Assembly (NCBI RefSeq): GCF_002906165.1
Contig: NZ_PPCN01000006.1
Span: 124,001 to 188,000 of the forward strand
From: Roseibium marinum
GTDB taxonomy: Bacteria; Pseudomonadota; Alphaproteobacteria; Rhizobiales; Stappiaceae
Length of the DNA stretch: 64,000 nt
Direction: 5' to 3'
Part shown: piece by piece, positions 1-64,000 of the stretch
How the letters are laid out: the number at the start of each line of letters is the position of its first letter
Position numbering within the stretch: position 1 is the stretch's first letter
Position numbers and translations under genes: made by a program
The notes under the pieces: model-generated
Told to the model about the DNA's origin: nothing
The model's input: only the letters and a program-made list of their open reading frames with translations
Database searches by the model: none

Positions 1-320
1 TCTTTGAACCCGACTATGTCGCGGCAGCGCCCGGCGACACGGTCATCTTCGTTTCCGTCGACAAGGGACACAATGCCGAAGGCATCAAGGGGATGCTCCC
101 GGACGGCGTTCCCGCTTTCAAGAGCAAGATGAGCAAGGACTTCTCTCTCGTAGTCGAAGCCGAAGGCCTCTACGGCATCAAATGCACCCCCCACTATGGC
201 ATGGGCATGGTCGCGCTGATCCAGGTCGGCGACGCCACGAACCTCGACGCCGTCCAGGCCGTCAAGCAGAAGGGCAAGGCCAAAAAGCGGTTTGAAGACA
301 TCTTCGCCAAGGTCAAATAA
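1..320 (+). CDS. Pseudoazurin, 5' truncated by window edge
   Basis: This is the C-terminal part of a small periplasmic blue-copper protein that donates electrons to copper nitrite reductase. The reading frame is already open at base 3 and begins FEPDYVAAAPGDTVIFV. The type-1 copper ligands are visible: the His of DKGHNAEG, then Cys, His and Met in KCTPHYGMGM. A lysine-rich C-terminal helix follows, as in pseudoazurins. The signal peptide and start lie outside the window. nnrS follows downstream and nirV-nirK lie beyond it on the opposite strand, so the context is denitrification. The family call is firm. Confidence 0.93.
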   Translation, partial: FEPDYVAAAPGDTVIFVSVDKGHNAEGIKGMLPDGVPAFKSKMSKDFSLVVEAEGLYGIKCTPHYGMGMVALIQVGDATNLDAVQAVKQKGKAKKRFEDIFAKVK

Positions 321-343
321 CCGCCAATCATTTGAACGAAACC

Positions 344-376
344 GGGGGCGGTGCTGAGAACGAGCATCGCCCCCTT
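344..376 (+). terminator. Hairpin after pseudoazurin
   Basis: Arms GGGGGCGGTGCT and AGCATCGCCCCC pair over 12 positions with one G.T, around a 7-nt loop, and TTCTGTTG follows. It probably ends or attenuates the pseudoazurin transcript before nnrS. The U-tract is weak. Confidence 0.6.
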
Positions 377-414
377 CTGTTGCAACGCAAGGCGACAAGA
401 TCAAAGGCACTGCC

Positions 415-1596
415 ATGACAGGTTCAAACCCGAAATCCTTCGGTGGTCCGGCGCTGTTCAGCTACGGCTTCCGGCCCTTTTTCCTCGCCGCGTCGGTATT
501 CGCCGTCGCGGCGATTGTCATCTGGATGCTGGTCCTCGACGGAAGCCTGACGATTGCCGGGCCGTTCACGCCCACCGACTGGCATGTCCATGAAATGCTG
601 TTCGGCTATGCGTCCGCCGTCATCGCGGGATTTCTGTTCACCGCGATCCCGAACTGGACGGGACGAATGCCGAAACGGGGCTGGCCGCTTTTCTTCCTGC
701 TGTCGCTGTGGATCGCCGGACGACTGGCCTGCGCCGGTCTTTTCGGTCCCGGAGCCGTCGTGGCTATGCTGATCGACACCGGATTTCTGGCCGCGATCGT
801 CGCGATGATCGTGGTGGAGATCGTCGCCGGGCGCAACTGGCGCAACCTGATGGTCGTGGTGCCGGTGCTCATCCTGTTCGGTGCCAACCTGATGTTTCAT
901 ATCGAGGCGCTCACCTACGGCAGCGCCGATACCGGCCGCCGGCTGGGCCTGGCGGTTGTCATCTTCCTGATCACCTTGATCGGCGGCCGGATCATTCCAA
1001 GCTTCACCCGCAACTGGCTGGTGAAGCGTAATCCCGCGCATCTGCCTGCTCCCGCCGGCCGCTTCGATGCGGTTTGTCTGCTTGTCGGGGCAGCCGCGCT
1101 GCTGACATGGGCGTTTCATCCCGATGGCCGAGTGACGGGCGTATTGTTGCTGATCGCCGCCGCGCTGCACTTCATGCGTCTGAGGCGCTGGCAGGGCCTG
1201 CGCACGGGACCCTCGCCCCTGCTGCTGATGCTGCATGTCGCCTACGGCTTCGTGCCCCTCGGCCTTGCGGCGAACGCCGCCGCGTCCTTCGATCTGTTGC
1301 CCGCTGCCGTCGGCGTCCATCTGCTCGGCATCGGCGCCATCGGCGGCATGACCCTCGCGGTGATGATGCGCGCGTCCCTGGGACATACCGGCCACGCGCT
1401 TGTGGCCGGGCCGGTTCTGACGGCCGCCGCCGGTATGGTTTTCCTGGCGGCCCTCGTTCGGGTCTGTTTCCCGGATGTATCCTTCGCCGGCATCACCGGG
1501 TTGTGGATCGCGGCGCTGTTATGGGCCGCGGGCTTCTCGCTTTTCGCCCTGCGCATCGGGCCCTATCTGGCCCGCACCAACCGGAAGCCCACGTAG
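415..1596 (+). CDS. nnrS: NnrS family membrane protein
   Basis: This 393-residue polytopic inner-membrane protein has about ten to twelve hydrophobic segments across its whole length. The N-terminal block GPALFSYGFRPFFL and the WHVHEMLFGYASAVIAGFLFTAIPNWTG region are hallmarks of NnrS, a haem- and copper-containing protein that protects cells during nitric-oxide stress in denitrifiers. It lies 95 bp after pseudoazurin on the same strand. Its 3' end overlaps the convergent nirV by 34 bp. No convincing FNR/NnrR box was found directly upstream, so it may be read from the pseudoazurin promoter through the hairpin. Confidence 0.92.
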   Translation: MTGSNPKSFGGPALFSYGFRPFFLAASVFAVAAIVIWMLVLDGSLTIAGPFTPTDWHVHEMLFGYASAVIAGFLFTAIPNWTGRMPKRGWPLFFLLSLWIAGRLACAGLFGPGAVVAMLIDTGFLAAIVAMIVVEIVAGRNWRNLMVVVPVLILFGANLMFHIEALTYGSADTGRRLGLAVVIFLITLIGGRIIPSFTRNWLVKRNPAHLPAPAGRFDAVCLLVGAAALLTWAFHPDGRVTGVLLLIAAALHFMRLRRWQGLRTGPSPLLLMLHVAYGFVPLGLAANAAASFDLLPAAVGVHLLGIGAIGGMTLAVMMRASLGHTGHALVAGPVLTAAAGMVFLAALVRVCFPDVSFAGITGLWIAALLWAAGFSLFALRIGPYLARTNRKPT

Positions 1597-2393
1597 TCCG
1601 CCGGAAGACCGGCGGCGCAGCCTCCGACCTTCGGGTTGCGCACAAGATCGATAATGATCGCCCGGTGCTTGCCTTCCGCGATATGGGCGCCGCAATATTC
1701 CTGCTGCTTGACGGGCGAAACGCCATCGGCCGTCAAATCTGTGTTGGCCACACAGGTCGTGGTCCATTCCCAGACGTTGCCGGACATGTCGACCACCCCG
1801 TGGGAGTTCTCGCCAAAGGTTCCGCGCGGCTGCGGCTCGGGCTCCAGCTCGCCATTGCCCCGTGCGGCGACATTGCGCGCATAGGCGGCGAGCCACCGCT
1901 GCGCCGGATCGTCCTCGTCTTCGGCGACGATCTCGTCCTCCAAAAACCGTTCCGCCGCCGCGCGCTGCCATTCCCGGTCATCGGGCAGGCGCCAGTGCTG
2001 GCGGGTCTGACGCGAGAACCAGGCCGCATAGGCCGTTGCGTCATACCAGTTGACCTCGGTTTGCGGCAGGTCCGCGCTTGTGGCGCTGCCGCCCAGCGAG
2101 ACGATGGACGCCTGACAGGCGCCGGCGGCCACACAGGCGGCGTATTCGGCGCGGCTCACCTGAAACTTCATGATTTCCAGGGGTTGATCCGCAACCAGCG
2201 TTTCCAGGGGCACATCGACCAGTTTTCCGTAAAAGCGGTACACGCCGGCGGGCCGGTAGCTGTATTCTCCCGGTTCGATCGTGACCGTTTCCGGCAGGTC
2301 TGTGATGGCGGGCCGGGTGATCGTCCAGACGGTCACTAGAGTGGCTGTTGCGACGACCGACAAGGCCGCGCCGGCCAGAAGCAGGGATTTCAT
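1563..2393 (-). CDS. nirV: NirV-like formylglycine-generating-enzyme family protein
   Basis: The protein has 276 residues: an N-terminal signal/anchor segment (about 1-25), then an SUMF1/FGE-type fold. Family motifs are PQTEVNWYDATAYAAW, WRLPDDREWQRAA, HGVVDMSGNVWEWT and a terminal VGFRLVRAR. NirV proteins of this class sit next to nirK in many denitrifiers, and their exact role is unproven. The gene follows nirK on the same strand after 79 bp that hold a terminator-like hairpin. The start is supported by AAGGGGA placed 5 nt upstream of ATG. It is a member of a sulfatase-modifying family but no sulfatase is nearby. Confidence 0.88.
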   Translation of the reverse strand: MKSLLLAGAALSVVATATLVTVWTITRPAITDLPETVTIEPGEYSYRPAGVYRFYGKLVDVPLETLVADQPLEIMKFQVSRAEYAACVAAGACQASIVSLGGSATSADLPQTEVNWYDATAYAAWFSRQTRQHWRLPDDREWQRAAAERFLEDEIVAEDEDDPAQRWLAAYARNVAARGNGELEPEPQPRGTFGENSHGVVDMSGNVWEWTTTCVANTDLTADGVSPVKQQEYCGAHIAEGKHRAIIIDLVRNPKVGGCAAGLPADYVGFRLVRAR

Positions 2394-2412
2394 TTCGGTC
2401 CCCTTTCACATG

Positions 2413-2446
2413 AAAAAAAGGGGCAGCCGCGAAAACGGCCGCCCCC
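2413..2446 (-). terminator. Terminator or attenuator between nirK and nirV
   Basis: Read on the minus strand, a GGGGC-GGCCG / CGGC-GCCCC hairpin with a TTTTCG loop is followed by seven T residues (2413-2419). It fits a rho-independent terminator for nirK that also limits read-through into nirV. Confidence 0.75.
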
Positions 2447-2472
2447 ACTGTTGAGATTGCACCCGGCCGGTG

Positions 2473-3621
2473 TCACGGCAGAGCTGTCTTGCCCTCGAAG
2501 GCGACGTCATATTCCGTGGGAGCGACGAGCTGTTCCATCAGGTCGTTGTTCCACTCGCCCTCGACCAGCACATGCGCCGTGGCGCCGAGGTTCACCGCCT
2601 CGATGAGATTGTGGTTCACATAGGCGTAGACGCCCGGCTGCAGGAACTCGTAGAGCGCCGCCCCGGCGGAACCGCCGCGGATGAACCAGGTTTCCAGGTC
2701 CCGGTCGGGCGGATTGTTGAACTTGCCCAGCTCCCAGACCAGATCGCCGTGTCCGCCGATCAGATGCGGCCGGGAATCCCGGTTCGCCTGGCTGTGGACC
2801 AGCAACACCCGTTCGCCCTGGTTGGCCTTCAGCGCGCCGTCGCCGGTCAGGGCGCCGACCTTGCCGTTGAACACCACATGGCTGGGGATCAGCCCGTTCA
2901 TCACCTCAAGCGTATCGGCGTAGCTGTCGCCGACATCGTCGAAACGCATGTAGTCGCCATTCTCGTCCTTCGGGACATAGAAGTCGTTCTCGCCGATATA
3001 GTAGACCCGGTCGTAGGTGACCGGTTCGCCGTTGTGATCGCTCAGTCCCTTGCGCGGCAGCACCATGATGGCGCCCGACATGCCGGAGACGACGTGCCAC
3101 GGGATCATCGGACCGCCCGGCGCGCAGTGATAGACGAAGGTGCCCGGCCGTGTCGCCTTGAAGCGCAGCTTGGTCTTTTCGCCCGGATTGACCAGCGTCA
3201 GAGATCCGCCGCCCAGCGCGCCGGTGGCCGCATGAAAATCGATATTGTGCTGCATCGTGTTGTCGGCGCTGTTGAACAGCGTCAGCTCGACATAGTCGCC
3301 CTCATGCACCACCATCAGCGGTCCGGGTACGGAGCCGTTGAAGGTCATCGCCTGCAGATAGGCGTCATCGGCGATCTGCATTTCCTTCTCGACGATCTTC
3401 ATCTCGAATTCGACGATCCGCGGCTCGGCGGGGCCCACCTGATCGTGCGCATGCACGAAGGGCGGCGCCACCAGCTTGTGCTTGATGCGCTTGAGGGTGG
3501 AAAGGTCGACGGGCGGCGCCATGGACGTGTCCATGATTTCCTCGCCCTGTGCGACCTTTACGATAAGCGGGCTCGCGGCAATGCCGGCTGCACCCATCAA
3601 TGCGGCTCTACGCGTCAGCAT
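2473..3621 (-). CDS. nirK: Copper-containing nitrite reductase
   Basis: NirK reduces nitrite to nitric oxide in the periplasm. The 382-residue form starting at 3621 has AAGGAGAG 5-6 nt before ATG; a 16-residue upstream extension is possible but has no such site. A twin-arginine signal is evident ([20 protein letters not shown]). Two cupredoxin domains follow. The copper ligand motifs [30 protein letters not shown] and the second-domain [12 protein letters not shown] are all present. The gene is first in a nirK-nirV unit, with a perfect FNR/NnrR-type palindrome upstream. Length and ligands are normal for the enzyme. Confidence 0.97.
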
Positions 3622-3687
3622 AGGTCTCTCCTTCCGGTTAGAAAAATCCGTCGGAAAGGGATTTAGCAATTCGGCCGCCCCGCCACG

Positions 3688-3701
3688 TTGTTCCAGAACA
3701 A
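3688..3701 (-). promoter_or_regulatory. FNR/NnrR-type operator upstream of nirK
   Basis: TTGTTCCAGAACAA is a perfect inverted repeat (TTGTTC, 2-nt centre, GAACAA), centred about 73 bp before the nirK ATG. Crp/FNR-family NO sensors such as NnrR and DNR bind TTG-N8-CAA sites of this shape, so nirK is likely induced by NO and low oxygen. Confidence 0.65.
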
Positions 3702-3769
3702 TGTTGGAAGCATTACGGGCCGGGCGGATGCGCCGGCGTGTTCAGGCGCGCCCCTGACACCGCTGCCCG

Positions 3770-5074
3770 TCAGATCCGCGACAGCAGAAGACCAAGCAGC
3801 GCGCACACCGTCAGCGTCAGCGGTATGCCCTTGCGCAGGCGCAGCACCAGCAGCCCCGCGACCAGCGTCAGCACCGGCACCCGCCAGTCCAGCGAGGTCA
3901 CGTCCGGCAGCAAGGGCCGCAGCGGTCCGAAGTCCAGCCGGAAGACGTCGGAAAACGTGACCTGCAGGGCGAACCATATGGACAGGTTCAGGATCACGCC
4001 GACCACCGCCGCCGTGATGGCGTCCAGGGCGCTTTTCAGTTTCGGCATGGCATGAAGCCGCTCGATATAGGGCGCACCGGCAAAGACCCACAGGAAGCAC
4101 GGAACGAAGGTCGCCCAAAGCGTCACTACGGCCCCGGCAACCCCCATGACAAGGTCCGCTTCGCCCGTTCCGGCACGCGCCGCCGCCAGAAAGCCGACAA
4201 ATTCGGTGACCAGGATCAGCGGGCCCGGCGTTGTCTCGGCCAGACCCAGCGCATCCGCCATTTCCGCCGCGCTCAGCCAGCCGAAGCCGCTGACCGCCTC
4301 CTGCGCCATATAGGCCAGCACGGCATAGGCCCCGCCGAAGGTGACCGTCGCCAACACCGAGAAGAACCGGCCGATTTCACCCAGCACCTGCCCGGGAAAG
4401 ACAAATTCCAGCAACACCAGCGGACACCACCACAGCGCCAGCCAGACCAGGACTGTCCGAAGCGTGCCCCAGGGGCTGACAGCCGCCCGGCCCTGCGCAA
4501 CCTCACCCGTCCCGCTCCCTTTCCCCGAAACCAAGCCAACCGCAGCGGCAGCCGCTATGACCAGCGGATAGGGCGCATCGAGGACGAACAGCGCCACGAA
4601 GGCCCCCGCCGCGATCCAATAATGCAGAGGACGGGTGAGTGCGCGCCGGGAAATGCGCAGCAGCGCCTCGAGCACGATCACCAGAACCGCCGCCTTGACG
4701 CCCAGGAACAGCGCCTGCACCAGCGGCAGCGCCCCGAAGGTCACGTAAAGCGCGGCCAGCAGCAGCATCAGCGCCGCCCCCGGCAGTACGAACAGCAGCC
4801 CGGCCACAAGCCCACCGACCGTGCCGTGCATCCGCCAGCCCGCGTAGGTCGCCAGTTGCATGGCTTCGGGTCCGGGCAGAAGCATGCAGAACGACAGCGC
4901 GTTCAAAAAGGTCTGCTCTGAAAGCCAGCGGCGGTCCTCGACAACCTCCCGGTGCATCAGCGCGATCTGGGCAGCGGGCCCGCCGAACGACAGAACTCCG
5001 ATCCGCGCCCAGACCCGCGTCGCGGCGGCAAGGGACGGCACGCCGTCCCCGTTCACGGTCTCATTCGCCGTCAT
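3770..5074 (-). CDS. chrA: Chromate transporter ChrA
   Basis: This CHR-superfamily chromate efflux protein has 434 residues from the ATG at 5074 (437 from a GTG at 5083). It contains two homologous CHR halves, each beginning with an LSFGGPAAQIA- or VTFGGAYAVLAYM-like block and a P-G-P motif (LPGPEAM, TTPGPL). Around ten membrane segments are visible. The ATG at 5074 overlaps the chrB stop as ATGA with GGAG 11 nt upstream, which favours it over the GTG. The chrB-chrA order is the usual chromate-resistance operon. Chromate export from the cytoplasm is the expected role. Confidence 0.93.
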   Translation of the reverse strand: MTANETVNGDGVPSLAAATRVWARIGVLSFGGPAAQIALMHREVVEDRRWLSEQTFLNALSFCMLLPGPEAMQLATYAGWRMHGTVGGLVAGLLFVLPGAALMLLLAALYVTFGALPLVQALFLGVKAAVLVIVLEALLRISRRALTRPLHYWIAAGAFVALFVLDAPYPLVIAAAAAVGLVSGKGSGTGEVAQGRAAVSPWGTLRTVLVWLALWWCPLVLLEFVFPGQVLGEIGRFFSVLATVTFGGAYAVLAYMAQEAVSGFGWLSAAEMADALGLAETTPGPLILVTEFVGFLAAARAGTGEADLVMGVAGAVVTLWATFVPCFLWVFAGAPYIERLHAMPKLKSALDAITAAVVGVILNLSIWFALQVTFSDVFRLDFGPLRPLLPDVTSLDWRVPVLTLVAGLLVLRLRKGIPLTLTVCALLGLLLSRI

Positions 5075-5937
5075 CAGGACCACGGCTCCGCTTTGGTGGC
5101 AGATGGGGAGGCCGGGGCGGATGCTGAACCGGAAGACGGAACCCAGTCGTGACCTTCCTCGAACCCGTCCCGCGCCCAGCGATAGAGCGCGTCATAGACG
5201 GTCATGCCGGCTTCAAGCTGCTTCACATCGTCCGAATATTGCCGCGACAGGCCGACCGAGACCGCCAGCAGGCCTGCCGCCTGGGGCGACAGATCGTGCC
5301 GGTTGGTGTCAGCCGCACGAATGACATCCGCCAGACGCTCCAGGGCCGCGCTCTTGAGCTCGAACGTCTCCAGCATCGTATCGAAGGTGCAGCACTCCCC
5401 GTGGTGCGAGAAATGAACGTTCTCGATGTCGAACGGCGTCGCGCCATAGCGGCTCGCCACGCCTTCCACCTCGACGGGGGACACGAACAGAAACCTTGCC
5501 TTAGGGTCGACAAACCGTCGGATCAGCCACGGGCAGGCGATACGGTCGATTTTCGGGCGGTGCCGTGTGACCCACAGCGTCGCGCCATCGACCGGCTCCG
5601 GGATCGATCCGGCGGGGATGCGCAGGGTTCCGGGCGTATCCCGCCACGCATACATGCCGCCGGACAGATATTCCGCCTGAACCCCTTCCGTGCGCAGCCA
5701 GGCGACAAGCCCCTGACTGAGCTTGATCCCGCGCTGGCAGGTGATGACGCAAGCCCTGCCGTCCAGCCGCTCGACAAGCCCGCGCTTGTCCGTATGCGGG
5801 TGCCGGAACGAGCCGGGGATGAAATACGGGTCTTCGTCGAAGTCCGGATCGATGGAAATATCGACGATCGCCGGGCAGTCCGGCGTACCGATCAGGCGCT
5901 GCAGATTGGAGATGGTGATTTCATTGGGGGCTGGCAT
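5074..5937 (-). CDS. chrB: Rhodanese-ChrB fusion, chromate resistance protein
   Basis: The 287-residue product has an N-terminal rhodanese-like domain (about 1-110, active-site-like CVITCQRGIKLSQG) and a C-terminal ChrB domain. The latter carries WVTRHRPKIDRIACPWLIRRFVD (here split: WVTRHRPKIDRI, then ACPWLIRRFVD) and FDIENVHFSHHGECCTFD. ChrB proteins are linked to chromate sensing or resistance and normally precede chrA. The start at 5937 is preferred because AAGGAG sits 7 nt upstream; a 7-residue extension is open. A low-complexity SGSASAPASPSATKAEP tail precedes the ATGA junction with chrA. Confidence 0.9.
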   Translation of the reverse strand: MPAPNEITISNLQRLIGTPDCPAIVDISIDPDFDEDPYFIPGSFRHPHTDKRGLVERLDGRACVITCQRGIKLSQGLVAWLRTEGVQAEYLSGGMYAWRDTPGTLRIPAGSIPEPVDGATLWVTRHRPKIDRIACPWLIRRFVDPKARFLFVSPVEVEGVASRYGATPFDIENVHFSHHGECCTFDTMLETFELKSAALERLADVIRAADTNRHDLSPQAAGLLAVSVGLSRQYSDDVKQLEAGMTVYDALYRWARDGFEEGHDWVPSSGSASAPASPSATKAEPWS

Positions 5938-6623
5938 TTTCGGCTCCTTGATCCTCAATCGAACACACTTGCCGCCGCCACCGGCGCCGAAACAAATGTC
6001 GCTCGCGAATCTTGGGCCTGAGCCTCACGGGGCGTTCGCAGGAACCCCATGGGAAAGGAGTAGCGGTGCCGTGCGGGGGTGTCAACTTGGGGGGGGCTTG
6101 TCGGGAAAGGAAATAAGGCGGGACGAGTGGCTGCGATATGGAGGCGGATTGGGTGGGGAGCGGATTTTCGCTGCTCTTGTGCAAATGGCCGGAATGGAGC
6201 CGAAAGCGGACTGTCCTCTTGCAGTATTCAGATTATCTTAGCAGATATTTGTTTAGCAAGAATTTCTGTGGCTTTCGGCCCATACAGTTGCTGACACAAA
6301 CCCAAGCGACTGTCCACACTCCGCCTATTCAGCTCTTTTTCATTGTCGCGCTCATCCCCTACCTTCCTCGATTAGATTAAATTAGATCTGTGGAAGAAAT
6401 TACCCACTTTCGTTCAGAGTAACTAGCGAGGCATTTTCTTGCCGTTTTCCCTCGTTCTTACAGCAGAGTATAAGAGGGTTCAAATTTACCAACTATTAGC
6501 CGAACCGCTTGGCTTGGAATATAAAAGCGTTGCTATTTTTTGGTGCACTTATATTCACACACCTCCTGTGATATAATTAACGCTTTTAAAGGTGGCTGTT
6601 GAATTGCCCCGGGGGATTTAACA
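5938..6623. other. Intergenic boundary into low-G+C region
   Basis: No supportable gene is present. The first 250 bp resemble the flanking high-G+C DNA; from about 6220 the composition falls sharply and stays lower until about 10.1 kb, marking the edge of an accessory stretch. Short open frames here lack ribosome-binding sites and protein-like composition. Confidence 0.5.
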
Positions 6624-9044
6624 ATGCATTCTTCTGACTTTTTCCGTAAAATGTTACTCACGTTTATAGCAATTTCGCTAATTCAAGCGACCTTTACCAG
6701 TTTCGCCCGTTCCGCAGAGACGGCCAATCAAGAGCACAAGGTAGGTTTTGGTGAAAACCTATGGAAACTGAGCGAAAAATACCTTCTTCACGGCGTTTCA
6801 TTTCCACACCTTGCAAAGAAAAATTCGAATGTTGTGACGCATCCCGACCTTATATTTCCGGGGGATGTCCTGAATATCCCGAAATGCGAAACCAATTTTG
6901 AATGCAGGGACCGCAAGAACTTTGCCGCCCAGGCCGGCGACATGCAGAAAGCTCGGTCGTCCTTTGGTACGTTGATCGTTGAGAATGGTTGGAAAACCCG
7001 CTGGAAGGCTCTTGATGTTACGCGAAAGGCGCTGGATCACGGAAATGCCACTGGCGGTTGGGACGTTTCAGCGGGCATCAACAGGAAAGCGATCGCTACA
7101 CTTTTATCAACCGTGGTCGGGAGCAAACTCGTCAACAGGGGCAATGGTTTTTTAAGCGGCACCGAGGTCACGGTCGATGACATTGCCCTGGTTCCGTCTC
7201 TCGCCTCACTTGATGCGCTGGTCAAAATCACCGCGCAGAAGGGCCCGCTTACACTAAACCTTCTAATGGAAGGCGCAGTTCTAGTCTCTCGTATTGAATA
7301 TGCCAGTGACAAAAAAGGCAAAGAAATTGCCCGGATCCATTTCCTGCTGGAGCCAATAAGAGTCCAGCCCATCGCGAAACTTGGCCGCCTGTCAGTGAGT
7401 GCAAATCGCTTCTGGTCAAGACTTGCCCCTGATCTGGCCCGGACGCTATTGGAACCCGAGGTTTTCGAGACGAGTGTCGATCTCCCGGCAGAATTCACTA
7501 TCGAAACCGGAATTGACAGTAAAAGAGAAGAGAAAAAAACGGGTAAAGACGCCGTTCTCACTTATTCGGTCAGTGCGCCAAAGACCAAGCTGAGGTCACC
7601 GATTGCATATACAGCGCCCATTTATAGTGGCAATGCGATTTGGTTGATGGGAAAGCTGCGCAAGGAAGATGCCAAAGATATTGAGCCCGACTCACCACCC
7701 AAAGTCAGCCAGGTTGAGTTAAGGCTTGCTGTCCAAGAGCAATATGAACGCCTGCAGGAAAACCTGCCCGCTGAACTTATCGCTTTCGGCGTGGATGACG
7801 AAGAGCCAAAAATTGCGGCCCGTCTTCAAAATCGTTTGATCGCCGATTTGACAGGACAACTCGCTACCTTGACCCCGGAGCAAAGGGAAGTCTCCTTCAA
7901 ACTGATCTCCTACCAGGGAGATTTGTCCCGCGAAGATTGGAGTATCGACGGGGTCGCGAGAGGCGGAGCTCGCACCTACATCGAATGCGCGACATGCGCT
8001 TGGGCAACGGTGAAAATGGGTAAACCCTCTTTCCAACAGGAAATTGGACGAGTTGGCTTTAACCTTCCTGTTAGTGCCGTTGGTAAGTTGGCGCTTGGAA
8101 TTCATATTGATCCGCTCATCGGTGGCGGCGCAGGTACTTCGGTAGGCTTTGATGTCAATACCGGGGCAACCAAGGTCGCGAAAGTCAACGCAGAGCCACT
8201 TATCATCAAAGATGCCGAAGGACGCCCCAGCGCTGTATTGAAATGGAACGCTACGTGCGAAAATCTGGACTTGGTAGCTCTGTCCGATGGTAAATTGAAG
8301 TTTCGCGAAGGGTGGATCAGCGCGCCGAAAGTTGGCGTCCGTATCAAGGCGCCGATTGGGCCTGAGGTCTTGGAACCAATTCTGCTGTACGACGCCAAGC
8401 CGAACCTGCTTTTGTTTCCCAAACCGCAGCCAAGCGGCAATAGCCGCTGGTCGCGGGATTGGTGGGTAGTAACCCGTAACGTGGGCGCAACGACCACCTT
8501 GTTCCCGCGCGTATTTTCAGTTCGACCCGACTCCATATTCGCATCGGCCGATCTGCAGATCCAAGTAACGCCCCGCCCGATGGATGATTTTTCAGGTGAT
8601 CAGTCGCAGATGATCGCTAATCAGTTGATCGAAAGGACCAATTCACAACGGGATCAGATTGATGCTGTGACAAAAGACGCAATCAAAGCGCACGCGCGTC
8701 AAACAGGTTGTGACACGAACCTTGAAATCGCCGTGCGGATTGGGGATTTCGAATTTGGGCCCAACAATGAATTCGTCAAGTTCTTTAGGAACGCATGGAA
8801 TGATGTGACCAAAGGCCCGGGACCAAACAACGAAGTCGTTAAGTTCTTAAATGCTGTAGGGATTGACCGCAAGGCTCAAGCACAGTTTGCATCTGAATTA
8901 AAGAAAGTGCAGCAAAAGCTTGAAGATGCCAGAAAAGACCTCATCAATTCTGTCGAACAGAATTTGAAAGGAGCAAAACGAACAATTGATCGTGCTGCCG
9001 ATTCAACCAAACGAAATGGTAGAGGGTGTTTGGGCCACTGTTAA
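6624..9044 (+). CDS. Large secreted LysM-domain protein, function unknown
   Basis: The protein has 806 residues. A signal peptide (about 1-30, ending FARSAE) is followed by one LysM-like domain (about 38-86: HKVGFGENLWKLSEKYL ... PDLIFPGDVLNIP), so it probably binds peptidoglycan in the periplasm or at the surface. Residues about 100-690 match nothing I recognise and appear rich in beta structure. Near the C-terminus lie two 13-residue repeats (GPNNEFVKFFRNA and GPNNEVVKFLNAV) 21 residues apart, then a probable coiled coil (about 750-790) and a cysteine-containing end, GRGCLGHC. GGGGGA sits 7 nt before ATG. Base composition is lower in G+C than the flanks, suggesting acquisition. It is convergent with an orphan membrane protein. 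Confidence 0.85.
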   Translation: MHSSDFFRKMLLTFIAISLIQATFTSFARSAETANQEHKVGFGENLWKLSEKYLLHGVSFPHLAKKNSNVVTHPDLIFPGDVLNIPKCETNFECRDRKNFAAQAGDMQKARSSFGTLIVENGWKTRWKALDVTRKALDHGNATGGWDVSAGINRKAIATLLSTVVGSKLVNRGNGFLSGTEVTVDDIALVPSLASLDALVKITAQKGPLTLNLLMEGAVLVSRIEYASDKKGKEIARIHFLLEPIRVQPIAKLGRLSVSANRFWSRLAPDLARTLLEPEVFETSVDLPAEFTIETGIDSKREEKKTGKDAVLTYSVSAPKTKLRSPIAYTAPIYSGNAIWLMGKLRKEDAKDIEPDSPPKVSQVELRLAVQEQYERLQENLPAELIAFGVDDEEPKIAARLQNRLIADLTGQLATLTPEQREVSFKLISYQGDLSREDWSIDGVARGGARTYIECATCAWATVKMGKPSFQQEIGRVGFNLPVSAVGKLALGIHIDPLIGGGAGTSVGFDVNTGATKVAKVNAEPLIIKDAEGRPSAVLKWNATCENLDLVALSDGKLKFREGWISAPKVGVRIKAPIGPEVLEPILLYDAKPNLLLFPKPQPSGNSRWSRDWWVVTRNVGATTTLFPRVFSVRPDSIFASADLQIQVTPRPMDDFSGDQSQMIANQLIERTNSQRDQIDAVTKDAIKAHARQTGCDTNLEIAVRIGDFEFGPNNEFVKFFRNAWNDVTKGPGPNNEVVKFLNAVGIDRKAQAQFASELKKVQQKLEDARKDLINSVEQNLKGAKRTIDRAADSTKRNGRGCLGHC
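8757..8858 (+). repeat. Internal coding repeat with 63-bp period
   Basis: Two copies encode GPNNE-VKF-NA-like peptides at residues about 712-724 and 733-745 of the LysM protein. The nucleotides have diverged at third positions, so the duplication is old and held by selection on the protein. Confidence 0.6.
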
Positions 9045-9073
9045 ATACAGACAAACCGGTAGGGCAGACCTTA

Positions 9074-9748
9074 CTAAACGCTTTCATCGTTTTCTTGATC
9101 TGCCTTGATCTGCTCTGATGAGCGAAAAACTGAGGTTAAAGCAAAAATAGTTAGTATCGTTGCAGCAAGCGGCACTCCATAAAACCCGAGTGGCGTCAGA
9201 CTGCGAGGAAACAACTCAACGCCGCCGATACAAGGCTTGCCACCGAAATCTTGTTTTTGAAGACGCATTTGCTCGCCCTGTTCGGCGGTGGGCGGCCACA
9301 AAAGGGTTGTTTCCGAACCCCGGTAAAACGTGTTGGTGTTGAGCTCACAAATGTCTCCTGCTTCTGCTACTTCCATGGACCGCAGAATGCCAACAATCGG
9401 AATAACGATAAATACTATCAAAACCGAGAACTGAAATATTTTCCCCTCGCGCGCGCTCGTATTCAGCCCCTTCAACCAGACAACTGGTATTCTACTATGC
9501 CAGCTGGTCCCATGGCGCTTTGCATATAGCCACAGTGCCGCTGAAGAAAGTAGCAATAGACCGCTTCCAATAATCGCCCCAAAATATCCGACTGCAGATG
9601 CATTGTCCCCGGCATTCCCAGCTTTGTCTCCAAAGAGTCGGCCTAAAAACTCAGAGCCACCTTGGAGGGATATGACACTTGTGATGAGGAACAAGACGCA
9701 GAGTATTGAGAGAGCCTGCCATATTTGGGTGAGATGAGTTTTGCTCAT
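9074..9748 (-). CDS. Predicted inner-membrane protein, unknown function
   Basis: The 224-residue protein has about four hydrophobic segments: residues about 11-28, 55-75, 104-121 and 187-207. The loop between the third and fourth is long and extracytoplasmic-looking, with two cysteines (DICELNT and GKPCIGG) that could form a disulfide. The C-terminus is acidic (QIKADQENDESV). I recognise no family. It is convergent with the LysM gene, with only 29 bp between their ends, and shares its lower G+C, so both may belong to one acquired stretch. The start is not strongly supported by a ribosome-binding site. Confidence 0.7.
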   Translation of the reverse strand: MSKTHLTQIWQALSILCVLFLITSVISLQGGSEFLGRLFGDKAGNAGDNASAVGYFGAIIGSGLLLLSSAALWLYAKRHGTSWHSRIPVVWLKGLNTSAREGKIFQFSVLIVFIVIPIVGILRSMEVAEAGDICELNTNTFYRGSETTLLWPPTAEQGEQMRLQKQDFGGKPCIGGVELFPRSLTPLGFYGVPLAATILTIFALTSVFRSSEQIKADQENDESV

Positions 9749-10235
9749 TTGGATTCTCGCAATTTCTTGGCTGCTGACTTATGCAATTACAGACAGCAGT
9801 GTACCCAAGGTTGAGGTCACGACCAGTGCCAAGTTTTTTTGGTGTAAAATTCCCACACAGGTTCCGCGTCCTCCTTCCAAGATGCTCCGATATACCGAGT
9901 GAGGGAATGGCGCAGCGTTGAAAGCGGACGGAAAATCGCATTGCGACCGTCCGAGTTTGGAGCAATAAACGTCTACTTCCTAGCCTCCTCAGCCTTTCGC
10001 TTAAACCTGTTATAAATGGCTGCTTTCAGAACCGAATCGAGAGTCAAAGAAGGTCCGAATTGGGGACGCGAAGCAGACGTTCGGAATTTTTTTTGACACC
10101 GGCTGCGGACCGATCAAACCGCCGAGACACCTTTGTGCTGGTAATAGGTCCTTGTGAGACAGTCTCGTCCATCACAGACAGTCCTCAACAATCCCGCCGA
10201 AAGCTCCAGCAAACGCCTTTCCTCCCCCAGCCTCC
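9749..10235. other. Intergenic region, no gene seen
   Basis: This 487-bp stretch holds no convincing gene. Open frames on both strands overlap each other and have arginine-rich, random-looking translations. The composition returns to the high-G+C background at about 10.1 kb, marking the right edge of the accessory stretch. Confidence 0.5.
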
Positions 10236-11042
10236 CTACCAATCCGGCGCAGATCCAAAAGCACAAATATCCCGGAGTTCGTCGTACGCCCCTGACGAGG
10301 CGCCCATGACCGGTGCGGGGAGGGTCAGGCCAGGGCCGTCGGGGAACGGCAGAACGCGGCCGCCGGCCTCGAGGATGAGGACATAGCCCGCCATGCAGTC
10401 CCAGGCGCTCATGCGGGGTTCGGCGTAGCCGGTCAGGCGGCCGGCGGCGACCCAGGCGAGCATCAGCGCGCCGGAGCCGTAGCGCATCCAGCCGGCGCCG
10501 GCGTCCATCAGCTCGGTCAGCATCCGGCCGACGCGTTTGCTGGCCACCCGGTCGTTCGCGCCGATGCCCAGCAGACCGGCGCGAAGATCGCCGTCGAGCG
10601 CGCGGATCGGTGCGCCGTTCAGTGTCGCCCCCTGGCCCCGGAAGGCCACGAAAAGCTCGTCCAGCACCGGTGCATAGATCACGCCCAGCGCCGGGCCGGC
10701 GTCGTCGCAGGCGCCGATGGAGACGCACCAGCCCGGCAGGCCGTTGAGGAACGGCGCGGTTCCGTCGATGGGATCGATCACCCAGGTGAAGCCGGACCGG
10801 CCTTCGCTCAGCCCGTGCTCTTCGCCCAGTTGCGCGTCGTCCGGAAAGGCCTTGTCCAGGGCGCTGCGGATCAGGGTTTCGACTTCCCGGTCGGCCTCGG
10901 ACACCAGATCGGTCACATGGCGCTTCGTCTCGACGACAAGCGCGTCGCGCCGATGAAAATACTCCAGCGCCAGGTCACCGGCGCGGCGGGCCAGATCGAC
11001 CGCCAGGCTCAAGCGTTCCGCATTCAGGTCATTCAGCATCAT
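10236..11042 (-). CDS. Inositol monophosphatase family phosphatase
   Basis: This 268-residue Mg-dependent phosphatase of the IMPase/FBPase superfamily shows the metal-binding motifs: E-E in GEEHGLSEG, WVIDPIDGTAPFLNG (DPIDGT), and the C-terminal WDCMAGYVLILEAGG. It is the last gene of the importer operon, and its ATG overlaps the ATPase stop as ATGA. IMPase-family enzymes remove phosphate from sugar or inositol phosphates. Being coupled to an AfuABC-like importer, this one likely dephosphorylates the imported substrate. The substrate itself cannot be read from sequence. Confidence 0.9.
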   Translation of the reverse strand: MMLNDLNAERLSLAVDLARRAGDLALEYFHRRDALVVETKRHVTDLVSEADREVETLIRSALDKAFPDDAQLGEEHGLSEGRSGFTWVIDPIDGTAPFLNGLPGWCVSIGACDDAGPALGVIYAPVLDELFVAFRGQGATLNGAPIRALDGDLRAGLLGIGANDRVASKRVGRMLTELMDAGAGWMRYGSGALMLAWVAAGRLTGYAEPRMSAWDCMAGYVLILEAGGRVLPFPDGPGLTLPAPVMGASSGAYDELRDICAFGSAPDW

Positions 11043-12112
11043 GCAGTCCCCGGGATCAGCGCAACGCCGCGCGGGCGTACTTCCAGGGCAACAGCCGTGC
11101 CCGACGGCAAAGGCGTGTCGCTCTCATCGTCGACCACGAAAATCCGCTCCAGCGGGCCGTCGATTTCATATTCGACGTGATCGCCGAGATAGGCGGAAGA
11201 GGCGATGGTGCCCTTTATGCCCGTTCCATCCCCCTTTCCGGCAACCGTCACTTTCAGCGCGTTCGAGCGCAGCGATATCTGCGTGGGTCCGGGCGACTGG
11301 CCCCTGGAGGGCAATGACAGCGTCACACCACCCAGCTCGACCTGCGCGACATCGCCTTGGACCGACAGCACGCGGCCGTCGACCACATTCGCCTCGCCGA
11401 TGAAGTCGGCGATGAAGTCCGAGGCCGGGGATTCGTAAAGTTCGCGGGGTGTGCCGATCTGCGCGACCTTGCCCTCCTTCATCACCACGATGGTGTCGGA
11501 GACGGCGAGCGCCTCCTCCTGATCGTGGGTGACGTAGACGGCGGTGAGACCGATCCGCTGCTGCAACTCGCGAATGTCCGTGCGCACCTTGCGGCGCAGT
11601 CGGGCATCAAGGTTCGACAGCGGTTCGTCCAGCAGCAGCACCTGCGGCTCGAGCACCAGCGCCCTCGCCACGGCGACGCGTTGCTGCTGACCGCCGGAGA
11701 GTTCCGCCGGCAAGCGGCCCGCGAGGCCGGACAGGCCGACCAGTTCCAGCGCCTCTTCCGCACGCTTGCGCGCCTCGGCCGATTTCATGCCACCTGCTTC
11801 CAGGCCGTAGGCCACGTTCTGCCCGACGCGCATGTGCGGGAACAGCGCATAGCTCTGGAACACCATCGACACGTCGCGCCGGTCGGCAGGCAGGCGGGTG
11901 ACATCGTCGCCGCCGATCAGGATCTGTCCGTCCGTCGGGCTTTCCAGCCCCGCCAGCATCCGCAGCGTCGTTGTCTTGCCGCAGCCGGACGGCCCCAGCA
12001 GCGTGACCAGCTTGCCGGGTTCGATGTCCAGCGTCAGATCGGGAATGGCGGTGAAACTGCCGAAGGTCTTCCGCACGTTGCGGAACGCCACAGCGCCTTT
12101 TGTCTGCGTCAT
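11039..12112 (-). CDS. ABC transporter ATP-binding protein (AfuC/FbpC/PotA type)
   Basis: The 357-residue ATPase has Walker [12 protein letters not shown]-loop [11 protein letters not shown], signature [15 protein letters not shown] and Walker [13 protein letters not shown] with the H-loop VTHDQEEAL. A C-terminal TOBE domain (about 275-355) is of the kind that regulates MalK/PotA-like subunits. It is the middle gene of the operon, with ATGA overlaps to the permease before and the phosphatase after it. It energises uptake by the fused permease. Confidence 0.96.
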   Translation of the reverse strand: MTQTKGAVAFRNVRKTFGSFTAIPDLTLDIEPGKLVTLLGPSGCGKTTTLRMLAGLESPTDGQILIGGDDVTRLPADRRDVSMVFQSYALFPHMRVGQNVAYGLEAGGMKSAEARKRAEEALELVGLSGLAGRLPAELSGGQQQRVAVARALVLEPQVLLLDEPLSNLDARLRRKVRTDIRELQQRIGLTAVYVTHDQEEALAVSDTIVVMKEGKVAQIGTPRELYESPASDFIADFIGEANVVDGRVLSVQGDVAQVELGGVTLSLPSRGQSPGPTQISLRSNALKVTVAGKGDGTGIKGTIASSAYLGDHVEYEIDGPLERIFVVDDESDTPLPSGTAVALEVRPRGVALIPGTA

Positions 12113-14319
12113 GCTCGTGCTTCCTTTGCGGAAAAACTGGAATTGGCGGCCTTTTCCTCGCCCCGCCGGATGCGGCGTTCCCCGACCAGCAGCTGGAAGC
12201 CGCCGATGACGGTGATCATCACCAGGATCAGGACAGAGGAATAGGCGATGGCGATGCCGTATTCGCCGTTCTCGACCAGCCCGACGATATAGGCCGTGGC
12301 CATGTTGTATTTCGCGCTGACCAGAAAGATCACCGCCGAGATCGAGGTGATTGCCCGCACGAAACTGTAGACCAGCGCGGCGAGGATCGCTGGGCGCATC
12401 AACGGCAGGATCACCTTGCGCATGGTCCGGCCGGAACTTGCCCCCAGCGTCAGGGACGCTTCGTCAAGCGAGCCGTCTAGCTGCGCCATGGCCGCCACCC
12501 CGCCGCGCACGCCCACGGGCATGTTGCGGAAGACGAAGCAGGCAATCAGGATCGCCGCGGTGCCTGTCATCTGCAGCGGCGGCAGGTTGAACGCCATGAT
12601 GTAGCTGATGCCGATCACCGTGCCGGGAATGGCAAAGCTCATCATCAGCGCGAATTCGAACACCCCGCGCCCCGGGAACCTCTGGCGCACGATCAGCCAT
12701 GCGGTCAGCAGGCCCACCGCCGCGGTCAGCGGCGCCGCGATCAGCGCGATCTCCATCGTCGTCCAGAAACTGTCCCAGGCGACACCGGTCCAAAGGACCC
12801 CGTTGTCCCAGCCAACGCCGAAGGCCTTGGCGTAGTGATCGAGCGTCAGGGAGTGGTCGAGACCCCAGATCTTCACGAAGCCGCCGAACAGGATCATCGC
12901 ATAGACCGTGATGGTGAAGGCGGCCCAGGCGACAGCCACCGTGATCACCGGCCAGCCGACCCGGCGCGGCAGGCTGATATGCCGCCCGCCGTCGCCCTTG
13001 CCCGTCACCGTCGCATAGTTGCGCCCGGACAGCCAGAGCCGCTGCGCCAGGAAGGCCGAAAGGGTGAAGAACAGCAGGACCATCGCCAGCACAGCGGCGC
13101 GGGACGGATCGTTCTGCGCCCCCACCACGGCGAAAAAGATTTCGGTCGACAGCACACCGCCGGAGCCGCCCAGCACCAGCGGGTTGCCGAAGTCGGCCAT
13201 CGACTCGATGAAGCCGATCAGGAAGGCGTTCGCCAGCCCCGGAGCCATCAGCGGCAGCGAGACCTTGCGGAAGGTCCGCCAGCGGTCGGAGCGAAGGGTC
13301 TGGCTGGCCTCTTCCATCGACGGGCTGATGCCGTCCACGACCCCGATCAGGACGAGGAAGGAAATCGGGGTGAAACTCAGCATCTGGGCGATCCAGATGC
13401 CGGTCAGTCCATAGAGCCAGCGCCCCAGTTCCCAGCCCGTGGCGGACTCGATCACCTGGGTCAGCGATCCGGAACGCCCCAGCAGCATGGTCAGCGCGAG
13501 GCCGACGACGAAGGGCGGCGTGATGATCGGCAGCACCGTCAGCAGGCGCAGCGATTTCTTGAACCTGAAGCCCGTCCGCGTTGCCACCAGCGCGAACACC
13601 AGGCCGAGCAGCGTCGTCCCGGTCGCGGTGCAGATCGCAAGGAAGAAGGTGCGCCATGCAACACCGCAGTTTCCGCCCCAGAAGCAGGCCAGCGACCAGA
13701 TTTTCGGGTCGACAATATTCCGGCGCACGCCTTCGCTGGTGAAAGACCCGTCGAACTCCTGAAACGCACCGGCAAACATCGACACCAGCGGGTAAAAGAC
13801 AAACGTGGCGACCAGCAGCACCAGCAGCGTGATCGCGCCAAGCACGAAGGCATCGCCCTTGAGGGCACCGCGTTCGGCGGCGCCAAAGGCGATCATCAGG
13901 GCAAAGAGCGTTCCCAGCACAACGGCGCCGGCACCGAATGCCTGCTGCCCGGCGACATCGCCGAAGGTCGCTTCAAGCAGCCCCCAGTTCCAGCCGCGCA
14001 GGCCGATTGCCAGCCCTTCGGCCAGCATCCAGGCGAGACCCGCCGCGCCGACGGCAATCAGCGCACCGCCGCGTTTCCCGGGGGCCTGTGTGAACCGCAG
14101 CAAGACGGCAACGGCGAGCAGCATCAGAACCGGCCAGAGCTGCCAGCGCCCCATCAATCCCTGCACCAGACCGGGCCAGAGCTTTTCTGAAGAAATGAAA
14201 TCTTCCAGCCATTCGAAGCTGAAGAAACCCGAGCGAATGCGGTACCAGGGCAACGCGATCAACGCGAAGACCCCGGCCGCGAGGATCAGATCGAGCCTGC
14301 GGTTGTCTCTGGATGTCAT
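12109..14319 (-). CDS. Fused double-domain ABC permease (AfuB/FbpB type)
   Basis: The 736-residue inner-membrane protein contains two BPD_transp_1 domains in one chain and about fourteen hydrophobic segments. The EAA loops are seen in each half (MEEASQTLRSDRWRTFRKVSLPLMAPG and, in the second half, LDEASLTLGASSGRTM followed by RKVILPLMRPA, both abbreviated here). This double length is typical of FbpB and AfuB permeases, for ferric iron and sugar phosphates respectively. The neighbouring LacI regulator and phosphatase favour a sugar-phosphate-like substrate over iron. The gene follows the binding-protein gene after 68 bp containing a hairpin. Confidence 0.93.
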   Translation of the reverse strand: MTSRDNRRLDLILAAGVFALIALPWYRIRSGFFSFEWLEDFISSEKLWPGLVQGLMGRWQLWPVLMLLAVAVLLRFTQAPGKRGGALIAVGAAGLAWMLAEGLAIGLRGWNWGLLEATFGDVAGQQAFGAGAVVLGTLFALMIAFGAAERGALKGDAFVLGAITLLVLLVATFVFYPLVSMFAGAFQEFDGSFTSEGVRRNIVDPKIWSLACFWGGNCGVAWRTFFLAICTATGTTLLGLVFALVATRTGFRFKKSLRLLTVLPIITPPFVVGLALTMLLGRSGSLTQVIESATGWELGRWLYGLTGIWIAQMLSFTPISFLVLIGVVDGISPSMEEASQTLRSDRWRTFRKVSLPLMAPGLANAFLIGFIESMADFGNPLVLGGSGGVLSTEIFFAVVGAQNDPSRAAVLAMVLLFFTLSAFLAQRLWLSGRNYATVTGKGDGGRHISLPRRVGWPVITVAVAWAAFTITVYAMILFGGFVKIWGLDHSLTLDHYAKAFGVGWDNGVLWTGVAWDSFWTTMEIALIAAPLTAAVGLLTAWLIVRQRFPGRGVFEFALMMSFAIPGTVIGISYIMAFNLPPLQMTGTAAILIACFVFRNMPVGVRGGVAAMAQLDGSLDEASLTLGASSGRTMRKVILPLMRPAILAALVYSFVRAITSISAVIFLVSAKYNMATAYIVGLVENGEYGIAIAYSSVLILVMITVIGGFQLLVGERRIRRGEEKAANSSFSAKEARA

Positions 14320-14351
14320 GGATCGGTCCGATGGGTCTGGAAGGCCGGGCA

Positions 14352-14375
14352 GCGGGTGACCGGAAGGCCACCCGC
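14352..14375 (-). terminator. Attenuator hairpin between binding-protein and permease genes
   Basis: GCGGGTG and CACCCGC pair over 7 bp, with a short inner GG/CC extension and no U-tract. Such stems after binding-protein genes often lower expression of the downstream permease. Confidence 0.45.
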
Positions 14376-14387
14376 CCTGTCAGGGAT

Positions 14388-15410
14388 TTACTGGAGCGGC
14401 AACGAGCCGATCTCTTTATCCCAGCGCGCCAGAAGCGCCTTGCGCCGTTCAGCACTGCCGTATTCGGCGAAGTCGTAGTCGATCAGCTTGATCGTCGACA
14501 GATCCGGAGCTTCCTTGGGCGGCTTTGCACTGGCGTTGGAGGGGATCTGGAACGAACCGGCCTCCGGCATCAGGCTCTGGACTTCCGCCGTCAGCACCCA
14601 ATCGTAAAATGTCTTCGCGGCTTCGGGGTTCTGAGCCCCCTCGACCATGGACATGGAGCCGATCTCGTAGCCCGTTCCCTCGCAAGGAGCGACAACGCCG
14701 ATCGGGAAGCCGGCCACAGCCTGCGCGACGGCGTCATGCTGGAACACGATCCCCAGACCGGTTTCGCCGCGCGCGGCGGCCTTCACAGGCGCACTGCCCG
14801 ACTTGGTGTATTGCGAGACATTGGCGTGCATCTTCTTGAGGAAGTCGAACGCCTCGTCTTCGCCGAGCAATTGAACCAGCGTCGCCAGCGTCGTGTAGGC
14901 TGTGCCAGAGGAGTTCGGATCGGCGATCTGGATCTCGCCCTTCAGCGCGGGATCAAGCAGGTCGGCCCAGCACATCGGCGGAGCGATCCCCTTTTCTTCA
15001 AGGATCTTGGTATTGTAGCCCCAGCCGAGCGCGCCGGAGTAAACGCCCACGGTGTGATAGTCGGAGACCTTGGCCTGGCCTTGCGCCCAGTCCTGAAGTT
15101 CGCCCAGCATGGGCGATTCATACTTCGCGCTCAGCCCGTCCTGGCCGGCCTGAAGATGCGGATCGCCGGTGCCGCCCCACCAGAGATCGGTTTGCGGGTT
15201 GCGGGCCTCCGCCCGGATCTTGGCATAGGCTTCGCCCGACGACAGGCGCACCATGTTCACGTCGATGTCCGAATGGCTGGCCTCGAACTCGCTGACAAGC
15301 TTCTCGCAGATCACCACGTCAGCCGAACAGATCAGGTTCAGCTCGTCCGCCATCGCACTGGCAGGCGACACGGCAAGACCGCCCAGAAGGGCATATTTCA
15401 AAAGTTTCAT
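14388..15410 (-). CDS. ABC transporter substrate-binding protein (AfuA/FbpA type)
   Basis: This periplasmic family-1/13 solute-binding protein has 340 residues from the ATG at 15410. GGGAGG lies 5 nt upstream of that start and an apt signal peptide follows (MKLLKYALLGGLAVSPASAMADE). The body begins LNLICSADVVICEKLVSEFE and contains the SSGEAYAKIRAEA, TDLWWGGTGDP and GWGYNTKIL blocks typical of this family. It is the first gene of a four-gene operon (binding protein, fused permease, ATPase, phosphatase) controlled by a divergent LacI-type regulator. Substrate is inferred as a phosphorylated sugar or similar; iron remains possible. Confidence 0.92.
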   Translation of the reverse strand: MKLLKYALLGGLAVSPASAMADELNLICSADVVICEKLVSEFEASHSDIDVNMVRLSSGEAYAKIRAEARNPQTDLWWGGTGDPHLQAGQDGLSAKYESPMLGELQDWAQGQAKVSDYHTVGVYSGALGWGYNTKILEEKGIAPPMCWADLLDPALKGEIQIADPNSSGTAYTTLATLVQLLGEDEAFDFLKKMHANVSQYTKSGSAPVKAAARGETGLGIVFQHDAVAQAVAGFPIGVVAPCEGTGYEIGSMSMVEGAQNPEAAKTFYDWVLTAEVQSLMPEAGSFQIPSNASAKPPKEAPDLSTIKLIDYDFAEYGSAERRKALLARWDKEIGSLPLQ

Positions 15411-15450
15411 GATTTCCTCCCATTTTCCCAAAATCCGGGAATTGGTGTTT

Positions 15451-15464
15451 TGCACACCTGTGCA
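15451..15464. promoter_or_regulatory. LacI-family operator palindrome
   Basis: TGCACACCTGTGCA is a perfect 6-2-6 inverted repeat between the binding-protein gene and the divergent lacI-type gene. It abuts the likely -10 of the importer promoter, where a repressor would block it. Confidence 0.65.
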
Positions 15465-15520
15465 TTAAATTGAAACCAATGCCGCCTCTTGTCAAGAAAG
15501 TGTCAAAAATTTGTTATAAT
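15464..15520. promoter_or_regulatory. Back-to-back promoters sharing a -35 region
   Basis: On the minus strand TTGACA (15495-15490) and TTTAAT (15469-15464) are separated by 20 bp. On the plus strand TTGTCA (15489-15494) and TATAAT (15515-15520) are also 20 bp apart. The two -35 elements overlap, so the importer and regulator promoters would compete. The spacers are longer than ideal. Confidence 0.45.
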
Positions 15521-15562
15521 TAGACCAAAGGAACCAGATGCACAGCATTGCGGGAATGTGAC

Positions 15563-16558
15563 ATGATCAAGAACAAGGTAAGCGCGAAGGATGTTGCGCA
15601 ACTGGCCGGCGTATCGCGCACAGCCGTTTCGCGAGCGTTTACACCTGGCGCATCCGTCTCTTCCGAAACGCGGGCCAAGGTACACGCGGCGGCCGAAACA
15701 CTGGGGTATCACGTCAACAATCTGGCGCGCGGGCTTTTGACCTCGAAGACGGGCATCGTTGCGCTGATTTCGGCCGAGATCCAGACGCCCTACCGGTCCT
15801 TTCTGCTCGCCACCCTGTCCGAGAGGTTACAGGCCGCGGGCAAGGTCGGGCTGCTCATCAATACGGACCGCTCGGACGAAAGCGTGGCGCAAGCGCTGCG
15901 GCAAGCCATTTCCTATCGCACGGATGCAGCCATCGTGCTGTCCGGCATGCCCGATGCCTCACTGGCCGAGATCTGTCTTCGCAACGGCATGCGTCTGGTC
16001 CTGATCAATCGCAACGAGGAGCGGGCGGGCACCTTGCGGATCAGGGTGAACGACTTCGCAGCCGGGCGGCAGGCCTTCGCCTCGCTTGCGGCCGCCGGGT
16101 GCACACGCCCGGCGCTTGCCTCCTCCCAGGCACGAACCCCCAGCCTGGAAGATCGTTGCAGGGGCTTCCGCGCGGCCGCCGCTGAAGCGGGAAGCGAGGT
16201 CATTGAGGAAGCAAGCGGAATGACATCTTACCAGACAGGTCTTGACGTGGGCACACGGCTCCTGACCGGATCAAAAAGACCGGACGGGATTTTTTGCGTG
16301 ACGGACCTGATCGCCTGCGGCGTCCTCGACGCCGCCCGCCGCCGCTTCAAGCTGCGGGTGCCGGAAGATGTCTCCGTGATCGGTTTCGACGATATCGAGC
16401 AGGCTTCCTGGGAAAGCTACAACCTGACGACGTTTCGCCAGCCGGTGGAAGAAATTTCCGACGCCGCGGTCACCTATCTTTCCGAAACGTGGGACGACAC
16501 CCCACGTACGGTCACGCTTCAGTCACGCCTGGTCTGGCGTGGCAGCATCCTCGATTAG
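15563..16558 (+). CDS. LacI-family transcriptional regulator
   Basis: The 331-residue protein has an N-terminal LacI helix-turn-helix (VSAKDVAQLAGVSRTAVSRAFTPGASVS), the hinge helix (LGYHVNNLARGLL) and a periplasmic-binding-protein-like sensor domain ending in the VPEDVSVIGFDDIEQASWESYNLTTF block (quoted motifs are split across the protein). ATG at 15563 is preferred with GGGAA 8 nt before it; an in-frame TTG lies 15 bp upstream. It is divergent from the importer operon with a perfect operator palindrome between, so it likely represses that operon until the substrate or its product binds. Confidence 0.93.
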   Translation: MIKNKVSAKDVAQLAGVSRTAVSRAFTPGASVSSETRAKVHAAAETLGYHVNNLARGLLTSKTGIVALISAEIQTPYRSFLLATLSERLQAAGKVGLLINTDRSDESVAQALRQAISYRTDAAIVLSGMPDASLAEICLRNGMRLVLINRNEERAGTLRIRVNDFAAGRQAFASLAAAGCTRPALASSQARTPSLEDRCRGFRAAAAEAGSEVIEEASGMTSYQTGLDVGTRLLTGSKRPDGIFCVTDLIACGVLDAARRRFKLRVPEDVSVIGFDDIEQASWESYNLTTFRQPVEEISDAAVTYLSETWDDTPRTVTLQSRLVWRGSILD

Positions 16559-16586
16559 AGCATGTCGCGTTTAAGCGGATTTCAGC

Positions 16587-17306
16587 TCAGCCCTTGCGGC
16601 CCAGGTAGACGGCCTGCGTGACCTCGCGCCCGTCCTGCAGGGGGTTCGCGAACACCACCGGCTCGGCCCAGGCCTCTTCAAAGGCTTGCCCCAGCAAACC
16701 CGTGATCGCCTCATCCGGCGCCTCGTCGGACCACAGCCCCACAATCCCGCCGGCCTTCACGAACCGCTTCAGAGCGCGCAGACCATCTGCGGTGTAGAAC
16801 CCTTGCGACCCGCCATGCAGCAGCCGGTCCGGCGTGTGATCGATGTCGATCAGAATGGCGTCATACTGACGGGCGGGCCGGTCTCCATCGAAGCCGGCAT
16901 CGGACGCCGCCATGGCAAAGAAATCCCCTTGCACCAGCTCGCAGCGCGGGTCGTCGGCGAGCTCGGCCTTCATCGGCACAAGCCCTTCCCTGTGCCAGCG
17001 GATCACCGGCTCCAGAAGGTCAACGACCGTGAGCCGGGCAACCGCATCATGCGCCAGCGCGGCCTGAGCGGTATAGCCGAGGCCCAGCCCGCCCACCAGC
17101 ACATCCAGGTCCCCGCCGCTTAGCGCCGCGAGCCCCATATCGGCCAGCGCCACCTCGGATGCGGTGAACAGGCTCGACATCAAGTGCTCCTCGCCGAGCA
17201 ATATCTCGAAGACATCGGTCTTGAGGGCGAGGATATGCCGCCGGCGCAGCGAAATCGCGCCGATGGGCGTGGGTGAATAATCCAGTTCTTCAAACAATGC
17301 GCTCAT
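16587..17306 (-). CDS. Spermidine synthase-like SAM-dependent protein
   Basis: The 239-residue product has the spermidine synthase/PMT-like Rossmann fold: LDVLVGGLGLGYTAQAAL for cofactor binding, LTVVDLLEPVIRWHR, then YDAILIDIDHTPDRLL at the active-site strand. Classical spermidine synthases carry a D-D-x-D/E gatekeeper arrangement that is only partly matched here, so the true substrate is uncertain and the protein may be a distant methyl- or aminopropyltransferase. The start at 17306 begins MSALFEELDYSPT. An upstream extension to 17435 is open but has poor protein character. It is convergent with the LacI-type gene. Confidence 0.8.
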   Translation of the reverse strand: MSALFEELDYSPTPIGAISLRRRHILALKTDVFEILLGEEHLMSSLFTASEVALADMGLAALSGGDLDVLVGGLGLGYTAQAALAHDAVARLTVVDLLEPVIRWHREGLVPMKAELADDPRCELVQGDFFAMAASDAGFDGDRPARQYDAILIDIDHTPDRLLHGGSQGFYTADGLRALKRFVKAGGIVGLWSDEAPDEAITGLLGQAFEEAWAEPVVFANPLQDGREVTQAVYLGRKG

Positions 17307-17349
17307 GAGCGCACCATGACGATGGATTGGCTTTTTGGGAAGGGCGGAA

Positions 17350-17853
17350 TCAGGAGAGGGTCTGCAGGCGTGGGTCGAGAGCAAACCTCTCCCGGGCAAC
17401 ATCGCCATAAAGGCCGTCCGCCTGATCCGCGTCAAAGATCAGATTCCAGCTATGCCGGGAAACGGCAGAGGGGATCAGGATGCAACCATGTTTGCGAAGA
17501 AGATTATTGCCGAATTTCTGCTGGTTCTTGCCCGGAGAGGCAGGCGTGATCCAGTTCGGATTGCCGATATCATCAGGCTCAACTACATGGAGCTTCGAGG
17601 GATCGATGATCCGGGCGGAGGTCAGATAATGGGGAGCCACGTCCAGAACCTCAAAACCCTTGTGGACGGCCACCTCTAGGCAGGCCGTGGCCGGATCCAG
17701 CGATGCATAGACCGCCCGCACACCCGGCGTGTTCCAGCGCCCGCCGACCCGGAAAGCGCCTTCTCCCGTGTGCCACGTCTTGTAATGGCGTTCCTGGTCG
17801 ATACGCCACAGCCTGATCTCTCCCGAGCCAAGCGGAGGCGGCAACGGGATCAC
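17350..17853 (-). CDS. RES-domain toxin
   Basis: The 167-residue RES domain carries the family motifs RLWRIDQERH, FRVGGRWNTPGVRAVYAS (GGRWN about 37-41, YAS about 49-51), then E60 in ACLEV. RES toxins degrade NAD+ or ADP-ribosylate targets and are neutralised by Xre/MbcA/ParS antitoxins. The ATG overlaps the stop of the antitoxin gene, so the pair is translationally coupled, antitoxin first, as in known RES-Xre systems. Confidence 0.93.
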   Translation of the reverse strand: MIPLPPPLGSGEIRLWRIDQERHYKTWHTGEGAFRVGGRWNTPGVRAVYASLDPATACLEVAVHKGFEVLDVAPHYLTSARIIDPSKLHVVEPDDIGNPNWITPASPGKNQQKFGNNLLRKHGCILIPSAVSRHSWNLIFDADQADGLYGDVARERFALDPRLQTLS

Positions 17854-18317
17854 GCATAAACCCCGTATTCCAGGCGGGTCAGGTATTCCTCGACCGCCTC
17901 AACCCCGGCCGAGGTCGCAAGAAGATCGACAGGTTTCCGGTTGGAGAGGCCGATTGCAGGCTTGTTCATCCAGATTTCCGCGGCTTCCTCACCCCCCATC
18001 ACATCGATGGCGTGGGCGAAGATTTCCGCGAAACGCCAGGCCCGGTTGCTTTGCTCTACACTGAGGAGCCGCGGGGCGCTCTTGGCCTTGTGCCGCTGCA
18101 GCGTGCGCAGACTGAGTCCGATCGCCTTTTTAAGGGCGTCGCCTCGCTCCAGAAATGTCACCGCCGAGACGAGATGCAGAAGCGCATCAGCAGGCAGGCC
18201 CTTCAACAGAACCTCATGCGCGTCCATCGCGTTTCGGACCCTGGCGTGGATTGCCTTCTCCCCGCCGAGAAGCCCGACAGCACGCCCGACATCGCTTTCC
18301 ACCTGCACCGCTTCCAT
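17850..18317 (-). CDS. Xre/MbcA/ParS-type antitoxin
   Basis: This antitoxin has 155 residues from ATG 18317 (158 from a GTG at 18326). The N-terminal part includes the helix-turn-helix block KKAIGLSLRTLQRHKAK. The C-terminal DUF2384-like toxin-binding domain shows AIDVMGGEEAAEIWMNKPAIGLSNRKPVDLLAT-type residues (abbreviated), with the conserved W-x-x-x-P and N-x-x-P-x-x-L pattern. AAGGTG sits 6 nt before ATG 18317, which favours that start. Two perfect palindromes upstream are likely autoregulatory operators. Confidence 0.92.
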   Translation of the reverse strand: MEAVQVESDVGRAVGLLGGEKAIHARVRNAMDAHEVLLKGLPADALLHLVSAVTFLERGDALKKAIGLSLRTLQRHKAKSAPRLLSVEQSNRAWRFAEIFAHAIDVMGGEEAAEIWMNKPAIGLSNRKPVDLLATSAGVEAVEEYLTRLEYGVYA

Positions 18318-18330
18318 TACATGCACCTTC

Positions 18331-18365
18331 GCGTCAATTGACGCTAAATATACGACATGTGTCGT
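18331..18365. promoter_or_regulatory. Paired palindromic operators of the toxin-antitoxin operon
   Basis: GCGTCAATTGACGC (18331-18344) is a perfect palindrome. ACGACATGTGTCGT (18352-18365) has perfect 6-bp arms around a 2-bp centre. They lie 7 bp apart just upstream of the antitoxin gene, where the Xre-type antitoxin would bind and repress its own operon. Confidence 0.65.
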
Positions 18366-18493
18366 AAATATTCAAGGTTGGCCAACATCGCACCCTTGGC
18401 TCATCAACCGACGCTTCGAGCAGTAAGGACGGCGCTCAGGCGGCAACCCGGCAGAGGAAGTCCAAAATTGCCGAAATCCAGCAGCCCCCCCCC

Positions 18494-18925
18494 TCAAAAC
18501 ACCTGCAGCGTCACCAGCGCAACGATCAGATAACGCGCCGTCTTGGCAATCGCCACCAGCAGAGTGAAGCTCCAGAAAGGTTCCCGCAGCACTCCGGCCG
18601 CCAGGGTCAGCGGGTCGCCGATCACCGGCGCCCAGCTCATCAGCAGCGACCAGCGGCCGTAGCGGCGGTACCAGCCCGTCGCCCGCTCCAGCTTCCCGGG
18701 TTTGACCGGAAACCAGCGTGCCCCGGAGAACGCCGCCGCGCCGCGCCCGAGCCCCCAGTTGACCATGGACCCGAGCGTGTTGCCGAGGCTGGCGGCGGCC
18801 ACCAGCAGGACGACCGGATCGGTTCCGGCGGCGATCAGGCCGGAAAGCCCGAGTTCGGACTGCGCGGGCAGAAGCGTCGCCGCCAGGAACGAAAGTCCGA
18901 AAAGACCGATGAGACTGGCGCTCAT
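18494..18925 (-). CDS. YqaA/DedA-related membrane protein
   Basis: The 143-residue protein has about four membrane segments and the YqaA/DedA signature region LAATLLPAQSELGLSGLI, then SLGNTLGSMVNWGLGRG and the SWAPVIGDPLTLAAGVLR motif. DedA-related proteins act in the inner membrane, and some work as lipid carriers or scramblases. The role of YqaA is not established. It is alone on its strand, with no clear operon partner. Confidence 0.85.
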   Translation of the reverse strand: MSASLIGLFGLSFLAATLLPAQSELGLSGLIAAGTDPVVLLVAAASLGNTLGSMVNWGLGRGAAAFSGARWFPVKPGKLERATGWYRRYGRWSLLMSWAPVIGDPLTLAAGVLREPFWSFTLLVAIAKTARYLIVALVTLQVF

Positions 18926-19093
18926 GAGACGGCAATGGCTGGCATGTTCGAGAGGAAGGTCATGGCCTCCCTATACGACAGAATCCCGACCTTGCCATAC
19001 AGCCTTGAACGTTCTGCGGAACGGCTCGTTCTCGGCGAAGTCATCACCTCTTTCCGGAGTTATACCGACGCATCCATCGAAATTGCGCAGTCA

Positions 19094-19114
19094 TTGCAGG
19101 GCTTGACCCTGCAA
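19094..19114. repeat. Intergenic hairpin repeat of a dispersed type
   Basis: TTGCAGGG and CCCTGCAA pair over 8 bp with a CTTGA loop. The minus-strand translation across it reads IAGSSPAMT, a peptide often met when dispersed intergenic repeats of alphaproteobacteria are translated, so this is likely a repeat copy and not coding. Confidence 0.5.
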
Positions 19115-19237
19115 TCCACGCCATGATCTCGCTTCGTGCCAGACCGGGTTTGCGGCAGCGAAACGGCATGGATGCCATGGCAGGACGGAGAAAAACAAGA
19201 GACGCCGGCAAGCGCGTCTTTCCCGAGGGGCAAACAA

Positions 19238-19267
19238 AAAACCCGGCAGCCGAAGCCACCGGGTTTT
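19238..19267 (-). terminator. Rho-independent terminator of the phytase-like gene
   Basis: AAAACCCGG and CCGGGTTTT pair over 9 bp around a loop that can fold further with a TTCG tip. On the minus strand it ends in TTTTTTGTTTG. It lies 36 bp after the stop of the upstream minus-strand gene. Confidence 0.85.
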
Positions 19268-19302
19268 CCGTCAGGTCTTGGGAGGACCTTGAACTATTTG
19301 CC

Positions 19303-21516
19303 TCAGTGCAGGCGCGATGCCGGGCCGAGGTCGATGAGCTGGGTTTCGCCCGGCGCATCGTCGACGCCGTCATTGTCGGTGACCAGGATCAGGCGGCCGC
19401 CGGCGGTGATGGCCAGGCCTTCCGGCTTGTCCAGCACCCAGCCCTTGCCGGCCGCCATGGCCGGAAGAACGTCCATCGCGAAATGCTTTTCCAGAACCGG
19501 AAGCTCTTCGCCATAGGCGGCCGGTGTCACGCCATCCAGAGAGATCGTGGTGATCTGCTTGATGGCAGCATCCTCACCGCCCTTGTTGTCGCGTTCCAGG
19601 ATGGCGAATTCGCCATTGCCCATGGAAACGATTTCCGACAGGCCGACCCAGCCACCGGCAGCGCTTTTCGGCGCGTCGAGCGGATAGTGGACGAAGCCCC
19701 AGGACTTTTTCGCCGGGTTGTAGATGGCCAGTTTGACCATGCCCTTCGGATCGTCCTTCCATTCGCGCTGAACGGCGACGGCCACCAGGGTCTCGCCGTT
19801 CATCTCGAACTCGGCAACGCCCTCGAAGGAGAAGCGCTGCGCCTGTGCGACCAGCTCTTCCGGCAGGGTGATTTCTTCCTGCACGGTGCCGTCGGTGCCG
19901 ACTTTCAAGAGCAGGTGCTGCAGCTCCTTGTCCGGATGGCCTTCGGAAGCCAGCCAGAAGCCGCCGTCTTTTGCAACGGAGATGCCTTCCAGGTCGAGTT
20001 TCGCCTGCTTGCCGCCCTGAACGGTGACATAGGAAGTGATCTGTGCCGGCGAGGAGGAGATGTCCAGCGTGAAGATGCGGGCATCGTCATAGAAGCTGTC
20101 GCTGACAGCGTAGAGCGTGTTGGCGTCCTGCGGATCGGCGGCCAGACCGGAGAGAGCGCCCCAACCGATCGGAGCATGCTTTTCCGGGTCCATGGCGGAG
20201 ACAACGGACGGATAGGCCGGAGCCTTGGCGCCGAACTTGTAGAGCGAGACATGCGCCCGCACACCGTCCTCATCCACTTCGTTGGCAACCGCGAAGAGAT
20301 CCCGGCTCGGGATCGTCAGTGAGCCTTCCGGACCGACATGGGTCGGCAGGAACTGGACGAATTCCGGCTCGGCGCCGGTGTCCTTGTAGACCGCGACGAA
20401 GTTGCCGCGCTCCGAATTGACGAAGATCAGCGTCTCGCCGCCGAACTCACCGACCGCCACGCCTTCGGGCTCGGTGCCCTTCTTGGCGGCGCGCTTGGCC
20501 GGGTAGTGGCCGTGCGACATGCCCAGATGTTCCATTTGGTTGCCGCTGTCGAAGAGAACCTCGCCGCTGGCGTTCCAGATGGTGAAGCCGCGCGAGCCGC
20601 CTTGATAGTCGCCTTCGTTGGCGGTGACGAAACGCTCGTCGTCGATCCAGGCAACCGCATCCGGCTCGCGCGCGACGTTTTCGGTGGAACCGGACGCATC
20701 GCTCATGCGCGCCTTGGAGACCGGAATGTTTTCAGCCGAAGCCGTGCCGGCGGAAAAATTGGCGAGGATCTTGCCGCTCGCCAGGTCGACGATGGCGATG
20801 TGGTTGTTTTCCTGCAGCGTGACCACAGCCTGGTTCTTCGAGTTGATGGAAACGAATTCCGGCTCCGGATCGCTCGGCGCCACTTCGGCGAGGCCGGTCA
20901 TGTCGACGATGCGTACTGCGTCGCAGTTGGTCGGCATGCCGTTGTCGTCGAGATCGAAGATCGCCAGGTGACCGGCGGGCATCTGCGGAATGACGCCGTC
21001 ATTCAGGTCTTCGTCCCGCTCGTTCTCGATGGCTATCGCGACGAACTTGCCGTCGGCGGAAATGGCGACGCTGTCCGGCTGGCCCTTGGCGTCGCATTTG
21101 GCGGTGATGCCGAGGCCGTCCAGGGCGATGACAGCCAGATGACCGGTGGCGTTGACGTAATCCTCGCTGGTGTTGACACCGGCATAGGCCGCCTTGGCGC
21201 CGACGGCGACGGAAGTCGGCTCGCCACCGAGCGCCGTACGGCCCATCGGCTGAAGGTTCAGCGGGTTGGCGGCGTTGACGAAGACGATGGCCTCGCCCGG
21301 GCTGTCGGTGAACACCAGCGTGCGGCCGTCCTTGGAAGCGTAGATGATTTCCGCGACCGTCTGGGTGGCCGGATCGGCGCCTGCCGGAAGGGTCTTGTAG
21401 ACCGGATAGGTGTTGATACGCTCGAAATAGTCCGCCTGAGCCGCCGATACGGCCCCAAGGCCGAACAAGGCGGCAAGACTGACACCTTTCAGGAAACGCC
21501 CGCGAAGATTCGCCAT
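19303..21516 (-). CDS. Secreted esterase-like/phytase-like beta-propeller protein
   Basis: The protein has 737 residues from ATG 21516, which has GGGAG 8 nt upstream; in-frame extensions to 21588 are open. The signal peptide is LKGVSLAALFGLGAVSAAQA. The N-terminal half (about 30-440) is propeller-like (repeated GGEPTSVAV, PDSVAISADGKFVAIAIENERDED, REPDAVAWIDDERFVTANEGD). The C-terminal half matches the esterase-like activity of phytase family (LSGLAADPQDANTLYAVSDSF, LDLEGISVAKDGGFWLASEG, PEGLAITAGGRLILVTDNDG, each partly quoted). Such proteins act in the periplasm or outside the cell. The Pho-box-like repeats upstream suggest a phosphate-starvation role. It is a single-gene unit with its own terminator. 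Confidence 0.88.
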   Translation of the reverse strand: MANLRGRFLKGVSLAALFGLGAVSAAQADYFERINTYPVYKTLPAGADPATQTVAEIIYASKDGRTLVFTDSPGEAIVFVNAANPLNLQPMGRTALGGEPTSVAVGAKAAYAGVNTSEDYVNATGHLAVIALDGLGITAKCDAKGQPDSVAISADGKFVAIAIENERDEDLNDGVIPQMPAGHLAIFDLDDNGMPTNCDAVRIVDMTGLAEVAPSDPEPEFVSINSKNQAVVTLQENNHIAIVDLASGKILANFSAGTASAENIPVSKARMSDASGSTENVAREPDAVAWIDDERFVTANEGDYQGGSRGFTIWNASGEVLFDSGNQMEHLGMSHGHYPAKRAAKKGTEPEGVAVGEFGGETLIFVNSERGNFVAVYKDTGAEPEFVQFLPTHVGPEGSLTIPSRDLFAVANEVDEDGVRAHVSLYKFGAKAPAYPSVVSAMDPEKHAPIGWGALSGLAADPQDANTLYAVSDSFYDDARIFTLDISSSPAQITSYVTVQGGKQAKLDLEGISVAKDGGFWLASEGHPDKELQHLLLKVGTDGTVQEEITLPEELVAQAQRFSFEGVAEFEMNGETLVAVAVQREWKDDPKGMVKLAIYNPAKKSWGFVHYPLDAPKSAAGGWVGLSEIVSMGNGEFAILERDNKGGEDAAIKQITTISLDGVTPAAYGEELPVLEKHFAMDVLPAMAAGKGWVLDKPEGLAITAGGRLILVTDNDGVDDAPGETQLIDLGPASRLH

Positions 21517-21571
21517 TGCACTAGCTCCCATATTGTTGGGTTTGAGGTGGCGGCAAGCTAGTGTCGGAGAT

Positions 21572-21609
21572 TGCAGGTTCGGTGACATTTACATGAAGGT
21601 TTGGTGACA
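21572..21609 (-). promoter_or_regulatory. Pho-box-like array, four half-sites at 11-bp period
   Basis: On the plus strand TGCAG, TGACA, TGAAG and TGACA begin at 21572, 21583, 21594 and 21605, exactly 11 bp apart. On the minus strand these read TGTCAC-CAAA-CTTCATG-TAAA-type repeats. PhoB binds direct CTGTCAT-like heptamers spaced by 4 bp, an 11-bp period. The array lies 56 bp upstream of the phytase-like gene start. Confidence 0.65.
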
Positions 21610-21715
21610 CCTCTGGGCAGAAGCACCGGTCGGGGAATTTGTGTCGGCCTTCAACGCGCCATTGCGAATTCGGCAATGCCGTGAAACTGGCGGACTCCAC
21701 CGGTGGAAATGAACT

Positions 21716-22558
21716 TCAGGTTCCATTGAGAGCCATAATCTCATCCAGTCTGAGATCCTGCCTGATCAGCACCGCCCGGGCGAGCGTGCCGGCCTGCTTG
21801 AATCCGATGGAGCGATAAAGCCCGCCGGCCGGACTGTCCGGACCGGTCACGGAAATAAAGACATCCGGATCGAACCTGGAGAGCATGGCCCGGCAACTGA
21901 GCGCCACCATCATTTTTCCAAGGCCCTTGCCCTGATGCTGAGGATAGATCCAGACCTCCTGCAGCCGGGCACCGCCACCGGTATCCAGAAAGATACCCAT
22001 GTCGCCAACTTCCGCGCCAGCCAGGCGTAAAACAAACCAGTTTCCCCGTCCCTGCCTGGAAAGCGCCTTGAACTGCTGGAATTTATCCTGTTCAAAACGC
22101 TGTTTGAAATCCTGGTATTTCCCGGTGGCGAATGCCCTGATCCGGTTGTCCAGTATGCGCCGCCACTCAATGTCCTTCGAAACCGGCTCGATTAGGACGC
22201 CGCCTTCCCCGGGCACAGGCGCGATGTCCCGCGGACCGGCGCAGAAAACGGTCTCCCGGCCAATGGCGAAACCCCGTTGGATCAGTTCCTGTTCATGTTC
22301 CGTCCCCTGCCTGTCCTTCATCCAGCCGAAGGCAGTCGAAAAGGCCGCGGCTCTGCCGGGAAATACCATTTCATGCAGCCCGATCCAGGTCAGCGCCTTC
22401 GATTTCCGGGGAAGCGCCTCGAAGAGAAGAAAGTTCCCCCAAACGTGGTCGGGGTGAAGTCTTGACCTAACCGCATAGAACCCATCGTGTTTTTCAATTC
22501 CAAGCGTTGTGTTCAGGTCGATTTCGGATCGCCATCCGGGAGAAAATTCCTCATGCAT
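21716..22558 (-). CDS. GNAT-family acetyltransferase
   Basis: The protein has 280 residues from ATG 22558 (MHEEFSPGW); an upstream extension is open but hydrophobic and unlikely. The C-terminal GNAT fold is clear: GDMGIFLDTGGGARLQEVWIYPQHQGKGLGKMM (abbreviated family motif Q-x-x-G-x-G about residues 206-213), then VTGPDSPAGGLYRSIGF. The N-terminal half contains a further degenerate domain (HDGFYAVRSRLHPDHVWGNFLL) of the kind seen in two-domain acetyltransferases. It is divergent from the 22.6-26.5 kb modification cluster, with a 69-bp gap between the starts, and could be co-regulated. The substrate is unknown. Confidence 0.85.
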   Translation of the reverse strand: MHEEFSPGWRSEIDLNTTLGIEKHDGFYAVRSRLHPDHVWGNFLLFEALPRKSKALTWIGLHEMVFPGRAAAFSTAFGWMKDRQGTEHEQELIQRGFAIGRETVFCAGPRDIAPVPGEGGVLIEPVSKDIEWRRILDNRIRAFATGKYQDFKQRFEQDKFQQFKALSRQGRGNWFVLRLAGAEVGDMGIFLDTGGGARLQEVWIYPQHQGKGLGKMMVALSCRAMLSRFDPDVFISVTGPDSPAGGLYRSIGFKQAGTLARAVLIRQDLRLDEIMALNGT

Positions 22559-22627
22559 ACTTACAATTGTCTCCGATTGAACGCATACTAATATTACCCA
22601 AAGTAATTTTCGGTAGGATATTTTAAA

Positions 22628-22966
22628 ATGGCTGAAAAGATATCGCACTACGATTTAATCGCAAAAATTGCCATGAATGCCAAGTTGACAGCTGCGGAAG
22701 TTGAAGAAGCTCTTGAAGTACTAAGCGTCGTCATACAGTCAACGTTGCAGGAAGGCGGCTCCGTTGATCTTCTTGGTGTGGGAACTTTCACGGCCGAAGG
22801 TGATGAAAAGCGCAGGGAAGTCCACTTCAAGGTGGGAGAGAGCCTTGCGGAAATTGTTTCTGAGCCTTCCATAAAGGCTCGAATTGAACGCCAGCCAGGC
22901 ATTCTGTCGGGCACACTATTCTCTGTCGGCCCGGCCGACTTCGCGCACAAGGTCAACGTTTGCTAG
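22628..22966 (+). CDS. Small HU/IHF-like protein lacking DNA-binding arms
   Basis: The protein has 112 residues. The N-terminal 75 align by eye with HU/IHF: helix 1 HYDLIAKIAMNAKLT, helix 2 EVEEALEVLSVVIQSTLQEGG, then SVDLLGVGTFTAE in place of HU's V-LVGFGTFEV, and VHFKVGESLAEIV in place of P-FKAGKALKDAV. The long beta-ribbon arm that HU inserts in the minor groove is missing, so DNA binding is doubtful. A C-terminal extension of about 35 residues ends FAHKVNVC. It is the first gene of the cluster, 25 bp before the radical SAM gene. It may be a regulator, a scaffold, or the substrate of the modification enzymes; the last is inference. AGGA lies 10 nt before ATG. Confidence 0.75.
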   Translation: MAEKISHYDLIAKIAMNAKLTAAEVEEALEVLSVVIQSTLQEGGSVDLLGVGTFTAEGDEKRREVHFKVGESLAEIVSEPSIKARIERQPGILSGTLFSVGPADFAHKVNVC

Positions 22967-22991
22967 CAGCGACCAAGCAGAACCGTCAGAC

Positions 22992-24953
22992 ATGGGGGTG
23001 CCTGTGAAACCGCAACGACACCGCTTTGCGCCGAGCCGTTATCGCGTAACAGCCGCATTCGGAAACAAGATCGCCGTTTGGTCGACACGGACCGGATCCA
23101 TTGTCGAGCTGGACAAGGAGGATGCGGGTCACTTCGAAGACGGAACGCTGGACAAGATCAGCGGGCGTGTTATCGAAAATCTGCTTGAAGCTCGTCTCCT
23201 CGTCGATGGGGAAATCGACGAGCGCGATCTTGTGAACGCGGAAAACCGACAGGCGGCAGGCAACGATTCCGTTCTCGACATCGTGATCCTCCCGAGTTCG
23301 GATTGCGCATTGGGCTGCAATCTTGGCCAATTTGGCGCGTATTGCGGTCAAAAGCACGAAAAAGGCCGAATCCAGCCGAAATCGATTTCAGACATTGCGC
23401 AACTGGCCGATCGCTCCGTCCGGCCATGCCACACGCGCCTCAATGTCAACTGGTTCGGCGGTGAACCTTTGCTGGCTTTCGACCAGATGCGGCAAGTCAC
23501 GGCCTCACTGAAAGGCGTCGCCGCAAGACACGGTCTTGATTATGACGCGGCGCTCGTGACTGGCGGTCAGATGTTCACGCTTGATATCGCGCGCGAATGC
23601 CATGTTTCCCTGAACATCAGGTCCGTCAGCATCACACTCGACGGCCTGCCGGACGTCCACGACAAGCGCAGGTGCACCAAAGCCGGCCGGCCGACTTTTG
23701 AGCGCATCATGGGAAACATCCGCGCGGTGGCCGGCGACCTCGATCTGAACACATTGGCGCTCTCCATAAGGTGCAACATCGACAGGAGAAACGTGGAGAG
23801 TTTCGACCGGTTGATTGATTATTTTGTCGAACAGGGAATTCAGGACAGGATCGAATTCTATCCGGCGAACGTTCATCCCTGGGGTGCGATGAACAACCGC
23901 GACCTTTTCCTTGCACCTGACGAATTTGCAGCCAGGGAAATTGTCTGGTTGCGGAAACTCATCGCCACGGGATTTACCAGTCCCCGGCTACCGAAACGTA
24001 AACCGATCGTGTGCCGCGTGGTCTCCTCGTCGCACATTGTCGTCGGCCACGACGGCGAGGTTCACCGCTGTACGGAAACTCCCCTGACGCCGGTCAATCT
24101 TCCAAAGGACAGTTTGGGCAACGCCGGACTATGGCAGTCCATCGATCAGGTCCCCAGGTGGGATTGGCACGACCAGGTCGAGAACCGGCGCTTTCCCTGC
24201 GCCGAATGCGTCTATCTGCCGGTTTGCGGCGGCGCCTGCCCTTTGTCCTGGACGACAGGCTCCGATGTGCCCTGCCCTCCCTTCCGGTTCAATGGCTCTG
24301 AAAGATTGGCGGTATTCATGAAATCCGTTCAAGCGGCGAGGTCTGGAGAGGACCCCGGCACCGATCTTACGATCAAGAGTTTTTCCATTCCTGAAATTCT
24401 GCAATTGTCATCTCCGGACGAGACCGTGAAACGCGACGTCGCCGCGTTCCTGAGAACGCTGGAAACGATAAGAAAAACGACACCGCCTGATAGCTACGAG
24501 AGCTGTGCTGAAGACCTTGAGCTCGGTTCGATCAAGGTTCCCTCGCTCACAGACCCCTACCTCAAGAAACTCGCTCAATCCTGCAATCTGGCGACCGCCT
24601 CGTATCTCCATTACCTCGACGGCAATCTCGCGAGGCTGACGGATCTGACAGAAGCGAATTTGCGATTGCTGTCTGCCGCCCAGAGGCTTGAACCGAAGCG
24701 CGATTTGCGGCTTGCCCAGGTCCAGACGATCCTCAACCTCCTGGGAGGTCAGCTAAAGGGCTTCGGGCGAATTGATCAGGCGCTCGCACAGAGCCTGGAA
24801 GCGTATCTCATGGGTTCGGGATCGCTCCGCCTGCCGTTTGTCATCCTCCCGCGCATTCAACCCGGCCGGTATCCCGAAGCCGTGCTGTCAGGTGCCTTGG
24901 CTTCCGTTCAGGAAATCCTGTCGCATGCGCAACGGCCGGCCTGCCAACATTGA
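22992..24953 (+). CDS. Radical SAM/SPASM peptide-maturase-like enzyme with atypical cysteine motif
   Basis: The 653-residue product has an N-terminal recognition-like domain (about 10-90, SRYRVTAAFGNKIAVW ... GTLDKISGRVIENLLEARLLVDG). A radical SAM core follows (about 97-330) with WFGGEPLLAF. A SPASM domain holds Cys341, Cys360, Cys403, Cys406, Cys412, Cys416 and Cys428 (FPCAECVYLPVCGGACPLSW). A helical C-terminal part of about 190 residues is unassigned. The cluster cysteines are C105, C109 and C118, that is C-x3-C-x8-C instead of C-x3-C-x2-C; removing LGQFGA (111-116) restores the canonical spacing. The overall plan is that of enzymes that modify ribosomal peptides or protein partners. It lies between the HU-like gene and the hydroxylase gene, whose start is 1 bp after its stop. 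Confidence 0.87.
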   Translation: MGVPVKPQRHRFAPSRYRVTAAFGNKIAVWSTRTGSIVELDKEDAGHFEDGTLDKISGRVIENLLEARLLVDGEIDERDLVNAENRQAAGNDSVLDIVILPSSDCALGCNLGQFGAYCGQKHEKGRIQPKSISDIAQLADRSVRPCHTRLNVNWFGGEPLLAFDQMRQVTASLKGVAARHGLDYDAALVTGGQMFTLDIARECHVSLNIRSVSITLDGLPDVHDKRRCTKAGRPTFERIMGNIRAVAGDLDLNTLALSIRCNIDRRNVESFDRLIDYFVEQGIQDRIEFYPANVHPWGAMNNRDLFLAPDEFAAREIVWLRKLIATGFTSPRLPKRKPIVCRVVSSSHIVVGHDGEVHRCTETPLTPVNLPKDSLGNAGLWQSIDQVPRWDWHDQVENRRFPCAECVYLPVCGGACPLSWTTGSDVPCPPFRFNGSERLAVFMKSVQAARSGEDPGTDLTIKSFSIPEILQLSSPDETVKRDVAAFLRTLETIRKTTPPDSYESCAEDLELGSIKVPSLTDPYLKKLAQSCNLATASYLHYLDGNLARLTDLTEANLRLLSAAQRLEPKRDLRLAQVQTILNLLGGQLKGFGRIDQALAQSLEAYLMGSGSLRLPFVILPRIQPGRYPEAVLSGALASVQEILSHAQRPACQH

Positions 24954-24954
24954 G

Positions 24955-25470
24955 ATGGGTGCGGATATGCTAAATCGCGTAGCCGCCGAGCTGTATTGGG
25001 GCCGGATCTTCGATCCCGGTCTCTCAGCACGGATTGCGGATCTCGCGACCTCTTTCTCAGACTATGAACGGGACAGGGGAGCCAATCCCGTCGGTGAGGA
25101 TTTCCGGATTTCGGAACATCCCGGCATCTTCAGCCTGTACCGGACGCAGGAAGACTTCATTCGAGAAACCATACTTGAAACGGCGAATACGCGGCCTCTG
25201 ACACCGCAAACCCCCTATATCGCACGCTATCTGCCCGGTCCGCGCGGTGGGCTTGATATGCATGCCGACAACAGCGCCTGGACGCTCATCTGGTATCTGA
25301 ACGGCAATTTTTCAGGTGGTGAGCTGATGTTTCCGACCTTGGGCGTGTCGTTGAAGCCACGCGCAGGAATGGCAGTGATGTTCCCCGGAGGAGTGCTTTA
25401 CCCACATGCCTCCGCTCCTGTTGCAAAAGGATGCAAGCTTGCCATGGTCATTATGGTGGATCGAAAATGA
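24955..25470 (+). CDS. 2OG-Fe(II) oxygenase, prolyl-4-hydroxylase-like
   Basis: This 171-residue non-haem iron hydroxylase shows the facial triad and 2-oxoglutarate residues in the right order: His103 and Asp105 (DMHADNS), His151 (YPHASAPV) and Lys161 (GCKLAMV), the H-x-D...H-x9-K pattern of P4H-like enzymes. WTLIWYLNGNFSGGELMFP and KPRAGMAVMFPGG are family blocks. An alternative ATG at 24967 would remove four residues. It starts 1 bp after the radical SAM stop and overlaps the next gene by ATGA, so all three enzymes are co-translated. Hydroxylation of a peptide or protein side chain is the natural guess. Confidence 0.9.
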   Translation: MGADMLNRVAAELYWGRIFDPGLSARIADLATSFSDYERDRGANPVGEDFRISEHPGIFSLYRTQEDFIRETILETANTRPLTPQTPYIARYLPGPRGGLDMHADNSAWTLIWYLNGNFSGGELMFPTLGVSLKPRAGMAVMFPGGVLYPHASAPVAKGCKLAMVIMVDRK

Positions 25471-26504
25471 CAGGGAAATCCAGCGAGATTTCAGTACCGG
25501 AGCTATCGAGTTATCTCGCGTTGCACTGCCATGAAACCGCATACAGATTCGAAACGCTAATTGGCGCATATCTTTCGTCCGGGTCGGAAAACCAGACTGG
25601 GGAAATCGCCTCCCAAAACCCGTCAAAAGCCGACGCGGACCTGCTTTCTCGGCGGATCAAGGCGGAACGGCTTCTCGATGGAATTCCGAAATATATAGAC
25701 AATTACATGCTGACGCTTTTGGCCGCCCGACACCCACTCGAGCGGTTCGACCGGAGCATTTTACGATCCTATATAGGAAATCTGACGGCTCCCTCGCCGC
25801 GTTTCGTCTCCTGGAAGGACAGGCAAGCCGATCTTCGCGATCTCACCGCGAATGAGGTCCCGGGGACCGAATGGGACAAAGCGGCGCTCTTGAGCAGTCA
25901 AGGCGCGAGCGATGTTCTTAAATGGCGCGATGTGCCGGTATTCAAGCCCGCCAGCGACATGATGATCTACGCCATGCTCCTGTTCGAACTGAAACCGGCC
26001 ACGATCGTCGAATTCGGTACGGGACATGGAGGATCTACAGGTTTCATGTCCGATCTGGCCCAGCTTTTCGGCCTGGACTGCGATCTCCATTCCGTGGACC
26101 GAACCGGAAAAGTTCCCGAAGGCTTTCACACCAATGCCAAACACCATATTGCCGATTGCCTGCAATGGGTGCGTGATGAGCTGCCGAAGCTTCGCTTGGC
26201 CCGGCCATGCCTCTTCATTGAAGACTTTCATGAAAAAACCGATGATTTTCTGAACCTGCTTGTCCCCAACCTGGACGTTGGCGACTATCTGGTGATTGAA
26301 GACAGCTTCATCAAACAAGCAGCGCTCGACCGTTTCCTGAGGGAACACACTGAAGTTCTCATCGACACCTTCTACACGGATTTCTTCGGAGTGAACTGCA
26401 CCTCGGCCGTCAACAGCATACTGAGCGTGCAATCGGAGATGACCCGTTCGCCTTCTTCAACCTCTTCCAAGTCCCAGACGACGCAAGGCGGTCGACCTGG
26501 ATAA
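25467..26504 (+). CDS. CmcI-like SAM-dependent methyltransferase/hydroxylase-family protein
   Basis: The protein has 345 residues from the ATG that overlaps the preceding stop. An N-terminal helical part (about 1-140) precedes a CmcI/cephalosporin-hydroxylase-type Rossmann domain: KPASDMMIYAMLLFELKPAT, cofactor loop IVEFGTGHGGSTGF (about 180-193), DLHSVDRTGKVPEGF and GDYLVIEDSFIK. Despite the historical name, CmcI-like proteins are SAM-dependent O-methyltransferase folds. It is the last gene of the modification cluster and is followed 30 bp later by a very strong hairpin. The tail MTRSPSSTSSKSQTTQGGRPG is low complexity. Confidence 0.85.
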   Translation: MTGKSSEISVPELSSYLALHCHETAYRFETLIGAYLSSGSENQTGEIASQNPSKADADLLSRRIKAERLLDGIPKYIDNYMLTLLAARHPLERFDRSILRSYIGNLTAPSPRFVSWKDRQADLRDLTANEVPGTEWDKAALLSSQGASDVLKWRDVPVFKPASDMMIYAMLLFELKPATIVEFGTGHGGSTGFMSDLAQLFGLDCDLHSVDRTGKVPEGFHTNAKHHIADCLQWVRDELPKLRLARPCLFIEDFHEKTDDFLNLLVPNLDVGDYLVIEDSFIKQAALDRFLREHTEVLIDTFYTDFFGVNCTSAVNSILSVQSEMTRSPSSTSSKSQTTQGGRPG

Positions 26505-26534
26505 AATGAGCTCAATAGCCGCAAATTCTTGCAA

Positions 26535-26573
26535 GATTGCCTCCGGCGCGCCAAAGGCGCGCCGGAGGCAATC
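26535..26573. terminator. 18-bp perfect hairpin closing the modification cluster
   Basis: GATTGCCTCCGGCGCGCC and GGCGCGCCGGAGGCAATC pair over 18 bp with an AAA loop. No U-tract follows, so it may act as a processing or protective stem, a factor-dependent terminator, or a dispersed repeat and not a classical terminator. Confidence 0.55.
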
Positions 26574-26729
26574 GCCGGTTCACACCAGAAAAACCCGGTC
26601 CACGCCGGAAAAACAATGGGCCTCCGCAAGTAGCGTCTGGACATCCAGCCAATAGCCCCTATGGTAGGATGTTCCCAATTTGTGGCGTCACCTTTCTCCT
26701 CGAACGCTGCCCTTTTTTCGGATTTTCAT

Positions 26730-27929
26730 ATGCAGATCGGATTTGTCCGCTCCGCCGTCGTGCTGGGGCTCTTGGCCGTTGTCGGGCCGTTCGCAATTGA
26801 CCTTTACCTCCCCGCAATGCCTGAGATTGTGCGGGACCTGAATACGGACGATGCGGCCGTCCACATGACCTTCACGGTCTATTTCATCGCCTTCGGTGTC
26901 GCGCAGCTCTTTTACGGGCCGCTCGCCGACCGGTTCGGCCGCAAGCTGCCCGTCTTTATCGGCCTTGTCGTGTTCATCGTCGGCTCCGCGGTCTGCGCTA
27001 CGGCGCCCGATGTCTCCACCCTGACGATCGGCCGTTTCGTGCAGGCGCTTGGCGCGGCCGCGCCGATGGTGATTGTGCGCGCCGTGGTGCGCGACCTTCA
27101 CACCGGCAGCAAGGCGACCCGGCTCATGGCTCTCGTCATGCTGGTCATCAGCATCTCGCCGATGCTGGCACCGCTGACCGGCAGCGTGATCATCCAGTTC
27201 GGCAGCTGGCGGCTGATTTTTGGCGCCCTTGCGGTTATCGCGCTGGCCGCGATGGTGCAAATGGCCTTTCTGCTGCCTGAAACACTGCCACCGGAGCGCC
27301 GCGGACGGATCGATGCGGTGGCGATGATCCGCAGCGCGGTCTACCTCCTGCGGGATGCACGGTTCATGGGCCTGACGTTGATCGCCGGCTTCTCGCTGGC
27401 CAGTTTCTTCGTGTTCATCGCCGCCGCGCCGCTTGTTTACATGACTCGCTACGGCCTGACGCCGACAGGCTTCAGCCTTGTCTTCGCGCTCAACGCGGTC
27501 GGCTTCTTCGCGTCGTCGCAATTCGCGGCAACGCTCGGGGAACGCTTCGGCATGGCCCGCGTCGCCTTTCTGGCGGTCTGCGGATTCACCGCGGCAACGT
27601 CGCTGCTCTTCGTGCTGGTCTGGAGCGGGATCGACGACCTGCCGGTGCTGATGGCCCTGCTCTTCATCGGCAACACCTGCCTCGGACAGGTCATCGCGCC
27701 GACCATGGTGATGTCCCTGGAGGAACATGGCGAACATGCCGGCATGGCCGCCTCGCTGGGCGGTACATTCCAGATGGTCTCCGGCGGCGTGATGATCCTG
27801 ATCTGCAGCCCGTTCTTCGACCGCACGCCGCTGCCGCTGGTGGGCGCTGTCGCGGCCTGCGCCCTGACGGCGTTTGTCCTGGCGCTGCTGACCCTGCGCC
27901 CGGCGCGGGAAGGAAACGCCCCGGCCTGA
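26730..27929 (+). CDS. MFS drug-resistance transporter, Bcr/CflA family
   Basis: The protein has 399 residues from ATG 26730 and twelve membrane segments. Family motifs are present: VGPFAIDLYLPAMPEIVRDL at the first helix, YGPLADRFGRKLPVF (motif A) and RFVQALGAAAPMVIVRAVVRDL. Bcr/CflA proteins export bicyclomycin, chloramphenicol and other compounds by proton antiport. An in-frame extension to 26661 is open but is not membrane-like. It lies downstream of the modification cluster, separated by the strong hairpin, so export of a product of that cluster is conceivable but unproven. Confidence 0.9.
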   Translation: MQIGFVRSAVVLGLLAVVGPFAIDLYLPAMPEIVRDLNTDDAAVHMTFTVYFIAFGVAQLFYGPLADRFGRKLPVFIGLVVFIVGSAVCATAPDVSTLTIGRFVQALGAAAPMVIVRAVVRDLHTGSKATRLMALVMLVISISPMLAPLTGSVIIQFGSWRLIFGALAVIALAAMVQMAFLLPETLPPERRGRIDAVAMIRSAVYLLRDARFMGLTLIAGFSLASFFVFIAAAPLVYMTRYGLTPTGFSLVFALNAVGFFASSQFAATLGERFGMARVAFLAVCGFTAATSLLFVLVWSGIDDLPVLMALLFIGNTCLGQVIAPTMVMSLEEHGEHAGMAASLGGTFQMVSGGVMILICSPFFDRTPLPLVGAVAACALTAFVLALLTLRPAREGNAPA

Positions 27930-28101
27930 ACACCTGATTTAAGAGTTGAGGCGCCCTATGGCCCAACACTCCTGATCGGCAAACCTCACCGTCACTCCAG
28001 GCAGCATGAACCGGAGTGACGGGCGGCACAGGCGCGGTCCGCCAATGTTCCGTAGATTGACTCCTGCAAGCCTTGGTTCAAATGCCTTGAAGGAGACAGA
28101 C

Positions 28102-28311
28102 ATGTTCCGGACGACAATTATCTCAGCAGCGATTTTCTCGGTTTTCGCGGTGGCATCATCCGCCAATGCGGCCATGGATCCCGGTCTGCACATGAAGCAG
28201 GTCTCTCACTCAGCATCGGCGGGAACCAATCAAGATGGGCAGGATGTTGTGTTCCACCGCCGGGTGGAGTGCGTTTCCTTTTTCCGGGCCATTTGCCCCA
28301 GCCCGAAGTAA
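28102..28311 (+). CDS. Small secreted protein, unknown function
   Basis: The product has 69 residues. A signal peptide (MFRTTIISAAIFSVFAVASS, cleavage likely after ANA) leaves a mature peptide of about 45 residues with two cysteines near the end (VECVSFFRAIC) that could form a disulfide. AAGGAG is placed 6 nt before ATG, a near-ideal site, which supports expression. A longer frame upstream has no such site. No family recognised. A hairpin terminator lies about 130 bp downstream. Confidence 0.7.
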   Translation: MFRTTIISAAIFSVFAVASSANAAMDPGLHMKQVSHSASAGTNQDGQDVVFHRRVECVSFFRAICPSPK

Positions 28312-28444
28312 CCGTGAGATACCCACGGGGAGCGATGCATCCGTCCTTGCCGGGATGATATCACTCGAATGCTTTTATACCGGACGCTGTCACCCGCCAG
28401 TTCCACCGGACGACACACGCGGCTCATCTGCCTCTGAAAGCAAG

Positions 28445-28477
28445 ACCCCTGCGCTCGTCTGAACGCAGGGGTTTGCT
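28445..28477. terminator. Bidirectional terminator
   Basis: ACCCCTGCG and CGCAGGGGT pair over 9 bp around a 10-nt loop, with T-rich ends on both strands (TTTGCTGTCTT and TCTTGCTTTC). It can end both the small secreted gene and the arsR-arsC transcript. Confidence 0.7.
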
Positions 28478-28512
28478 GTCTTAGGGTACGGACGGCTCTT
28501 CAGGCGCCGCCG

Positions 28513-29022
28513 TCAGGCCGGTTCGCGGGTGGTCTTGCCGATGTCGTTGAGCCTCTTCTGCAGGGAAAGCTTGTCGAGGGACGCCATGGGCAGGCTCATC
28601 ATGATCGAGATGCGGTTGTTGAGCATCCGGAACGCCTCGTTGAAGGCGACCTGCTTCTCGGCCTCGGTGCCTTCCACCGCCGCGGGATCCGGCAGACCCC
28701 AATGGGCGGACATCGGCTGGCCCGGCCAGACGGGGCAGCTTTCCTTCGCGGCGTTGTCGCAGACGGTGAAAACGAAATCCATCACCGGAGCGCCCGGCTC
28801 GGCGAACTCGCTCCAGTCCTTGGAGCGCAGATCATCTGTCTTGAAATTCAGCTTCCGCAGAAGCGCCACAGCTTCCGGCCTGACGCTCCCGGCAGGATCG
28901 GACCCGGCGGAAAAGGCCTTGAAGCGGCCCGCGCCGTTGCGGTTCAGGATGGCCTCGGCCATGATCGACCGGGCGGAATTCCCGGTGCACAGAAAAAGTA
29001 CGTTATAGACACCGTCCGACAT
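28513..29022 (-). CDS. arsC: Arsenate reductase, low-molecular-weight phosphatase type
   Basis: This 169-residue cytoplasmic enzyme reduces arsenate to arsenite. The P-loop CTGNSARS (Cys12 to Arg18) follows VLFLCTG; further cysteines sit in FTVCDNAAKESCPVWPG, and HWGLPDPA carries the general-acid Asp. This matches the thioredoxin/glutaredoxin-coupled LMW-PTPase-like ArsC class, with an extended C-terminus. It is the second gene after arsR, with a 15-bp gap. No arsB or acr3 exporter is in view, so arsenite export must be encoded elsewhere. Confidence 0.92.
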   Translation of the reverse strand: MSDGVYNVLFLCTGNSARSIMAEAILNRNGAGRFKAFSAGSDPAGSVRPEAVALLRKLNFKTDDLRSKDWSEFAEPGAPVMDFVFTVCDNAAKESCPVWPGQPMSAHWGLPDPAAVEGTEAEKQVAFNEAFRMLNNRISIMMSLPMASLDKLSLQKRLNDIGKTTREPA

Positions 29023-29037
29023 AGGGACCTCCCCGAG

Positions 29038-29373
29038 CTAGATTTTCCGGCAGGCGATTGCTTCCATCACCTGCGCGCACAATTCCGGATGACCGCCGCA
29101 GCAGTCAGCCATCAAAAACGTCAACAGCTCCTTCGTGCCTTCAAGGTCCGCGAAATACCGGACGGTCCGGCCCTCGCGCTCGTTACGGACCAGTCCCGCC
29201 TGCAGCAGCACCGACAAGTTGGCCGACATCGTGTTCTGGCGAACACCCAGCACTTCGCCGATATCTCCGGCGCTCATGCCGGCCGGACCCGCGTTGATCA
29301 GCAGCCGGAACACTTCCAGCCGTGTTTTTTGACTAAGCGCCCCAAAGGCACTCAAGGCAGCATTTATATCCAT
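29038..29373 (-). CDS. arsR: ArsR-family repressor
   Basis: The 111-residue winged-helix repressor has the recognition region AGDIGEVLGVRQNTMSANLSVLLQAGLV (in parts) and the wing RNEREGRTVRYF. Near the C-terminus are CCGGHPELC and a final CRK; these cysteines are suited to arsenite binding. The classical ELCVCDL motif of E. coli ArsR is absent, so a C-terminal arsenite site is likely, as in other alphaproteobacterial ArsR proteins. An imperfect palindrome overlaps its promoter. Confidence 0.9.
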   Translation of the reverse strand: MDINAALSAFGALSQKTRLEVFRLLINAGPAGMSAGDIGEVLGVRQNTMSANLSVLLQAGLVRNEREGRTVRYFADLEGTKELLTFLMADCCGGHPELCAQVMEAIACRKI

Positions 29374-29374
29374 G

Positions 29375-29392
29375 ATTCATGATATCTTGATT
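29375..29392. promoter_or_regulatory. Probable ArsR operator
   Basis: ATTCATGATATCTTGATT is an imperfect 18-bp palindrome centred on GATATC, ending 1 bp before the arsR start codon. ArsR sites of this type contain ATCAAG/CTTGAT half-sites. Confidence 0.5.
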
Positions 29393-29531
29393 TATAGATT
29401 CTTTGCAAGCCTTAAATCGTGTTTGTGAAGCACCGGCCCTGATCCCGGCATAATCCGTCATTTGAAAAGGAAAACTTGTATTCAGCCTCAACTGCTGCTG
29501 ACCTGCGCGCACAACAGCATCGGGGCGACGC

Positions 29532-30614
29532 ATGGACACATTCAAAAATCCCTGGCGGGGCAAGGGCCTGCCGGCAGGCGCCGGTCTCGCCGAAGGCGAA
29601 CTCTCTGAAACGGCGGCCGAGGCAAGCGGCTTTCTGGAGAGAAGCCCCGACGCACGAGCGACCCCGCTTCTGGATCCGGCGGAACTCGCCGGGACATTCG
29701 GTATCGGCGCGCTTTACATCAAGGACGAGCGTAACCGGATGGGTCTTGGCAGTTTCAAGGCTCTCGGCGCCGCCTACGCGATCGCCAAGCGCGCGGGACT
29801 GGCCGTTCGCGAGGGTAACGCGAAGGACTATGGCACCGCTCTCGAAGGCCTGACCTTTGCCTGCGCCAGCGCCGGTAATCACGGCCTGTCTCTCGCCGCC
29901 GGCGCGCCGCTCTACGGTGCCAAGGCCGTCATATTCGTTTCCGAAACCGTGCCTGAGGCCTTTGCCGTCAGGCTCCGGCAAACGAGTGCGGGCGTCGTCA
30001 GGGCCGGCGCCACCTATGAGGACAGCATGGCCGAAGCCCAAAGGGAGGCGGCCAGGAACGGCTGGATCCTGCTTCCCGACAGCACCTGGCCGGACATGAC
30101 AGGGGCCGGGCGCGATGTGATGGAAGGTTACCTGATCATGGGCGACGAGATTTCGCGGCAGATGCCGGAACCGCCCACCCATGTCTTCCTGCAGGCCGGC
30201 GTCGGTGGGCTTGCGGCCGCCTGCGCCCTGAGCGCTCGCGCCACCTGGGGCCAGAAGGTGACCATCATGGTGGTTGAACCGGACTACGCGCCAGCCCTTC
30301 AGGCCAGCATCAAGGCTGGAAAAGCCGTCACCGCCCCCGGCCCGGTGTCGGTCATGGGGCGGCTCGACTGCAAGGAACCCTCGCATCTGGCATTGAAATA
30401 TCTCGCCCGGGAAGCCGATTTTTTCACGACGGTTACGGATGAGGAAGCCGCCGATACGGTCGCCTTGCTTGCCGCGCACAACCTGGCGACCACGCCTTCG
30501 GGAGCCGCCGGGATCGCCGCCCTGCATCATGCGGGCGCACATGCCACCGCCCTGAACCTGGGACCGGACTCGCGCGTCCTCTGCTATCTTTCGGAAGGCC
30601 CGGAGGATGGCTGA
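29532..30614 (+). CDS. PLP-dependent lyase, diaminopropionate ammonia-lyase-like
   Basis: This 360-residue fold-type II PLP enzyme has the Schiff-base lysine in GLGSFKALGAAYA (Lys76), an SAGNHGLSLA phosphate/substrate loop, and a glycine-rich QAGVGGLAAACAL PLP-phosphate loop. The closest family by eye is diaminopropionate ammonia-lyase, with EutB-like threonine ammonia-lyases as the alternative. It overlaps the next gene by 8 bp and heads a trio with an M24 peptidase and a EutA-like protein, echoing part of the ectoine-utilisation set. The substrate is unproven. Confidence 0.85.
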   Translation: MDTFKNPWRGKGLPAGAGLAEGELSETAAEASGFLERSPDARATPLLDPAELAGTFGIGALYIKDERNRMGLGSFKALGAAYAIAKRAGLAVREGNAKDYGTALEGLTFACASAGNHGLSLAAGAPLYGAKAVIFVSETVPEAFAVRLRQTSAGVVRAGATYEDSMAEAQREAARNGWILLPDSTWPDMTGAGRDVMEGYLIMGDEISRQMPEPPTHVFLQAGVGGLAAACALSARATWGQKVTIMVVEPDYAPALQASIKAGKAVTAPGPVSVMGRLDCKEPSHLALKYLAREADFFTTVTDEEAADTVALLAAHNLATTPSGAAGIAALHHAGAHATALNLGPDSRVLCYLSEGPEDG

Positions 30615-31749
30615 CGCGGATTTCCCCGAAACCGAATTCGCCGCGCGCACCGAACGCGCGCAGCGGGCCATGCACGCGGCGGGCCTCGACGCGCTTTTCT
30701 TCACAACGGAAGCGGAGGTCCGGTATTTTTCGGGGTTCAGAACACTTTTCTGGCAGAGCCCGACCCGGCCGTGGTTTCTGGTGCTTCCGGCAAGCGGCAA
30801 GCCGATTGCCGTGATCCCGCAGATTGGCGCCCATCTGATGGCCGCCACCTGGCTGGACGACATAAGACCGTTTTCCGCACCGCACCCGGTGGACGACGGC
30901 ATAAGCCTTTTGGCCGGCGTCCTGAAGGATTTCAACACAATCGGGATGCCCATGGGCCGCGAAAGCAGCCTGCGCATGCCGCTTGAAGACTTCCGGTCTC
31001 TGCAGACCCGCCTTGCGGGCTCTGAGTTCGTCAACGCCACCGATCTGATCCAGAGCCTCCGGATGGTGAAATCGCAAGCCGAACTCGAAAAGCTGCGCGA
31101 CATCTGCGCAATCGGGTCGGCGGCTTTCGCCAGGGCTCCAGACCTGTTCCGCAAGGGACAAACGCTCAAGGACGCGTTCAAAGCCTTCCGGATCGAACTA
31201 CTCACCCAGGGTGCCGACGATGTTCCCTATCTTGTCGGCGGCGCCGGCAGGGGCGGCTATGGCGACGTGATTTCCCCGCCGACCGGTCAGGTGCTTGAGG
31301 AAGGCGATGTGTTGATGCTCGACACCGGAGCGACCAGGTACGGCTATTTCTGCGATTTCGACCGCAATTTCGCCATCGGACATGCGACGGACGACGTCAG
31401 GCAGGCCCATGAAACGCTGGTGGCGGCGATCCGTGCCGCCACGGCCATTGCCAGGCCGGGCCGGACCTGCGCCGACCTCTATCGCGCCATGGCCGAAACG
31501 ATTGGTCAGGGAGAGGGCGATGTCGGGCGTCTCGGTCACGGCCTTGGCATGCAACTCACCGAGGCGCCTTCACTGATGGGTTTTGACGCGACACTCCTGC
31601 GGGAGCGCATGGTTCTGACACTCGAACCCGGCATCGATCTGGGCAACGGAAAAATGATGGTGCATGAGGAGAACATCGTTATCCGCGACGGCGCGCCTGA
31701 ATTCCTCAGCCGACCCGCCGAACCGGACATTCCGGTCCTCCTCGATTGA
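30607..31749 (+). CDS. M24-family aminopeptidase/creatinase-like hydrolase
   Basis: The 380-residue product has a creatinase-like N-terminal domain (about 10-150) and a pita-bread catalytic domain. The dinuclear metal ligands are in place: Asp239 (MLDTGA), Asp250 (FCDFDR), His311 (GHGLGM), Glu340 (LEPGI) and Glu354/355 (HEENIV). Relatives include Xaa-Pro peptidases and the ectoine hydrolase EutD/DoeA. It overlaps the PLP-lyase gene and precedes a EutA-like gene by 15 bp, so it probably hydrolyses an amide or cyclic intermediate in the same pathway. Confidence 0.9.
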   Translation: MADADFPETEFAARTERAQRAMHAAGLDALFFTTEAEVRYFSGFRTLFWQSPTRPWFLVLPASGKPIAVIPQIGAHLMAATWLDDIRPFSAPHPVDDGISLLAGVLKDFNTIGMPMGRESSLRMPLEDFRSLQTRLAGSEFVNATDLIQSLRMVKSQAELEKLRDICAIGSAAFARAPDLFRKGQTLKDAFKAFRIELLTQGADDVPYLVGGAGRGGYGDVISPPTGQVLEEGDVLMLDTGATRYGYFCDFDRNFAIGHATDDVRQAHETLVAAIRAATAIARPGRTCADLYRAMAETIGQGEGDVGRLGHGLGMQLTEAPSLMGFDATLLRERMVLTLEPGIDLGNGKMMVHEENIVIRDGAPEFLSRPAEPDIPVLLD

Positions 31750-31764
31750 AGCGGTGAGCCCTCC

Positions 31765-32508
31765 ATGAAACTGCCGTTCAAGCTCGATTGCGACACGCAG
31801 CGGAAAAAATCTCTCGGCCTGATCGTCTTGTCCGTGGACGAGACCATCGAGGACGAGTTCCGTCCGCTGTTCAGCCGCGACGACGCGGCGCTCTATCACA
31901 GCAGGATCGAAAGCGCGCCCGAAGTGACATCGGAAACTCTTGCAAGGATGAAGGACCGGCTTGCGGAAGCCGCAAATCTCCTGCCTGGAGCCCGGTCGCT
32001 CGATGTTGTCGGCTATGCCTGCACCTCCGGCGCCACGGTGATCGGGTCCGATCAGGTCGCCGCTGCAATTCGTTCCGTTCACGCCGACACCGCCGTCACC
32101 GATCCTGCGCGCGCCGTCGTCGCCGCCTTGCATCGTCTGAATGTGACCAGGATCGGGGTGATCTCTCCCTATGTGGCCGAAGTCTCCGACGCGATCTGCG
32201 CATTGCTGGTGCGAAACGGGCTGTCTCCGGTCACGGTCGGCTCCTTCGGTCAGGCGGAAGAGGTCGTCGTCGCCAGGATCGCGCTCCGATCGGTCGAAGA
32301 AGCCATATGCGCGGTCGGCGAGGAGCAGCACATCGAGGCGGTCTTTGCCTCCTGCACCAACCTGCGCACCCTGAAGGTGATCGAACGCTGCGAGCAACGC
32401 CTCGGCAAGCCTGTGATAAGCTCGAATCTGGCCCTTGCCTGGCACATGATGACCCTTGCGGGCCTCCCCGTGGACGGAGCTGGACCGGGGAGGCTCTTCA
32501 ATTGCTGA
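31765..32508 (+). CDS. EutA/maleate isomerase-like protein of the Asp/Glu racemase superfamily
   Basis: The 247-residue protein has the two catalytic cysteines of the superfamily: Cys86 in VVGYACTSGATVIG and Cys197 in AVFASCTNLRT. RIGVISPYVAEVSDAI and the VISSNLALAWHMM end are typical of EutA/maleate cis-trans isomerase/arylmalonate decarboxylase relatives. It is third in an operon after the PLP-lyase and M24 genes. The other ectoine genes (eutC, eutE) are not here, so the pathway may be a shortened or different one. Confidence 0.85.
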   Translation: MKLPFKLDCDTQRKKSLGLIVLSVDETIEDEFRPLFSRDDAALYHSRIESAPEVTSETLARMKDRLAEAANLLPGARSLDVVGYACTSGATVIGSDQVAAAIRSVHADTAVTDPARAVVAALHRLNVTRIGVISPYVAEVSDAICALLVRNGLSPVTVGSFGQAEEVVVARIALRSVEEAICAVGEEQHIEAVFASCTNLRTLKVIERCEQRLGKPVISSNLALAWHMMTLAGLPVDGAGPGRLFNC

Positions 32509-32605
32509 CAAGCGATTGCCGCCGGCTATGGCTTTCCCGGTTGACTCAGGTGGAATTCCGGGCAAAAACAGCGCCGTCTCAAGTTTTGACGATTGCGAGC
32601 TTCCA

Positions 32606-32743
32606 ATGACCCGGCTGAACGCCGACATTCTGGATATGATGTCCAAGGCCCTTGCCAGCGCGACCTTCCTGCGCGGCGAGACCCGGACGGCTGCCGTGAC
32701 CGCTCTTAAAACGACAACCAAGACAACCAAAACCACCGCCTGA
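32606..32743 (+). CDS. Possible 45-residue small protein
   Basis: An ATG-initiated frame encodes MTRLNADILDMMSKALASA and ends in a Lys/Thr-rich run (KTTTKTTKTTA). It lies between the EutA-like gene and asd, in a 340-bp gap with nothing else supportable. No good ribosome-binding site is seen, so it may be spurious. Confidence 0.25.
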   Translation: MTRLNADILDMMSKALASATFLRGETRTAAVTALKTTTKTTKTTA

Positions 32744-32850
32744 CGGTGCCGCTCATCCCGCCTCCCCGGGGATGGGAGGTGCCGGGAGCCGACCACGCCC
32801 ATCGAATTCGGGCGGCCGGTGAAGCGGGGAGACGGACAAGGACTGATCCA

Positions 32851-33885
32851 ATGGGTTTCAAGATCGCAATCGCAGGCGCCACCGGCAATGTCGGCCGCGA
32901 AATGCTGGACATTCTCGCCGAGCGCGGATTTCCGGCCGATGAAGTCGTCGCCCTCGCCTCCCGCCGCTCCCAGGGGACGGAAGTCTCCTTCGGCGACCGG
33001 ACGCTGAAGGTTAAGGCGTTGGAAAATTACGACTTCTCCGACACCGACATCTGCCTGATGTCCGCGGGCGGCACTGTCTCCAAGGAATGGTCTCCGAAGA
33101 TCGCCGCCAAGGGCTGCGTCGTCATCGACAACTCCTCCGCTTGGCGCTACGACTCGGACGTTCCGCTGATCGTGCCGGAAGTGAACGCCGACGCCATCAC
33201 CGGTTTTTCCAGGAAGAACATCATCGCCAACCCGAACTGCTCCACCGCGCAGCTCGTCGTGGCGCTGAAGCCGTTGCATGATCATGCGAAGATCAAGCGC
33301 GTCGTCGTGTCCACCTACCAGTCCGTTTCGGGCGGCGGCAAGGACGCGATGGAAGAGCTGTTCAACCAGACCCGCGCGATTTTCGTCAACGATCCGGTCG
33401 AGCCGAGCAAGTTCACCAAGCGCATCGCCTTCAACGTCATCCCGCATATCGACGACTTCATGGAAGACGGCTACACCAAGGAAGAATGGAAGGTGCTTGC
33501 CGAAACCAAGAAGATCCTCGACCCGGCGATCAAGGTGACCTGCACCGCGGTGCGTGTTCCCGTCTTCATCGGCCACGCGGAAAGCGTCAATATCGAGTTC
33601 GAAAACGAGATCTCGGCGGACGAGGCGCGCAACATCCTGCGCGAAGCGCCCGGTTGCCTGGTGATCGACAAGCATGAAGACGGCGGATACATCACGCCGT
33701 ATGAAAGTGCTGGTGAGGACGCGACCTATATCTCCCGCATCCGCGAGGACGCAACGGTCGAGAACGGCCTGAACCTGTGGGTCGTCTCCGACAACCTGCG
33801 CAAGGGAGCAGCGCTCAACACCGTTCAGATCGCCGAAGTCCTGATCAACCGCGGCCTGATTACGCCGAAGAAGGCGGCGGCGTAG
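32851..33885 (+). CDS. asd: Aspartate-semialdehyde dehydrogenase
   Basis: This 344-residue cytoplasmic enzyme reduces aspartyl phosphate to aspartate semialdehyde, for lysine/diaminopimelate, threonine and methionine synthesis. The N-terminal NADP loop is GATGNVGREML, the catalytic Cys130 lies in NPNCSTAQLV, and the phosphate-binding STYQSVSGGGK block follows. ATG 32851 has AAGGA 9 nt upstream; a 35-residue upstream extension is not protein-like. It is a single gene followed by two stem-loops. Confidence 0.97.
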   Translation: MGFKIAIAGATGNVGREMLDILAERGFPADEVVALASRRSQGTEVSFGDRTLKVKALENYDFSDTDICLMSAGGTVSKEWSPKIAAKGCVVIDNSSAWRYDSDVPLIVPEVNADAITGFSRKNIIANPNCSTAQLVVALKPLHDHAKIKRVVVSTYQSVSGGGKDAMEELFNQTRAIFVNDPVEPSKFTKRIAFNVIPHIDDFMEDGYTKEEWKVLAETKKILDPAIKVTCTAVRVPVFIGHAESVNIEFENEISADEARNILREAPGCLVIDKHEDGGYITPYESAGEDATYISRIREDATVENGLNLWVVSDNLRKGAALNTVQIAEVLINRGLITPKKAAA

Positions 33886-33979
33886 ATCAACCGACCGAGG
33901 TCTGAAGGCCGATTGCTTTCAAGGTGGTCGAGCAACCTGCCGGCATCGGTAAAATTCATCTGACCGCATTCATATCCGG

Positions 33980-34010
33980 CGGGCGCCATCCGGCGCCCGT
34001 TTTGCTTTGT
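33980..34010 (+). terminator. Rho-independent terminator downstream of asd
   Basis: CGGGCGCC and GGCGCCCG pair over 8 bp with an ATCC loop, followed by TTTTGCTTTGT. Confidence 0.8.
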
Positions 34011-34043
34011 CCAGAAATCTTTCCACTGACGCAGATGAATTGT

Positions 34044-34072
34044 GATGACTGGACTAGTCATCGTAATTTTTC
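34044..34072 (+). terminator. Second stem-loop with T-run
   Basis: GATGACT and AGTCATC pair over 7 bp with a GGACT loop, followed by GTAATTTTTCC. It could be a back-up terminator; it also lies in the leader region of the chemoreceptor gene. Confidence 0.5.
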
Positions 34073-34189
34073 CGTAGAGTACAACACGATATAGAGTAGC
34101 TTATCCAGATAACAACTTTATGTATAATCCATTGTTACAATATTTACCGCTGACTGATAAATAATTTTCAAATTGTCAGAGGGCTAACA

Positions 34190-35737
34190 ATGAGAAATCT
34201 GTATTCACGCCTAAGCATAACTTCAACACTCGCAATAATATCAACAGGATTACTTGCAATCTCCATGCTCGTGGTCGGAGTGATCCTCTATCAGGTTGCG
34301 CTGGGACAGGCTCAGGATACGGCTCTCAAAAAGCAGGACGTCAACCTGCGTGTCACCGCGACGATTCTGGAAGAGCGCATCGAGGGCGCGCGGGTAACCT
34401 GGAACTCAACCGGCAACGTTTCGAAGATCGAACTCGCTGAAATCCCCAGCTTCGACAATCACGACATGATTGACGTGGTCGGCCGCATGACGGGTGAGAC
34501 GGCAACCGTGTTTGCCTGGGATGAGGAAACCAGGGATTTCTGGCGCAAGTCCACCAACATCATCAAGGGTGACGGCAAGCGCGCGGTCGGCACACCACTG
34601 GGCCAGAACGGAGCCGTTTACCCGGTGGTGACGAAGGGAAACACCTTCCACGGCGAGGCCAACATCCTCGGCAAGGACTATTACACGGTCTATCAGCCGA
34701 TCTTCTCCAACAAGGGCGACATCATCGGCGAGATTGCCCGGGACAATCTGGAAATCGAGGTGCCTTATGAAGGCCGCACCGACCAGATCGGCATTCTGGC
34801 GAATGCGGTCAAAACGCTGAGATCGCGCGCCATGGAGCGGCTGGAACTCACAGACCGGCAAATGCAGTCCGAAGCTGCAGCGGTCGGGCGGCAGGGCACG
34901 ATACAGGACCTGATCGGCGCTTTCAGGAACAGTGTTTCCAACGTCCTGAATTCCGTTGACGAAACCGTCCATGGCCTCGAAGGCACCGCCGGCCGGCTCT
35001 CGGATCTCTCGGGTCAGAGCGCCGCCAGCGCGATGGAAACCCTCAACTCCGCCGACGACGCGACATCCAGCGTTCAGACCGTGGCCAGCGCCGCGGAAGA
35101 GCTCTCCGCCTCCATCGGCGAGATCTCGCGTCAGGTTTCCCAGACCACCGAAGTTGTCGGCCGCGCCACCGAGGGCACACGGGTAACCAACGAAAAGGTC
35201 GAGGGTCTGGCAGCCTCCGCCTCGAAGATCGGCGAAGTCGTGACCCTCATTCAGGCCATTGCCGAGCAGACCAACCTCCTGGCCCTCAACGCCACGATAG
35301 AGGCCGCCCGGGCCGGTGAAGCCGGCAGGGGCTTTGCCGTCGTCGCGGCGGAAGTGAAGGAACTGGCCACGCAGACCTCACAGGCAACCGAGGAAATCAG
35401 CGCCCAGATCACGGCGATCCAGGACGCCACCAAGGAGTCCGTCAGCGCCATCGCCGAGATCACGACGATCATGGAAGAGGTCAATTCCTATACCGGCACT
35501 ATCGCGGCGGCGGTTGACGAGCAGGGTTCCGCTACGGGAGAGATTTCCCAGAACGCCCAGAAGGCCGCGGAAGGAACGACCTTCGTGTCCTCGCGCATGT
35601 CGGATCTCTCCAGCACTGTGAACCAGACGTCGGAGTCCTCCCAGGAGGTTCTGGATGCGTCGGGCCTGCTCGCCTCCCGGACGGAAGAACTGAAGCAGGA
35701 AGTCGAAAACTTCCTGAAGAACGTCGCGGCGGCTTGA
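34190..35737 (+). CDS. Methyl-accepting chemotaxis protein lacking its second membrane segment
   Basis: The 515-residue chemoreceptor has TM1 at about 13-35, then a Cache-like sensor domain (about 40-182, with [18 protein letters not shown] and [18 protein letters not shown]). What follows is the second half of a HAMP domain ([19 protein letters not shown], about 185-203) and a full signalling domain with the hairpin tip [20 protein letters not shown] (about 355-395). No hydrophobic segment separates sensor and HAMP, and HAMP helix 1 is also missing. The signalling domain would thus sit on the wrong side of the membrane, unless topology is altered. An in-frame deletion is the simplest explanation. 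It may be non-functional. Confidence 0.88.
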
Positions 35738-35771
35738 GCCGGTCCCGCTGAGGCAAATCTTCTGACAAATC

Positions 35772-35804
35772 AAAGGGCGCGGGCAGGTTTGCGCGCCCTT
35801 TTTG
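35772..35804 (+). terminator. Rho-independent terminator after the chemoreceptor
   Basis: AAAGGGCGCG and CGCGCCCTTT pair over 10 bp around a 10-nt loop, running into TTTTT. It also faces the convergent ROK gene and could serve both strands. Confidence 0.85.
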
Positions 35805-35817
35805 CCGTCCGCTTCCC

Positions 35818-36972
35818 TCAGTGCCCGTTGAGCACCCTGCGGCGGATGGCCTGAATGCCGGCGCCGACGGCGCTCGGCTCCGCGGGAATCAGGCTCTGGA
35901 CATAATCCGGTCCCGGGACGGTGCGACCGTACCTGTCAGGGAGCCTCGGGCCCGTCGCTTCGATCAGCATCTGCCTGAGGGCGGGCGGCGCTTCGCCGCC
36001 GAAGACGATAGCCGCCGGATCGAGAATGGCGGTAAGCGCGCGCACCATCCGGTTGAGAGCGGGGGCGACACGGTCCACCCACGCCGCAACTCCGGGCCAT
36101 TGCGGATCGAAACGTGATTTCACGAACTCGATGTTCGGCACCTCAAGGCCCTCTTCGCGCAGCACCTCGATCAGGAATTGCAGGGCTGGCCGGTCCCGTT
36201 TTTCTTCCTCAAGATAAAAGTAGGTCAGCTCCCCGGCATTCCGGTTGAAGCCGTAGAAAGGCCGGCCCTCGAGCACGACCCCGCCGCCGAAGCCGTAGTT
36301 GAAGGAAAGATAGGCAAATGTCGGATAGGTCTTGCCGGCGCCGCTCCACAGCTCGGCAATGGCACCCAGTGTGGCGTTGTTTTCCGCAAAGGCGGGGCAT
36401 TCGAACACGGCGCTGAAGCGATCCTCGATGGCAAAGCCGGTCCAGTTGTCGAGCGGTTGAGGCGTGGTGAACCGGTTTTCGCGGGTCAGCCTGAAACCCT
36501 GGATCGACACGCCGCAGCCGGCCACCCGGCGCGGGTCAAGGCCGAGAGCCTGCCGTTGCGCGGCCGCCACGTCCCGCGCCCGCGAAATCACCGCTTCCGG
36601 CTCATTGGGATCCACATCGATCCTGGCTTGCGCCAGTATGTTTCCGACCAGGTCCACCCAGACGGTCTCCACGGTATCCGTATCGACGGATACCCCAAAC
36701 CCGTAGGCGCCGGCGGGATTGACGGCGAGCCTCGGGCTGGGCTTTCCGCGACCCTGAATGACCGGGTCGCGCCGCTCGAGAAAACCCTTTTCGAGCAATT
36801 CCTCCGACAGCCGGTGCACCGTCTGCTGAGACAGGCCGGTCGGCACCGGCAGGTCGGAGCGCGCAACCGGACCGATGACCCGAACGGCTTCCAGAATCGC
36901 GGCGCTACTCGGACCGATAGGAAAAAAGTCATCTTTTTCAGAAATTTGATTGACCCCTTGCGGTCGCGGCAC
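35818..36972 (-). CDS. ROK-family transcriptional regulator
   Basis: The 384-residue protein starts with GTG. An N-terminal winged helix (ARSDLPVPTGLSQQTVHRLSEELLEKGF, in parts) precedes a ROK sugar-kinase-like domain with GFGVSVDTDTVETVWVDLVGN and FNYGFGGGVVLEG. The canonical ExGH metal-binding histidine region and the C-rich zinc motif of ROK repressors (CxCGxxGC) are not obvious, so it is probably a sensor without kinase activity. It is divergent from a PotABCD-type importer operon and likely controls it. The ligand may be the transported compound. Confidence 0.88.
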   Translation of the reverse strand: MPRPQGVNQISEKDDFFPIGPSSAAILEAVRVIGPVARSDLPVPTGLSQQTVHRLSEELLEKGFLERRDPVIQGRGKPSPRLAVNPAGAYGFGVSVDTDTVETVWVDLVGNILAQARIDVDPNEPEAVISRARDVAAAQRQALGLDPRRVAGCGVSIQGFRLTRENRFTTPQPLDNWTGFAIEDRFSAVFECPAFAENNATLGAIAELWSGAGKTYPTFAYLSFNYGFGGGVVLEGRPFYGFNRNAGELTYFYLEEEKRDRPALQFLIEVLREEGLEVPNIEFVKSRFDPQWPGVAAWVDRVAPALNRMVRALTAILDPAAIVFGGEAPPALRQMLIEATGPRLPDRYGRTVPGPDYVQSLIPAEPSAVGAGIQAIRRRVLNGH

Positions 36973-37137
36973 CCTGTCAGTTCCCGATCCCGGTTGGCAT
37001 GTCCGGGCATTCTACCCGGCTCGTTCCGCCTGGGCCAATCTCCTGTCATAAATTTATTACTTTTCAAGAGTAAAAAACAATAATACTCATGATGAGTAAT
37101 AAGAGACGGCAAAAAAACAAACGGGAGGAGTGAGGGG

Positions 37138-38190
37138 ATGGGCGGCATCAGCGCGCACGATCTGAGGATGGAATTCGACGGATTCGCCGCGGTGGCGGAC
37201 GTCGGTTTCGAGGTCGCCACCGGTGAATTCATAACGCTTCTCGGCCCCTCCGGATGCGGCAAGACCACTCTGCTGAGGATGATCTCCGGCTTTCTGGCGC
37301 CAACGGCCGGCACGATCCATCTGGCGGGAGAAGATGTCACACGCACCCCCCCGGAAAAGCGCGACACCGCCCTGTGTTTCCAGTCCTATGCGCTGTTCCC
37401 GCATCTGACCGTACGGGAAAACCTGGAATTCGGCCTTCGCCAGAAACGTGTTCCACCCGCGGATCGCGAGACGCGGCTGGAGGCCGTCGTCGGCGCGCTC
37501 GACCTTTCCCCCCATCTGGCCAAACTCCCCAACCAGCTCTCCGGCGGCCAGCAGCAGCGCGTCGCGCTCGGACGGGCGCTGGTCATGCGTCCCAGTGTCA
37601 TCCTGTTCGACGAACCGCTCTCCAACCTGGACGCCAGGCTGCGCGATCAGGTTCGCATCGAAATCCGGCGCATCCAGCGCGATTTCGGACTGACCGCGAT
37701 CTACGTCACCCACGATCAGGCCGAGGCACTGGCCATGTCCGACCGGGTCTTCGTCATGAAGGGAGGCCGGATCGAACAATCCGACACCCCGGAACGGCTC
37801 TACGGACGGCCGCGGACCAGCTTCGTCGCTGACTTCATAGGCAACGCCAATGTCCTGGAAGCGGAGGTCAGAACCGTAGACGGAAACGGTCTTGTCCAAC
37901 TCGACACCGCGCTCGGACCGCTGCTGGCCGCATCAACCATCCCCCCGCAAGGATCGAGGATCAGGGTCTGCTGGCGCCCGGAAGATGCCGACCTGGCAGC
38001 GACCGGACCGAACCTCCTGTCGGGACGCGTCACCCACCGGGCCTTCCAGGGGCATTTCACCGACCTGCATCTCGAGACCGGCGCCACCGGTTGCCGGATA
38101 CAGACGAAACAGCCCGGCATCCAGGAAGGCGACACCATTACCTTCTCCCTCAAGCCCGAGCAGATCGTGCTTCTGGAGGCGGTGGCATGA
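37138..38190 (+). CDS. ABC transporter ATP-binding protein (PotA/UgpC type)
   Basis: The 350-residue ATPase has Walker [12 protein letters not shown]-loop [11 protein letters not shown], signature [15 protein letters not shown] and Walker [13 protein letters not shown], with H-loop [14 protein letters not shown] regulatory domain occupies about 275-345. GGGAGGAG lies about 10 nt before ATG. It is first in a five-gene operon, and its stop overlaps the permease start as ATGA. It powers uptake through the two separate permeases that follow. Confidence 0.95.
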
Positions 38191-39041
38191 CCCTCAGGAA
38201 GTGGCTGTTCGTCCTGGCACTCCTGACGCCCGGCCTCGGGCTGATCGTCGCCTTCATCGGAGTCGCGGTCTATATCGCCATCGCCCAGTCATTCGGCCTC
38301 TACAATCTTTCCGGCGAAAGCGGTTTTTCGCTGGAATTCTGGGTGAAGATGCTGGACCGGAAGGTGTTCAGCCGGGCGATTGCCTATTCCGTCTATATCG
38401 GTGTCCTGAGCGCATTCCTGTCCGTGCTGTTCGCCTATCCGCTGGCCATCTGGCTGCGCAAGCCTTTTCCGGGTTCGCTCACCATCGGCGCAATGCTCAA
38501 GGCGCCGCTTCTCGTGCACGGGCTGGTCGCCGCGTTCCTGTTCATCAACGTCATTGCCTATCATGGCGTCCTCAACCAGCTCATGCAGGGCCTCGGGATC
38601 TGGGACGGACCCAAACGGCTCCAGAATGACAGGAACGCCATCGGCGTGATTGTCCTGCAAACCTGGAAGAACATGCCCTTCGCGCTGCTTCTTCTGACCG
38701 GCGCGGTGCAGGCCATCTCCGACGATGTCCTCCATGCGGCAAGGGATCTGGGCGCCGGCGGCTTCGACCGCTTCAGGAAGGTGATCGCGCCGCTCACCGT
38801 TTCGGCCATGCAGGCTGCGCTGATCATCATCTTCATCGGCGCGCTGGCCGATTTCAGCTTCCAGGTGATCGCCGGGCCGACAAACCGTCAGTCGCTGGCC
38901 CAGCTCATGGTGTTCTACAAGAGCGGCGGTCGCTGGAACGATGCCGCCGTCGTTGGCGTCACCCTGATGGGGATCGCCATTCTCGGCTCCGTACTGCTCG
39001 CCGCGCTCCCCCGCATGACCCTGCGCGGGAGGGTCGCATGA
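38187..39041 (+). CDS. ABC transporter permease (PotB type)
   Basis: The 284-residue inner-membrane permease has about six membrane segments and the EAA loop HAARDLGAGGFDRFRKVIAPL. The start is the ATG overlapping the ATPase stop ([19 protein letters not shown]). It pairs with the following permease to form the channel. Order ATPase, permease, permease, binding protein is that of polyamine/opine/phosphonate-type importers. Confidence 0.93.
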   Translation: MTLRKWLFVLALLTPGLGLIVAFIGVAVYIAIAQSFGLYNLSGESGFSLEFWVKMLDRKVFSRAIAYSVYIGVLSAFLSVLFAYPLAIWLRKPFPGSLTIGAMLKAPLLVHGLVAAFLFINVIAYHGVLNQLMQGLGIWDGPKRLQNDRNAIGVIVLQTWKNMPFALLLLTGAVQAISDDVLHAARDLGAGGFDRFRKVIAPLTVSAMQAALIIIFIGALADFSFQVIAGPTNRQSLAQLMVFYKSGGRWNDAAVVGVTLMGIAILGSVLLAALPRMTLRGRVA

Positions 39042-39868
39042 TGTCCGCGCAGCGCTTCAACAGGATACTGCTGGTTCTTCTGCTTTCGCTCACCGCGATC
39101 TGGCTCATCGTGCCCTTCACGATGGCCGTCATGTGGTCGCTGGTCGACCCGTCCGAACCCTGGACCGCCGACCGGCTGGTGCCACCCGTGATCTCCCTCC
39201 ACCGCTGGCGGGACATGTGGGAGAATTCCTCCCTCAAGACGGCCCTGGTCAACTCCTACCTTCTTGCTCCCTCGGCCGCCCTCGCCGCGCTGACGCTGTC
39301 GATGCCGACCGCCTTCGCGCTTGGTCGCATCCGCTTTCCCGGCAGGGAAGCGGCCAAGATCCTGGCCCTGCTGCCGCTGATCGTGCCCCCCTTCGTGACC
39401 TCGATCTTCTTCACCTCGCTGCTCTACCAGATCGGCCTTCACCACTGGCGTTTCGGCGCGATCCTGTTTGCCCATGCGATCGTCTTCATGCCCTATTCGA
39501 TCCGGATCCTGACGGTCAGTTTCGAACAGGTGCGCGCCGATCATGTCGATGCCGCCCGTGACCTGGGTGCCAGCACCTGGGCGCGGTGGAAAGTGGCCTA
39601 TCTGCCGGCGCTCAAACCGGGGATCTTCGCTTCTCTCCTGATCGTCTTCATCCAGTCGATCGAGGAATTCGCGATCGCCTTTGTCGTCGGTTCACCCGAC
39701 TTCACCACCATTCCGACACTGCTTTACGGAACGCTCGGGCAGGATTTTGTCCGGCCGAACGCAGCGGTGTTGTCCCTCATTCTCGTCGTCCCGAACGTTT
39801 TGCTGATGCTCATCCTGGAGCGGCTGCTGAAATCAGCCAATCCGGCGCTGAACTCTGGCAAGGGCTGA
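39038..39868 (+). CDS. ABC transporter permease (PotC type)
   Basis: The 276-residue permease has about six membrane segments and the EAA loop DAARDLGASTWARWKVAYLP. Its start overlaps the previous stop by 4 bp. It forms a heterodimeric channel with the preceding permease. The periplasmic loop after the first helix (VDPSEPWTADRLVPPVIS) is short. Confidence 0.93.
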   Translation: MMSAQRFNRILLVLLLSLTAIWLIVPFTMAVMWSLVDPSEPWTADRLVPPVISLHRWRDMWENSSLKTALVNSYLLAPSAALAALTLSMPTAFALGRIRFPGREAAKILALLPLIVPPFVTSIFFTSLLYQIGLHHWRFGAILFAHAIVFMPYSIRILTVSFEQVRADHVDAARDLGASTWARWKVAYLPALKPGIFASLLIVFIQSIEEFAIAFVVGSPDFTTIPTLLYGTLGQDFVRPNAAVLSLILVVPNVLLMLILERLLKSANPALNSGKG

Positions 39869-39901
39869 CGTGAATAAACGAGCCAATGGAGACCGACCGA
39901 C

Positions 39902-41005
39902 ATGATGAAAACACTCATTCTTTCCACCACCGCCCTGACGCTAGGGATCAATATCGCCGCATCCGCCGAATTGTCCGGCATGAGCTGGGACGACATTGTC
40001 ACCCAGGCCAAGGCCGAAGGCGAACTCACCTGGTATGTCTGGTACCTGCAGGACGATCTGCGCCGCGCCGCCAAATCCTTCGAGGACGAATACGGCATCA
40101 AGGTCACCATCCCGGAAGGCACGGCAGCTGGGAACGCTGAAAAACTGATGGCCGAACGCGGCCGGGAAACCGGCGACATCGACGTCTTCGCCTGGGGCTA
40201 CAACGACTTCGAAACCGTCGATCTCACGTCACAGTTCACGCCCCTCACCATGCTGCCGCAAGACGATGGCCGCGTGTCTGAACTCGTCGGCATCGACGGC
40301 GGCGACTACCTGCTGGCCTATTGGGGCAACCAGACCGGCGTCGCCTACGATCCAACGCATGTGTCCGAGGGCGAGCTGCCGCAGACCCCGGAAGAATTCG
40401 CCGCCTTCTGGTCCGCCCATCCGGAAAAGTTCGGCTTCAACTACGAAAAGGGCGGCTCCGGTCCGTCCTTCTACCAGAACGTCCTGCGCACCCTGACCGG
40501 CGTGGATTTCTCCGACGGCGAAGTGACCGACACAAAGCTCGAGAAGGTTTCGGAAGGCTTCGGCTTCTTCAAGGAAAACGGCGAAAACTTTGTCGTCACA
40601 GCTTCCAACGCCGATAGCATCATTCGCGTCAGCGACGGTGAACTCTGGATGGCTCCGGCCTGGGAAGACCATCTCGCCGGTCTGCAGAAGCGCGGAGAAG
40701 TGCGCCGCGAAATCAAGTTCTACATTCCCGAAATGGGTATGAATGGTGGTGGCAACGGTGTAGCCATTCCGAAAAACTCCCCGCATCCGGCAGCCGCCGC
40801 CGTTTTCGTCAACTGGCTGACTTCCGCGGAAACCCAGACCATGTTCAACCGCGAATTCGGCACCGCGCCGATGCATGCCAAGGCGGATGACAGCCACGCC
40901 CTGGTTTCCAACGAACAGCGCAAGAGCCGTCAGGCCTGGGCCGCCCAGCCGTTCCGCAAGGCGGTCGAGGAGAGCTTTGTCGAAAACGTGATCCTGGAAC
41001 GCTGA
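39902..41005 (+). CDS. ABC transporter substrate-binding protein (PotD-like)
   Basis: The 367-residue periplasmic protein has a signal peptide (MMKTLILSTTALTLGINIAA, cleavage near ASA). A family-1/8 binding domain follows: DIDVFAWGYNDFETVDL, LLAYWGNQTGVAYDP, GELWMAPAWEDHLAGL and IPKNSPHPAAAAVFVNWL. The same operon ends in a glycerophosphodiester phosphodiesterase, so a glycerophosphodiester or other phosphate ester is a plausible ligand; polyamines cannot be excluded. A strong hairpin follows the stop. Confidence 0.9.
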   Translation: MMKTLILSTTALTLGINIAASAELSGMSWDDIVTQAKAEGELTWYVWYLQDDLRRAAKSFEDEYGIKVTIPEGTAAGNAEKLMAERGRETGDIDVFAWGYNDFETVDLTSQFTPLTMLPQDDGRVSELVGIDGGDYLLAYWGNQTGVAYDPTHVSEGELPQTPEEFAAFWSAHPEKFGFNYEKGGSGPSFYQNVLRTLTGVDFSDGEVTDTKLEKVSEGFGFFKENGENFVVTASNADSIIRVSDGELWMAPAWEDHLAGLQKRGEVRREIKFYIPEMGMNGGGNGVAIPKNSPHPAAAAVFVNWLTSAETQTMFNREFGTAPMHAKADDSHALVSNEQRKSRQAWAAQPFRKAVEESFVENVILER

Positions 41006-41024
41006 TCACCACAGGAAAAAGGCG

Positions 41025-41073
41025 CCCCGCGCGGGATCTGTCTGCCAAAAGTGCAGACTGCTCCCGCGCGGGG
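41025..41073 (+). terminator. Long hairpin between binding-protein and GDPD genes
   Basis: CCCCGCGCGGG and CCCGCGCGGGG pair over 11 bp; inside them GTCTGC (41040-41045) and GCAGAC (41053-41058) form a second stem. No U-tract is present. It probably protects the upstream mRNA and lowers downstream expression. Confidence 0.6.
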
Positions 41074-41108
41074 CCGCACCCGTCACCATCGATGAAAAAA
41101 GAAGAAGC

Positions 41109-41963
41109 ATGACAATCCCACCATCATCCAGCATCCGGCCGCCTTTGAAGAAATTCCTGGCGGACCGAACCTGGCCTCTTGCCGTGATCGCCCACCGCGG
41201 CGCCTGGCACGGTGCACCGGAAAATTCCCTGGCATCTGTCGAACTGGCGATCCGGAACGGCTATGATTTTGTCGAGATCGACGTCCAGACGACCGCCGAC
41301 GGGGGCCTGATCTGCCTGCATGACGACACGCTCGAGCGCATGACCGGCCGGAGCGGGCAGGTCGCGCGGTCGCGCACCGCGGACCTGGCCGACCTTCGCC
41401 TGAAGGACGGAGCCGGTGGCGACGGCGCCGCCTTCAGCTCCCACGCCCCCGCGTTTCTGGAGGACCTGCTCAGTGTGAGCGCCGGAAACATCTATGTCGA
41501 TATCGACGTGAAACACCTGCGCGACATGGACGCCGTCGGCCACATTCTTCGCGATCACCCGTACCGGTCCCACTTGAACCTGAAGATGCTCGTGCAGGAC
41601 GAACAGGATCTGCGCCGCATCGACGCCCTGGAAGCCAGCGCGGGCGTACTGGTCAAGCCGATCCTGCGGCTCAGCCCCCGCACGCTGCCCGCCTGTCTCG
41701 AGTTGCTGCGGCAAAGGCCGACGCCGCTTGTCGAGACGCTGTTCGACGACTGGGACTGCTTCGTGCCCTTTGCCAAAGCGGCCCGCCTATGCGGCACGGA
41801 CATGTTCCTGAACACGCTCGACGCCGTTCCCTCGGCGGACGTGACCGATACGCTTTCGGTGAAGGATCCCGACCGGGGATGGGGCCGGCTGGTCGCCCAT
41901 GGTGTGCGGCTCGTTCAGACGGACCGGCCGCAGGCTCTCAAAGCCTATGCCTCGACGCTGTAG
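41109..41963 (+). CDS. Glycerophosphodiester phosphodiesterase
   Basis: The 284-residue GDPD-family TIM barrel has the catalytic block IAHRGAWHGAPENSLASVE, then FVEIDVQTTADGGLICLHDDTLERMT (in parts), giving the His-Arg, Glu-Asn, Glu-x-Asp and His-Asp residues required. It splits glycerophosphodiesters to glycerol-3-phosphate and an alcohol. No signal peptide is seen, so it acts in the cytoplasm on an imported substrate, in line with its place at the end of the importer operon. Confidence 0.93.
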   Translation: MTIPPSSSIRPPLKKFLADRTWPLAVIAHRGAWHGAPENSLASVELAIRNGYDFVEIDVQTTADGGLICLHDDTLERMTGRSGQVARSRTADLADLRLKDGAGGDGAAFSSHAPAFLEDLLSVSAGNIYVDIDVKHLRDMDAVGHILRDHPYRSHLNLKMLVQDEQDLRRIDALEASAGVLVKPILRLSPRTLPACLELLRQRPTPLVETLFDDWDCFVPFAKAARLCGTDMFLNTLDAVPSADVTDTLSVKDPDRGWGRLVAHGVRLVQTDRPQALKAYASTL

Positions 41964-42211
41964 GGCGATTGCTGCAACCAGGCGGGATTGGCTCCCGGTC
42001 TTCGGTACGACTTTTTCGGAGCGTCTGCCGCGAAATCGCTTGTACAGGTCGGTCCGGAGGGAAAAGACACATGCAATCAAATTCTTGATCAAAATACGGG
42101 TGACAATTTCAAGTTGAGGGAATCACTCAAAATACAGACCAAAGTGGCCCCTGCTCGAAATGAAGGCGAATGCTAGACTTCACCTGCTTGTCCATCAGAG
42201 GAGGATACGAC

Positions 42212-42313
42212 ATGAAAACCTGGAAAAAACCCGCAATGACCGCCGTTGAAGCCGGTTTCGAAGTCACGCGCTACATGCCCGCTGAAATCGGCACCTGCGG
42301 CCGCAAGAAGTAA
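42212..42313 (+). CDS. pqqA: PQQ precursor peptide PqqA
   Basis: This 33-residue peptide is the ribosomal precursor of pyrroloquinoline quinone. The Glu and Tyr that are cross-linked are present in the conserved GFEVTRY motif (E17, Y21). GGAGG lies 7 nt before ATG. The C-terminal tail after the tyrosine (MPAEIGTCGRKK) is longer than the shortest PqqA forms and carries a cysteine. The pqqB gene begins 28 bp downstream. Confidence 0.95.
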   Translation: MKTWKKPAMTAVEAGFEVTRYMPAEIGTCGRKK

Positions 42314-42341
42314 TTCAGCATAGCACAGGGGGAGGTACCCG

Positions 42342-43304
42342 GTGAAAATCAGGGTCCTCGGCTCCGCAGCTGGCGGCGGCTTTCCGCAGTGGAACTGCAA
42401 CGCCCCGCTCAGCCGTGCTGTACGTGAAAAAAGGCCCGGCTTTCTCGTTCGAACGCAATCGAGCATCGCAGCGAGCGCGAACGGCCGAAGCTGGGCTGTT
42501 TTCAATGCCTCTCCCGACATACGTGAGCAGATCGCGGCAACCCCGGAATTGCAGCCCCGGGCGGACGGAGCTCTCCGGCATACGCCGATCGGCGCGATTG
42601 TCCTGACCAATGCCGATGTCGACCATATCGCCGGGCTCCTGTCCCTGCGTGAGCGCGAACCATTCATACTCTACGCAACGGCCCGGGTGCTGAAGACCCT
42701 GGCCGAAAACAGCATCTTTCAGGTGTTGAACCCGGACGTGGTGGAACGGCGCGAGCTTCCCCTCGAGGGGATAACGGAACTGGAGGGACCAGAAGGGCCT
42801 CTCGGCCTGAGCATCGAGACCTTCGCGGTTTCGGGCAAGGTCGCTCTGTTTCTGGAAAACGCGGCGGACCGAAATTTCGGCACCGCTCCTGGAGACACCA
42901 TCGGCATTGCCCTTAGACCCTCAGGCTCACAGGGATCGGTTCCGCGGGGCAAGACACAGCCGGATGGTACCCTGTTCTACATTCCCGGCTGTGCGGCGGT
43001 GGACGATATCCTGCGGAAACGGATCGACGGCGGCGCCTGCCTCCTGTTCGACGGCACGGTCTTTCACGACACCGAGATGGCGGATACCGGCGTCGGCAGC
43101 AAAACCGGTGCCCGCATGGGCCATATGGCCATCGATGGAGACAACGGAACCCTGGCAGCGCTGAGGGACGTCAATCTCGGCCGCCGGATCTTCGTGCACA
43201 TCAACAATACGAACCCCATCCTCGATCCCGGCTCGGAAGCCGCGAAAACGGTGGAAGCGGCGGGATGGGAGATCGGCTATGACGGGATGGAGCTGACGGT
43301 ATGA
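42342..43304 (+). CDS. pqqB: PQQ biosynthesis protein PqqB
   Basis: The 320-residue metallo-beta-lactamase-fold protein opens MKIRVLGSAAGGGFPQWNCN from a GTG start with GGGGGAGG upstream. VLTNADVDHIAGLLSLRE corresponds to the metal-binding motif, with the first histidine replaced by Asn-Ala as is usual in PqqB. PqqB is an iron-dependent hydroxylase acting on the tyrosine of the cross-linked intermediate. The stop overlaps the pqqC start. Confidence 0.97.
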   Translation: MKIRVLGSAAGGGFPQWNCNAPLSRAVREKRPGFLVRTQSSIAASANGRSWAVFNASPDIREQIAATPELQPRADGALRHTPIGAIVLTNADVDHIAGLLSLREREPFILYATARVLKTLAENSIFQVLNPDVVERRELPLEGITELEGPEGPLGLSIETFAVSGKVALFLENAADRNFGTAPGDTIGIALRPSGSQGSVPRGKTQPDGTLFYIPGCAAVDDILRKRIDGGACLLFDGTVFHDTEMADTGVGSKTGARMGHMAIDGDNGTLAALRDVNLGRRIFVHINNTNPILDPGSEAAKTVEAAGWEIGYDGMELTV

Positions 43305-44140
43305 CTGAAGCGGTAACGGCCAGGAATTTTCACAGCGTCGCGGAGACCGGCAATCAAAGTGGCGTCGAACTGTCACCGGCCGATGAAATACGCAAGGCCG
43401 GGCGCCTGCTTTCCCCCGCGGCTCTGGAACAGACGCTGCGCACCGCCGGTTTCGACCGCTATCATATCCATCATCCGTTTCACAAGCTGATGAACGCCGG
43501 CGAGCTGACCAGGGCGCAAATGCAGGCCTGGGCGCTCAACCGCTATTGCTATCAGGCCGCTATCCCGAAAAAGGATGCCATTATCCTGTCGCGCTCGGAG
43601 GATCCCGAATTCCGCCGCGAATGGCGCAAGCGCATCGTCGATCACGACGGCGGCGGCGGCGAGGAAAAGGACGGCGGCATCAAGCGCTGGCTGAAACTGG
43701 CCGAGGGGCTCGGTCTCGATACCGGCATGGTGATGTCCCGCAAATACGCCTTGCCCGCGACCCGCTTCGCGGTCCAGGCCTATATCGACCTGGTCTCCCG
43801 TTCGTCCCTCCTGGTTGCCGTCGCCTCGTCCCTGACCGAACTCTTTTCGCCGGTCGCCATTGGCGAGCGGGTTCCCGCAATGCTCGCCCGCTACGACTAC
43901 ATCACCGAAGACACGCTCGCCTATTTCAAGCCGCGCCTGCATCAGGCCCCGCGCGATGCCGAGCACGCGCTCGATCTCGTCACCCTTTGGGCCGATACGC
44001 CGGACAAGCAGGCCGACGCCGTCGAGGCACTCTTCGCCAAGTGCGACATCCTCTGGGCGATGCTCGACGCGCTGCATTTCGCCTATGTGAACCCCGGCAT
44101 GATCGCCCCGGGCGCTTTCCGTCCGGCAGATGCGGAGTGA
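43301..44140 (+). CDS. pqqC: Pyrroloquinoline-quinone synthase PqqC
   Basis: The 279-residue cofactor-free oxidase catalyses the final ring closure and eight-electron oxidation to PQQ. The fold is TenA-like and all-helical. Conserved active-site blocks include YHIHHPFHKLMNAGELT, WALNRYCYQAAIPKKDA and RIVDHDGGGGEEKDGGI. An extra 35 or so residues at the N-terminus precede the usual start region. It overlaps pqqB by 4 bp and pqqD by 11 bp. Confidence 0.97.
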   Translation: MTEAVTARNFHSVAETGNQSGVELSPADEIRKAGRLLSPAALEQTLRTAGFDRYHIHHPFHKLMNAGELTRAQMQAWALNRYCYQAAIPKKDAIILSRSEDPEFRREWRKRIVDHDGGGGEEKDGGIKRWLKLAEGLGLDTGMVMSRKYALPATRFAVQAYIDLVSRSSLLVAVASSLTELFSPVAIGERVPAMLARYDYITEDTLAYFKPRLHQAPRDAEHALDLVTLWADTPDKQADAVEALFAKCDILWAMLDALHFAYVNPGMIAPGAFRPADAE

Positions 44141-44453
44141 GACTTTGACACCTTTTCGAACCCGGGTGGTGATCACATCGGCGAGCCGGCCCCTGGTGCC
44201 GCCTCACGTCCACCTGCGGTTCGACGATCTGAGGGGCAAATGGGTGGTGCTGGCGCCTGAAAAGGTGCTCTGGCCGGATGAGATCGGCGCCGACATTCTC
44301 GGCCGCTGCACGGGTGCGGCCACCGTCTCCGATATCGTCGGCGGCCTTGCCGAAGATTACGATGCGCCGGCCGAGCAGATCGCCCCCGACGTTCTCGCCT
44401 TCCTGCAGGAATGGTGCGACCGCCTCCTGCTCCGCTGCGAGGAGACAAAATGA
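44130..44453 (+). CDS. pqqD: PqqD peptide chaperone
   Basis: The 107-residue RiPP recognition element carries PqqA to PqqE. The PqqD fold is recognised by PHVHLRFDDLRGKWVVLAPEKVLWPDEI (in parts) and the helical C-terminus ILGRCTGAATVSDIVGGLAEDYDAP. The first eight or so residues overlap pqqC and the true start may be slightly later. The pqqE start overlaps its stop as ATGA. Confidence 0.95.
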   Translation: MRSETLTPFRTRVVITSASRPLVPPHVHLRFDDLRGKWVVLAPEKVLWPDEIGADILGRCTGAATVSDIVGGLAEDYDAPAEQIAPDVLAFLQEWCDRLLLRCEETK

Positions 44454-45553
44454 CCGCCCCGACCGCAGGACCCGCAGTCGGCCCGCCGCTTGGCATGCTC
44501 GCGGAACTGACCCACCGCTGCCCGCTGCAATGCGGTTATTGCTCCAATCCGGTCGAACTGCTCAAGGCGAACCGGGAGCTGGACACGCAAGCCTGGCTCG
44601 ACACCTTCGAACAGGCCGCCGATCTCGGCATTCTTCAGGTGCATCTGTCCGGCGGCGAGCCCACCCTGCGCAAGGACCTGGAGCGGCTCATCGCCTGCCT
44701 CGACGCGCGGGGGGTCTACACCAATCTCATCACGGCCGCCGTTACCCTGACCCGGGACCGGCTGGAGGCATTCGCCGAGGCCGGCCTCGCCCATGCGCAG
44801 GTGAGTTTTCAGGGAGCCTGTGCGGAAACGACGGAACGGGTCGGCCACTACAAGAACGCCCACCAGAAGAAGCGTCAGGCGGCGGCCTGGATACGCGAGC
44901 TCGGCCTGCCGCTGACCGTCAATGCGCCGATCCACAAGCTGAACATTCATGAAGTTCCCGACTTCGTCGCCCTTGCCCTGGAGCTTGGCGCCGAGCGGTT
45001 GGAAATCGCCAATGTCCAGTATTACGGATGGGCCTATCTCAACCGCGCCGCTCTCCTGCCGGACTACGACGCGGTCATGCGTCAGGTAGACTACGTGGAA
45101 AAAACGCGCGAGGAGCTGACCGGCGTCCTCAACATAGACTTCGTCACGCCCGATTATTACGCCGATTATCCCAAACCCTGCATGGGCGGCTGGGCCGCGG
45201 ATGCGTTCATGATCACTCCTGACGGCACCGTGCTGCCCTGCCATGCGGCCCAGACGATCACGTCGCTCGCCTTTCACAGGGTCGGCGAGAAACCGCTTCG
45301 CGAGATCTGGGAAAATTCCGAGGCCTTCAACCGCTTTCGCGGCTTCGACTGGATGCCGGAACCCTGCCGCTCCTGCGAAAGAAAAGAGATCGATTTCGGC
45401 GGCTGCCGCTGCCAGGCATTCGCCATGACCGGCGATGCAGCGGCCACCGACCCGACCTGCATCAAATCCCCGCACCACGCCGCTTTACGCGACCTCCCAC
45501 CCGAGGAGCCGATCCGCAGACGCGTGGTCGGAAGGCAGTCTGCGTCCACCTAG
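44450..45553 (+). CDS. pqqE: PqqA peptide cyclase, radical SAM enzyme PqqE
   Basis: The 367-residue radical SAM/SPASM enzyme joins the Glu and Tyr side chains of PqqA. Canonical cluster motif CPLQCGYCSNP, the VHLSGGEPTLRKDLE SAM block, and the C-terminal SPASM cysteines (PEPCRSCERKEIDFGGCRCQ) are present. It starts at the ATG overlapping pqqD. It closes a pqqABCDE operon. No PQQ-dependent dehydrogenase lies within the window. Confidence 0.97.
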   Translation: MTAPTAGPAVGPPLGMLAELTHRCPLQCGYCSNPVELLKANRELDTQAWLDTFEQAADLGILQVHLSGGEPTLRKDLERLIACLDARGVYTNLITAAVTLTRDRLEAFAEAGLAHAQVSFQGACAETTERVGHYKNAHQKKRQAAAWIRELGLPLTVNAPIHKLNIHEVPDFVALALELGAERLEIANVQYYGWAYLNRAALLPDYDAVMRQVDYVEKTREELTGVLNIDFVTPDYYADYPKPCMGGWAADAFMITPDGTVLPCHAAQTITSLAFHRVGEKPLREIWENSEAFNRFRGFDWMPEPCRSCERKEIDFGGCRCQAFAMTGDAAATDPTCIKSPHHAALRDLPPEEPIRRRVVGRQSAST

Positions 45554-45699
45554 AGCATTTCGTAAATGCCTGCCCTCTCCGTACCGGAAAAATGGGGGAG
45601 AGTTCGCGGCGGCATTGCGCAAAGGTGGAAACCCGGCGTGCACTTTCTCTATACTGCATCGGGGCTGCATCCGGTTTCGTCCAGGGAGTCTGCAATCCA

Positions 45700-46440
45700 A
45701 TGTCCACACCGTTCGACGGGTCTTTCCAGGATTTCCTGGCAACCACGCCCGATGCGCGCTTTACCGCCTGGCTGGCCGCAAGAGCGGAACCCTACTGGTC
45801 CGAGGCAACGAACCATGTCTTTACACGGGCGATCGGCGACGGGTCGATGCCGGAGGCCGCCTATGCGCGTTATCTGATCGAGGACTACACCTTCATCACC
45901 GATCTGGCCTCGACGCTCGGCTACCTGGTCGCCAAGGCGCCCTCCATGCAATCCAAATCCCGGCTCTCCGCCTTTCTCGCGCTGCTGACGTCGGAGGAAA
46001 ACGACTATTTCTTCCGCTCTTTCAAAGCTCTCGGCGTTGCACCTGAAATCTATGAGACCGCCGCACAGGGCCCGGTCACACGCGCCTTTGCCGACCTTTT
46101 GCTGACGGCATCCGGCAAGGGCATCTACGCGGAAGGCCTCACCTGCCTGCTCTGCGCCGAATGGTGTTATCTCACCTGGGGCCGCCGCGAAGCTCAAAAA
46201 CCGCGCCCGGGAGCATTCTACCTCGCGGAATGGATCGATCTTCATGCAGTCCAGGGTTTTGAAGACTTTGTCAGCTGGATCCAGGAGGAAATGAACCGGA
46301 TCGCACCGGTTCTTCCCAACGAAACCCAGGAAAAACTGGCTCAGCTCTTCCGCCATATGAGCGCGCTGGAAGCCGCGTTTTTTGAATCCGCCTTCAGGGG
46401 AACCGCAGCGCCTCTCCCCAATGAATTTCAGCGGCCTTGA
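45700..46440 (+). CDS. TenA-family protein
   Basis: The 246-residue all-helical protein is of the TenA/thiaminase II family: AEPYWSEATNHVFTRAIGDGSM, YARYLIEDYTFITDLAS and SGKGIYAEGLTCLLCAEWCYLTWG, which carries the conserved Cys and Glu region. TenA proteins hydrolyse thiamine breakdown products. It lies 146 bp after pqqE on the same strand. PqqC shares the fold, so an auxiliary role in PQQ synthesis cannot be ruled out, though salvage of a thiamine-like compound is the default. A longer frame upstream to 45592 lacks a better start. Confidence 0.85.
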   Translation: MSTPFDGSFQDFLATTPDARFTAWLAARAEPYWSEATNHVFTRAIGDGSMPEAAYARYLIEDYTFITDLASTLGYLVAKAPSMQSKSRLSAFLALLTSEENDYFFRSFKALGVAPEIYETAAQGPVTRAFADLLLTASGKGIYAEGLTCLLCAEWCYLTWGRREAQKPRPGAFYLAEWIDLHAVQGFEDFVSWIQEEMNRIAPVLPNETQEKLAQLFRHMSALEAAFFESAFRGTAAPLPNEFQRP

Positions 46441-46562
46441 CCCGCATTTCTCAAATCCGCATGCGTGCACCGGAGCCAGCGTCTCCGAAGCATCGGTCTT
46501 GAGAATACCCGGACCAATCGAAATTCAGGTTTCACTCAAATCCGGCTTCCTTGGCAGGTCGG

Positions 46563-47231
46563 TCACCCCAAGTTCGCTTCCGGCCGCACCGGTTCGAATT
46601 TTCCCGTTTCGGGATCCATCACCCTGAACTCGCCCGACCCGATGTCGAACCAGGCCCCGTGCAATTCCAGAACGCCCTGCTGCACCGCCTGCTCGATGAA
46701 GGGAAAGGTCAGCAGGTTTTTCAGCGACTGGCGGATCCCGGCATATTCCATCGCGAGCTGCGGATCGTCCGCCTTGTCGATCGGCATGCAGGCCATGGCG
46801 ATCGCCGCCGGCTCAAGAAGCTTGATCCAGCGGCCGATGAACTTGCCGGTCGCCAACGGCGCATTGGCGTTTTCGCGGAAGGCCTTCACCCCGCCGCACT
46901 GGCCGTGGCCCATCACGACGATATGCTTGACCTTGAGCCCCTCGACGGCGAATTCTATTGCCGCGCTGGTGCCGTGCTGGCCTTCCGTGTCCTCGTAGGG
47001 CGGCACCAGATTGGCGACATTGCGGACGACGAACAGTTCCCCCGGACCGACATTGAAGATGCCTTCCGGCGTCACGCGGCTGTCGCAGCAGGAAACCACC
47101 ATCACTTCGGGCGTCTGGCCGTAAACCGCGAGACGCTCATGCGTTTCCTTGTAACGGACGAAGCCCTTGCCCAGATAGCGGCCGTAGCCTTCCAAGAGAT
47201 GTGCCGGAAATTTCAAGATGCCTGTCTCCAT
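46563..47231 (-). CDS. Beta-carbonic anhydrase
   Basis: The 222-residue zinc enzyme interconverts CO2 and bicarbonate in the cytoplasm. Zinc ligands and the Asp-Arg dyad are seen in VVSCCDSRVTPEG and in VVMGHGQCGGVKAF. Also present is the RNVANLVPPYE block. Length is typical. It stands alone, convergent with the TenA-like gene. Confidence 0.95.
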   Translation of the reverse strand: METGILKFPAHLLEGYGRYLGKGFVRYKETHERLAVYGQTPEVMVVSCCDSRVTPEGIFNVGPGELFVVRNVANLVPPYEDTEGQHGTSAAIEFAVEGLKVKHIVVMGHGQCGGVKAFRENANAPLATGKFIGRWIKLLEPAAIAMACMPIDKADDPQLAMEYAGIRQSLKNLLTFPFIEQAVQQGVLELHGAWFDIGSGEFRVMDPETGKFEPVRPEANLG

Positions 47232-47362
47232 TCGCGCCGAAGATCCCCCGCGCTAGCCCGGGATCTTCCTGACGGCCATAGATAAGGGTTAGCACCCTGC
47301 GCGCCAAGGACTTTCGGAGACGGAAAACCGGCTGTGCGAAGTGACGCAATACCACCCATAAG

Positions 47363-47740
47363 TCAGGTGGCCACATTTATCTCGTGCGGCGCTTCATCTT
47401 CGCCGTGGTCTTCATAGGCGTGACGGACATTGCCTGCCGGAAGCCGGTCGACCGGACCGCGAAGCGGATTCACAGGCCCGTGGTCTATGCCGGGCTCAAG
47501 CACCTGCAAGGCTGTTGCCCGGTAGGCGGCAACACCGTCCAGCGTGTGGTTCACTGTGTGATGTGAGTCGATGAGAACAGCCGGACTGTCATCGGACTGT
47601 CCGGTATCGGGTTCCTGGCGCTCTGCGGAGTCACTCTTTTTTCTGCGCTCGTGGCCGGTTCCCTCACCGTCCCGATCCGCTGGATACTCTGTCGCATGCG
47701 CCACGACTTGGGCCGAGAGCGGCCTTTCGATCGTCGCCAT
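47363..47740 (-). CDS. Hydrophilic orphan protein, unknown function
   Basis: The product has 125 residues, highly charged, with runs such as GTGHERRKKSDSAERQEPD, and no membrane segment. AGGAGG sits exactly 5 nt before the ATG at 47740, one of the best ribosome-binding sites in the window, which argues for real expression. The C-terminal half (VNHTLDGVAAYRATALQVLE) looks more structured. No family recognised. A perfect 14-bp inverted repeat lies about 60 bp upstream. Confidence 0.55.
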   Translation of the reverse strand: MATIERPLSAQVVAHATEYPADRDGEGTGHERRKKSDSAERQEPDTGQSDDSPAVLIDSHHTVNHTLDGVAAYRATALQVLEPGIDHGPVNPLRGPVDRLPAGNVRHAYEDHGEDEAPHEINVAT

Positions 47741-47798
47741 TCCGGCCTCCTGGCCTTCACAGAATTGCCGCCTTCTGGCGGAACCCTTCCAGTCTCTC

Positions 47799-47841
47799 AA
47801 CAAAGGGTTAACAAAGCTTTACAGAAGGTTAACCCTTTGTT
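47799..47841. repeat. Perfect 14-bp inverted repeat
   Basis: AACAAAGGGTTAAC and GTTAACCCTTTGTT flank a 15-bp spacer. It lies upstream of the hydrophilic orphan gene and beyond the 3' end of ecm, and could be an operator, a terminator stem or both. Confidence 0.6.
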
Positions 47842-47988
47842 TTGGGGAAGAAAAAACCGCGCCGGATCAGGAAAGCGGTCGGGCGGAGACAGCAGATGCA
47901 TAAGGTTGCGGAAGCAAACCAGGAGCGCGATACGTTCTCAAAGCTGTTCCGGAGATCCGAACAAGTGCTTTGAGGTCAGGTCTGTACC

Positions 47989-49986
47989 TTAGGCCGCTTG
48001 CTCGGCTTTGCTTCCGACGATCCTCACCACGTCCGCCATGATATCGGTAAGCTGGAAATCCTTCGGCGTATACACCGCCGCGACGCCCATCGCCTTCAGC
48101 CGGCCGGCATCTTCATCGGGAATAATGCCGCCGACGACGACCGGGATATCGTTCGCGCCGGCCGCCCGCAGACGGTCCATCACGTCGCCCACAAGCGCCA
48201 GATGCGAGCCGGACAGGATGGACAGCCCGATGACGTGCACATCCTCCTCCACCGCCGCGTTGACGATCTGCGCAGGCGTCAGGCGGATGCCTTCATAGAC
48301 GACCTCCATACCGCAGTCGCGCGCCCTGACGGCGATCTGCTCCGCACCGTTGGAATGCCCGTCGAGACCGGGTTTGCCGACCAGGAATTTCAACCGCCGG
48401 CCCAACCTGCCGCTGACCGCTTCAACCTCGCTGCGAACCGCCGCCAGATCGCCCGCATCGTTGCGCACCGCCTGTCCGACGCCCGTGGGAGCTCGGTATT
48501 CGCCGAAGACCTCGCGCAGGACGCGGCCCCATTCGCCGGTGGTGACCCCGGCCTTCGCCGCCGCGATGGACGGTTCCATGATATTGCGGCCTTCCCGCGC
48601 GGCGCTTTCCAGCCCGGTGAGCGCTGCCGCGACCGCCGTTGCATCGCGCGCTTGCCGCCAGGCCTTGAGCTTGCCGACCGCTTCTTCTTCCACGTGTTCC
48701 GCCACGGTCAGGATCGCGCCGTCCTCTCCGCCGGAAAGCGGCGAAGGCTCGCTATCGGTCCATCGGTTGACGCCGACGACGACCTGCTCTCCGGCTTCGA
48801 TAGCAGCCAGCCGCGCCGAATTGGCTTCCACGAGCTGGCGCTTCATGTAGCTGGAATCGACGGCCGCGACGGCGCCTCCCATGGCGTCTATCCGGCCGAG
48901 TTCCTCGCGCGCCTCCGCCTTGAGGGCCTCGACCTTTCTGGTGATTTCCGAAGAGCCCTCGAAAATATCGCCGTATTCCAGAAGATCGGTCTCATAGGCG
49001 ACGATCTGCTGCATCCTCAGCGACCACTGCTGATCGAACGGCCGGGGCAGGCCCAGCGCCTCGTTCCAGGCCGGCAATTGCACGGCGCGGGCGCGGGCGT
49101 TCCTGGATAGCACCACGGCGAGCATTTCGATCAGGATACGGTAGACATTGTTTTCCGGCTGCTGTTCGGTCAGACCCAGCGAATTCACCTGAACCCCGTA
49201 GCGGAAACGGCGATAGCGCTCGTCCTCGACGCCGTAGCGCTCCTGGCAGATCTCGTCCCACAATTCGGTGAAGGCGCGCATCTTGCACAGCTCGGTGATG
49301 AAACGCATGCCCGCATTGACGAAGAACGAAATCCGCCCCACCGCCTTCGGGAAATCCTCTTCCGGAATGGCGCCGCTCGCCTTCATGGAATCCAGGATGG
49401 CGACCGCTGTCGCCAGCGCGAAGGACAACTCCTGCACCGGTGTCGCGCCCGCTTCCTGCAAGTGGTAGGAGCAGACATTCATCGGATTCCATTTCGGCAT
49501 GTTGGAATAGGTCCAGGCGATCACGTCCGTCGTCAGCCGCAGGGACGGCGCGGGCGGGAACACATAGGTGCCGCGAGACAGATATTCCTTGATGATGTCG
49601 TTCTGGGTCGTGCCGGAAAGCAGTTTGCGGTCGGCGCCCTGCTCGTCCGCCGCGGCGATGTACAGCGATAGCAGCCAGGGCGCGGTCGCATTGATCGTCA
49701 TGGACGTGTTCATGCGCTCCAGCGGGATCTCGTGAAACAGGGCGCGCATGTCGCCCAGATGCGCCACCGGCACGCCGACCTTGCCCACTTCGCCGCGCGC
49801 CAGAAGATCGTCCGGATCGTAACCGGTCTGCGTCGGCAGGTCGAAAGCCACCGACAGGCCGGTCTGACCCTTGGCAAGATTACCACGGTAGAGCTTGTTC
49901 GATTCAGCGGCGGTCGAATGGCCCGCATAGGTCCTGAAAATCCAGGGACGGTCCCGTCCCGTACCGCTGCCACCTTCTGAACTCAT
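47989..49986 (-). CDS. ecm: Ethylmalonyl-CoA mutase
   Basis: This 665-residue B12-dependent mutase converts (2R)-ethylmalonyl-CoA to (2S)-methylsuccinyl-CoA in the ethylmalonyl-CoA pathway. The N-terminal CoA-binding barrel has RTYAGHSTAAESNKLYR and LPTQTGYDPDDLLARGEVGKVGVP (in parts). The C-terminal cobalamin domain carries KPGLDGHSNGAEQIA (DxHxxG), then GLSILSGSHL and VVVGGIIP. The presence of ccr divergent from it separates Ecm from methylmalonyl-CoA mutase. No cobalamin riboswitch is seen upstream. Confidence 0.95.
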   Translation of the reverse strand: MSSEGGSGTGRDRPWIFRTYAGHSTAAESNKLYRGNLAKGQTGLSVAFDLPTQTGYDPDDLLARGEVGKVGVPVAHLGDMRALFHEIPLERMNTSMTINATAPWLLSLYIAAADEQGADRKLLSGTTQNDIIKEYLSRGTYVFPPAPSLRLTTDVIAWTYSNMPKWNPMNVCSYHLQEAGATPVQELSFALATAVAILDSMKASGAIPEEDFPKAVGRISFFVNAGMRFITELCKMRAFTELWDEICQERYGVEDERYRRFRYGVQVNSLGLTEQQPENNVYRILIEMLAVVLSRNARARAVQLPAWNEALGLPRPFDQQWSLRMQQIVAYETDLLEYGDIFEGSSEITRKVEALKAEAREELGRIDAMGGAVAAVDSSYMKRQLVEANSARLAAIEAGEQVVVGVNRWTDSEPSPLSGGEDGAILTVAEHVEEEAVGKLKAWRQARDATAVAAALTGLESAAREGRNIMEPSIAAAKAGVTTGEWGRVLREVFGEYRAPTGVGQAVRNDAGDLAAVRSEVEAVSGRLGRRLKFLVGKPGLDGHSNGAEQIAVRARDCGMEVVYEGIRLTPAQIVNAAVEEDVHVIGLSILSGSHLALVGDVMDRLRAAGANDIPVVVGGIIPDEDAGRLKAMGVAAVYTPKDFQLTDIMADVVRIVGSKAEQAA

Positions 49987-50274
49987 GCCGCTCCTCCTCC
50001 TAAGGCCTTCTGCGGCCTGTTTTTTTGTGTTTCAGCGCACCCTTTGAGCCGGTTCCTCACCTTCAGGCGAAAGTGTGCCGGAGTTTGCACAACTGCGAAA
50101 CCCCTAATGTGCAATGCAAAATATGCTTGGAGTCAAAACGCAAGTTAAGCAATAGTCGTATAGAGTGTAGAGCTATTTTGAACAATAGTTGCGCAAAACC
50201 GGGTTCAAGCCCGGCAGAGCCTTGTGCACTTGCGAAGGAGTGCGGCCGACAACAGCCCTGGGAGGGGGAGCAGA
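49987..50274. promoter_or_regulatory. Divergent ecm/ccr control region
   Basis: The 288-bp gap holds repeated TTGC/GCAA-type half-sites: TTTGCACAACTGCGAAA (50084-50100), GTGCAATGCAAAA (about 50109-50121), GTTGCGCAAAA (about 50189-50199) and GTGCACTTGCGAA (about 50224-50236). RamB-type regulators of this pathway bind TTTGCAAA-like sites in relatives, so these are candidate sites. A CCGGG-TTCAAG-CCCGG stem occurs in the ccr leader. Confidence 0.35.
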
Positions 50275-51570
50275 ATGACAGCAGCAGCCGGAACCAATGA
50301 CAACCGAACACGTGAGGACGCTCCGGTGAAAGACCTTTATGAAATCGGTGAGATCCCGCCTCTCGGCCACGTTCCGAAGAACATGTATGCCTGGGCCATC
50401 CGGCGCGAGCGTCACGGCCCGCCGGAACAGGCCATGCAGCTCGAGGTCGTGCCGACCTGGGAGCTCGACAGCCACGAGGTTCTGGTTCTCGTGATGGCCG
50501 CCGGCGTCAACTACAACGGCATCTGGGCCGGTCTCGGTGAGCCGATCAGCCCGTTCGACGGCCATGGCGCGCCCTATCACATCGCCGGATCGGACGCCGC
50601 CGGCATCGTCTGGGCGGTCGGCGACCGGGTCAAGCGCTGGAAGGTCGGCGACGAGGTCGTCGTGCACTGCAATCAGGACGACGGCGACGACGAGGAATGC
50701 AACGGCGGCGACCCGATGTTCTCCACGTCCCAGCGCATCTGGGGCTACGAGACGCCGGACGGTTCCTTCTCGCAGTTCACCCGCGTGCAGGCCCAGCAGC
50801 TCATGCCGCGGCCGAAGCACCTGACCTGGGAGGAAAGCGCCTGCTACACGCTGACGCTCGCCACCGCCTACCGCATGCTGTTCGGCCATCACCCGCATGA
50901 GCTGAAACCGGGCCAGAACGTTCTGGTCTGGGGGGCTTCCGGAGGTCTGGGCTCCTACGCCATCCAGCTCATCACCGCCGCCGGCGCCAATGCCGTCGGC
51001 GTGATTTCCGACGAGGACAAGCGCCAGTTCGTCCTCGATCTTGGCGCCAAGGGCGTGATCAATCGCAAGGACTTCAACTGCTGGGGTCAGCTTCCGAAGG
51101 TCAATTCCACCGAATATGCCGAATGGTTCAAGGAAGTCCGCAAGTTCGGCAAGGCGATCTGGGACATCACCGGCAAGGGCAACAATGTCGACATCGTCTT
51201 CGAGCATCCAGGCGAGGCGACGTTCCCGGTCTCGACCTTCATCTGCAAGAAGGGCGGCATGGTCGTGATCTGCGCGGGCACTTCCGGTTTCAACTGCACC
51301 TTCGACGTCCGCTACATGTGGATGCACCAGAAGCGGCTGCAAGGCTCCCATTTCGCCCATTTGAAGCAGGCTTCGGCCGCCAACAAGCTGATGATCGAGC
51401 GGCGGATCGACCCTTACATGTCCGAAGTCTTCCCCTGGGACCAGATCCCCAAGGCGCATACCAAGATGTGGAAGAACGAACATGCGCCGGGCAACATGTC
51501 TGTCCTGGTCTGCGCGCCGACCACCGGCCTGCGCACCTTCGAGGATGTCATGGAGGCCGCCAACCGTTGA
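50275..51570 (+). CDS. ccr: Crotonyl-CoA carboxylase/reductase
   Basis: The 431-residue MDR-family enzyme reduces and carboxylates crotonyl-CoA to ethylmalonyl-CoA with NADPH, the key step of the ethylmalonyl-CoA pathway. Motifs are AAGVNYNGIWAGLGEPISPFD, the acidic DDGDDEECNGGDPMFS loop, NADPH loop VWGASGGLGSYAIQL and VFEHPGEATFP. GGGGGAG lies 4-5 nt before ATG 50275. A perfect-stem terminator follows. It is divergent from ecm. Confidence 0.97.
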   Translation: MTAAAGTNDNRTREDAPVKDLYEIGEIPPLGHVPKNMYAWAIRRERHGPPEQAMQLEVVPTWELDSHEVLVLVMAAGVNYNGIWAGLGEPISPFDGHGAPYHIAGSDAAGIVWAVGDRVKRWKVGDEVVVHCNQDDGDDEECNGGDPMFSTSQRIWGYETPDGSFSQFTRVQAQQLMPRPKHLTWEESACYTLTLATAYRMLFGHHPHELKPGQNVLVWGASGGLGSYAIQLITAAGANAVGVISDEDKRQFVLDLGAKGVINRKDFNCWGQLPKVNSTEYAEWFKEVRKFGKAIWDITGKGNNVDIVFEHPGEATFPVSTFICKKGGMVVICAGTSGFNCTFDVRYMWMHQKRLQGSHFAHLKQASAANKLMIERRIDPYMSEVFPWDQIPKAHTKMWKNEHAPGNMSVLVCAPTTGLRTFEDVMEAANR

Positions 51571-51638
51571 CCCCGGGGATAGTCCCCTCATTGCGGTAAC
51601 GGATGCTCAAAAGCTCCCGAAAGGCTGTCCTGCAGCCG

Positions 51639-51670
51639 GACCAGCCCGCTCCGGCGGGCTGGTCATTTGT
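51639..51670 (+). terminator. Rho-independent terminator of ccr
   Basis: GACCAGCCCGC and GCGGGCTGGTC pair over 11 bp with a TCCG loop, followed by ATTTGTTTG. Confidence 0.8.
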
Positions 51671-51722
51671 TTGAAAGGTCCCGCCCCGGCGCTCTTGAGC
51701 CGGTGAAGGACGGCATTTGCGG

Positions 51723-52397
51723 CTAATTCGCGTAGCCGACCCAGCCCTTGAACGTGAAAGCGCAATAGAACAGTTCGACGTCGGAAAAGCCCGCCTCGCG
51801 CAGCAGGGCGGCGTCCTCTTCAGGCGGGAGAACCGGCAACCGCTCCTTCATGGCCGCGATGCCGTTTTCGCTCTGCATGCCGGGCATGCCCGATGCCGCC
51901 GCGAAGGCCGCATAGCGGGCGAGCCACCTGTCCTTGCCCGCAGCATCGTTGGGAAAACTATGATGCGCGGCAACGAAGGCCGCGCCGGGCTTCAGGCGGC
52001 GGTGTATCTCGCGCAGTGTCCGCAAACGCTCTTCCTCAGGCAGGAAATGAAGGGTGAGAAGACAGACCGCACCGTCGAAGGGATCTTCCGGCGCGTTTTC
52101 GATATATCCGTTCAGAAGCTGCACCCGCGCAGCAAGGGTCCCGAGTTCGGTCCGCGCCTGATCCAGCATTTCCGTCGATGGATCCACACCGCAAAAACGC
52201 CAATTCGGATACATCCCTGCGAAGGCTTTCAGTTCGAGCCCGCCACCGGCGCCCAGAACCAGGATGCGTGCCTCTTCGGGAGACCGTTCGGCCAATAAAA
52301 GCGCCGTCATCCGATGCAGATCCGTGAGGCCCGGCACGAGCCGCGCCGTCCGTTGCGCATATCCTGACACCGAGACGGGGTTCGAAAATGACGTCAT
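51723..52397 (-). CDS. Class I SAM-dependent methyltransferase
   Basis: The 224-residue protein starts at the ATG of MTSFSNPVSV, with GGGGAAA upstream. The SAM loop is RILVLGAGGGLELKAF, followed by FCGVDPSTEMLDQAR and the acidic FDGAVCLLTLHFLP strand. The fold is of the methyltransferase 11/25 type. The substrate is unknown. It stands alone and is divergent from the CAP-domain gene. Confidence 0.85.
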   Translation of the reverse strand: MTSFSNPVSVSGYAQRTARLVPGLTDLHRMTALLLAERSPEEARILVLGAGGGLELKAFAGMYPNWRFCGVDPSTEMLDQARTELGTLAARVQLLNGYIENAPEDPFDGAVCLLTLHFLPEEERLRTLREIHRRLKPGAAFVAAHHSFPNDAAGKDRWLARYAAFAAASGMPGMQSENGIAAMKERLPVLPPEEDAALLREAGFSDVELFYCAFTFKGWVGYAN

Positions 52398-52651
52398 GGA
52401 GGTTTCCCCTGGCCGCCCTGATTGGGTCAGTTGCACAAGTGCCGCGAAAGAATGTCGTCGCACATCACGTTACTTTATATGTTACGAATCTTTTCCCCGA
52501 TCAAGGATCGCCGGAGATTTTTTCGAAAGACGATACACCGGGGGCTTGATCGCCACTTTCACCGGATCGCCGCAATTCTGCTTACTTGTCGTCCCATCAC
52601 CTTTCCGGCGGGGCGAATCATGTCCCTGATAAAAGCGGGAAATTCCAGACC

Positions 52652-53188
52652 TTGGCTGACAATCCTATCGGTTATCGATCCTTGACCCTCGCGGCAGCCG
52701 GTGCGCTGGCGCTTGCCGCAGCCGCCTGCACGGGCGATCGCATACAGACACCGTCCTTCTATCAGGACCTTGCGCGGGTTGACGGACAGGTGGATGCCGC
52801 CACCGCCGCGCAGATGATTTCCCAATACCGGATCAACAACGGTCTTGCCCCGGTCACGCCAGATCCGCGGCTGTCCGCGATCGCTGCGTCGCAGGCCGAC
52901 GCCATGGCCGCCGCCGGGTCAGTCAAAGCCTCCCTTGAGCCCGGCCAGCAGCTCGCCACGCGCATGACCTCCATCGGCGAACCGAAAACGGCCGCCTCCG
53001 AAAATGTCAGCGCGGGCTACCGCACGTTCGCGGAAGCCTTCTCAGGCTGGAGGGAGTCGCCGAAACACAACGAGGTGCTGCTCAGCAAGGACGCCACCAG
53101 GCTCGGCATCGCGACCGCCTATGCGCCCAATGCCAAGCACAAGGTGTTCTGGTCGCTGGTTATGGCAGCCCCGAAACCCGCGCAATAA
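52652..53188 (+). CDS. CAP (SCP/PR1)-domain lipoprotein
   Basis: The product has about 178 residues from a TTG start at 52652. A lipoprotein signal (LTLAAAGALALAAAAC) ends at a probable lipidated Cys. The CAP domain follows: MISQYRINNGLAPVTPDPRL, SQADAMAA, ENVSAGYRTFAEAFSGWRES and SPKHNEVLLSKDATRLGIA. Bacterial CAP proteins are secreted or surface proteins of mostly unknown activity. No ATG is available in a suitable place, so the start is uncertain; TTG codons at 52586 and 52682 are alternatives. Confidence 0.82.
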   Translation: MADNPIGYRSLTLAAAGALALAAAACTGDRIQTPSFYQDLARVDGQVDAATAAQMISQYRINNGLAPVTPDPRLSAIAASQADAMAAAGSVKASLEPGQQLATRMTSIGEPKTAASENVSAGYRTFAEAFSGWRESPKHNEVLLSKDATRLGIATAYAPNAKHKVFWSLVMAAPKPAQ

Positions 53189-53206
53189 ATCGGCAGGCAC
53201 TCGCTG

Positions 53207-53653
53207 CTAATAAACCTGATGTTCGAAATAGCGCGGCGGATAACCCGGATAGCGCGGCCTGTAGGGAGCCGGGCGCACCGGCTGCACCACGACCGGCGGA
53301 CGGCCGTAGATCGGATAGTTCCGTTCATAGCGCGGCACGCCTATATAGACGCCGGCATTCGGGATCGGACGGCCATAATAGATGCCGTCGCCGCCATAGC
53401 TGAGATATTTTCCCGAAACCCAGCCCTTCGCGTTGGTGAAGGCGGCATCGCACCATTTGAAATCGGCGGTACAGCCGAAAACCGTCACGCCGCCGCCACG
53501 CGGCACGGTTGTGATGACCGGGTAGTTGGTGCCGGGACCGGCGCGCATGTTGAGATTGGCGGTCGTATAGGCGATCGCCGGACGAGACTGGGCGGCTGCC
53601 GGCAGGGCCGTCATGGCCACCGCGACCAACGCCAGCGACAAGCGGATCAACAT
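53207..53653 (-). CDS. Secreted bacterial SH3-domain protein
   Basis: The 148-residue protein has a signal peptide (MLIRLSLALVAVAMTALPAA), then one SH3_3 domain (YTTANLNMRAGPGTNYPVI ... GCTADFKWCDAAFTNAKGWVSGKYL). The C-terminal tail is rich in Pro, Tyr and Arg (PRYPGYPPRYFEHQVY). The two cysteines in the domain could pair. GGAG lies 8 nt before ATG 53653. Such proteins bind cell-wall components. It is convergent with the CAP-domain gene, 18 bp apart. Confidence 0.88.
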   Translation of the reverse strand: MLIRLSLALVAVAMTALPAAAQSRPAIAYTTANLNMRAGPGTNYPVITTVPRGGGVTVFGCTADFKWCDAAFTNAKGWVSGKYLSYGGDGIYYGRPIPNAGVYIGVPRYERNYPIYGRPPVVVQPVRPAPYRPRYPGYPPRYFEHQVY

Positions 53654-53882
53654 ATTCAAAACTCCGAAAACCTGCGCCCCGACACCACCAAGAAGTGAGT
53701 ATACAACGTGGCGAAAATATAGCGCTGCATTGTTTCTCCCACCTGTCTTCCCCCACATGATTGCTCACCTGGCTTGCGTCCGGCTTGCGTTCGCGGCTTG
53801 ATGGGGCCGGATGCGAAGCGTTTCCCGGACCGGAAACGGTTTTCATTGATATGAAACGGGAAAGGTTACGGGGCAAAGTAGC

Positions 53883-54374
53883 ATGCAACGAATTCAAGTG
53901 ATCGCGGCCCTTTTTGCCGCGTCGGTGCTGGGGCTCACCGTCATCACCTTTCCGGCTGCCGCTTTCGACGCCCATGCGGGATATTATTATCCGGTGCCTC
54001 AAACGCGGGAAGTCTATGTCTCCGAGCTCGCCCCGGCGCCGGATACCGGCAAGAAGTCGCGGGCCGCGTTCGTGATCGGTCTGGCCGGCCAGCATGAAGA
54101 GCGCAACCGCGTTATCGGCTACCATCTCTTTGCGAAGGGCGCCGAACTTGAAAAACTGATCATAGTCGCGACCGGCGACGGTCAGTACGACACGCTGTAC
54201 CGGCTGCGCGCCCTGCTGGCTTCGCTGACATCCATGGCGCGCTCAACGGAACTTTTCGCACGCTCCAACCAGCCGCAGGAACTGAATTTTCTCGATTTCT
54301 GCAAGTTGATCGGTTTCACGCAGGTCACCGTCAGCGACGGCAGGAACATTGCCCACCAGATCACGGTTCGCTAA
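53883..54374 (+). CDS. Conserved-looking secreted protein, unknown function
   Basis: The 163-residue product has a clear signal peptide (MQRIQVIAALFAASVLGLTV ... FPAAA). The mature part includes GYYYPVPQTREVYVSELAPA, KSRAAFVIGLAGQHEERNR and ELNFLDFCKLIGFTQVTVSDG. The composition is normal for the genome, with good codon bias. I recognise no catalytic motif. It is convergent with the GH25 gene. Confidence 0.8.
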   Translation: MQRIQVIAALFAASVLGLTVITFPAAAFDAHAGYYYPVPQTREVYVSELAPAPDTGKKSRAAFVIGLAGQHEERNRVIGYHLFAKGAELEKLIIVATGDGQYDTLYRLRALLASLTSMARSTELFARSNQPQELNFLDFCKLIGFTQVTVSDGRNIAHQITVR

Positions 54375-54389
54375 GCCGGATCAGCGTTA

Positions 54390-55121
54390 TCAGCGTTTGA
54401 GCTTGCCGTTCAGCCAATCGCGAAATTGCGACTTGGTACCGAAAAACGCGTTCCGGTCAACCTCGCCGCGAATGCCGGGCACGGACCCTTCCGCCGTATA
54501 CTGCCAGAATACCCAGTCTTCGCGCTGCTCGTAGATGTTGTTCGGATAGGTGGCGACGGAGCGCAGCCAGAAGTGCTCGCCCTTCAGCGCGCCGACAAGC
54601 CGGTCGCGGTGGAAATCGACGGAGGAGTAAATCACCGGCCGCTTGCCATAGTGCTTTTCCATTTCGTCCAGAAAGATCTTCATGTCGCGAATGACCTGCG
54701 GCCGTTCGGGCCTCGTCCGGCAAGTCTTGGAATGGGCGTTCCATTCCATGTCCAGAACCAGGGGCAGTGCCTGCGGATCGACGGGAACGATTTCCTTGAC
54801 CCAGGCAATCTGTTCCTCGACCGGCCGGCAGAAATAATAAAAGTGATAGGCGCCGCGCGGCATCCCGGCCTGGCGGGCGGTAACCCAGTTTTCGACGAAG
54901 CGCGGATCCACATGGTCGCCGCCTTCCGTCGCCTTGATCCAGGCGAAGGCGACACCGGACTGTTTGGCCCTGTGCCAATCGATATCCCCCTGCCAGCGCG
55001 AGATATCGATACCGTGGACGGCAAAGTCCTCCGGAGTCGGGTCGGGAAAGTCGTAAGCCGAACAGGAGCCTAGAAATATAAATCCAACGATTGAACAAAA
55101 CGTCTTTATCAGGGGCAGCAC
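54390..55121 (-). CDS. GH25-family lysozyme, lipoprotein
   Basis: The 243-residue protein begins with GTG, and GAGGA lies 5 nt upstream. A lipoprotein signal ends GFIFLGSC. The GH25 barrel shows the catalytic acidic residues in VHGIDISRWQGDIDW, FAWIKATEGGDHVD and LPLVLDMEWN, and the C-terminal WVFWQYTAEGSVPGI. Such enzymes cleave the beta-1,4 bond of peptidoglycan. It is the last core-like gene before the A+T-rich islet. Confidence 0.92.
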   Translation of the reverse strand: MLPLIKTFCSIVGFIFLGSCSAYDFPDPTPEDFAVHGIDISRWQGDIDWHRAKQSGVAFAWIKATEGGDHVDPRFVENWVTARQAGMPRGAYHFYYFCRPVEEQIAWVKEIVPVDPQALPLVLDMEWNAHSKTCRTRPERPQVIRDMKIFLDEMEKHYGKRPVIYSSVDFHRDRLVGALKGEHFWLRSVATYPNNIYEQREDWVFWQYTAEGSVPGIRGEVDRNAFFGTKSQFRDWLNGKLKR

Positions 55122-55257
55122 AGCGTCCTCGACAAGGTTAAGAAAAGCTTGTTTAACGGCTCAAAATGCCTGTGATTTCCTAACGGAGCGTGGACAAAAC
55201 CGCTTTTTCCCGGCAAAGGCACCTGTCCATTTGTGCCAGGAGCGCTGATTAGGGCGC

Positions 55258-55284
55258 GATTGCGGCCGATCAAAGACGTGGCCG
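55258..55284 (+). repeat. Left direct repeat of the islet
   Basis: A 27-bp sequence starting GATTGCGGCCGATCAAAG recurs at 56832-56858 with one mismatch in the same orientation. Inside the left copy GGCCGATCAAAGAC is also repeated in tandem (55264-55277 and 55280-55293). Confidence 0.8.
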
Positions 55285-55474
55285 ATCAAAGACAAGTTCC
55301 TATCTCACTCGACATATCGCTCATATTAACTACATAGAGCGAAAATAGTTTTGAGTTTAATTGATTGCCCCACCCCAATAATCAGACGAATTTCCCGTTA
55401 AAAACGTCGTTGACAATTGTTTCAAAACGCATTTACCTATTAACCTTATGGTTGTATTGGAGGGCGATATTGAT

Positions 55475-55660
55475 ATGTGTGTTGACAAAGATGGCGAAAT
55501 CCGTGTCCGAAATTTAGTCAATCATGTTAGGCAAGAACGCGTAACTCATAGACTTATTTCAGATGAAAACAATGAAGAATTCGCAGCTGCAATTATTCAA
55601 GCAATCAGCGACTTAAATTGCCCAAATAGCTCTTTAAATAAAGGAACGCCCCAAAAGTAA
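55475..55660 (+). CDS. Islet small protein 1, 61 residues
   Basis: The product begins MCVDKDGEIRVRNLVNHVRQ and contains an acidic, helical middle (SDENNEEFAAAIIQAISDL). It has no membrane segment or known motif. The ATG at 55475 has GGAGGG about 9 nt upstream; another ATG at 55448 would add nine residues without a good site. It is first of three genes on the plus strand. Low G+C and codon use are unlike the neighbours. Confidence 0.6.
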   Translation: MCVDKDGEIRVRNLVNHVRQERVTHRLISDENNEEFAAAIIQAISDLNCPNSSLNKGTPQK

Positions 55661-55691
55661 TGTTCTAAATATACAAAAAGGGACAATTAAC

Positions 55692-55868
55692 ATGAGCGCT
55701 AAAGTCGAAAAATTTAAACAAACAAAGAAATTAATTAGGCCCGTTGTTGAAAATTGGTATTTAGAAACTAAAAAAAGTGATAAATCTTTTAAAAAAATAC
55801 GTCAAAATGAAATAAGTAAAGTAGTTCGACGAGCTGCTCGATTGTACCTAGCGAGCGAAAGCAGATGA
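55692..55868 (+). CDS. Islet small basic protein 2, 58 residues
   Basis: This strongly basic, lysine-rich product (MSAKVEKFKQTKKLIRPVVE ... SKVVRRAARLYLASESR) is predicted helical, perhaps nucleic-acid or membrane-surface binding. AAGGGA lies 8 nt before ATG. Its stop overlaps the next start as ATGA, so translation of the membrane protein gene is coupled to it. No family recognised. Confidence 0.65.
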   Translation: MSAKVEKFKQTKKLIRPVVENWYLETKKSDKSFKKIRQNEISKVVRRAARLYLASESR

Positions 55869-56491
55869 GTTACAATGAAATATTTTCAAATTTTGTTCCG
55901 AGCTGGAACAGTATTGAAAAATTTAGAAATACAATTGGGCCCAGATCGCTTTATGTAACCTATGCCGCACCCTTTTTGGTGAACGCTTTTAAAAATTCTG
56001 AAGATTGGCAATCAAATATCGAGAAAAATTCAACGATAGTCTTATCAATTATATTGCTTATTTTGTCGGATCGTATTCTCTCAACTTACAAACCTGAATA
56101 TTTGAGAAGTATTAATGACAGAAATTTTAACACCCTTAAAGAGAAAAGTGAAGCCGTTGAATCTACTATGAAAAACATTATATCCATCGATTCGCACTAC
56201 AAAAAATACCTTGACGAACTTGTTGAAGACGCTGTTGATCAGCCACACCATGAAGAAATGAAGAAAAAAATTCGAGAATTTAGAATAAAAGCAGATATAT
56301 CAAAATTGTTAGCTGGTTTTTTGGTCGAAATATCACCAAAAGCACAAAGAACTCTAAATAAAGAAAATCCTACCCTAAGATTAATAATCTTATTCGGACT
56401 AATATCTAGCATAGCGTTAGCTACGATGGAAGCTTTGAACGCTACCGGTTATGTTCTAAATTTTTTGATTGATTTTTTTCAGAATAACTAG
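55865..56491 (+). CDS. Islet membrane protein 3, 208 residues
   Basis: Membrane segments lie at about 56-73 (STIVLSIILLILSDRIL) and 171-200 (LRLIILFGLISSIALAT and onward), with a possible third weak one at about 27-42. Between them is a charged helical region (about 80-165) with EEMKKKIREFRIKADI. No enzymatic motif is seen. It is coupled by ATGA to the small basic gene. A small soluble plus small basic plus membrane protein arrangement would fit a toxin/immunity or phage-defence islet, but this is inference. Confidence 0.75.
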   Translation: MSYNEIFSNFVPSWNSIEKFRNTIGPRSLYVTYAAPFLVNAFKNSEDWQSNIEKNSTIVLSIILLILSDRILSTYKPEYLRSINDRNFNTLKEKSEAVESTMKNIISIDSHYKKYLDELVEDAVDQPHHEEMKKKIREFRIKADISKLLAGFLVEISPKAQRTLNKENPTLRLIILFGLISSIALATMEALNATGYVLNFLIDFFQNN

Positions 56492-56714
56492 AAAATAACT
56501 CACCGTCTTCTGCAATACTAAGTAAATCTTTCGCGCTCTTAACGAAAAGCTCCGCGAAGTTTAGATCGATTGGCAATCCTGTTTTTTTGGAATACGCAAT
56601 CGCCTCATTCACGTCGTCTGAATGCTTCAACTCGGCCTCCACACATTGGTGAGCGTAAATCACGCTAGTTGAAACTTTTCCGAAGTCAACCTTAAACTGC
56701 AGCGCAACACAGAA
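56442..56714 (-). pseudogene. Possible truncated gene remnant
   Basis: A protein-like frame (SVIYAHQCVEAELKHSDDVN ... LPIDLNFAELFVKSAKDLL) can start at a GTG at 56663. Coding-like sequence (LQFKVDFGKVSTS) continues upstream with no ATG until a stop at 56715-56717. It overlaps the end of the membrane protein gene by 50 bp. It looks like the 3' part of a gene that lost its start; a short real gene from the GTG is the alternative. Confidence 0.4.
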
Positions 56715-56723
56715 CTATCACCG

Positions 56724-56758
56724 CCTATGATTCGCAAAATCATCTTACGAATCATAGG
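56724..56758. repeat. 11-bp inverted repeat near right end of islet
   Basis: CCTATGATTCG (56724-56734) and CGAATCATAGG (56748-56758) are perfect arms around a 13-nt spacer. It could be a terminator stem without U-tract or a recombination-site remnant. Confidence 0.5.
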
Positions 56759-56831
56759 TTAACAAAATTTAAACCTGGATATCTAGTTAATTATTTAGCG
56801 ATTCAATTTTTCCTGTGGAGTCAATAGATCT

Positions 56832-56858
56832 GATTGCGGCCAATCAAAGACGTGGCCG
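56832..56858 (+). repeat. Right direct repeat of the islet
   Basis: It matches 55258-55284 at 26 of 27 positions (A for G at the 11th base). It lies 23 bp upstream of the antiporter start codon. Confidence 0.8.
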
Positions 56859-56881
56859 GCAAAAGGCCTCATGAACGCGTT

Positions 56882-58075
56882 ATGGAAACCGCCTACATAC
56901 TGATGGCCGTGGGCGCTCTGCTGCTGACCGGCATGCTGGCAGACGAAATCGGCCACAGGACCCGGCTGCCGCGGGTGACCCTTCTGATCCTGTGCGGCCT
57001 TGCCGCCGGGCCGGCATTTCTCGACCTGCTCCCTCTCAGCCTCACCGGGCTCTATGACACCCTGTCGGTGCTGGCGCTTTCGATGGTGGCGTTCCTCTTG
57101 GGCGGCAAGCTGTCGAAGGTACATCTGAAAAACAGCGGCCGGTCCGTCGCCATCATCTCCGCGTGCGCCGTGGCGGTTACGGCCGTGATTGTTTTCGCCG
57201 GCCTGTCGGCGATGGGATTTCCGGTTGCTCTTGCCCTGATCCTGGCCGCCCTTGCAACGGCGACCGACCCGGCGGCGACAAACGACGTCATCCGTCAGGA
57301 TCGGGCGGAGGGGCCGTTCACCACCATCCTGTCCGGCATTGTGGCGCTCGACGACATATGGGGCATTCTGGTGTTCGCGATCTGCCTGACCGCGGCGCAG
57401 ACATTCCTGGGCACCGCCGGTACCGGCGCGCTTTACCACGCTATCTGGGAAGTCATCGGATCGATCCTCCTCGGCGTCGCCATCGGTCTGCCCGGCGGTT
57501 TCCTGTCGGGACGCCTGAGGTCCGGCGATCCGACGCTCGCCGAAGCCCTCGGGATCGTCTTCCTGACCGCGGGACTGGCCTTGTGGCTCGACCTGTCCTT
57601 TCTCCTGGCCGGCATTGCCTGCGGCGCCATGGTGGTCAATTCCGGCCGCCACCATTCCCGGCCGTTTCACGAGATCGAACATATCGAATGGCCGTTCATG
57701 ATCTTCTTCTTCGTCCTGGCCGGCGCGTCGCTGCAGGTGGACCTGCTTGTCGAACTCGGCGCGCTGGGAACCGGCTACGTTCTGCTGCGGATCGCCGGAC
57801 GCCTGCTCGGCGGCTGGCTCGGCGGCAGGCTCACCGGCTCCCCCGGGACAAGAGACAGCTATCTCTACGGCCTGTCTCTTCTTCCCCAGGCGGGGGTCGC
57901 GCTCGGCATGGCCCTTGTCGCGGCGGAAACACTTCCGCAATTCCGGTACGAGATTCTGACCGTGGCCATCGGATCGACGGTGGTGTTCGAGCTTCTGGGC
58001 CCGGCGCTCACCCAGCAGGCCTTGCGTCTTGCCGGCGAAAGCGGCAAGGCAGCGGAAGACACTCGCGAAGACTGA
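56882..58075 (+). CDS. Cation/proton antiporter, CPA family
   Basis: The 397-residue protein has about twelve membrane segments. Family features are the inverted-repeat fold, LADEIGHRTRLPRVTLLILCGL at the N-terminus, the ALATATDPAATNDVIRQ ion-binding region (T-D-P-A) and GIVALDDIWGILVFA with the paired Asp residues. It most resembles the Na+/H+ or K+/H+ exchangers of the KefB/NhaP type without the C-terminal nucleotide domain. The islet inserts directly before it, so its promoter may now differ from relatives. Confidence 0.9.
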   Translation: METAYILMAVGALLLTGMLADEIGHRTRLPRVTLLILCGLAAGPAFLDLLPLSLTGLYDTLSVLALSMVAFLLGGKLSKVHLKNSGRSVAIISACAVAVTAVIVFAGLSAMGFPVALALILAALATATDPAATNDVIRQDRAEGPFTTILSGIVALDDIWGILVFAICLTAAQTFLGTAGTGALYHAIWEVIGSILLGVAIGLPGGFLSGRLRSGDPTLAEALGIVFLTAGLALWLDLSFLLAGIACGAMVVNSGRHHSRPFHEIEHIEWPFMIFFFVLAGASLQVDLLVELGALGTGYVLLRIAGRLLGGWLGGRLTGSPGTRDSYLYGLSLLPQAGVALGMALVAAETLPQFRYEILTVAIGSTVVFELLGPALTQQALRLAGESGKAAEDTRED

Positions 58076-58143
58076 AATCCGTTGCACTCCCCGGCCGAAT
58101 CCGTATGACTTGGAAAATTGCAAATCTCCCCGGCAAGGACCTC

Positions 58144-58953
58144 ATGACCGACCGTCTCAAGCTCGTCACCTGGAACATCAACTCCGTGCGCCTGCGCATG
58201 CCGATTGTGGAGCAGCTGATCGAGGAAACCGCGCCGGATGTGATCTGCCTTCAGGAAACCAAGTGTCCGGACGCCAATTTCCCGGAAAACGCCTTCCGCA
58301 AGGCCGGCTATGAGCACATGGCCATCAACGGCCAGAAGGGCTATCACGGCGTGGCGACGCTCTCCAGGCTGCCCTTGAGCAACGTCGAAAAACGCGGTTT
58401 CTGCGACATGGGCGACAGCCGCCATATTGCGGTGGATATTCCCTTCAACGGCGCCAGCCTGCGCGTGCACAATTTCTATGTGCCCGCCGGCGGCGACGAG
58501 CCGGACCGCACGATCAATCCGAAATTCGGCCACAAGCTCGATTTCATGGCGGAGATGCAGGGCTGGCTCAAGGACGAGGAAACGTCCAGGCCGGCCGTTC
58601 TCGTCGGCGACCTCAACGTCGCGCCCTTCGAGCACGACGTCTGGTCCCACAAGAAGCTGCTGAAAGTGGTCTCCCATACTCCGGTGGAAACCGAGCTGCT
58701 GGAAGAGATCCGCAAGTCCGGCGGCTGGCTGGACGCCATGCGCCAGTTCACGCCGCTGGACGAAAAGCTCTACACCTGGTGGAGCTACCGGGCGAAGGAC
58801 TGGTCGCAGGCCGACAAGGGCCGCCGTCTCGACCATGTCTGGGTCTCGGCGCCGCTTGCGCCACATATCAAGGGCACGACCGTCCTGCGCGACGCCCGCG
58901 GCTGGGAAAAACCGTCGGACCACGCGCCGGTGATCGCGGAATTCTCGGTCTGA
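58144..58953 (+). CDS. xth: Exodeoxyribonuclease III
   Basis: The 269-residue AP endonuclease/3'-exonuclease acts in base-excision repair. Motifs are LVTWNINSVRLRM, VICLQETKCPD, YHGVATLSR, VLVGDLNVAP, RRLDHVWVS and the final SDHAPVIAEF. ATG 58144 has AAGGA 4-5 nt upstream; a 13-residue extension from 58105 is possible. It follows the antiporter gene by 68 bp on the same strand. Confidence 0.96.
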   Translation: MTDRLKLVTWNINSVRLRMPIVEQLIEETAPDVICLQETKCPDANFPENAFRKAGYEHMAINGQKGYHGVATLSRLPLSNVEKRGFCDMGDSRHIAVDIPFNGASLRVHNFYVPAGGDEPDRTINPKFGHKLDFMAEMQGWLKDEETSRPAVLVGDLNVAPFEHDVWSHKKLLKVVSHTPVETELLEEIRKSGGWLDAMRQFTPLDEKLYTWWSYRAKDWSQADKGRRLDHVWVSAPLAPHIKGTTVLRDARGWEKPSDHAPVIAEFSV

Positions 58954-58977
58954 TCCCCAGGCCGGTCCGTATCCACC

Positions 58978-59952
58978 TCAGGGCGTGACGATCACCTTGC
59001 CGCGCACCCGGCGGGCGGCGATTTCCTCCAGAGCTGCGGCAACCTGTTCCAGCGGATAGACCGCGTGGACATGCGGTTTCAGCTTGCCCTCCCGCACCCA
59101 GTCCAGCAATTGCGCCATGTTTTTCCGATGACCGTCCGGATCCCGGTTCAATGCCTCGCCCCAGAAGACGCCGCGTATGTCGCAGCCCTTGAGCAGCGGC
59201 AGGTTCAGCGGAATTTTCGGAATATCGCCGGATGCAAATCCGACCACCAGGAAACGGCCTTCCCAGGCCGTTGCTCTCAACGCCTGCTCCGACAGGTCGC
59301 CGCCGACGGGATCGTAGACCACATCCACGCCCTTGCCGCCGGTCAGCTCCTTCAGCGTGTCTTTCAGGTTCTGCCTGGAATAGTCGACTGTATGGTGGGC
59401 GCCGAGCGATTGCGCGAAAGCCAGTTTCTCTTCGGACGACGCGCAGGCAATCACCTTCGCCCCCATGATCGCGGCAATCTCGACCGCCGCCTGGCCGACG
59501 CCGCCGGAAGCCCCGAGCACCGCCACGGTTTCCCCGGCACGAAGGCCCGCCCTGTCGCGATAGGCATGCAGCGTCGTGCCGTAGGTGACCGTGAGACCGG
59601 CGGCGGTTTCGAAGGAAACGTCCTCCGGCAGCCGCACGAGATCGTCCGCGCGCACGGCGACCTTTTCCCGGGCCGCCCCCCAGCGCATATAGCCCATGAC
59701 CCGGTCGCCGGGAGACAGCTCCGTCACGCCTTCACCAACCGATTCGACGATCCCGGCGAATTCGGCGCCCGGCGAAAACGGCAGGTCCGGCTTGAACTGA
59801 TACTTTCCCTGAATGATCAGCGTATCGAAAAAGTTCAGGGCACAGGCCTTCACCCGAACAACCGTCTCGCCTGGCCCTGCCACCGGCTCGGATATATCCT
59901 CGACGACGAGATCCGAAGCCGGACCCGGGGATTTGCAAAGACAGGCTTTCAC
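58978..59952 (-). CDS. NADPH:quinone oxidoreductase-like MDR protein
   Basis: The 324-residue zinc-independent medium-chain reductase starts from GTG 59952 (AGAGGT 5 nt upstream). Motifs are NFFDTLIIQGKYQFKPDLPF, GAEFAGIVESVGEGV, the nucleotide loop AVLGASGGVGQAAVEIA and VYDPVGGDLSEQALR. It belongs to the QOR/acryloyl-reductase-like group that reduces quinones or enoyl compounds. It is convergent with xth. A longer ATG start at 60000 is possible but poorly supported. Confidence 0.9.
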   Translation of the reverse strand: MKACLCKSPGPASDLVVEDISEPVAGPGETVVRVKACALNFFDTLIIQGKYQFKPDLPFSPGAEFAGIVESVGEGVTELSPGDRVMGYMRWGAAREKVAVRADDLVRLPEDVSFETAAGLTVTYGTTLHAYRDRAGLRAGETVAVLGASGGVGQAAVEIAAIMGAKVIACASSEEKLAFAQSLGAHHTVDYSRQNLKDTLKELTGGKGVDVVYDPVGGDLSEQALRATAWEGRFLVVGFASGDIPKIPLNLPLLKGCDIRGVFWGEALNRDPDGHRKNMAQLLDWVREGKLKPHVHAVYPLEQVAAALEEIAARRVRGKVIVTP

Positions 59953-60127
59953 GGCGACCTCTTGAAGCAGCGGCAGGGCAGTCAGGTTATCAATGCCCAC
60001 CCACCGCAGATATTGGCTTTCCGGATAAGGTCCGGGTTGAACGCGGCGGACATTTCCGCGGCGGACCTTTCAGCACCGCCGACTTTCCGGTATGAGGCTT
60101 TCTGAAGAAAAACAATGGAATGAGAGA

Positions 60128-60673
60128 ATGCGCGGATATTTTGCGGTCGGGGCGGAAGGCCTCTCCAAACGGATGAACCTCGGTACGCTGATGCGCTCCG
60201 CCCATGCCTTCGGTGCGAATTTCTTTTTCACCGTCGATGCCGACCGCAAACTCCGCAAGGCACCGCCTTCCGACACCTCCAAGAGCCCCGGCCATCTGCC
60301 GGTTTTCACCTGGGACAGCGTCGAGACCATGGACCTGCCCGCGGGCTGCCAGCTTGTCGGCATCGAGCTCACCGAGGAGTCGATTGACCTGCCGAGCTTC
60401 GGCCATCCGTTGCAGGCGGCCTATGTGCTCGGTCCAGAGCGCGGCTCCCTGTCGCCGCAGATGCTGGAGCGCTGCGACCATGTCGTGAAGATCCCGACCA
60501 AATTCTGCATCAACGTCGCCATGGCGGGCGCCATCGTCATGTATGACCGCCACAGGGCCCTCGGCCGTTATGCGGACCGCCCGGTCACCGCCGGTGCGCC
60601 GAAGAGCGAACGTCCCAAGCACGTCAGCGGTGGCCCCGTGATGCGCACGGGCAGAAAAGTACCCGGAACCTGA
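60128..60673 (+). CDS. TrmH/SpoU-family RNA methyltransferase
   Basis: The 181-residue SPOUT-knot methyltransferase shows MNLGTLMRSAHAFGANFFFT (motif 1 N-L-G..R-S), YVLGPERGSLSPQML (motif 2) and VKIPTKFCINVAMAGAIVMYD (motif 3). It probably 2'-O-methylates tRNA. The start at 60128 gives the usual N-terminus MRGYFAVGAEG; a 12-residue extension is open. The C-terminal tail is basic and low complexity. Confidence 0.92.
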   Translation: MRGYFAVGAEGLSKRMNLGTLMRSAHAFGANFFFTVDADRKLRKAPPSDTSKSPGHLPVFTWDSVETMDLPAGCQLVGIELTEESIDLPSFGHPLQAAYVLGPERGSLSPQMLERCDHVVKIPTKFCINVAMAGAIVMYDRHRALGRYADRPVTAGAPKSERPKHVSGGPVMRTGRKVPGT

Positions 60674-60688
60674 ATCGGAATCCGGACT

Positions 60689-62011
60689 TCACCATTTGAA
60701 AATGTTTCTCAGCGCACTGGTGGGTGAATCGAGCGTCTTATAGCGGTCGCTTCTGCTCAATTCCTCGATGATCATGTCCTGCCGCTGAACATCGAGCCCT
60801 TTGGCCGATTCCCTCAGTATCAACACCTGATTGTCCACGGACCTGCTGCTGCTTTCTTTCACAGCGTCCAGGCTGGACGAGACAGAGCGGGGGTCTTCCA
60901 GCAAATACAGGAACTCCGCCGCCTGGTAACGGATGGTCTTGTCCTCATCGGCTGCAGCCTCGACAAAATACGGAAATTCGTCGGTTGTCAGTTCATTCGA
61001 GATATCGGTTCTCAGGGTCTCGTCGGTCCGCAGCATTTCCGAAAGTATATACGTCACGCCAACCCGGATGCGGTAGTCGTCCACGCTCCCGCCGCTTGCT
61101 GCCACGAAGGCATCGGTCAGTTGATTGACGGCGGACGGACCTGCCCTGACCAACAGATCGCGGGCGTTTCGCCGCCGGTAGATTTCCTCGCTTTTCAGGT
61201 CGTCTATCAGTGTTCCTATTTCCGTTGGGTTCAGATCGAGGTTTTCCGGACCTACAGCAGCTGCTTCGGCCCGCGCGGATATCCCGAAAAGGCTAAAATC
61301 CGCTGACTGCGGTGCCTTGGGAGAAGAATCCCTTGCGAGCGTGTCTCTTTCCTCGAACAGCACGACTTCACCATCCATGACCACCCGGTTTTCGTAATCA
61401 AATGTCAACTGCAGAAACTCGTCTCCGGACGAGATGTGGCCGAGCATGCGCTCTTCGAACAAATCCGAATTCGCATAAAGCTGGTAAAATTCTCTTCCGG
61501 AATTTTTCTCGATGGTATCGACCTGCATCCTGACCCGGCGGCTCTTCAGATCCCTGCCGACATTCAAAAACCGGATCGTCGAGGTGGAGCGGTCTCTGTA
61601 GACATACATCGGATGCTCATCGATTATCCGCAGGTCCGCGACCTTTGAAAAATCTCCTTCCAGGCTTCCCTTGATAAAGTCATTGGGAACCGGAACGTCA
61701 GTGAATTGCTGGAGAACCAGAAAGAGCAAGACTGCGGTTGCGCCGGCTCCCGTGGCCGACCAGCCCGCCCAGCGTCCGGAGACCTGCGTTCCGAACATCG
61801 CCAAAACGATGCCGAAGCCCACACAAATTGTCAAAGACGAAGCGACCTGATTGCGGCCCATGAACAGGATCGTGGTGCCAAGTACGACGAGAAAAAGCCC
61901 GACGAACACGCCTGCCAGCATCTGCCGTTCGGAAATCAGCTTAGAATTCAATGCAGAGCCGGCCGCCGACGGCAGCCCGTTTGGTAAATTCGGATTATGT
62001 AAACCAGACAT
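60689..62011 (-). CDS. HEAT-repeat membrane protein, unknown function
   Basis: The 440-residue protein has three membrane segments near the N-terminus (about 32-50, 56-75 and 82-102). A soluble domain of about 170 residues follows, and then HEAT-like helical repeats (about 265-430: LKSEEIYRRRNARDLLVRAG, YRIRVGVTYILSEML and DEDKTIRYQAAEFLYLL). The soluble parts most likely face away from the cytoplasm or form a protein-binding platform. Its start lies 227 bp from, and divergent to, a secreted metacaspase gene, suggesting a functional link. Confidence 0.8.
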   Translation of the reverse strand: MSGLHNPNLPNGLPSAAGSALNSKLISERQMLAGVFVGLFLVVLGTTILFMGRNQVASSLTICVGFGIVLAMFGTQVSGRWAGWSATGAGATAVLLFLVLQQFTDVPVPNDFIKGSLEGDFSKVADLRIIDEHPMYVYRDRSTSTIRFLNVGRDLKSRRVRMQVDTIEKNSGREFYQLYANSDLFEERMLGHISSGDEFLQLTFDYENRVVMDGEVVLFEERDTLARDSSPKAPQSADFSLFGISARAEAAAVGPENLDLNPTEIGTLIDDLKSEEIYRRRNARDLLVRAGPSAVNQLTDAFVAASGGSVDDYRIRVGVTYILSEMLRTDETLRTDISNELTTDEFPYFVEAAADEDKTIRYQAAEFLYLLEDPRSVSSSLDAVKESSSRSVDNQVLILRESAKGLDVQRQDMIIEELSRSDRYKTLDSPTSALRNIFKW

Positions 62012-62238
62012 CTTTCCCTCCCAGAAGAAATTAAATGGAGGTCTTAATCAGCAATCCATGAACTTTACTTGCATTTCTGATTTTTTGCAATCTTTACTAG
62101 CATCGAGGCGGCCGGAAACCGGCGTTAATTGGCCCAAGTCTCCGGCATGATTTCAGTCTTCGAGACCACTACAAAGCAAATGTCTCTTGCCTTAACCGGT
62201 GCCAGAAGGTTTTCTTGGCGCATTGCTGGAGACCTCAA

Positions 62239-63585
62239 ATGAATTTCATTTTTCAAATTGTGAACCGCTGCTGGTTGATGGCATTGCTGTTTTCCCTGCC
62301 TTCGGCCGCGATTGCGGCCGGCAAGGTCGCACTGGTCATCGGCAACGGCGCTTACCGATCGATGCCCGCGCTGGCGAACCCTTCGAATGACGCCAACCTG
62401 ATCGCAGGCAAACTCACCGGGCTCGGCTTTGACGTTGTCCGGATTATCGATGGCGACCGCCGGGACTTCCATGACGGCCTCACCCGGTTCGGGCGCAGGG
62501 CGCAAGGAGCGGACGTCGCCCTGGTATTTTACGCCGGCCACGGCGTCCAGGTGAACGGCCGCAACTGGCTGTTGCCGGTGGATGCGGACATTCTGGCCTC
62601 GACGGACCTGCCGGGCCAGGCGGTCAAGGCCGACGACCTTCTGGAAATCATGGACGTTTCGGGGGCGCGGTTGAAGCTGGTCTTCCTGGATGCTTGCCGC
62701 AACAATCCCCTGCCGCGCTCCCTGTCACGGGGGACCACAAACGGCCTGGCCCGGCTGGAAGCCAACGCGGCGGGCATGATGATTGCCTTTGCCACCTCGC
62801 CCGGCGATGTCGCGCTGGACGGATCGGGTTCCAACAGCCCCTTCACCGAAGCGCTGGCCCGTCTTATCGGCACGCCCGATCTGGAAGTCCGCCATCTGAT
62901 GGGCCGCGTGCGGGAAAGCGTCTACTCATCGACGGGCGAACGCCAGCTTCCCTGGCTGAACGAGGCCCTCATCGGCGAATTCTATTTCGGCGGAAAGTCG
63001 CAGGACGGCCCGCAGTCCGTTGCCGTATATACACCGGCGAACACCCCGGGGGACACGGGGTCGGAAAGCAAGAGGACCGAGAGCCTGGCGGCGACCCGTC
63101 ACAATCCCCTGCCGGAGTACGCGGCGACAAGTTGCAGCCCGGCGCGCTCGGGAAGCGGCGCCTTGCAGGTCTGCGCCAGTTCCGTACTCGACCCGCAATA
63201 CGGCAACCGTTACGGCCCGGGCAACCTGCTCGATGGCGAGACTTCGACCGCCTGGGTCGAGGGCGTTTCCGGAGATGGGTCAGGGGAAAAGGTCCTGTTA
63301 GCCTTTGACCGGCCGAGATGGCTCCAGGGCTTTGAAATCGTCAACGGTTACGCCAAGAACCAGGACATCTTTCACAAGAACGCCCGCATAAGGACCGCCA
63401 ACATCACCCTGTCCGACGGCACGAGCCGGACCCTCAGCCTGAGCGACACGATGGACGCCGAGCGCTATGTCTTCGACGCACCTGTGGAGGCCGCATGGCT
63501 GGAGTTCGAAATCGGTTCGGTGTTCCCCGGATCCAAATACAAGGACACGGCCATCTCCGAGGTGATCCCCCTGTTTGACGAGTGA
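62239..63585 (+). CDS. Secreted metacaspase-like C14 peptidase with C-terminal glycan-binding-like domain
   Basis: The 448-residue protein has a signal peptide (about 1-27). A caspase-fold domain holds the catalytic dyad: His101 in VFYAGHGVQV and Cys153 in VFLDACRNNPLP, plus KVALVIGNGAYRSMPALANP at the first strand. A Pro/Ser/Thr-rich linker (about 260-295) leads to a discoidin-like domain (about 305-448: NRYGPGNLLDGETSTAWVEG and ISEVIPLFDE). GGAG lies 7 nt before ATG 62239. Such proteins cleave after basic residues in metacaspases or act without known substrate. Confidence 0.9.
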   Translation: MNFIFQIVNRCWLMALLFSLPSAAIAAGKVALVIGNGAYRSMPALANPSNDANLIAGKLTGLGFDVVRIIDGDRRDFHDGLTRFGRRAQGADVALVFYAGHGVQVNGRNWLLPVDADILASTDLPGQAVKADDLLEIMDVSGARLKLVFLDACRNNPLPRSLSRGTTNGLARLEANAAGMMIAFATSPGDVALDGSGSNSPFTEALARLIGTPDLEVRHLMGRVRESVYSSTGERQLPWLNEALIGEFYFGGKSQDGPQSVAVYTPANTPGDTGSESKRTESLAATRHNPLPEYAATSCSPARSGSGALQVCASSVLDPQYGNRYGPGNLLDGETSTAWVEGVSGDGSGEKVLLAFDRPRWLQGFEIVNGYAKNQDIFHKNARIRTANITLSDGTSRTLSLSDTMDAERYVFDAPVEAAWLEFEIGSVFPGSKYKDTAISEVIPLFDE

Positions 63586-63624
63586 TCCCAACTGTCGTCA
63601 ACAGGGACCCGGATACGGCCGCCG

Positions 63625-64000
63625 CTACCGGCGCTCGATCGCAAAATCGAAGGCCGTGCCGGGAAACGGTTCGCCTTGAAGAGTGAAATGCCACCACTCG
63701 CCCGGATAATTCCGGAAACCGCCGCGTTGCATCAGTGCGACGAGTTTCCGCCGCAGTATCTGCGCGGAAACCGCAACCGCCGTCGACTCTGTTCGGCTGG
63801 CAGGGTCGAAGCAGTCGAACGGGGTCCCGAAATCGGCGGTCTCCCGATCCTTGCGGGCGCAGGCTGCCCGGGCATCGGGCTCATGCGCCGGGCCGGAGAG
63901 CAGTTCCAGCGCAACATCGACGGTGGACCCCCGGGCGTGGCTGCTTTTCGCGCCGATATAGCCCTGCCGGATCAACTGCGCCCTTGACACATTCGGGTAA
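63625..64000 (-). CDS. D-alanyl-D-alanine dipeptidase, 5' end outside window
   Basis: This is the C-terminal part of a VanX/DdpX-type zinc dipeptidase. The frame is open to the window edge (YPNVSRAQLIRQGYIGAK). Zinc ligands and catalytic Glu are visible in SSHARGSTVDVAL (His, Asp) and PGEWWHFTL (Glu, His). It hydrolyses D-Ala-D-Ala, in the periplasm or cytoplasm depending on the missing N-terminus. Confidence 0.93.
   Translation of the reverse strand, partial: YPNVSRAQLIRQGYIGAKSSHARGSTVDVALELLSGPAHEPDARAACARKDRETADFGTPFDCFDPASRTESTAVAVSAQILRRKLVALMQRGGFRNYPGEWWHFTLQGEPFPGTAFDFAIERR

Follow-up and report, generated by a model that had tools for sequence, protein, structure and literature searches.

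A 5.1-kb inserted cassette (21609-26712) was identified in Roseibium marinum within the window, the 64,000-nucleotide stretch of DNA that was analyzed. It encodes a GNAT acetyltransferase, an HU-like protein, a radical SAM/SPASM enzyme, a P4H-like oxygenase, and a CmcI-like methyltransferase. A RiPP-like modification cassette, in general terms, is the best reading of this locus. The narrower proposal, in which the cassette was horizontally acquired and the HU-like protein serves as its precursor, is put forward tentatively, at somewhat less than an even chance.

Layout and boundaries of the cassette

Four genes are encoded on the forward strand (22628-26504) in the order HU-like (22628-22966), radical SAM/SPASM (22992-24953), P4H-like (24955-25470), and CmcI-like (25467-26504). 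The HU-like gene is separated from the radical SAM ATG at 22992 by 25 bp, and spacing is closer among the enzyme genes: 1 bp lies between the radical SAM stop codon (24951-24953) and the P4H-like ATG (24955), and the P4H-like stop codon (25468-25470) overlaps the CmcI-like ATG (25467) in an ATGA. The 1-bp gap and the overlap suggest that the three enzymes may be co-translated. Rechecked coordinates reproduced the four open reading frames, gene order, and both junctions given in a preliminary description of this DNA, and its protein identities held in profile matches to PF00216, PF13640, PF04989, and TIGR04463/TIGR04085. The cluster end that it had placed at 26573 corresponds to the end of an inverted repeat after the CmcI-like gene and not to a gene end.

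This repeat (26535-26573) is perfect, with 18-bp arms and a 3-nt loop, and is possibly the transcript end. It was not among the terminator-like sites of the scan, and the candidate sites of the promoter and terminator scans were no commoner than in shuffled sequences. An exact copy occurs in its own genome only at this location, and the repeat was accordingly not regarded as a genomic repeat family. A 49-aa open reading frame on the forward strand (26506-26655), taken from the open reading frame list only, begins 1 bp past the CmcI-like stop codon and spans the repeat; it is an unsupported alternative candidate for the small peptide of the cassette.

The flanking sequences aligned up to approximately 21608 and again from approximately 26713 in all four relatives examined, where the same flanks lie 105-217 bp apart and the insert is missing at the site. 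GC3 was 0.53-0.67 within the insert, compared with 0.80 and 0.83 in two flanking genes. All five cassette genes are open along their full length, and neither a protease nor an exporter gene was found inside the insert (21609-26712). The fifth gene, on the reverse strand (21716-22564), encodes a divergent GNAT acetyltransferase of 282 aa (PF13508, E = 1.6e-7; PF00583, E = 6.5e-6); these coordinates use a chosen GTG start, and a longer frame to 22648 is also open. At E ≤ 1e-15, this protein was found in its own genome only among 45 genomes of the genus, which, together with its location in the same insert, agrees with the accessory role suggested for it earlier. The MFS exporter for which the same role had been suggested was rejected as a part of the system, as it lies beyond the insert boundary and is common in the genus (15 of 16 same-genus genomes sampled).

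Features of the encoded proteins

The proposed precursor (112 aa) matched the HU profile PF00216 with 40.2 bits against a cutoff of 22.4 (E = 4e-10). Ordinary HU-like proteins bind DNA. This protein is acidic, with a pI of 5.0 and a net charge of -6, compared with a pI of 9.3-10.9 in all ten HU comparators, and the RNPxTG motif of the DNA-binding arm is replaced; judged from its sequence, it appears no longer to bind DNA. Its single cysteine is the C-terminal residue. In an AF2 model, which like that of the radical SAM enzyme was built from few sequences (7 and 4 in the two models) without a control, the HU N-terminal half had a pLDDT of 62-77 per block, and residues 55-112 were below 50. The same half superimposed on solved HU with an rmsd of ~1.4 Å across ~51 residues, the best Foldseek match having E = 2e-3. 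Among 289 genomes of the class, five relatives beyond the own genome were found at E ≤ 1e-5, all of which are ordinary HU proteins with the RNPxTG motif. Another HU match within this genome proved to be an ordinary HU gene, and phage and plasmid records gave no match to the HU-like protein at E ≤ 1e-3.

The radical SAM/SPASM enzyme (653 aa) was first scanned as a longer open reading frame (TTG at 22884, 689 aa), while later work used the ATG at 22992. In the longer form it matched TIGR04463 at E = 1.7e-52 with 178.7 bits, under the cutoff of 525, which the five relatives scanned also missed (162-213 bits). The same form matched the SPASM profile TIGR04085 with 32.4 bits against a cutoff of 27 (E = 9e-8), and the SPASM cysteines C341, C360, C403, C406, C412, C416, and C428 are invariant across the aligned relatives. 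Fold matches were led by 5why/5wgg, SuiB, anSME, and TigE, and most of the closest matches, by profile as well as by fold, are maturases of peptides or proteins. The Pfam Radical_SAM model matched both relatives tested and gave no match to the cassette enzyme at E ≤ 1.

The cluster-binding motif, C105-X3-C109-X8-C118 (23304-23345), departs from that of the superfamily by a six-residue insertion: CX3CX2C was found in 35 of 35 readable relatives, one further locus of the 36 (L009) having no match at the motif-comparison cutoff. Similarly, the asparagine of the (T/S)N(G/A) motif, present in 34 of 34 readable relatives, is a glycine here (TNG to TGG). WFGGEP and TLDG are retained. AF2 confidence is low at residues 107-123, around the altered motif. 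With CX3CX8C, the enzyme may either use an uncommon cysteine spacing or be dead. Altered spacings in other radical SAM enzymes include CX2CX4C, CX5CX2C, and CX14CX2C (PMC4389238), and Cx7Cx2C (PMC5682303).

Two further regions of this enzyme were delimited. Residues ~10-90 (23019-23261) form a beta/winged-helix-like region, with AF2 strands and helices at 12-89 and a block pLDDT of 67-88 at 11-80 and 50 at 81-90, which may act as a leader-binding, RRE-like part. Residues ~455-653 (24354-24953) form an extension that is mostly helical in a low-confidence AF2 model; it is missing from the six relatives aligned and has no sequence similarity to five separate neighbor proteins of the relatives.

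The P4H-like Fe(II)/2OG oxygenase (171 aa) matched PF13640 (E = 5e-9) and the P4H structures 3itq/5hv0 (E = 7e-6). It retains an HxD...H arrangement followed by a basic residue, in which we take H103, D105, and H151 to be the iron ligands and K161 the 2OG residue. The CmcI-like SAM-dependent O-methyltransferase (345 aa) matched the RMNT_CmcI domain (PF04989, 50.7 bits against 23.2, E = 2.4e-13), and its residues 149-311 matched the CmcI structure 2br3 (E = 3e-18). Two acidic motifs of this predicted methyltransferase, FI(E/D)D and IED, are retained in the 2br3 alignment and presumably form the metal site. The P4H-like protein matched one plasmid record, and the CmcI-like protein matched three of 385 class genomes, its own included. 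An adjacent P4H-CmcI pair was seen again in genome G512. Most contexts of CmcI relatives lacked an adjacent 2OG oxygenase, two of nine having one by annotation or BLAST. A match between the N-terminus of the CmcI-like protein and an open reading frame of locus L027 (E = 8e-7) was attributed to chance, as it falls beyond the methyltransferase domain, involves a frame of non-coding appearance, and was not repeated by phmmer.

Related loci and competing readings

Statements on neighborhoods cover the fetched loci only. The preliminary description had proposed a search for co-occurrence of the HU-like, P4H-like, and CmcI-like genes with the radical SAM gene. Among the 36 related radical SAM loci, the HU-like protein, the CmcI-like protein, and this GNAT were found in none, leaving the HU-like protein without the homolog near another maturase by which a RiPP precursor would be recognized, and a P4H-like relative was found in one. 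The scattering of homologs that it had named as grounds against the cluster was observed in part, since the four-gene set is a singleton among the loci examined.

The six best radical SAM relatives share 31-36% identity with the cassette enzyme, and in five of these loci a small cysteine-containing open reading frame lies upstream within ~150 bp. It encodes 77 aa in R. etli, 72 aa in G1317, and 33 aa with a C-terminal cysteine in Streptomyces NBC_01281, and those of G037 and G058 carry GCDSGC repeats. The HU-like gene occupies the slot of these small frames, although the protein has no similarity to the precursors of the two relatives compared and is without their cysteine-rich core. In two of the six loci, both rhizobial, the same operon also encodes a GNAT and an Fe/2OG oxygenase of the JmjC type.

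Broader searches returned distant relatives. Exact peptide patterns recovered one relative (35%) in genome contigs, the best plasmid match was 34% over 67% of the query, and radical SAM searches reached at best 38% among 87 family, 397 order, 398 phylum, and 361 second-family genomes. Seven distant radical SAM matches (22-32% identity) were found in phage records; a phage origin was rejected on these, on the lack of an HU-like match at E ≤ 1e-3, and on PHROGs matches to broad families. A defense system was likewise not favored: in PADLOC the radical SAM enzyme drew only a weak pVip match (E = 0.005), and the other match was to a generic 2OG profile (E = 2e-12). Among the open-licence PMC matches listed, no HU-type RiPP leader appeared in titles or abstract openings, and the name TIGR04463 had no occurrence in four of them; one paper, PMC7343975, mentions HU domain, RiPP, and radical SAM once each.

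The earlier suggestion of a RiPP or protein-modification pathway gains from the maturase-like radical SAM enzyme and the upstream cysteine-containing frames of its relatives, and loses from the uniqueness of the full set. With the HU-like protein as precursor, this acidic protein would be made first, and the radical SAM enzyme would recognize its HU-type N-terminal half, a folded leader, which would dock on the beta/winged-helix domain at the N-terminus of the enzyme. The unstructured C-terminal part (~residues 56-112), ending in the only cysteine, would be modified: the radical SAM/SPASM enzyme would generate a carbon-centered radical on this tail, from which a cross-link or thioether would form. 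A side-chain hydroxyl introduced by the P4H-like oxygenase would then be O-methylated by the CmcI-like enzyme, in the manner proposed for CmcJ/CmcI in cephamycin. Acetylation of the product, or self-protection, is a possible role of the GNAT. The full scheme, with an HU fold turned leader or carrier, a tail modified by a CX3CX8C enzyme, and a methoxy group installed by the hydroxylase and O-methyltransferase, is rather doubtful as a whole. If true, the HU fold would join a short list of folded proteins that were recruited to serve as RiPP leaders, the second and third cluster cysteines of the radical SAM enzyme would be an example of expanded spacing, and the P4H/CmcI pair would perform peptide methoxylation; if the general reading alone holds, the locus would be one more unusual RiPP-type cassette.

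Because the four-gene set was seen nowhere else, the role of the HU-like protein as substrate is suggested by a single property, its position in the operon. It is quite possible, if short of probable, that the enzymes act on another peptide or small molecule, or on the 49-aa product encoded after CmcI, and that the HU-like protein instead regulates the cassette or assists it as an accessory chaperone. Its absence from all 36 related loci, the DNA binding usual for its family, and the 25-bp gap before the tighter enzyme genes are consistent with such a role, as is the action of CmcI and CmcJ on a small molecule in cephamycin biosynthesis (PMC6097109). Against it, the protein has lost the positive charge and the signature of DNA binding, a small frame fills the same slot in five of the six best-matching loci, and the radical SAM enzyme groups with peptide maturases by both profile and fold.

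The aberrant motif spacing and the TNG to TGG change also weigh on the preferred reading, as the radical SAM enzyme may be inactive because of them. Further points against that reading are the 49-aa frame as another possible small product, the lack of protease and exporter genes in the insert, the scarcity of adjacent 2OG oxygenases among CmcI relatives, the promoter and terminator scans, the thin basis of the AF2 models, and the TIGR04463 score below cutoff. A decaying or dead cassette, in which the six extra residues abolished this activity and the other genes are relics or perform hydroxylation and methylation only, would account for both departures from the relatives, for the missing Pfam Radical_SAM match, and for the occurrence in a single genome in the searches made. 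It is nevertheless unlikely, given the five intact open reading frames, the retained SPASM cysteines, WFGGEP, and TLDG, and the altered spacings of other radical SAM enzymes cited above. Very improbable is an assembly of separately acquired neighbors without a joint function: although no other locus examined held the full set and single-gene searches returned only distant relatives, the enzyme gene junctions suggest co-translation, the genes share one insertion, and two subsets (radical SAM, Fe/2OG, and GNAT; P4H and CmcI) recur.

Comparison with known systems

The operon IE4803_PB00015-PB00010 of R. etli plasmid pRetIE4803b (L060) and that of G1317 (L138) resemble the cassette in their compact arrangement of a small protein, a radical SAM/SPASM enzyme (34% and 36% identity, respectively, over the aligned part), an Fe/2OG oxygenase, and a GNAT. 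In contrast to the cassette, their small protein has an FVDFNSGCG stretch and no HU fold, their oxygenase is of the JmjC and not the P4H type, their radical SAM enzyme has the canonical CX3CX2C instead of CX3CX8C, and CmcI is missing. They also add a ~350-aa protein with an HExxH motif (identified by eye) and a ~300-aa protein, neither of which had a Pfam match in R. etli.

By profile, the cassette radical SAM enzyme has some of its best matches in the TIGR04463, or Cys-every-fifth (CefA/CefB), RiPP clusters, and the Cef cluster of Methylomagnum (L062) pairs its radical SAM enzyme with a 2OG-Fe(II) oxygenase that is a relative of the P4H-like protein. Unlike these clusters, the cassette scores 178.7 bits against the cutoff of 525, has no cysteine-rich precursor, and carries the altered cysteine motif. 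The leaders of proteusin (NHLP) and Nif11 RiPPs derive from folded housekeeping proteins, an origin that the proposed HU leader would share, although the folds differ.

The biphenomycin (bip) clusters also work on a ribosomal precursor and bring together a radical SAM cross-linker and Fe/2OG hydroxylases, with JmjC and HExxH-type hydroxylases among their enzymes (PMC12707348). Unlike the cassette, they have a B12-dependent radical SAM enzyme, an MNIO, an arginase, and a TldD-type protease, and no HU-like protein or CmcI appears in the passages describing them. Cephamycin CmcI/CmcJ differ in acting on a beta-lactam, while the cassette oxygenase resembles P4H and the N-terminal ~148 aa of its methyltransferase lie outside the region matching CmcI. 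The order of steps proposed here, 2OG-dependent hydroxylation followed by CmcI-family methylation, is nonetheless that proposed for CmcJ/CmcI in cephamycin (PMC6097109).

Gene content and extent of the insert

The four genes of the preliminary description were borne out in identity and position by ORF coordinates and junctions. They form an operon on the forward strand, with an HU-like gene at its head (22628-22966; PF00216, 4e-10), followed by a radical SAM/SPASM gene (22992-24953), a P4H-like oxygenase gene (24955-25470; 2OG-FeII_Oxy_3, 5e-9), and a CmcI-like gene (25467-26504; RMNT_CmcI, 2e-13), all assigned by profile scans. The first two are separated by 25 bp and the next two by 1 bp, and the last pair shares an ATGA overlap. 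A divergent GNAT gene (22564-21716, reverse strand; start chosen by us) lies 63 bp upstream. Directly after the CmcI-like gene is a perfect 18-bp inverted repeat with a 3-nt loop (26535-26573), whose exact sequence is unique to this site in the 6.06-Mb host genome. It is crossed by a 49-aa ORF (26506-26655, forward strand) beginning 1 bp past the CmcI-like stop, which may be a further product of the cassette. The other small ORFs of the insert, besides the HU-like gene, are mostly antisense or in overlapping frames, and promoter- and terminator-like sites were no more frequent than in shuffled sequences.

In four same-genus genomes, the left flank was alignable to ~21608 and the right flank from ~26713, with only 105-217 bp between them. 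Hence, the GNAT gene and the four others constitute a single 5.1-kb unit. The third-codon-position GC of its genes is 0.53-0.67, compared with 0.80 and 0.83 in the two flanking genes, and of 45 genus genomes searched, the own genome alone gave a GNAT match at E<=1e-15. The MFS exporter, previously suggested as an accessory, is located outside the insert; 15 of the 16 genomes sampled from the genus (its own counted) carry it, against 0 of 10 others, and it was dropped from the system.

The HU-like protein and the radical SAM enzyme

The HU-like protein retains the HU dimerization half (residues 7-55, pLDDT 62-77 per block, from a 7-sequence alignment), on which a solved HU superposes at ~1.4 Å rmsd over ~51 residues, every Foldseek E-value being at least 0.001. 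The DNA-binding features of HU are lost: the RNPxTG arm motif is replaced, and the pI is 5.0 with a net charge of -6, against pI 9.3-10.9 in all ten ordinary HU proteins compared. A role as a nucleoid protein is unlikely. Residues 55-112 have pLDDT below 50, and their disordered appearance is only suggestive, the model being built on seven sequences without a control prediction of an ordinary HU. The sole Cys is the final residue.

With the longer ORF from TTG 22884 as the query in Pfam and NCBIfam scans, the radical SAM enzyme matched the SPASM domain above cutoff, and TIGR04463 (1.7e-52) and the geopeptide and CefB maturase profiles each below cutoff. A Pfam radical SAM match was absent at E<=1, although both relatives tested do match. 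The solved relatives found by profile were 5wgg (CteB), ChlB, 8vpo (TigE), anSME, 5v1q (SuiB), and SkfB; a fold search of the predicted model placed the same group on top, with E-values down to 1e-12 and TM-scores of only 0.3-0.6. In this model, based on a 4-sequence alignment, an N-terminal beta/winged-helix-like part and the barrel had fair to good confidence, while a mostly helical C-terminal extension had low confidence. The N-terminal part may represent an RRE.

The cluster motif is C105-X3-C109-X8-C118 (653-aa ORF from ATG 22992), and CX3CX2C was present in all 35 related radical SAM loci with a match (36 examined; locus L009 was below cutoff). Similarly, the middle N of the (T/S)N(G/A) motif occurred in 34/34 readable relatives, and the window enzyme has TGG. 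The enzyme retains the cysteines of its SPASM domain, as well as the GGEP and TLDG motifs. Altered spacings on record include CX2CX4C, CX5CX2C, and CX14CX2C (available part of PMC4389238) and Cx7Cx2C (available part of PMC5682303); among the spacings in those parts, no second-to-third Cys gap of eight residues was present.

Neighborhoods of related radical SAM genes

The best radical SAM relatives by E-value were from a Bacteroidetes MAG (35% identity; BLASTP, aligned part throughout), the R. etli IE4803 plasmid (34%), the genomes G058 (33%), G1317 (36%), and G037 (32%), and Streptomyces NBC_01281 (31%). A small Cys-containing ORF lies within ~150 bp upstream of the gene in five of these six; in the MAG, the upstream gene appears by eye to be peptidase-like. 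The MAG locus also encodes a second radical SAM-like protein (L001:11187-12284, reverse strand), seemingly without the cluster motif by eye, as in a pseudo-radical SAM partner.

The association of the four genes, for which the preliminary description proposed a search in other genomes, did not extend to the 36 radical SAM loci surveyed (3.5-18 kb each; ORFs of at least 45 aa; phmmer E<=1e-3): the HU-like and CmcI-like genes were found in none and the P4H-like gene in one. The GNAT was likewise found in 0/36.

Several loci had features of their own. Putative precursors upstream of radical SAM genes in two same-genus genomes (L027:9891-10268, reverse strand; L028:7585-7986, forward strand) share a VAKLLADAQVGIGAALK leader-like sequence and GCDSGC repeats, and had no NCBIfam match at E<=0.1. 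On a Streptomyces plasmid, an unannotated 33-aa ORF with a C-terminal LNGNC (L064:6570-6671) precedes radical SAM, methyltransferase, SagB-type, and MFS genes. In S. meliloti pAK76 (L082:1973-8313), possibly a RiPP cluster, a flavoprotein, a long radical SAM protein, a 72-aa ORF, an annotated 2OG oxygenase, and a cupin-like protein are encoded, with an unannotated second oxygenase-like ORF (5197-5796, by eye) ahead of the annotated one.

Possible pathway and known systems

We tentatively favor the HU-like protein as the precursor and its tail as the modified part. The radical SAM enzyme would cross-link it, the P4H-like enzyme would hydroxylate it, the CmcI-like enzyme would then O-methylate it, and the GNAT might act in tailoring or immunity. 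These reactions are inferred, whereas the data directly establish the gene content, the shared insertion, the protein families, the position in the operon, and the disappearance of HU's DNA-binding features. Hydroxylation followed by methylation is described for CmcJ and then CmcI (available part of PMC6097109). A regulatory or accessory HU-like protein, with the enzymes acting on another substrate, is plausible but somewhat doubtful, and the lost DNA-binding features count against it. A dead or decaying cassette appears unlikely, with the unusual cluster motif and TGG on one side and the intact SPASM cysteines and GGEP and TLDG motifs on the other. Chance neighborhood is very improbable: the complete set was absent from the related loci examined, yet the five genes share one insertion. 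The cassette rests on one example, and the substrate role of the HU-like protein is a proposal.

The surroundings of CmcI were compared at nine sites, seven on plasmids and two in genomes, with neighbors judged by annotation names or BLAST. A 2OG oxygenase adjoined CmcI at two of them, of JmjC type in Scytonema and P4H-like in genome G512; at a third, Bradyrhizobium 62B, a TauD-type gene was ~2.8 kb away. The G512 gene overlaps a TPR-CmcI fusion gene amid apparent TPR-protein genes (L079:3491-10944). A CefA/CefB cluster of Methylomagnum encodes a 2OG oxygenase that is a relative of the P4H-like protein in the window.

A six-gene operon is common to R. etli (L060:7674-12976) and G1317 (L138, G1317:C1:1532500-1550000). 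Its genes encode a small protein containing FVDFNSGCG, a radical SAM enzyme, a protein of ~350 aa in which an HExxH motif was recognized by eye, a JmjC oxygenase, a ~300-aa protein, and a GNAT. The R. etli ~350-aa and ~300-aa proteins had no Pfam match, and this conserved rhizobial operon seems RiPP-like. Genes near the R. etli plasmid copy are annotated as cyclase, cyclic-nucleotide-binding/TIR-like, and phospholipase D-like.

No other radical SAM locus examined had an HU-like protein in the precursor slot, a CmcI partner, or a CX3CX8C motif. The combination of a small protein, a radical SAM enzyme, and an Fe/2OG oxygenase is already known in kind. Biphenomycin clusters, too, contain a JmjC protein together with a 2OG hydroxylase of the HExxH type (available part of PMC12707348), so RiPP operons that mix radical SAM enzymes with hydroxylases are a recognized type.
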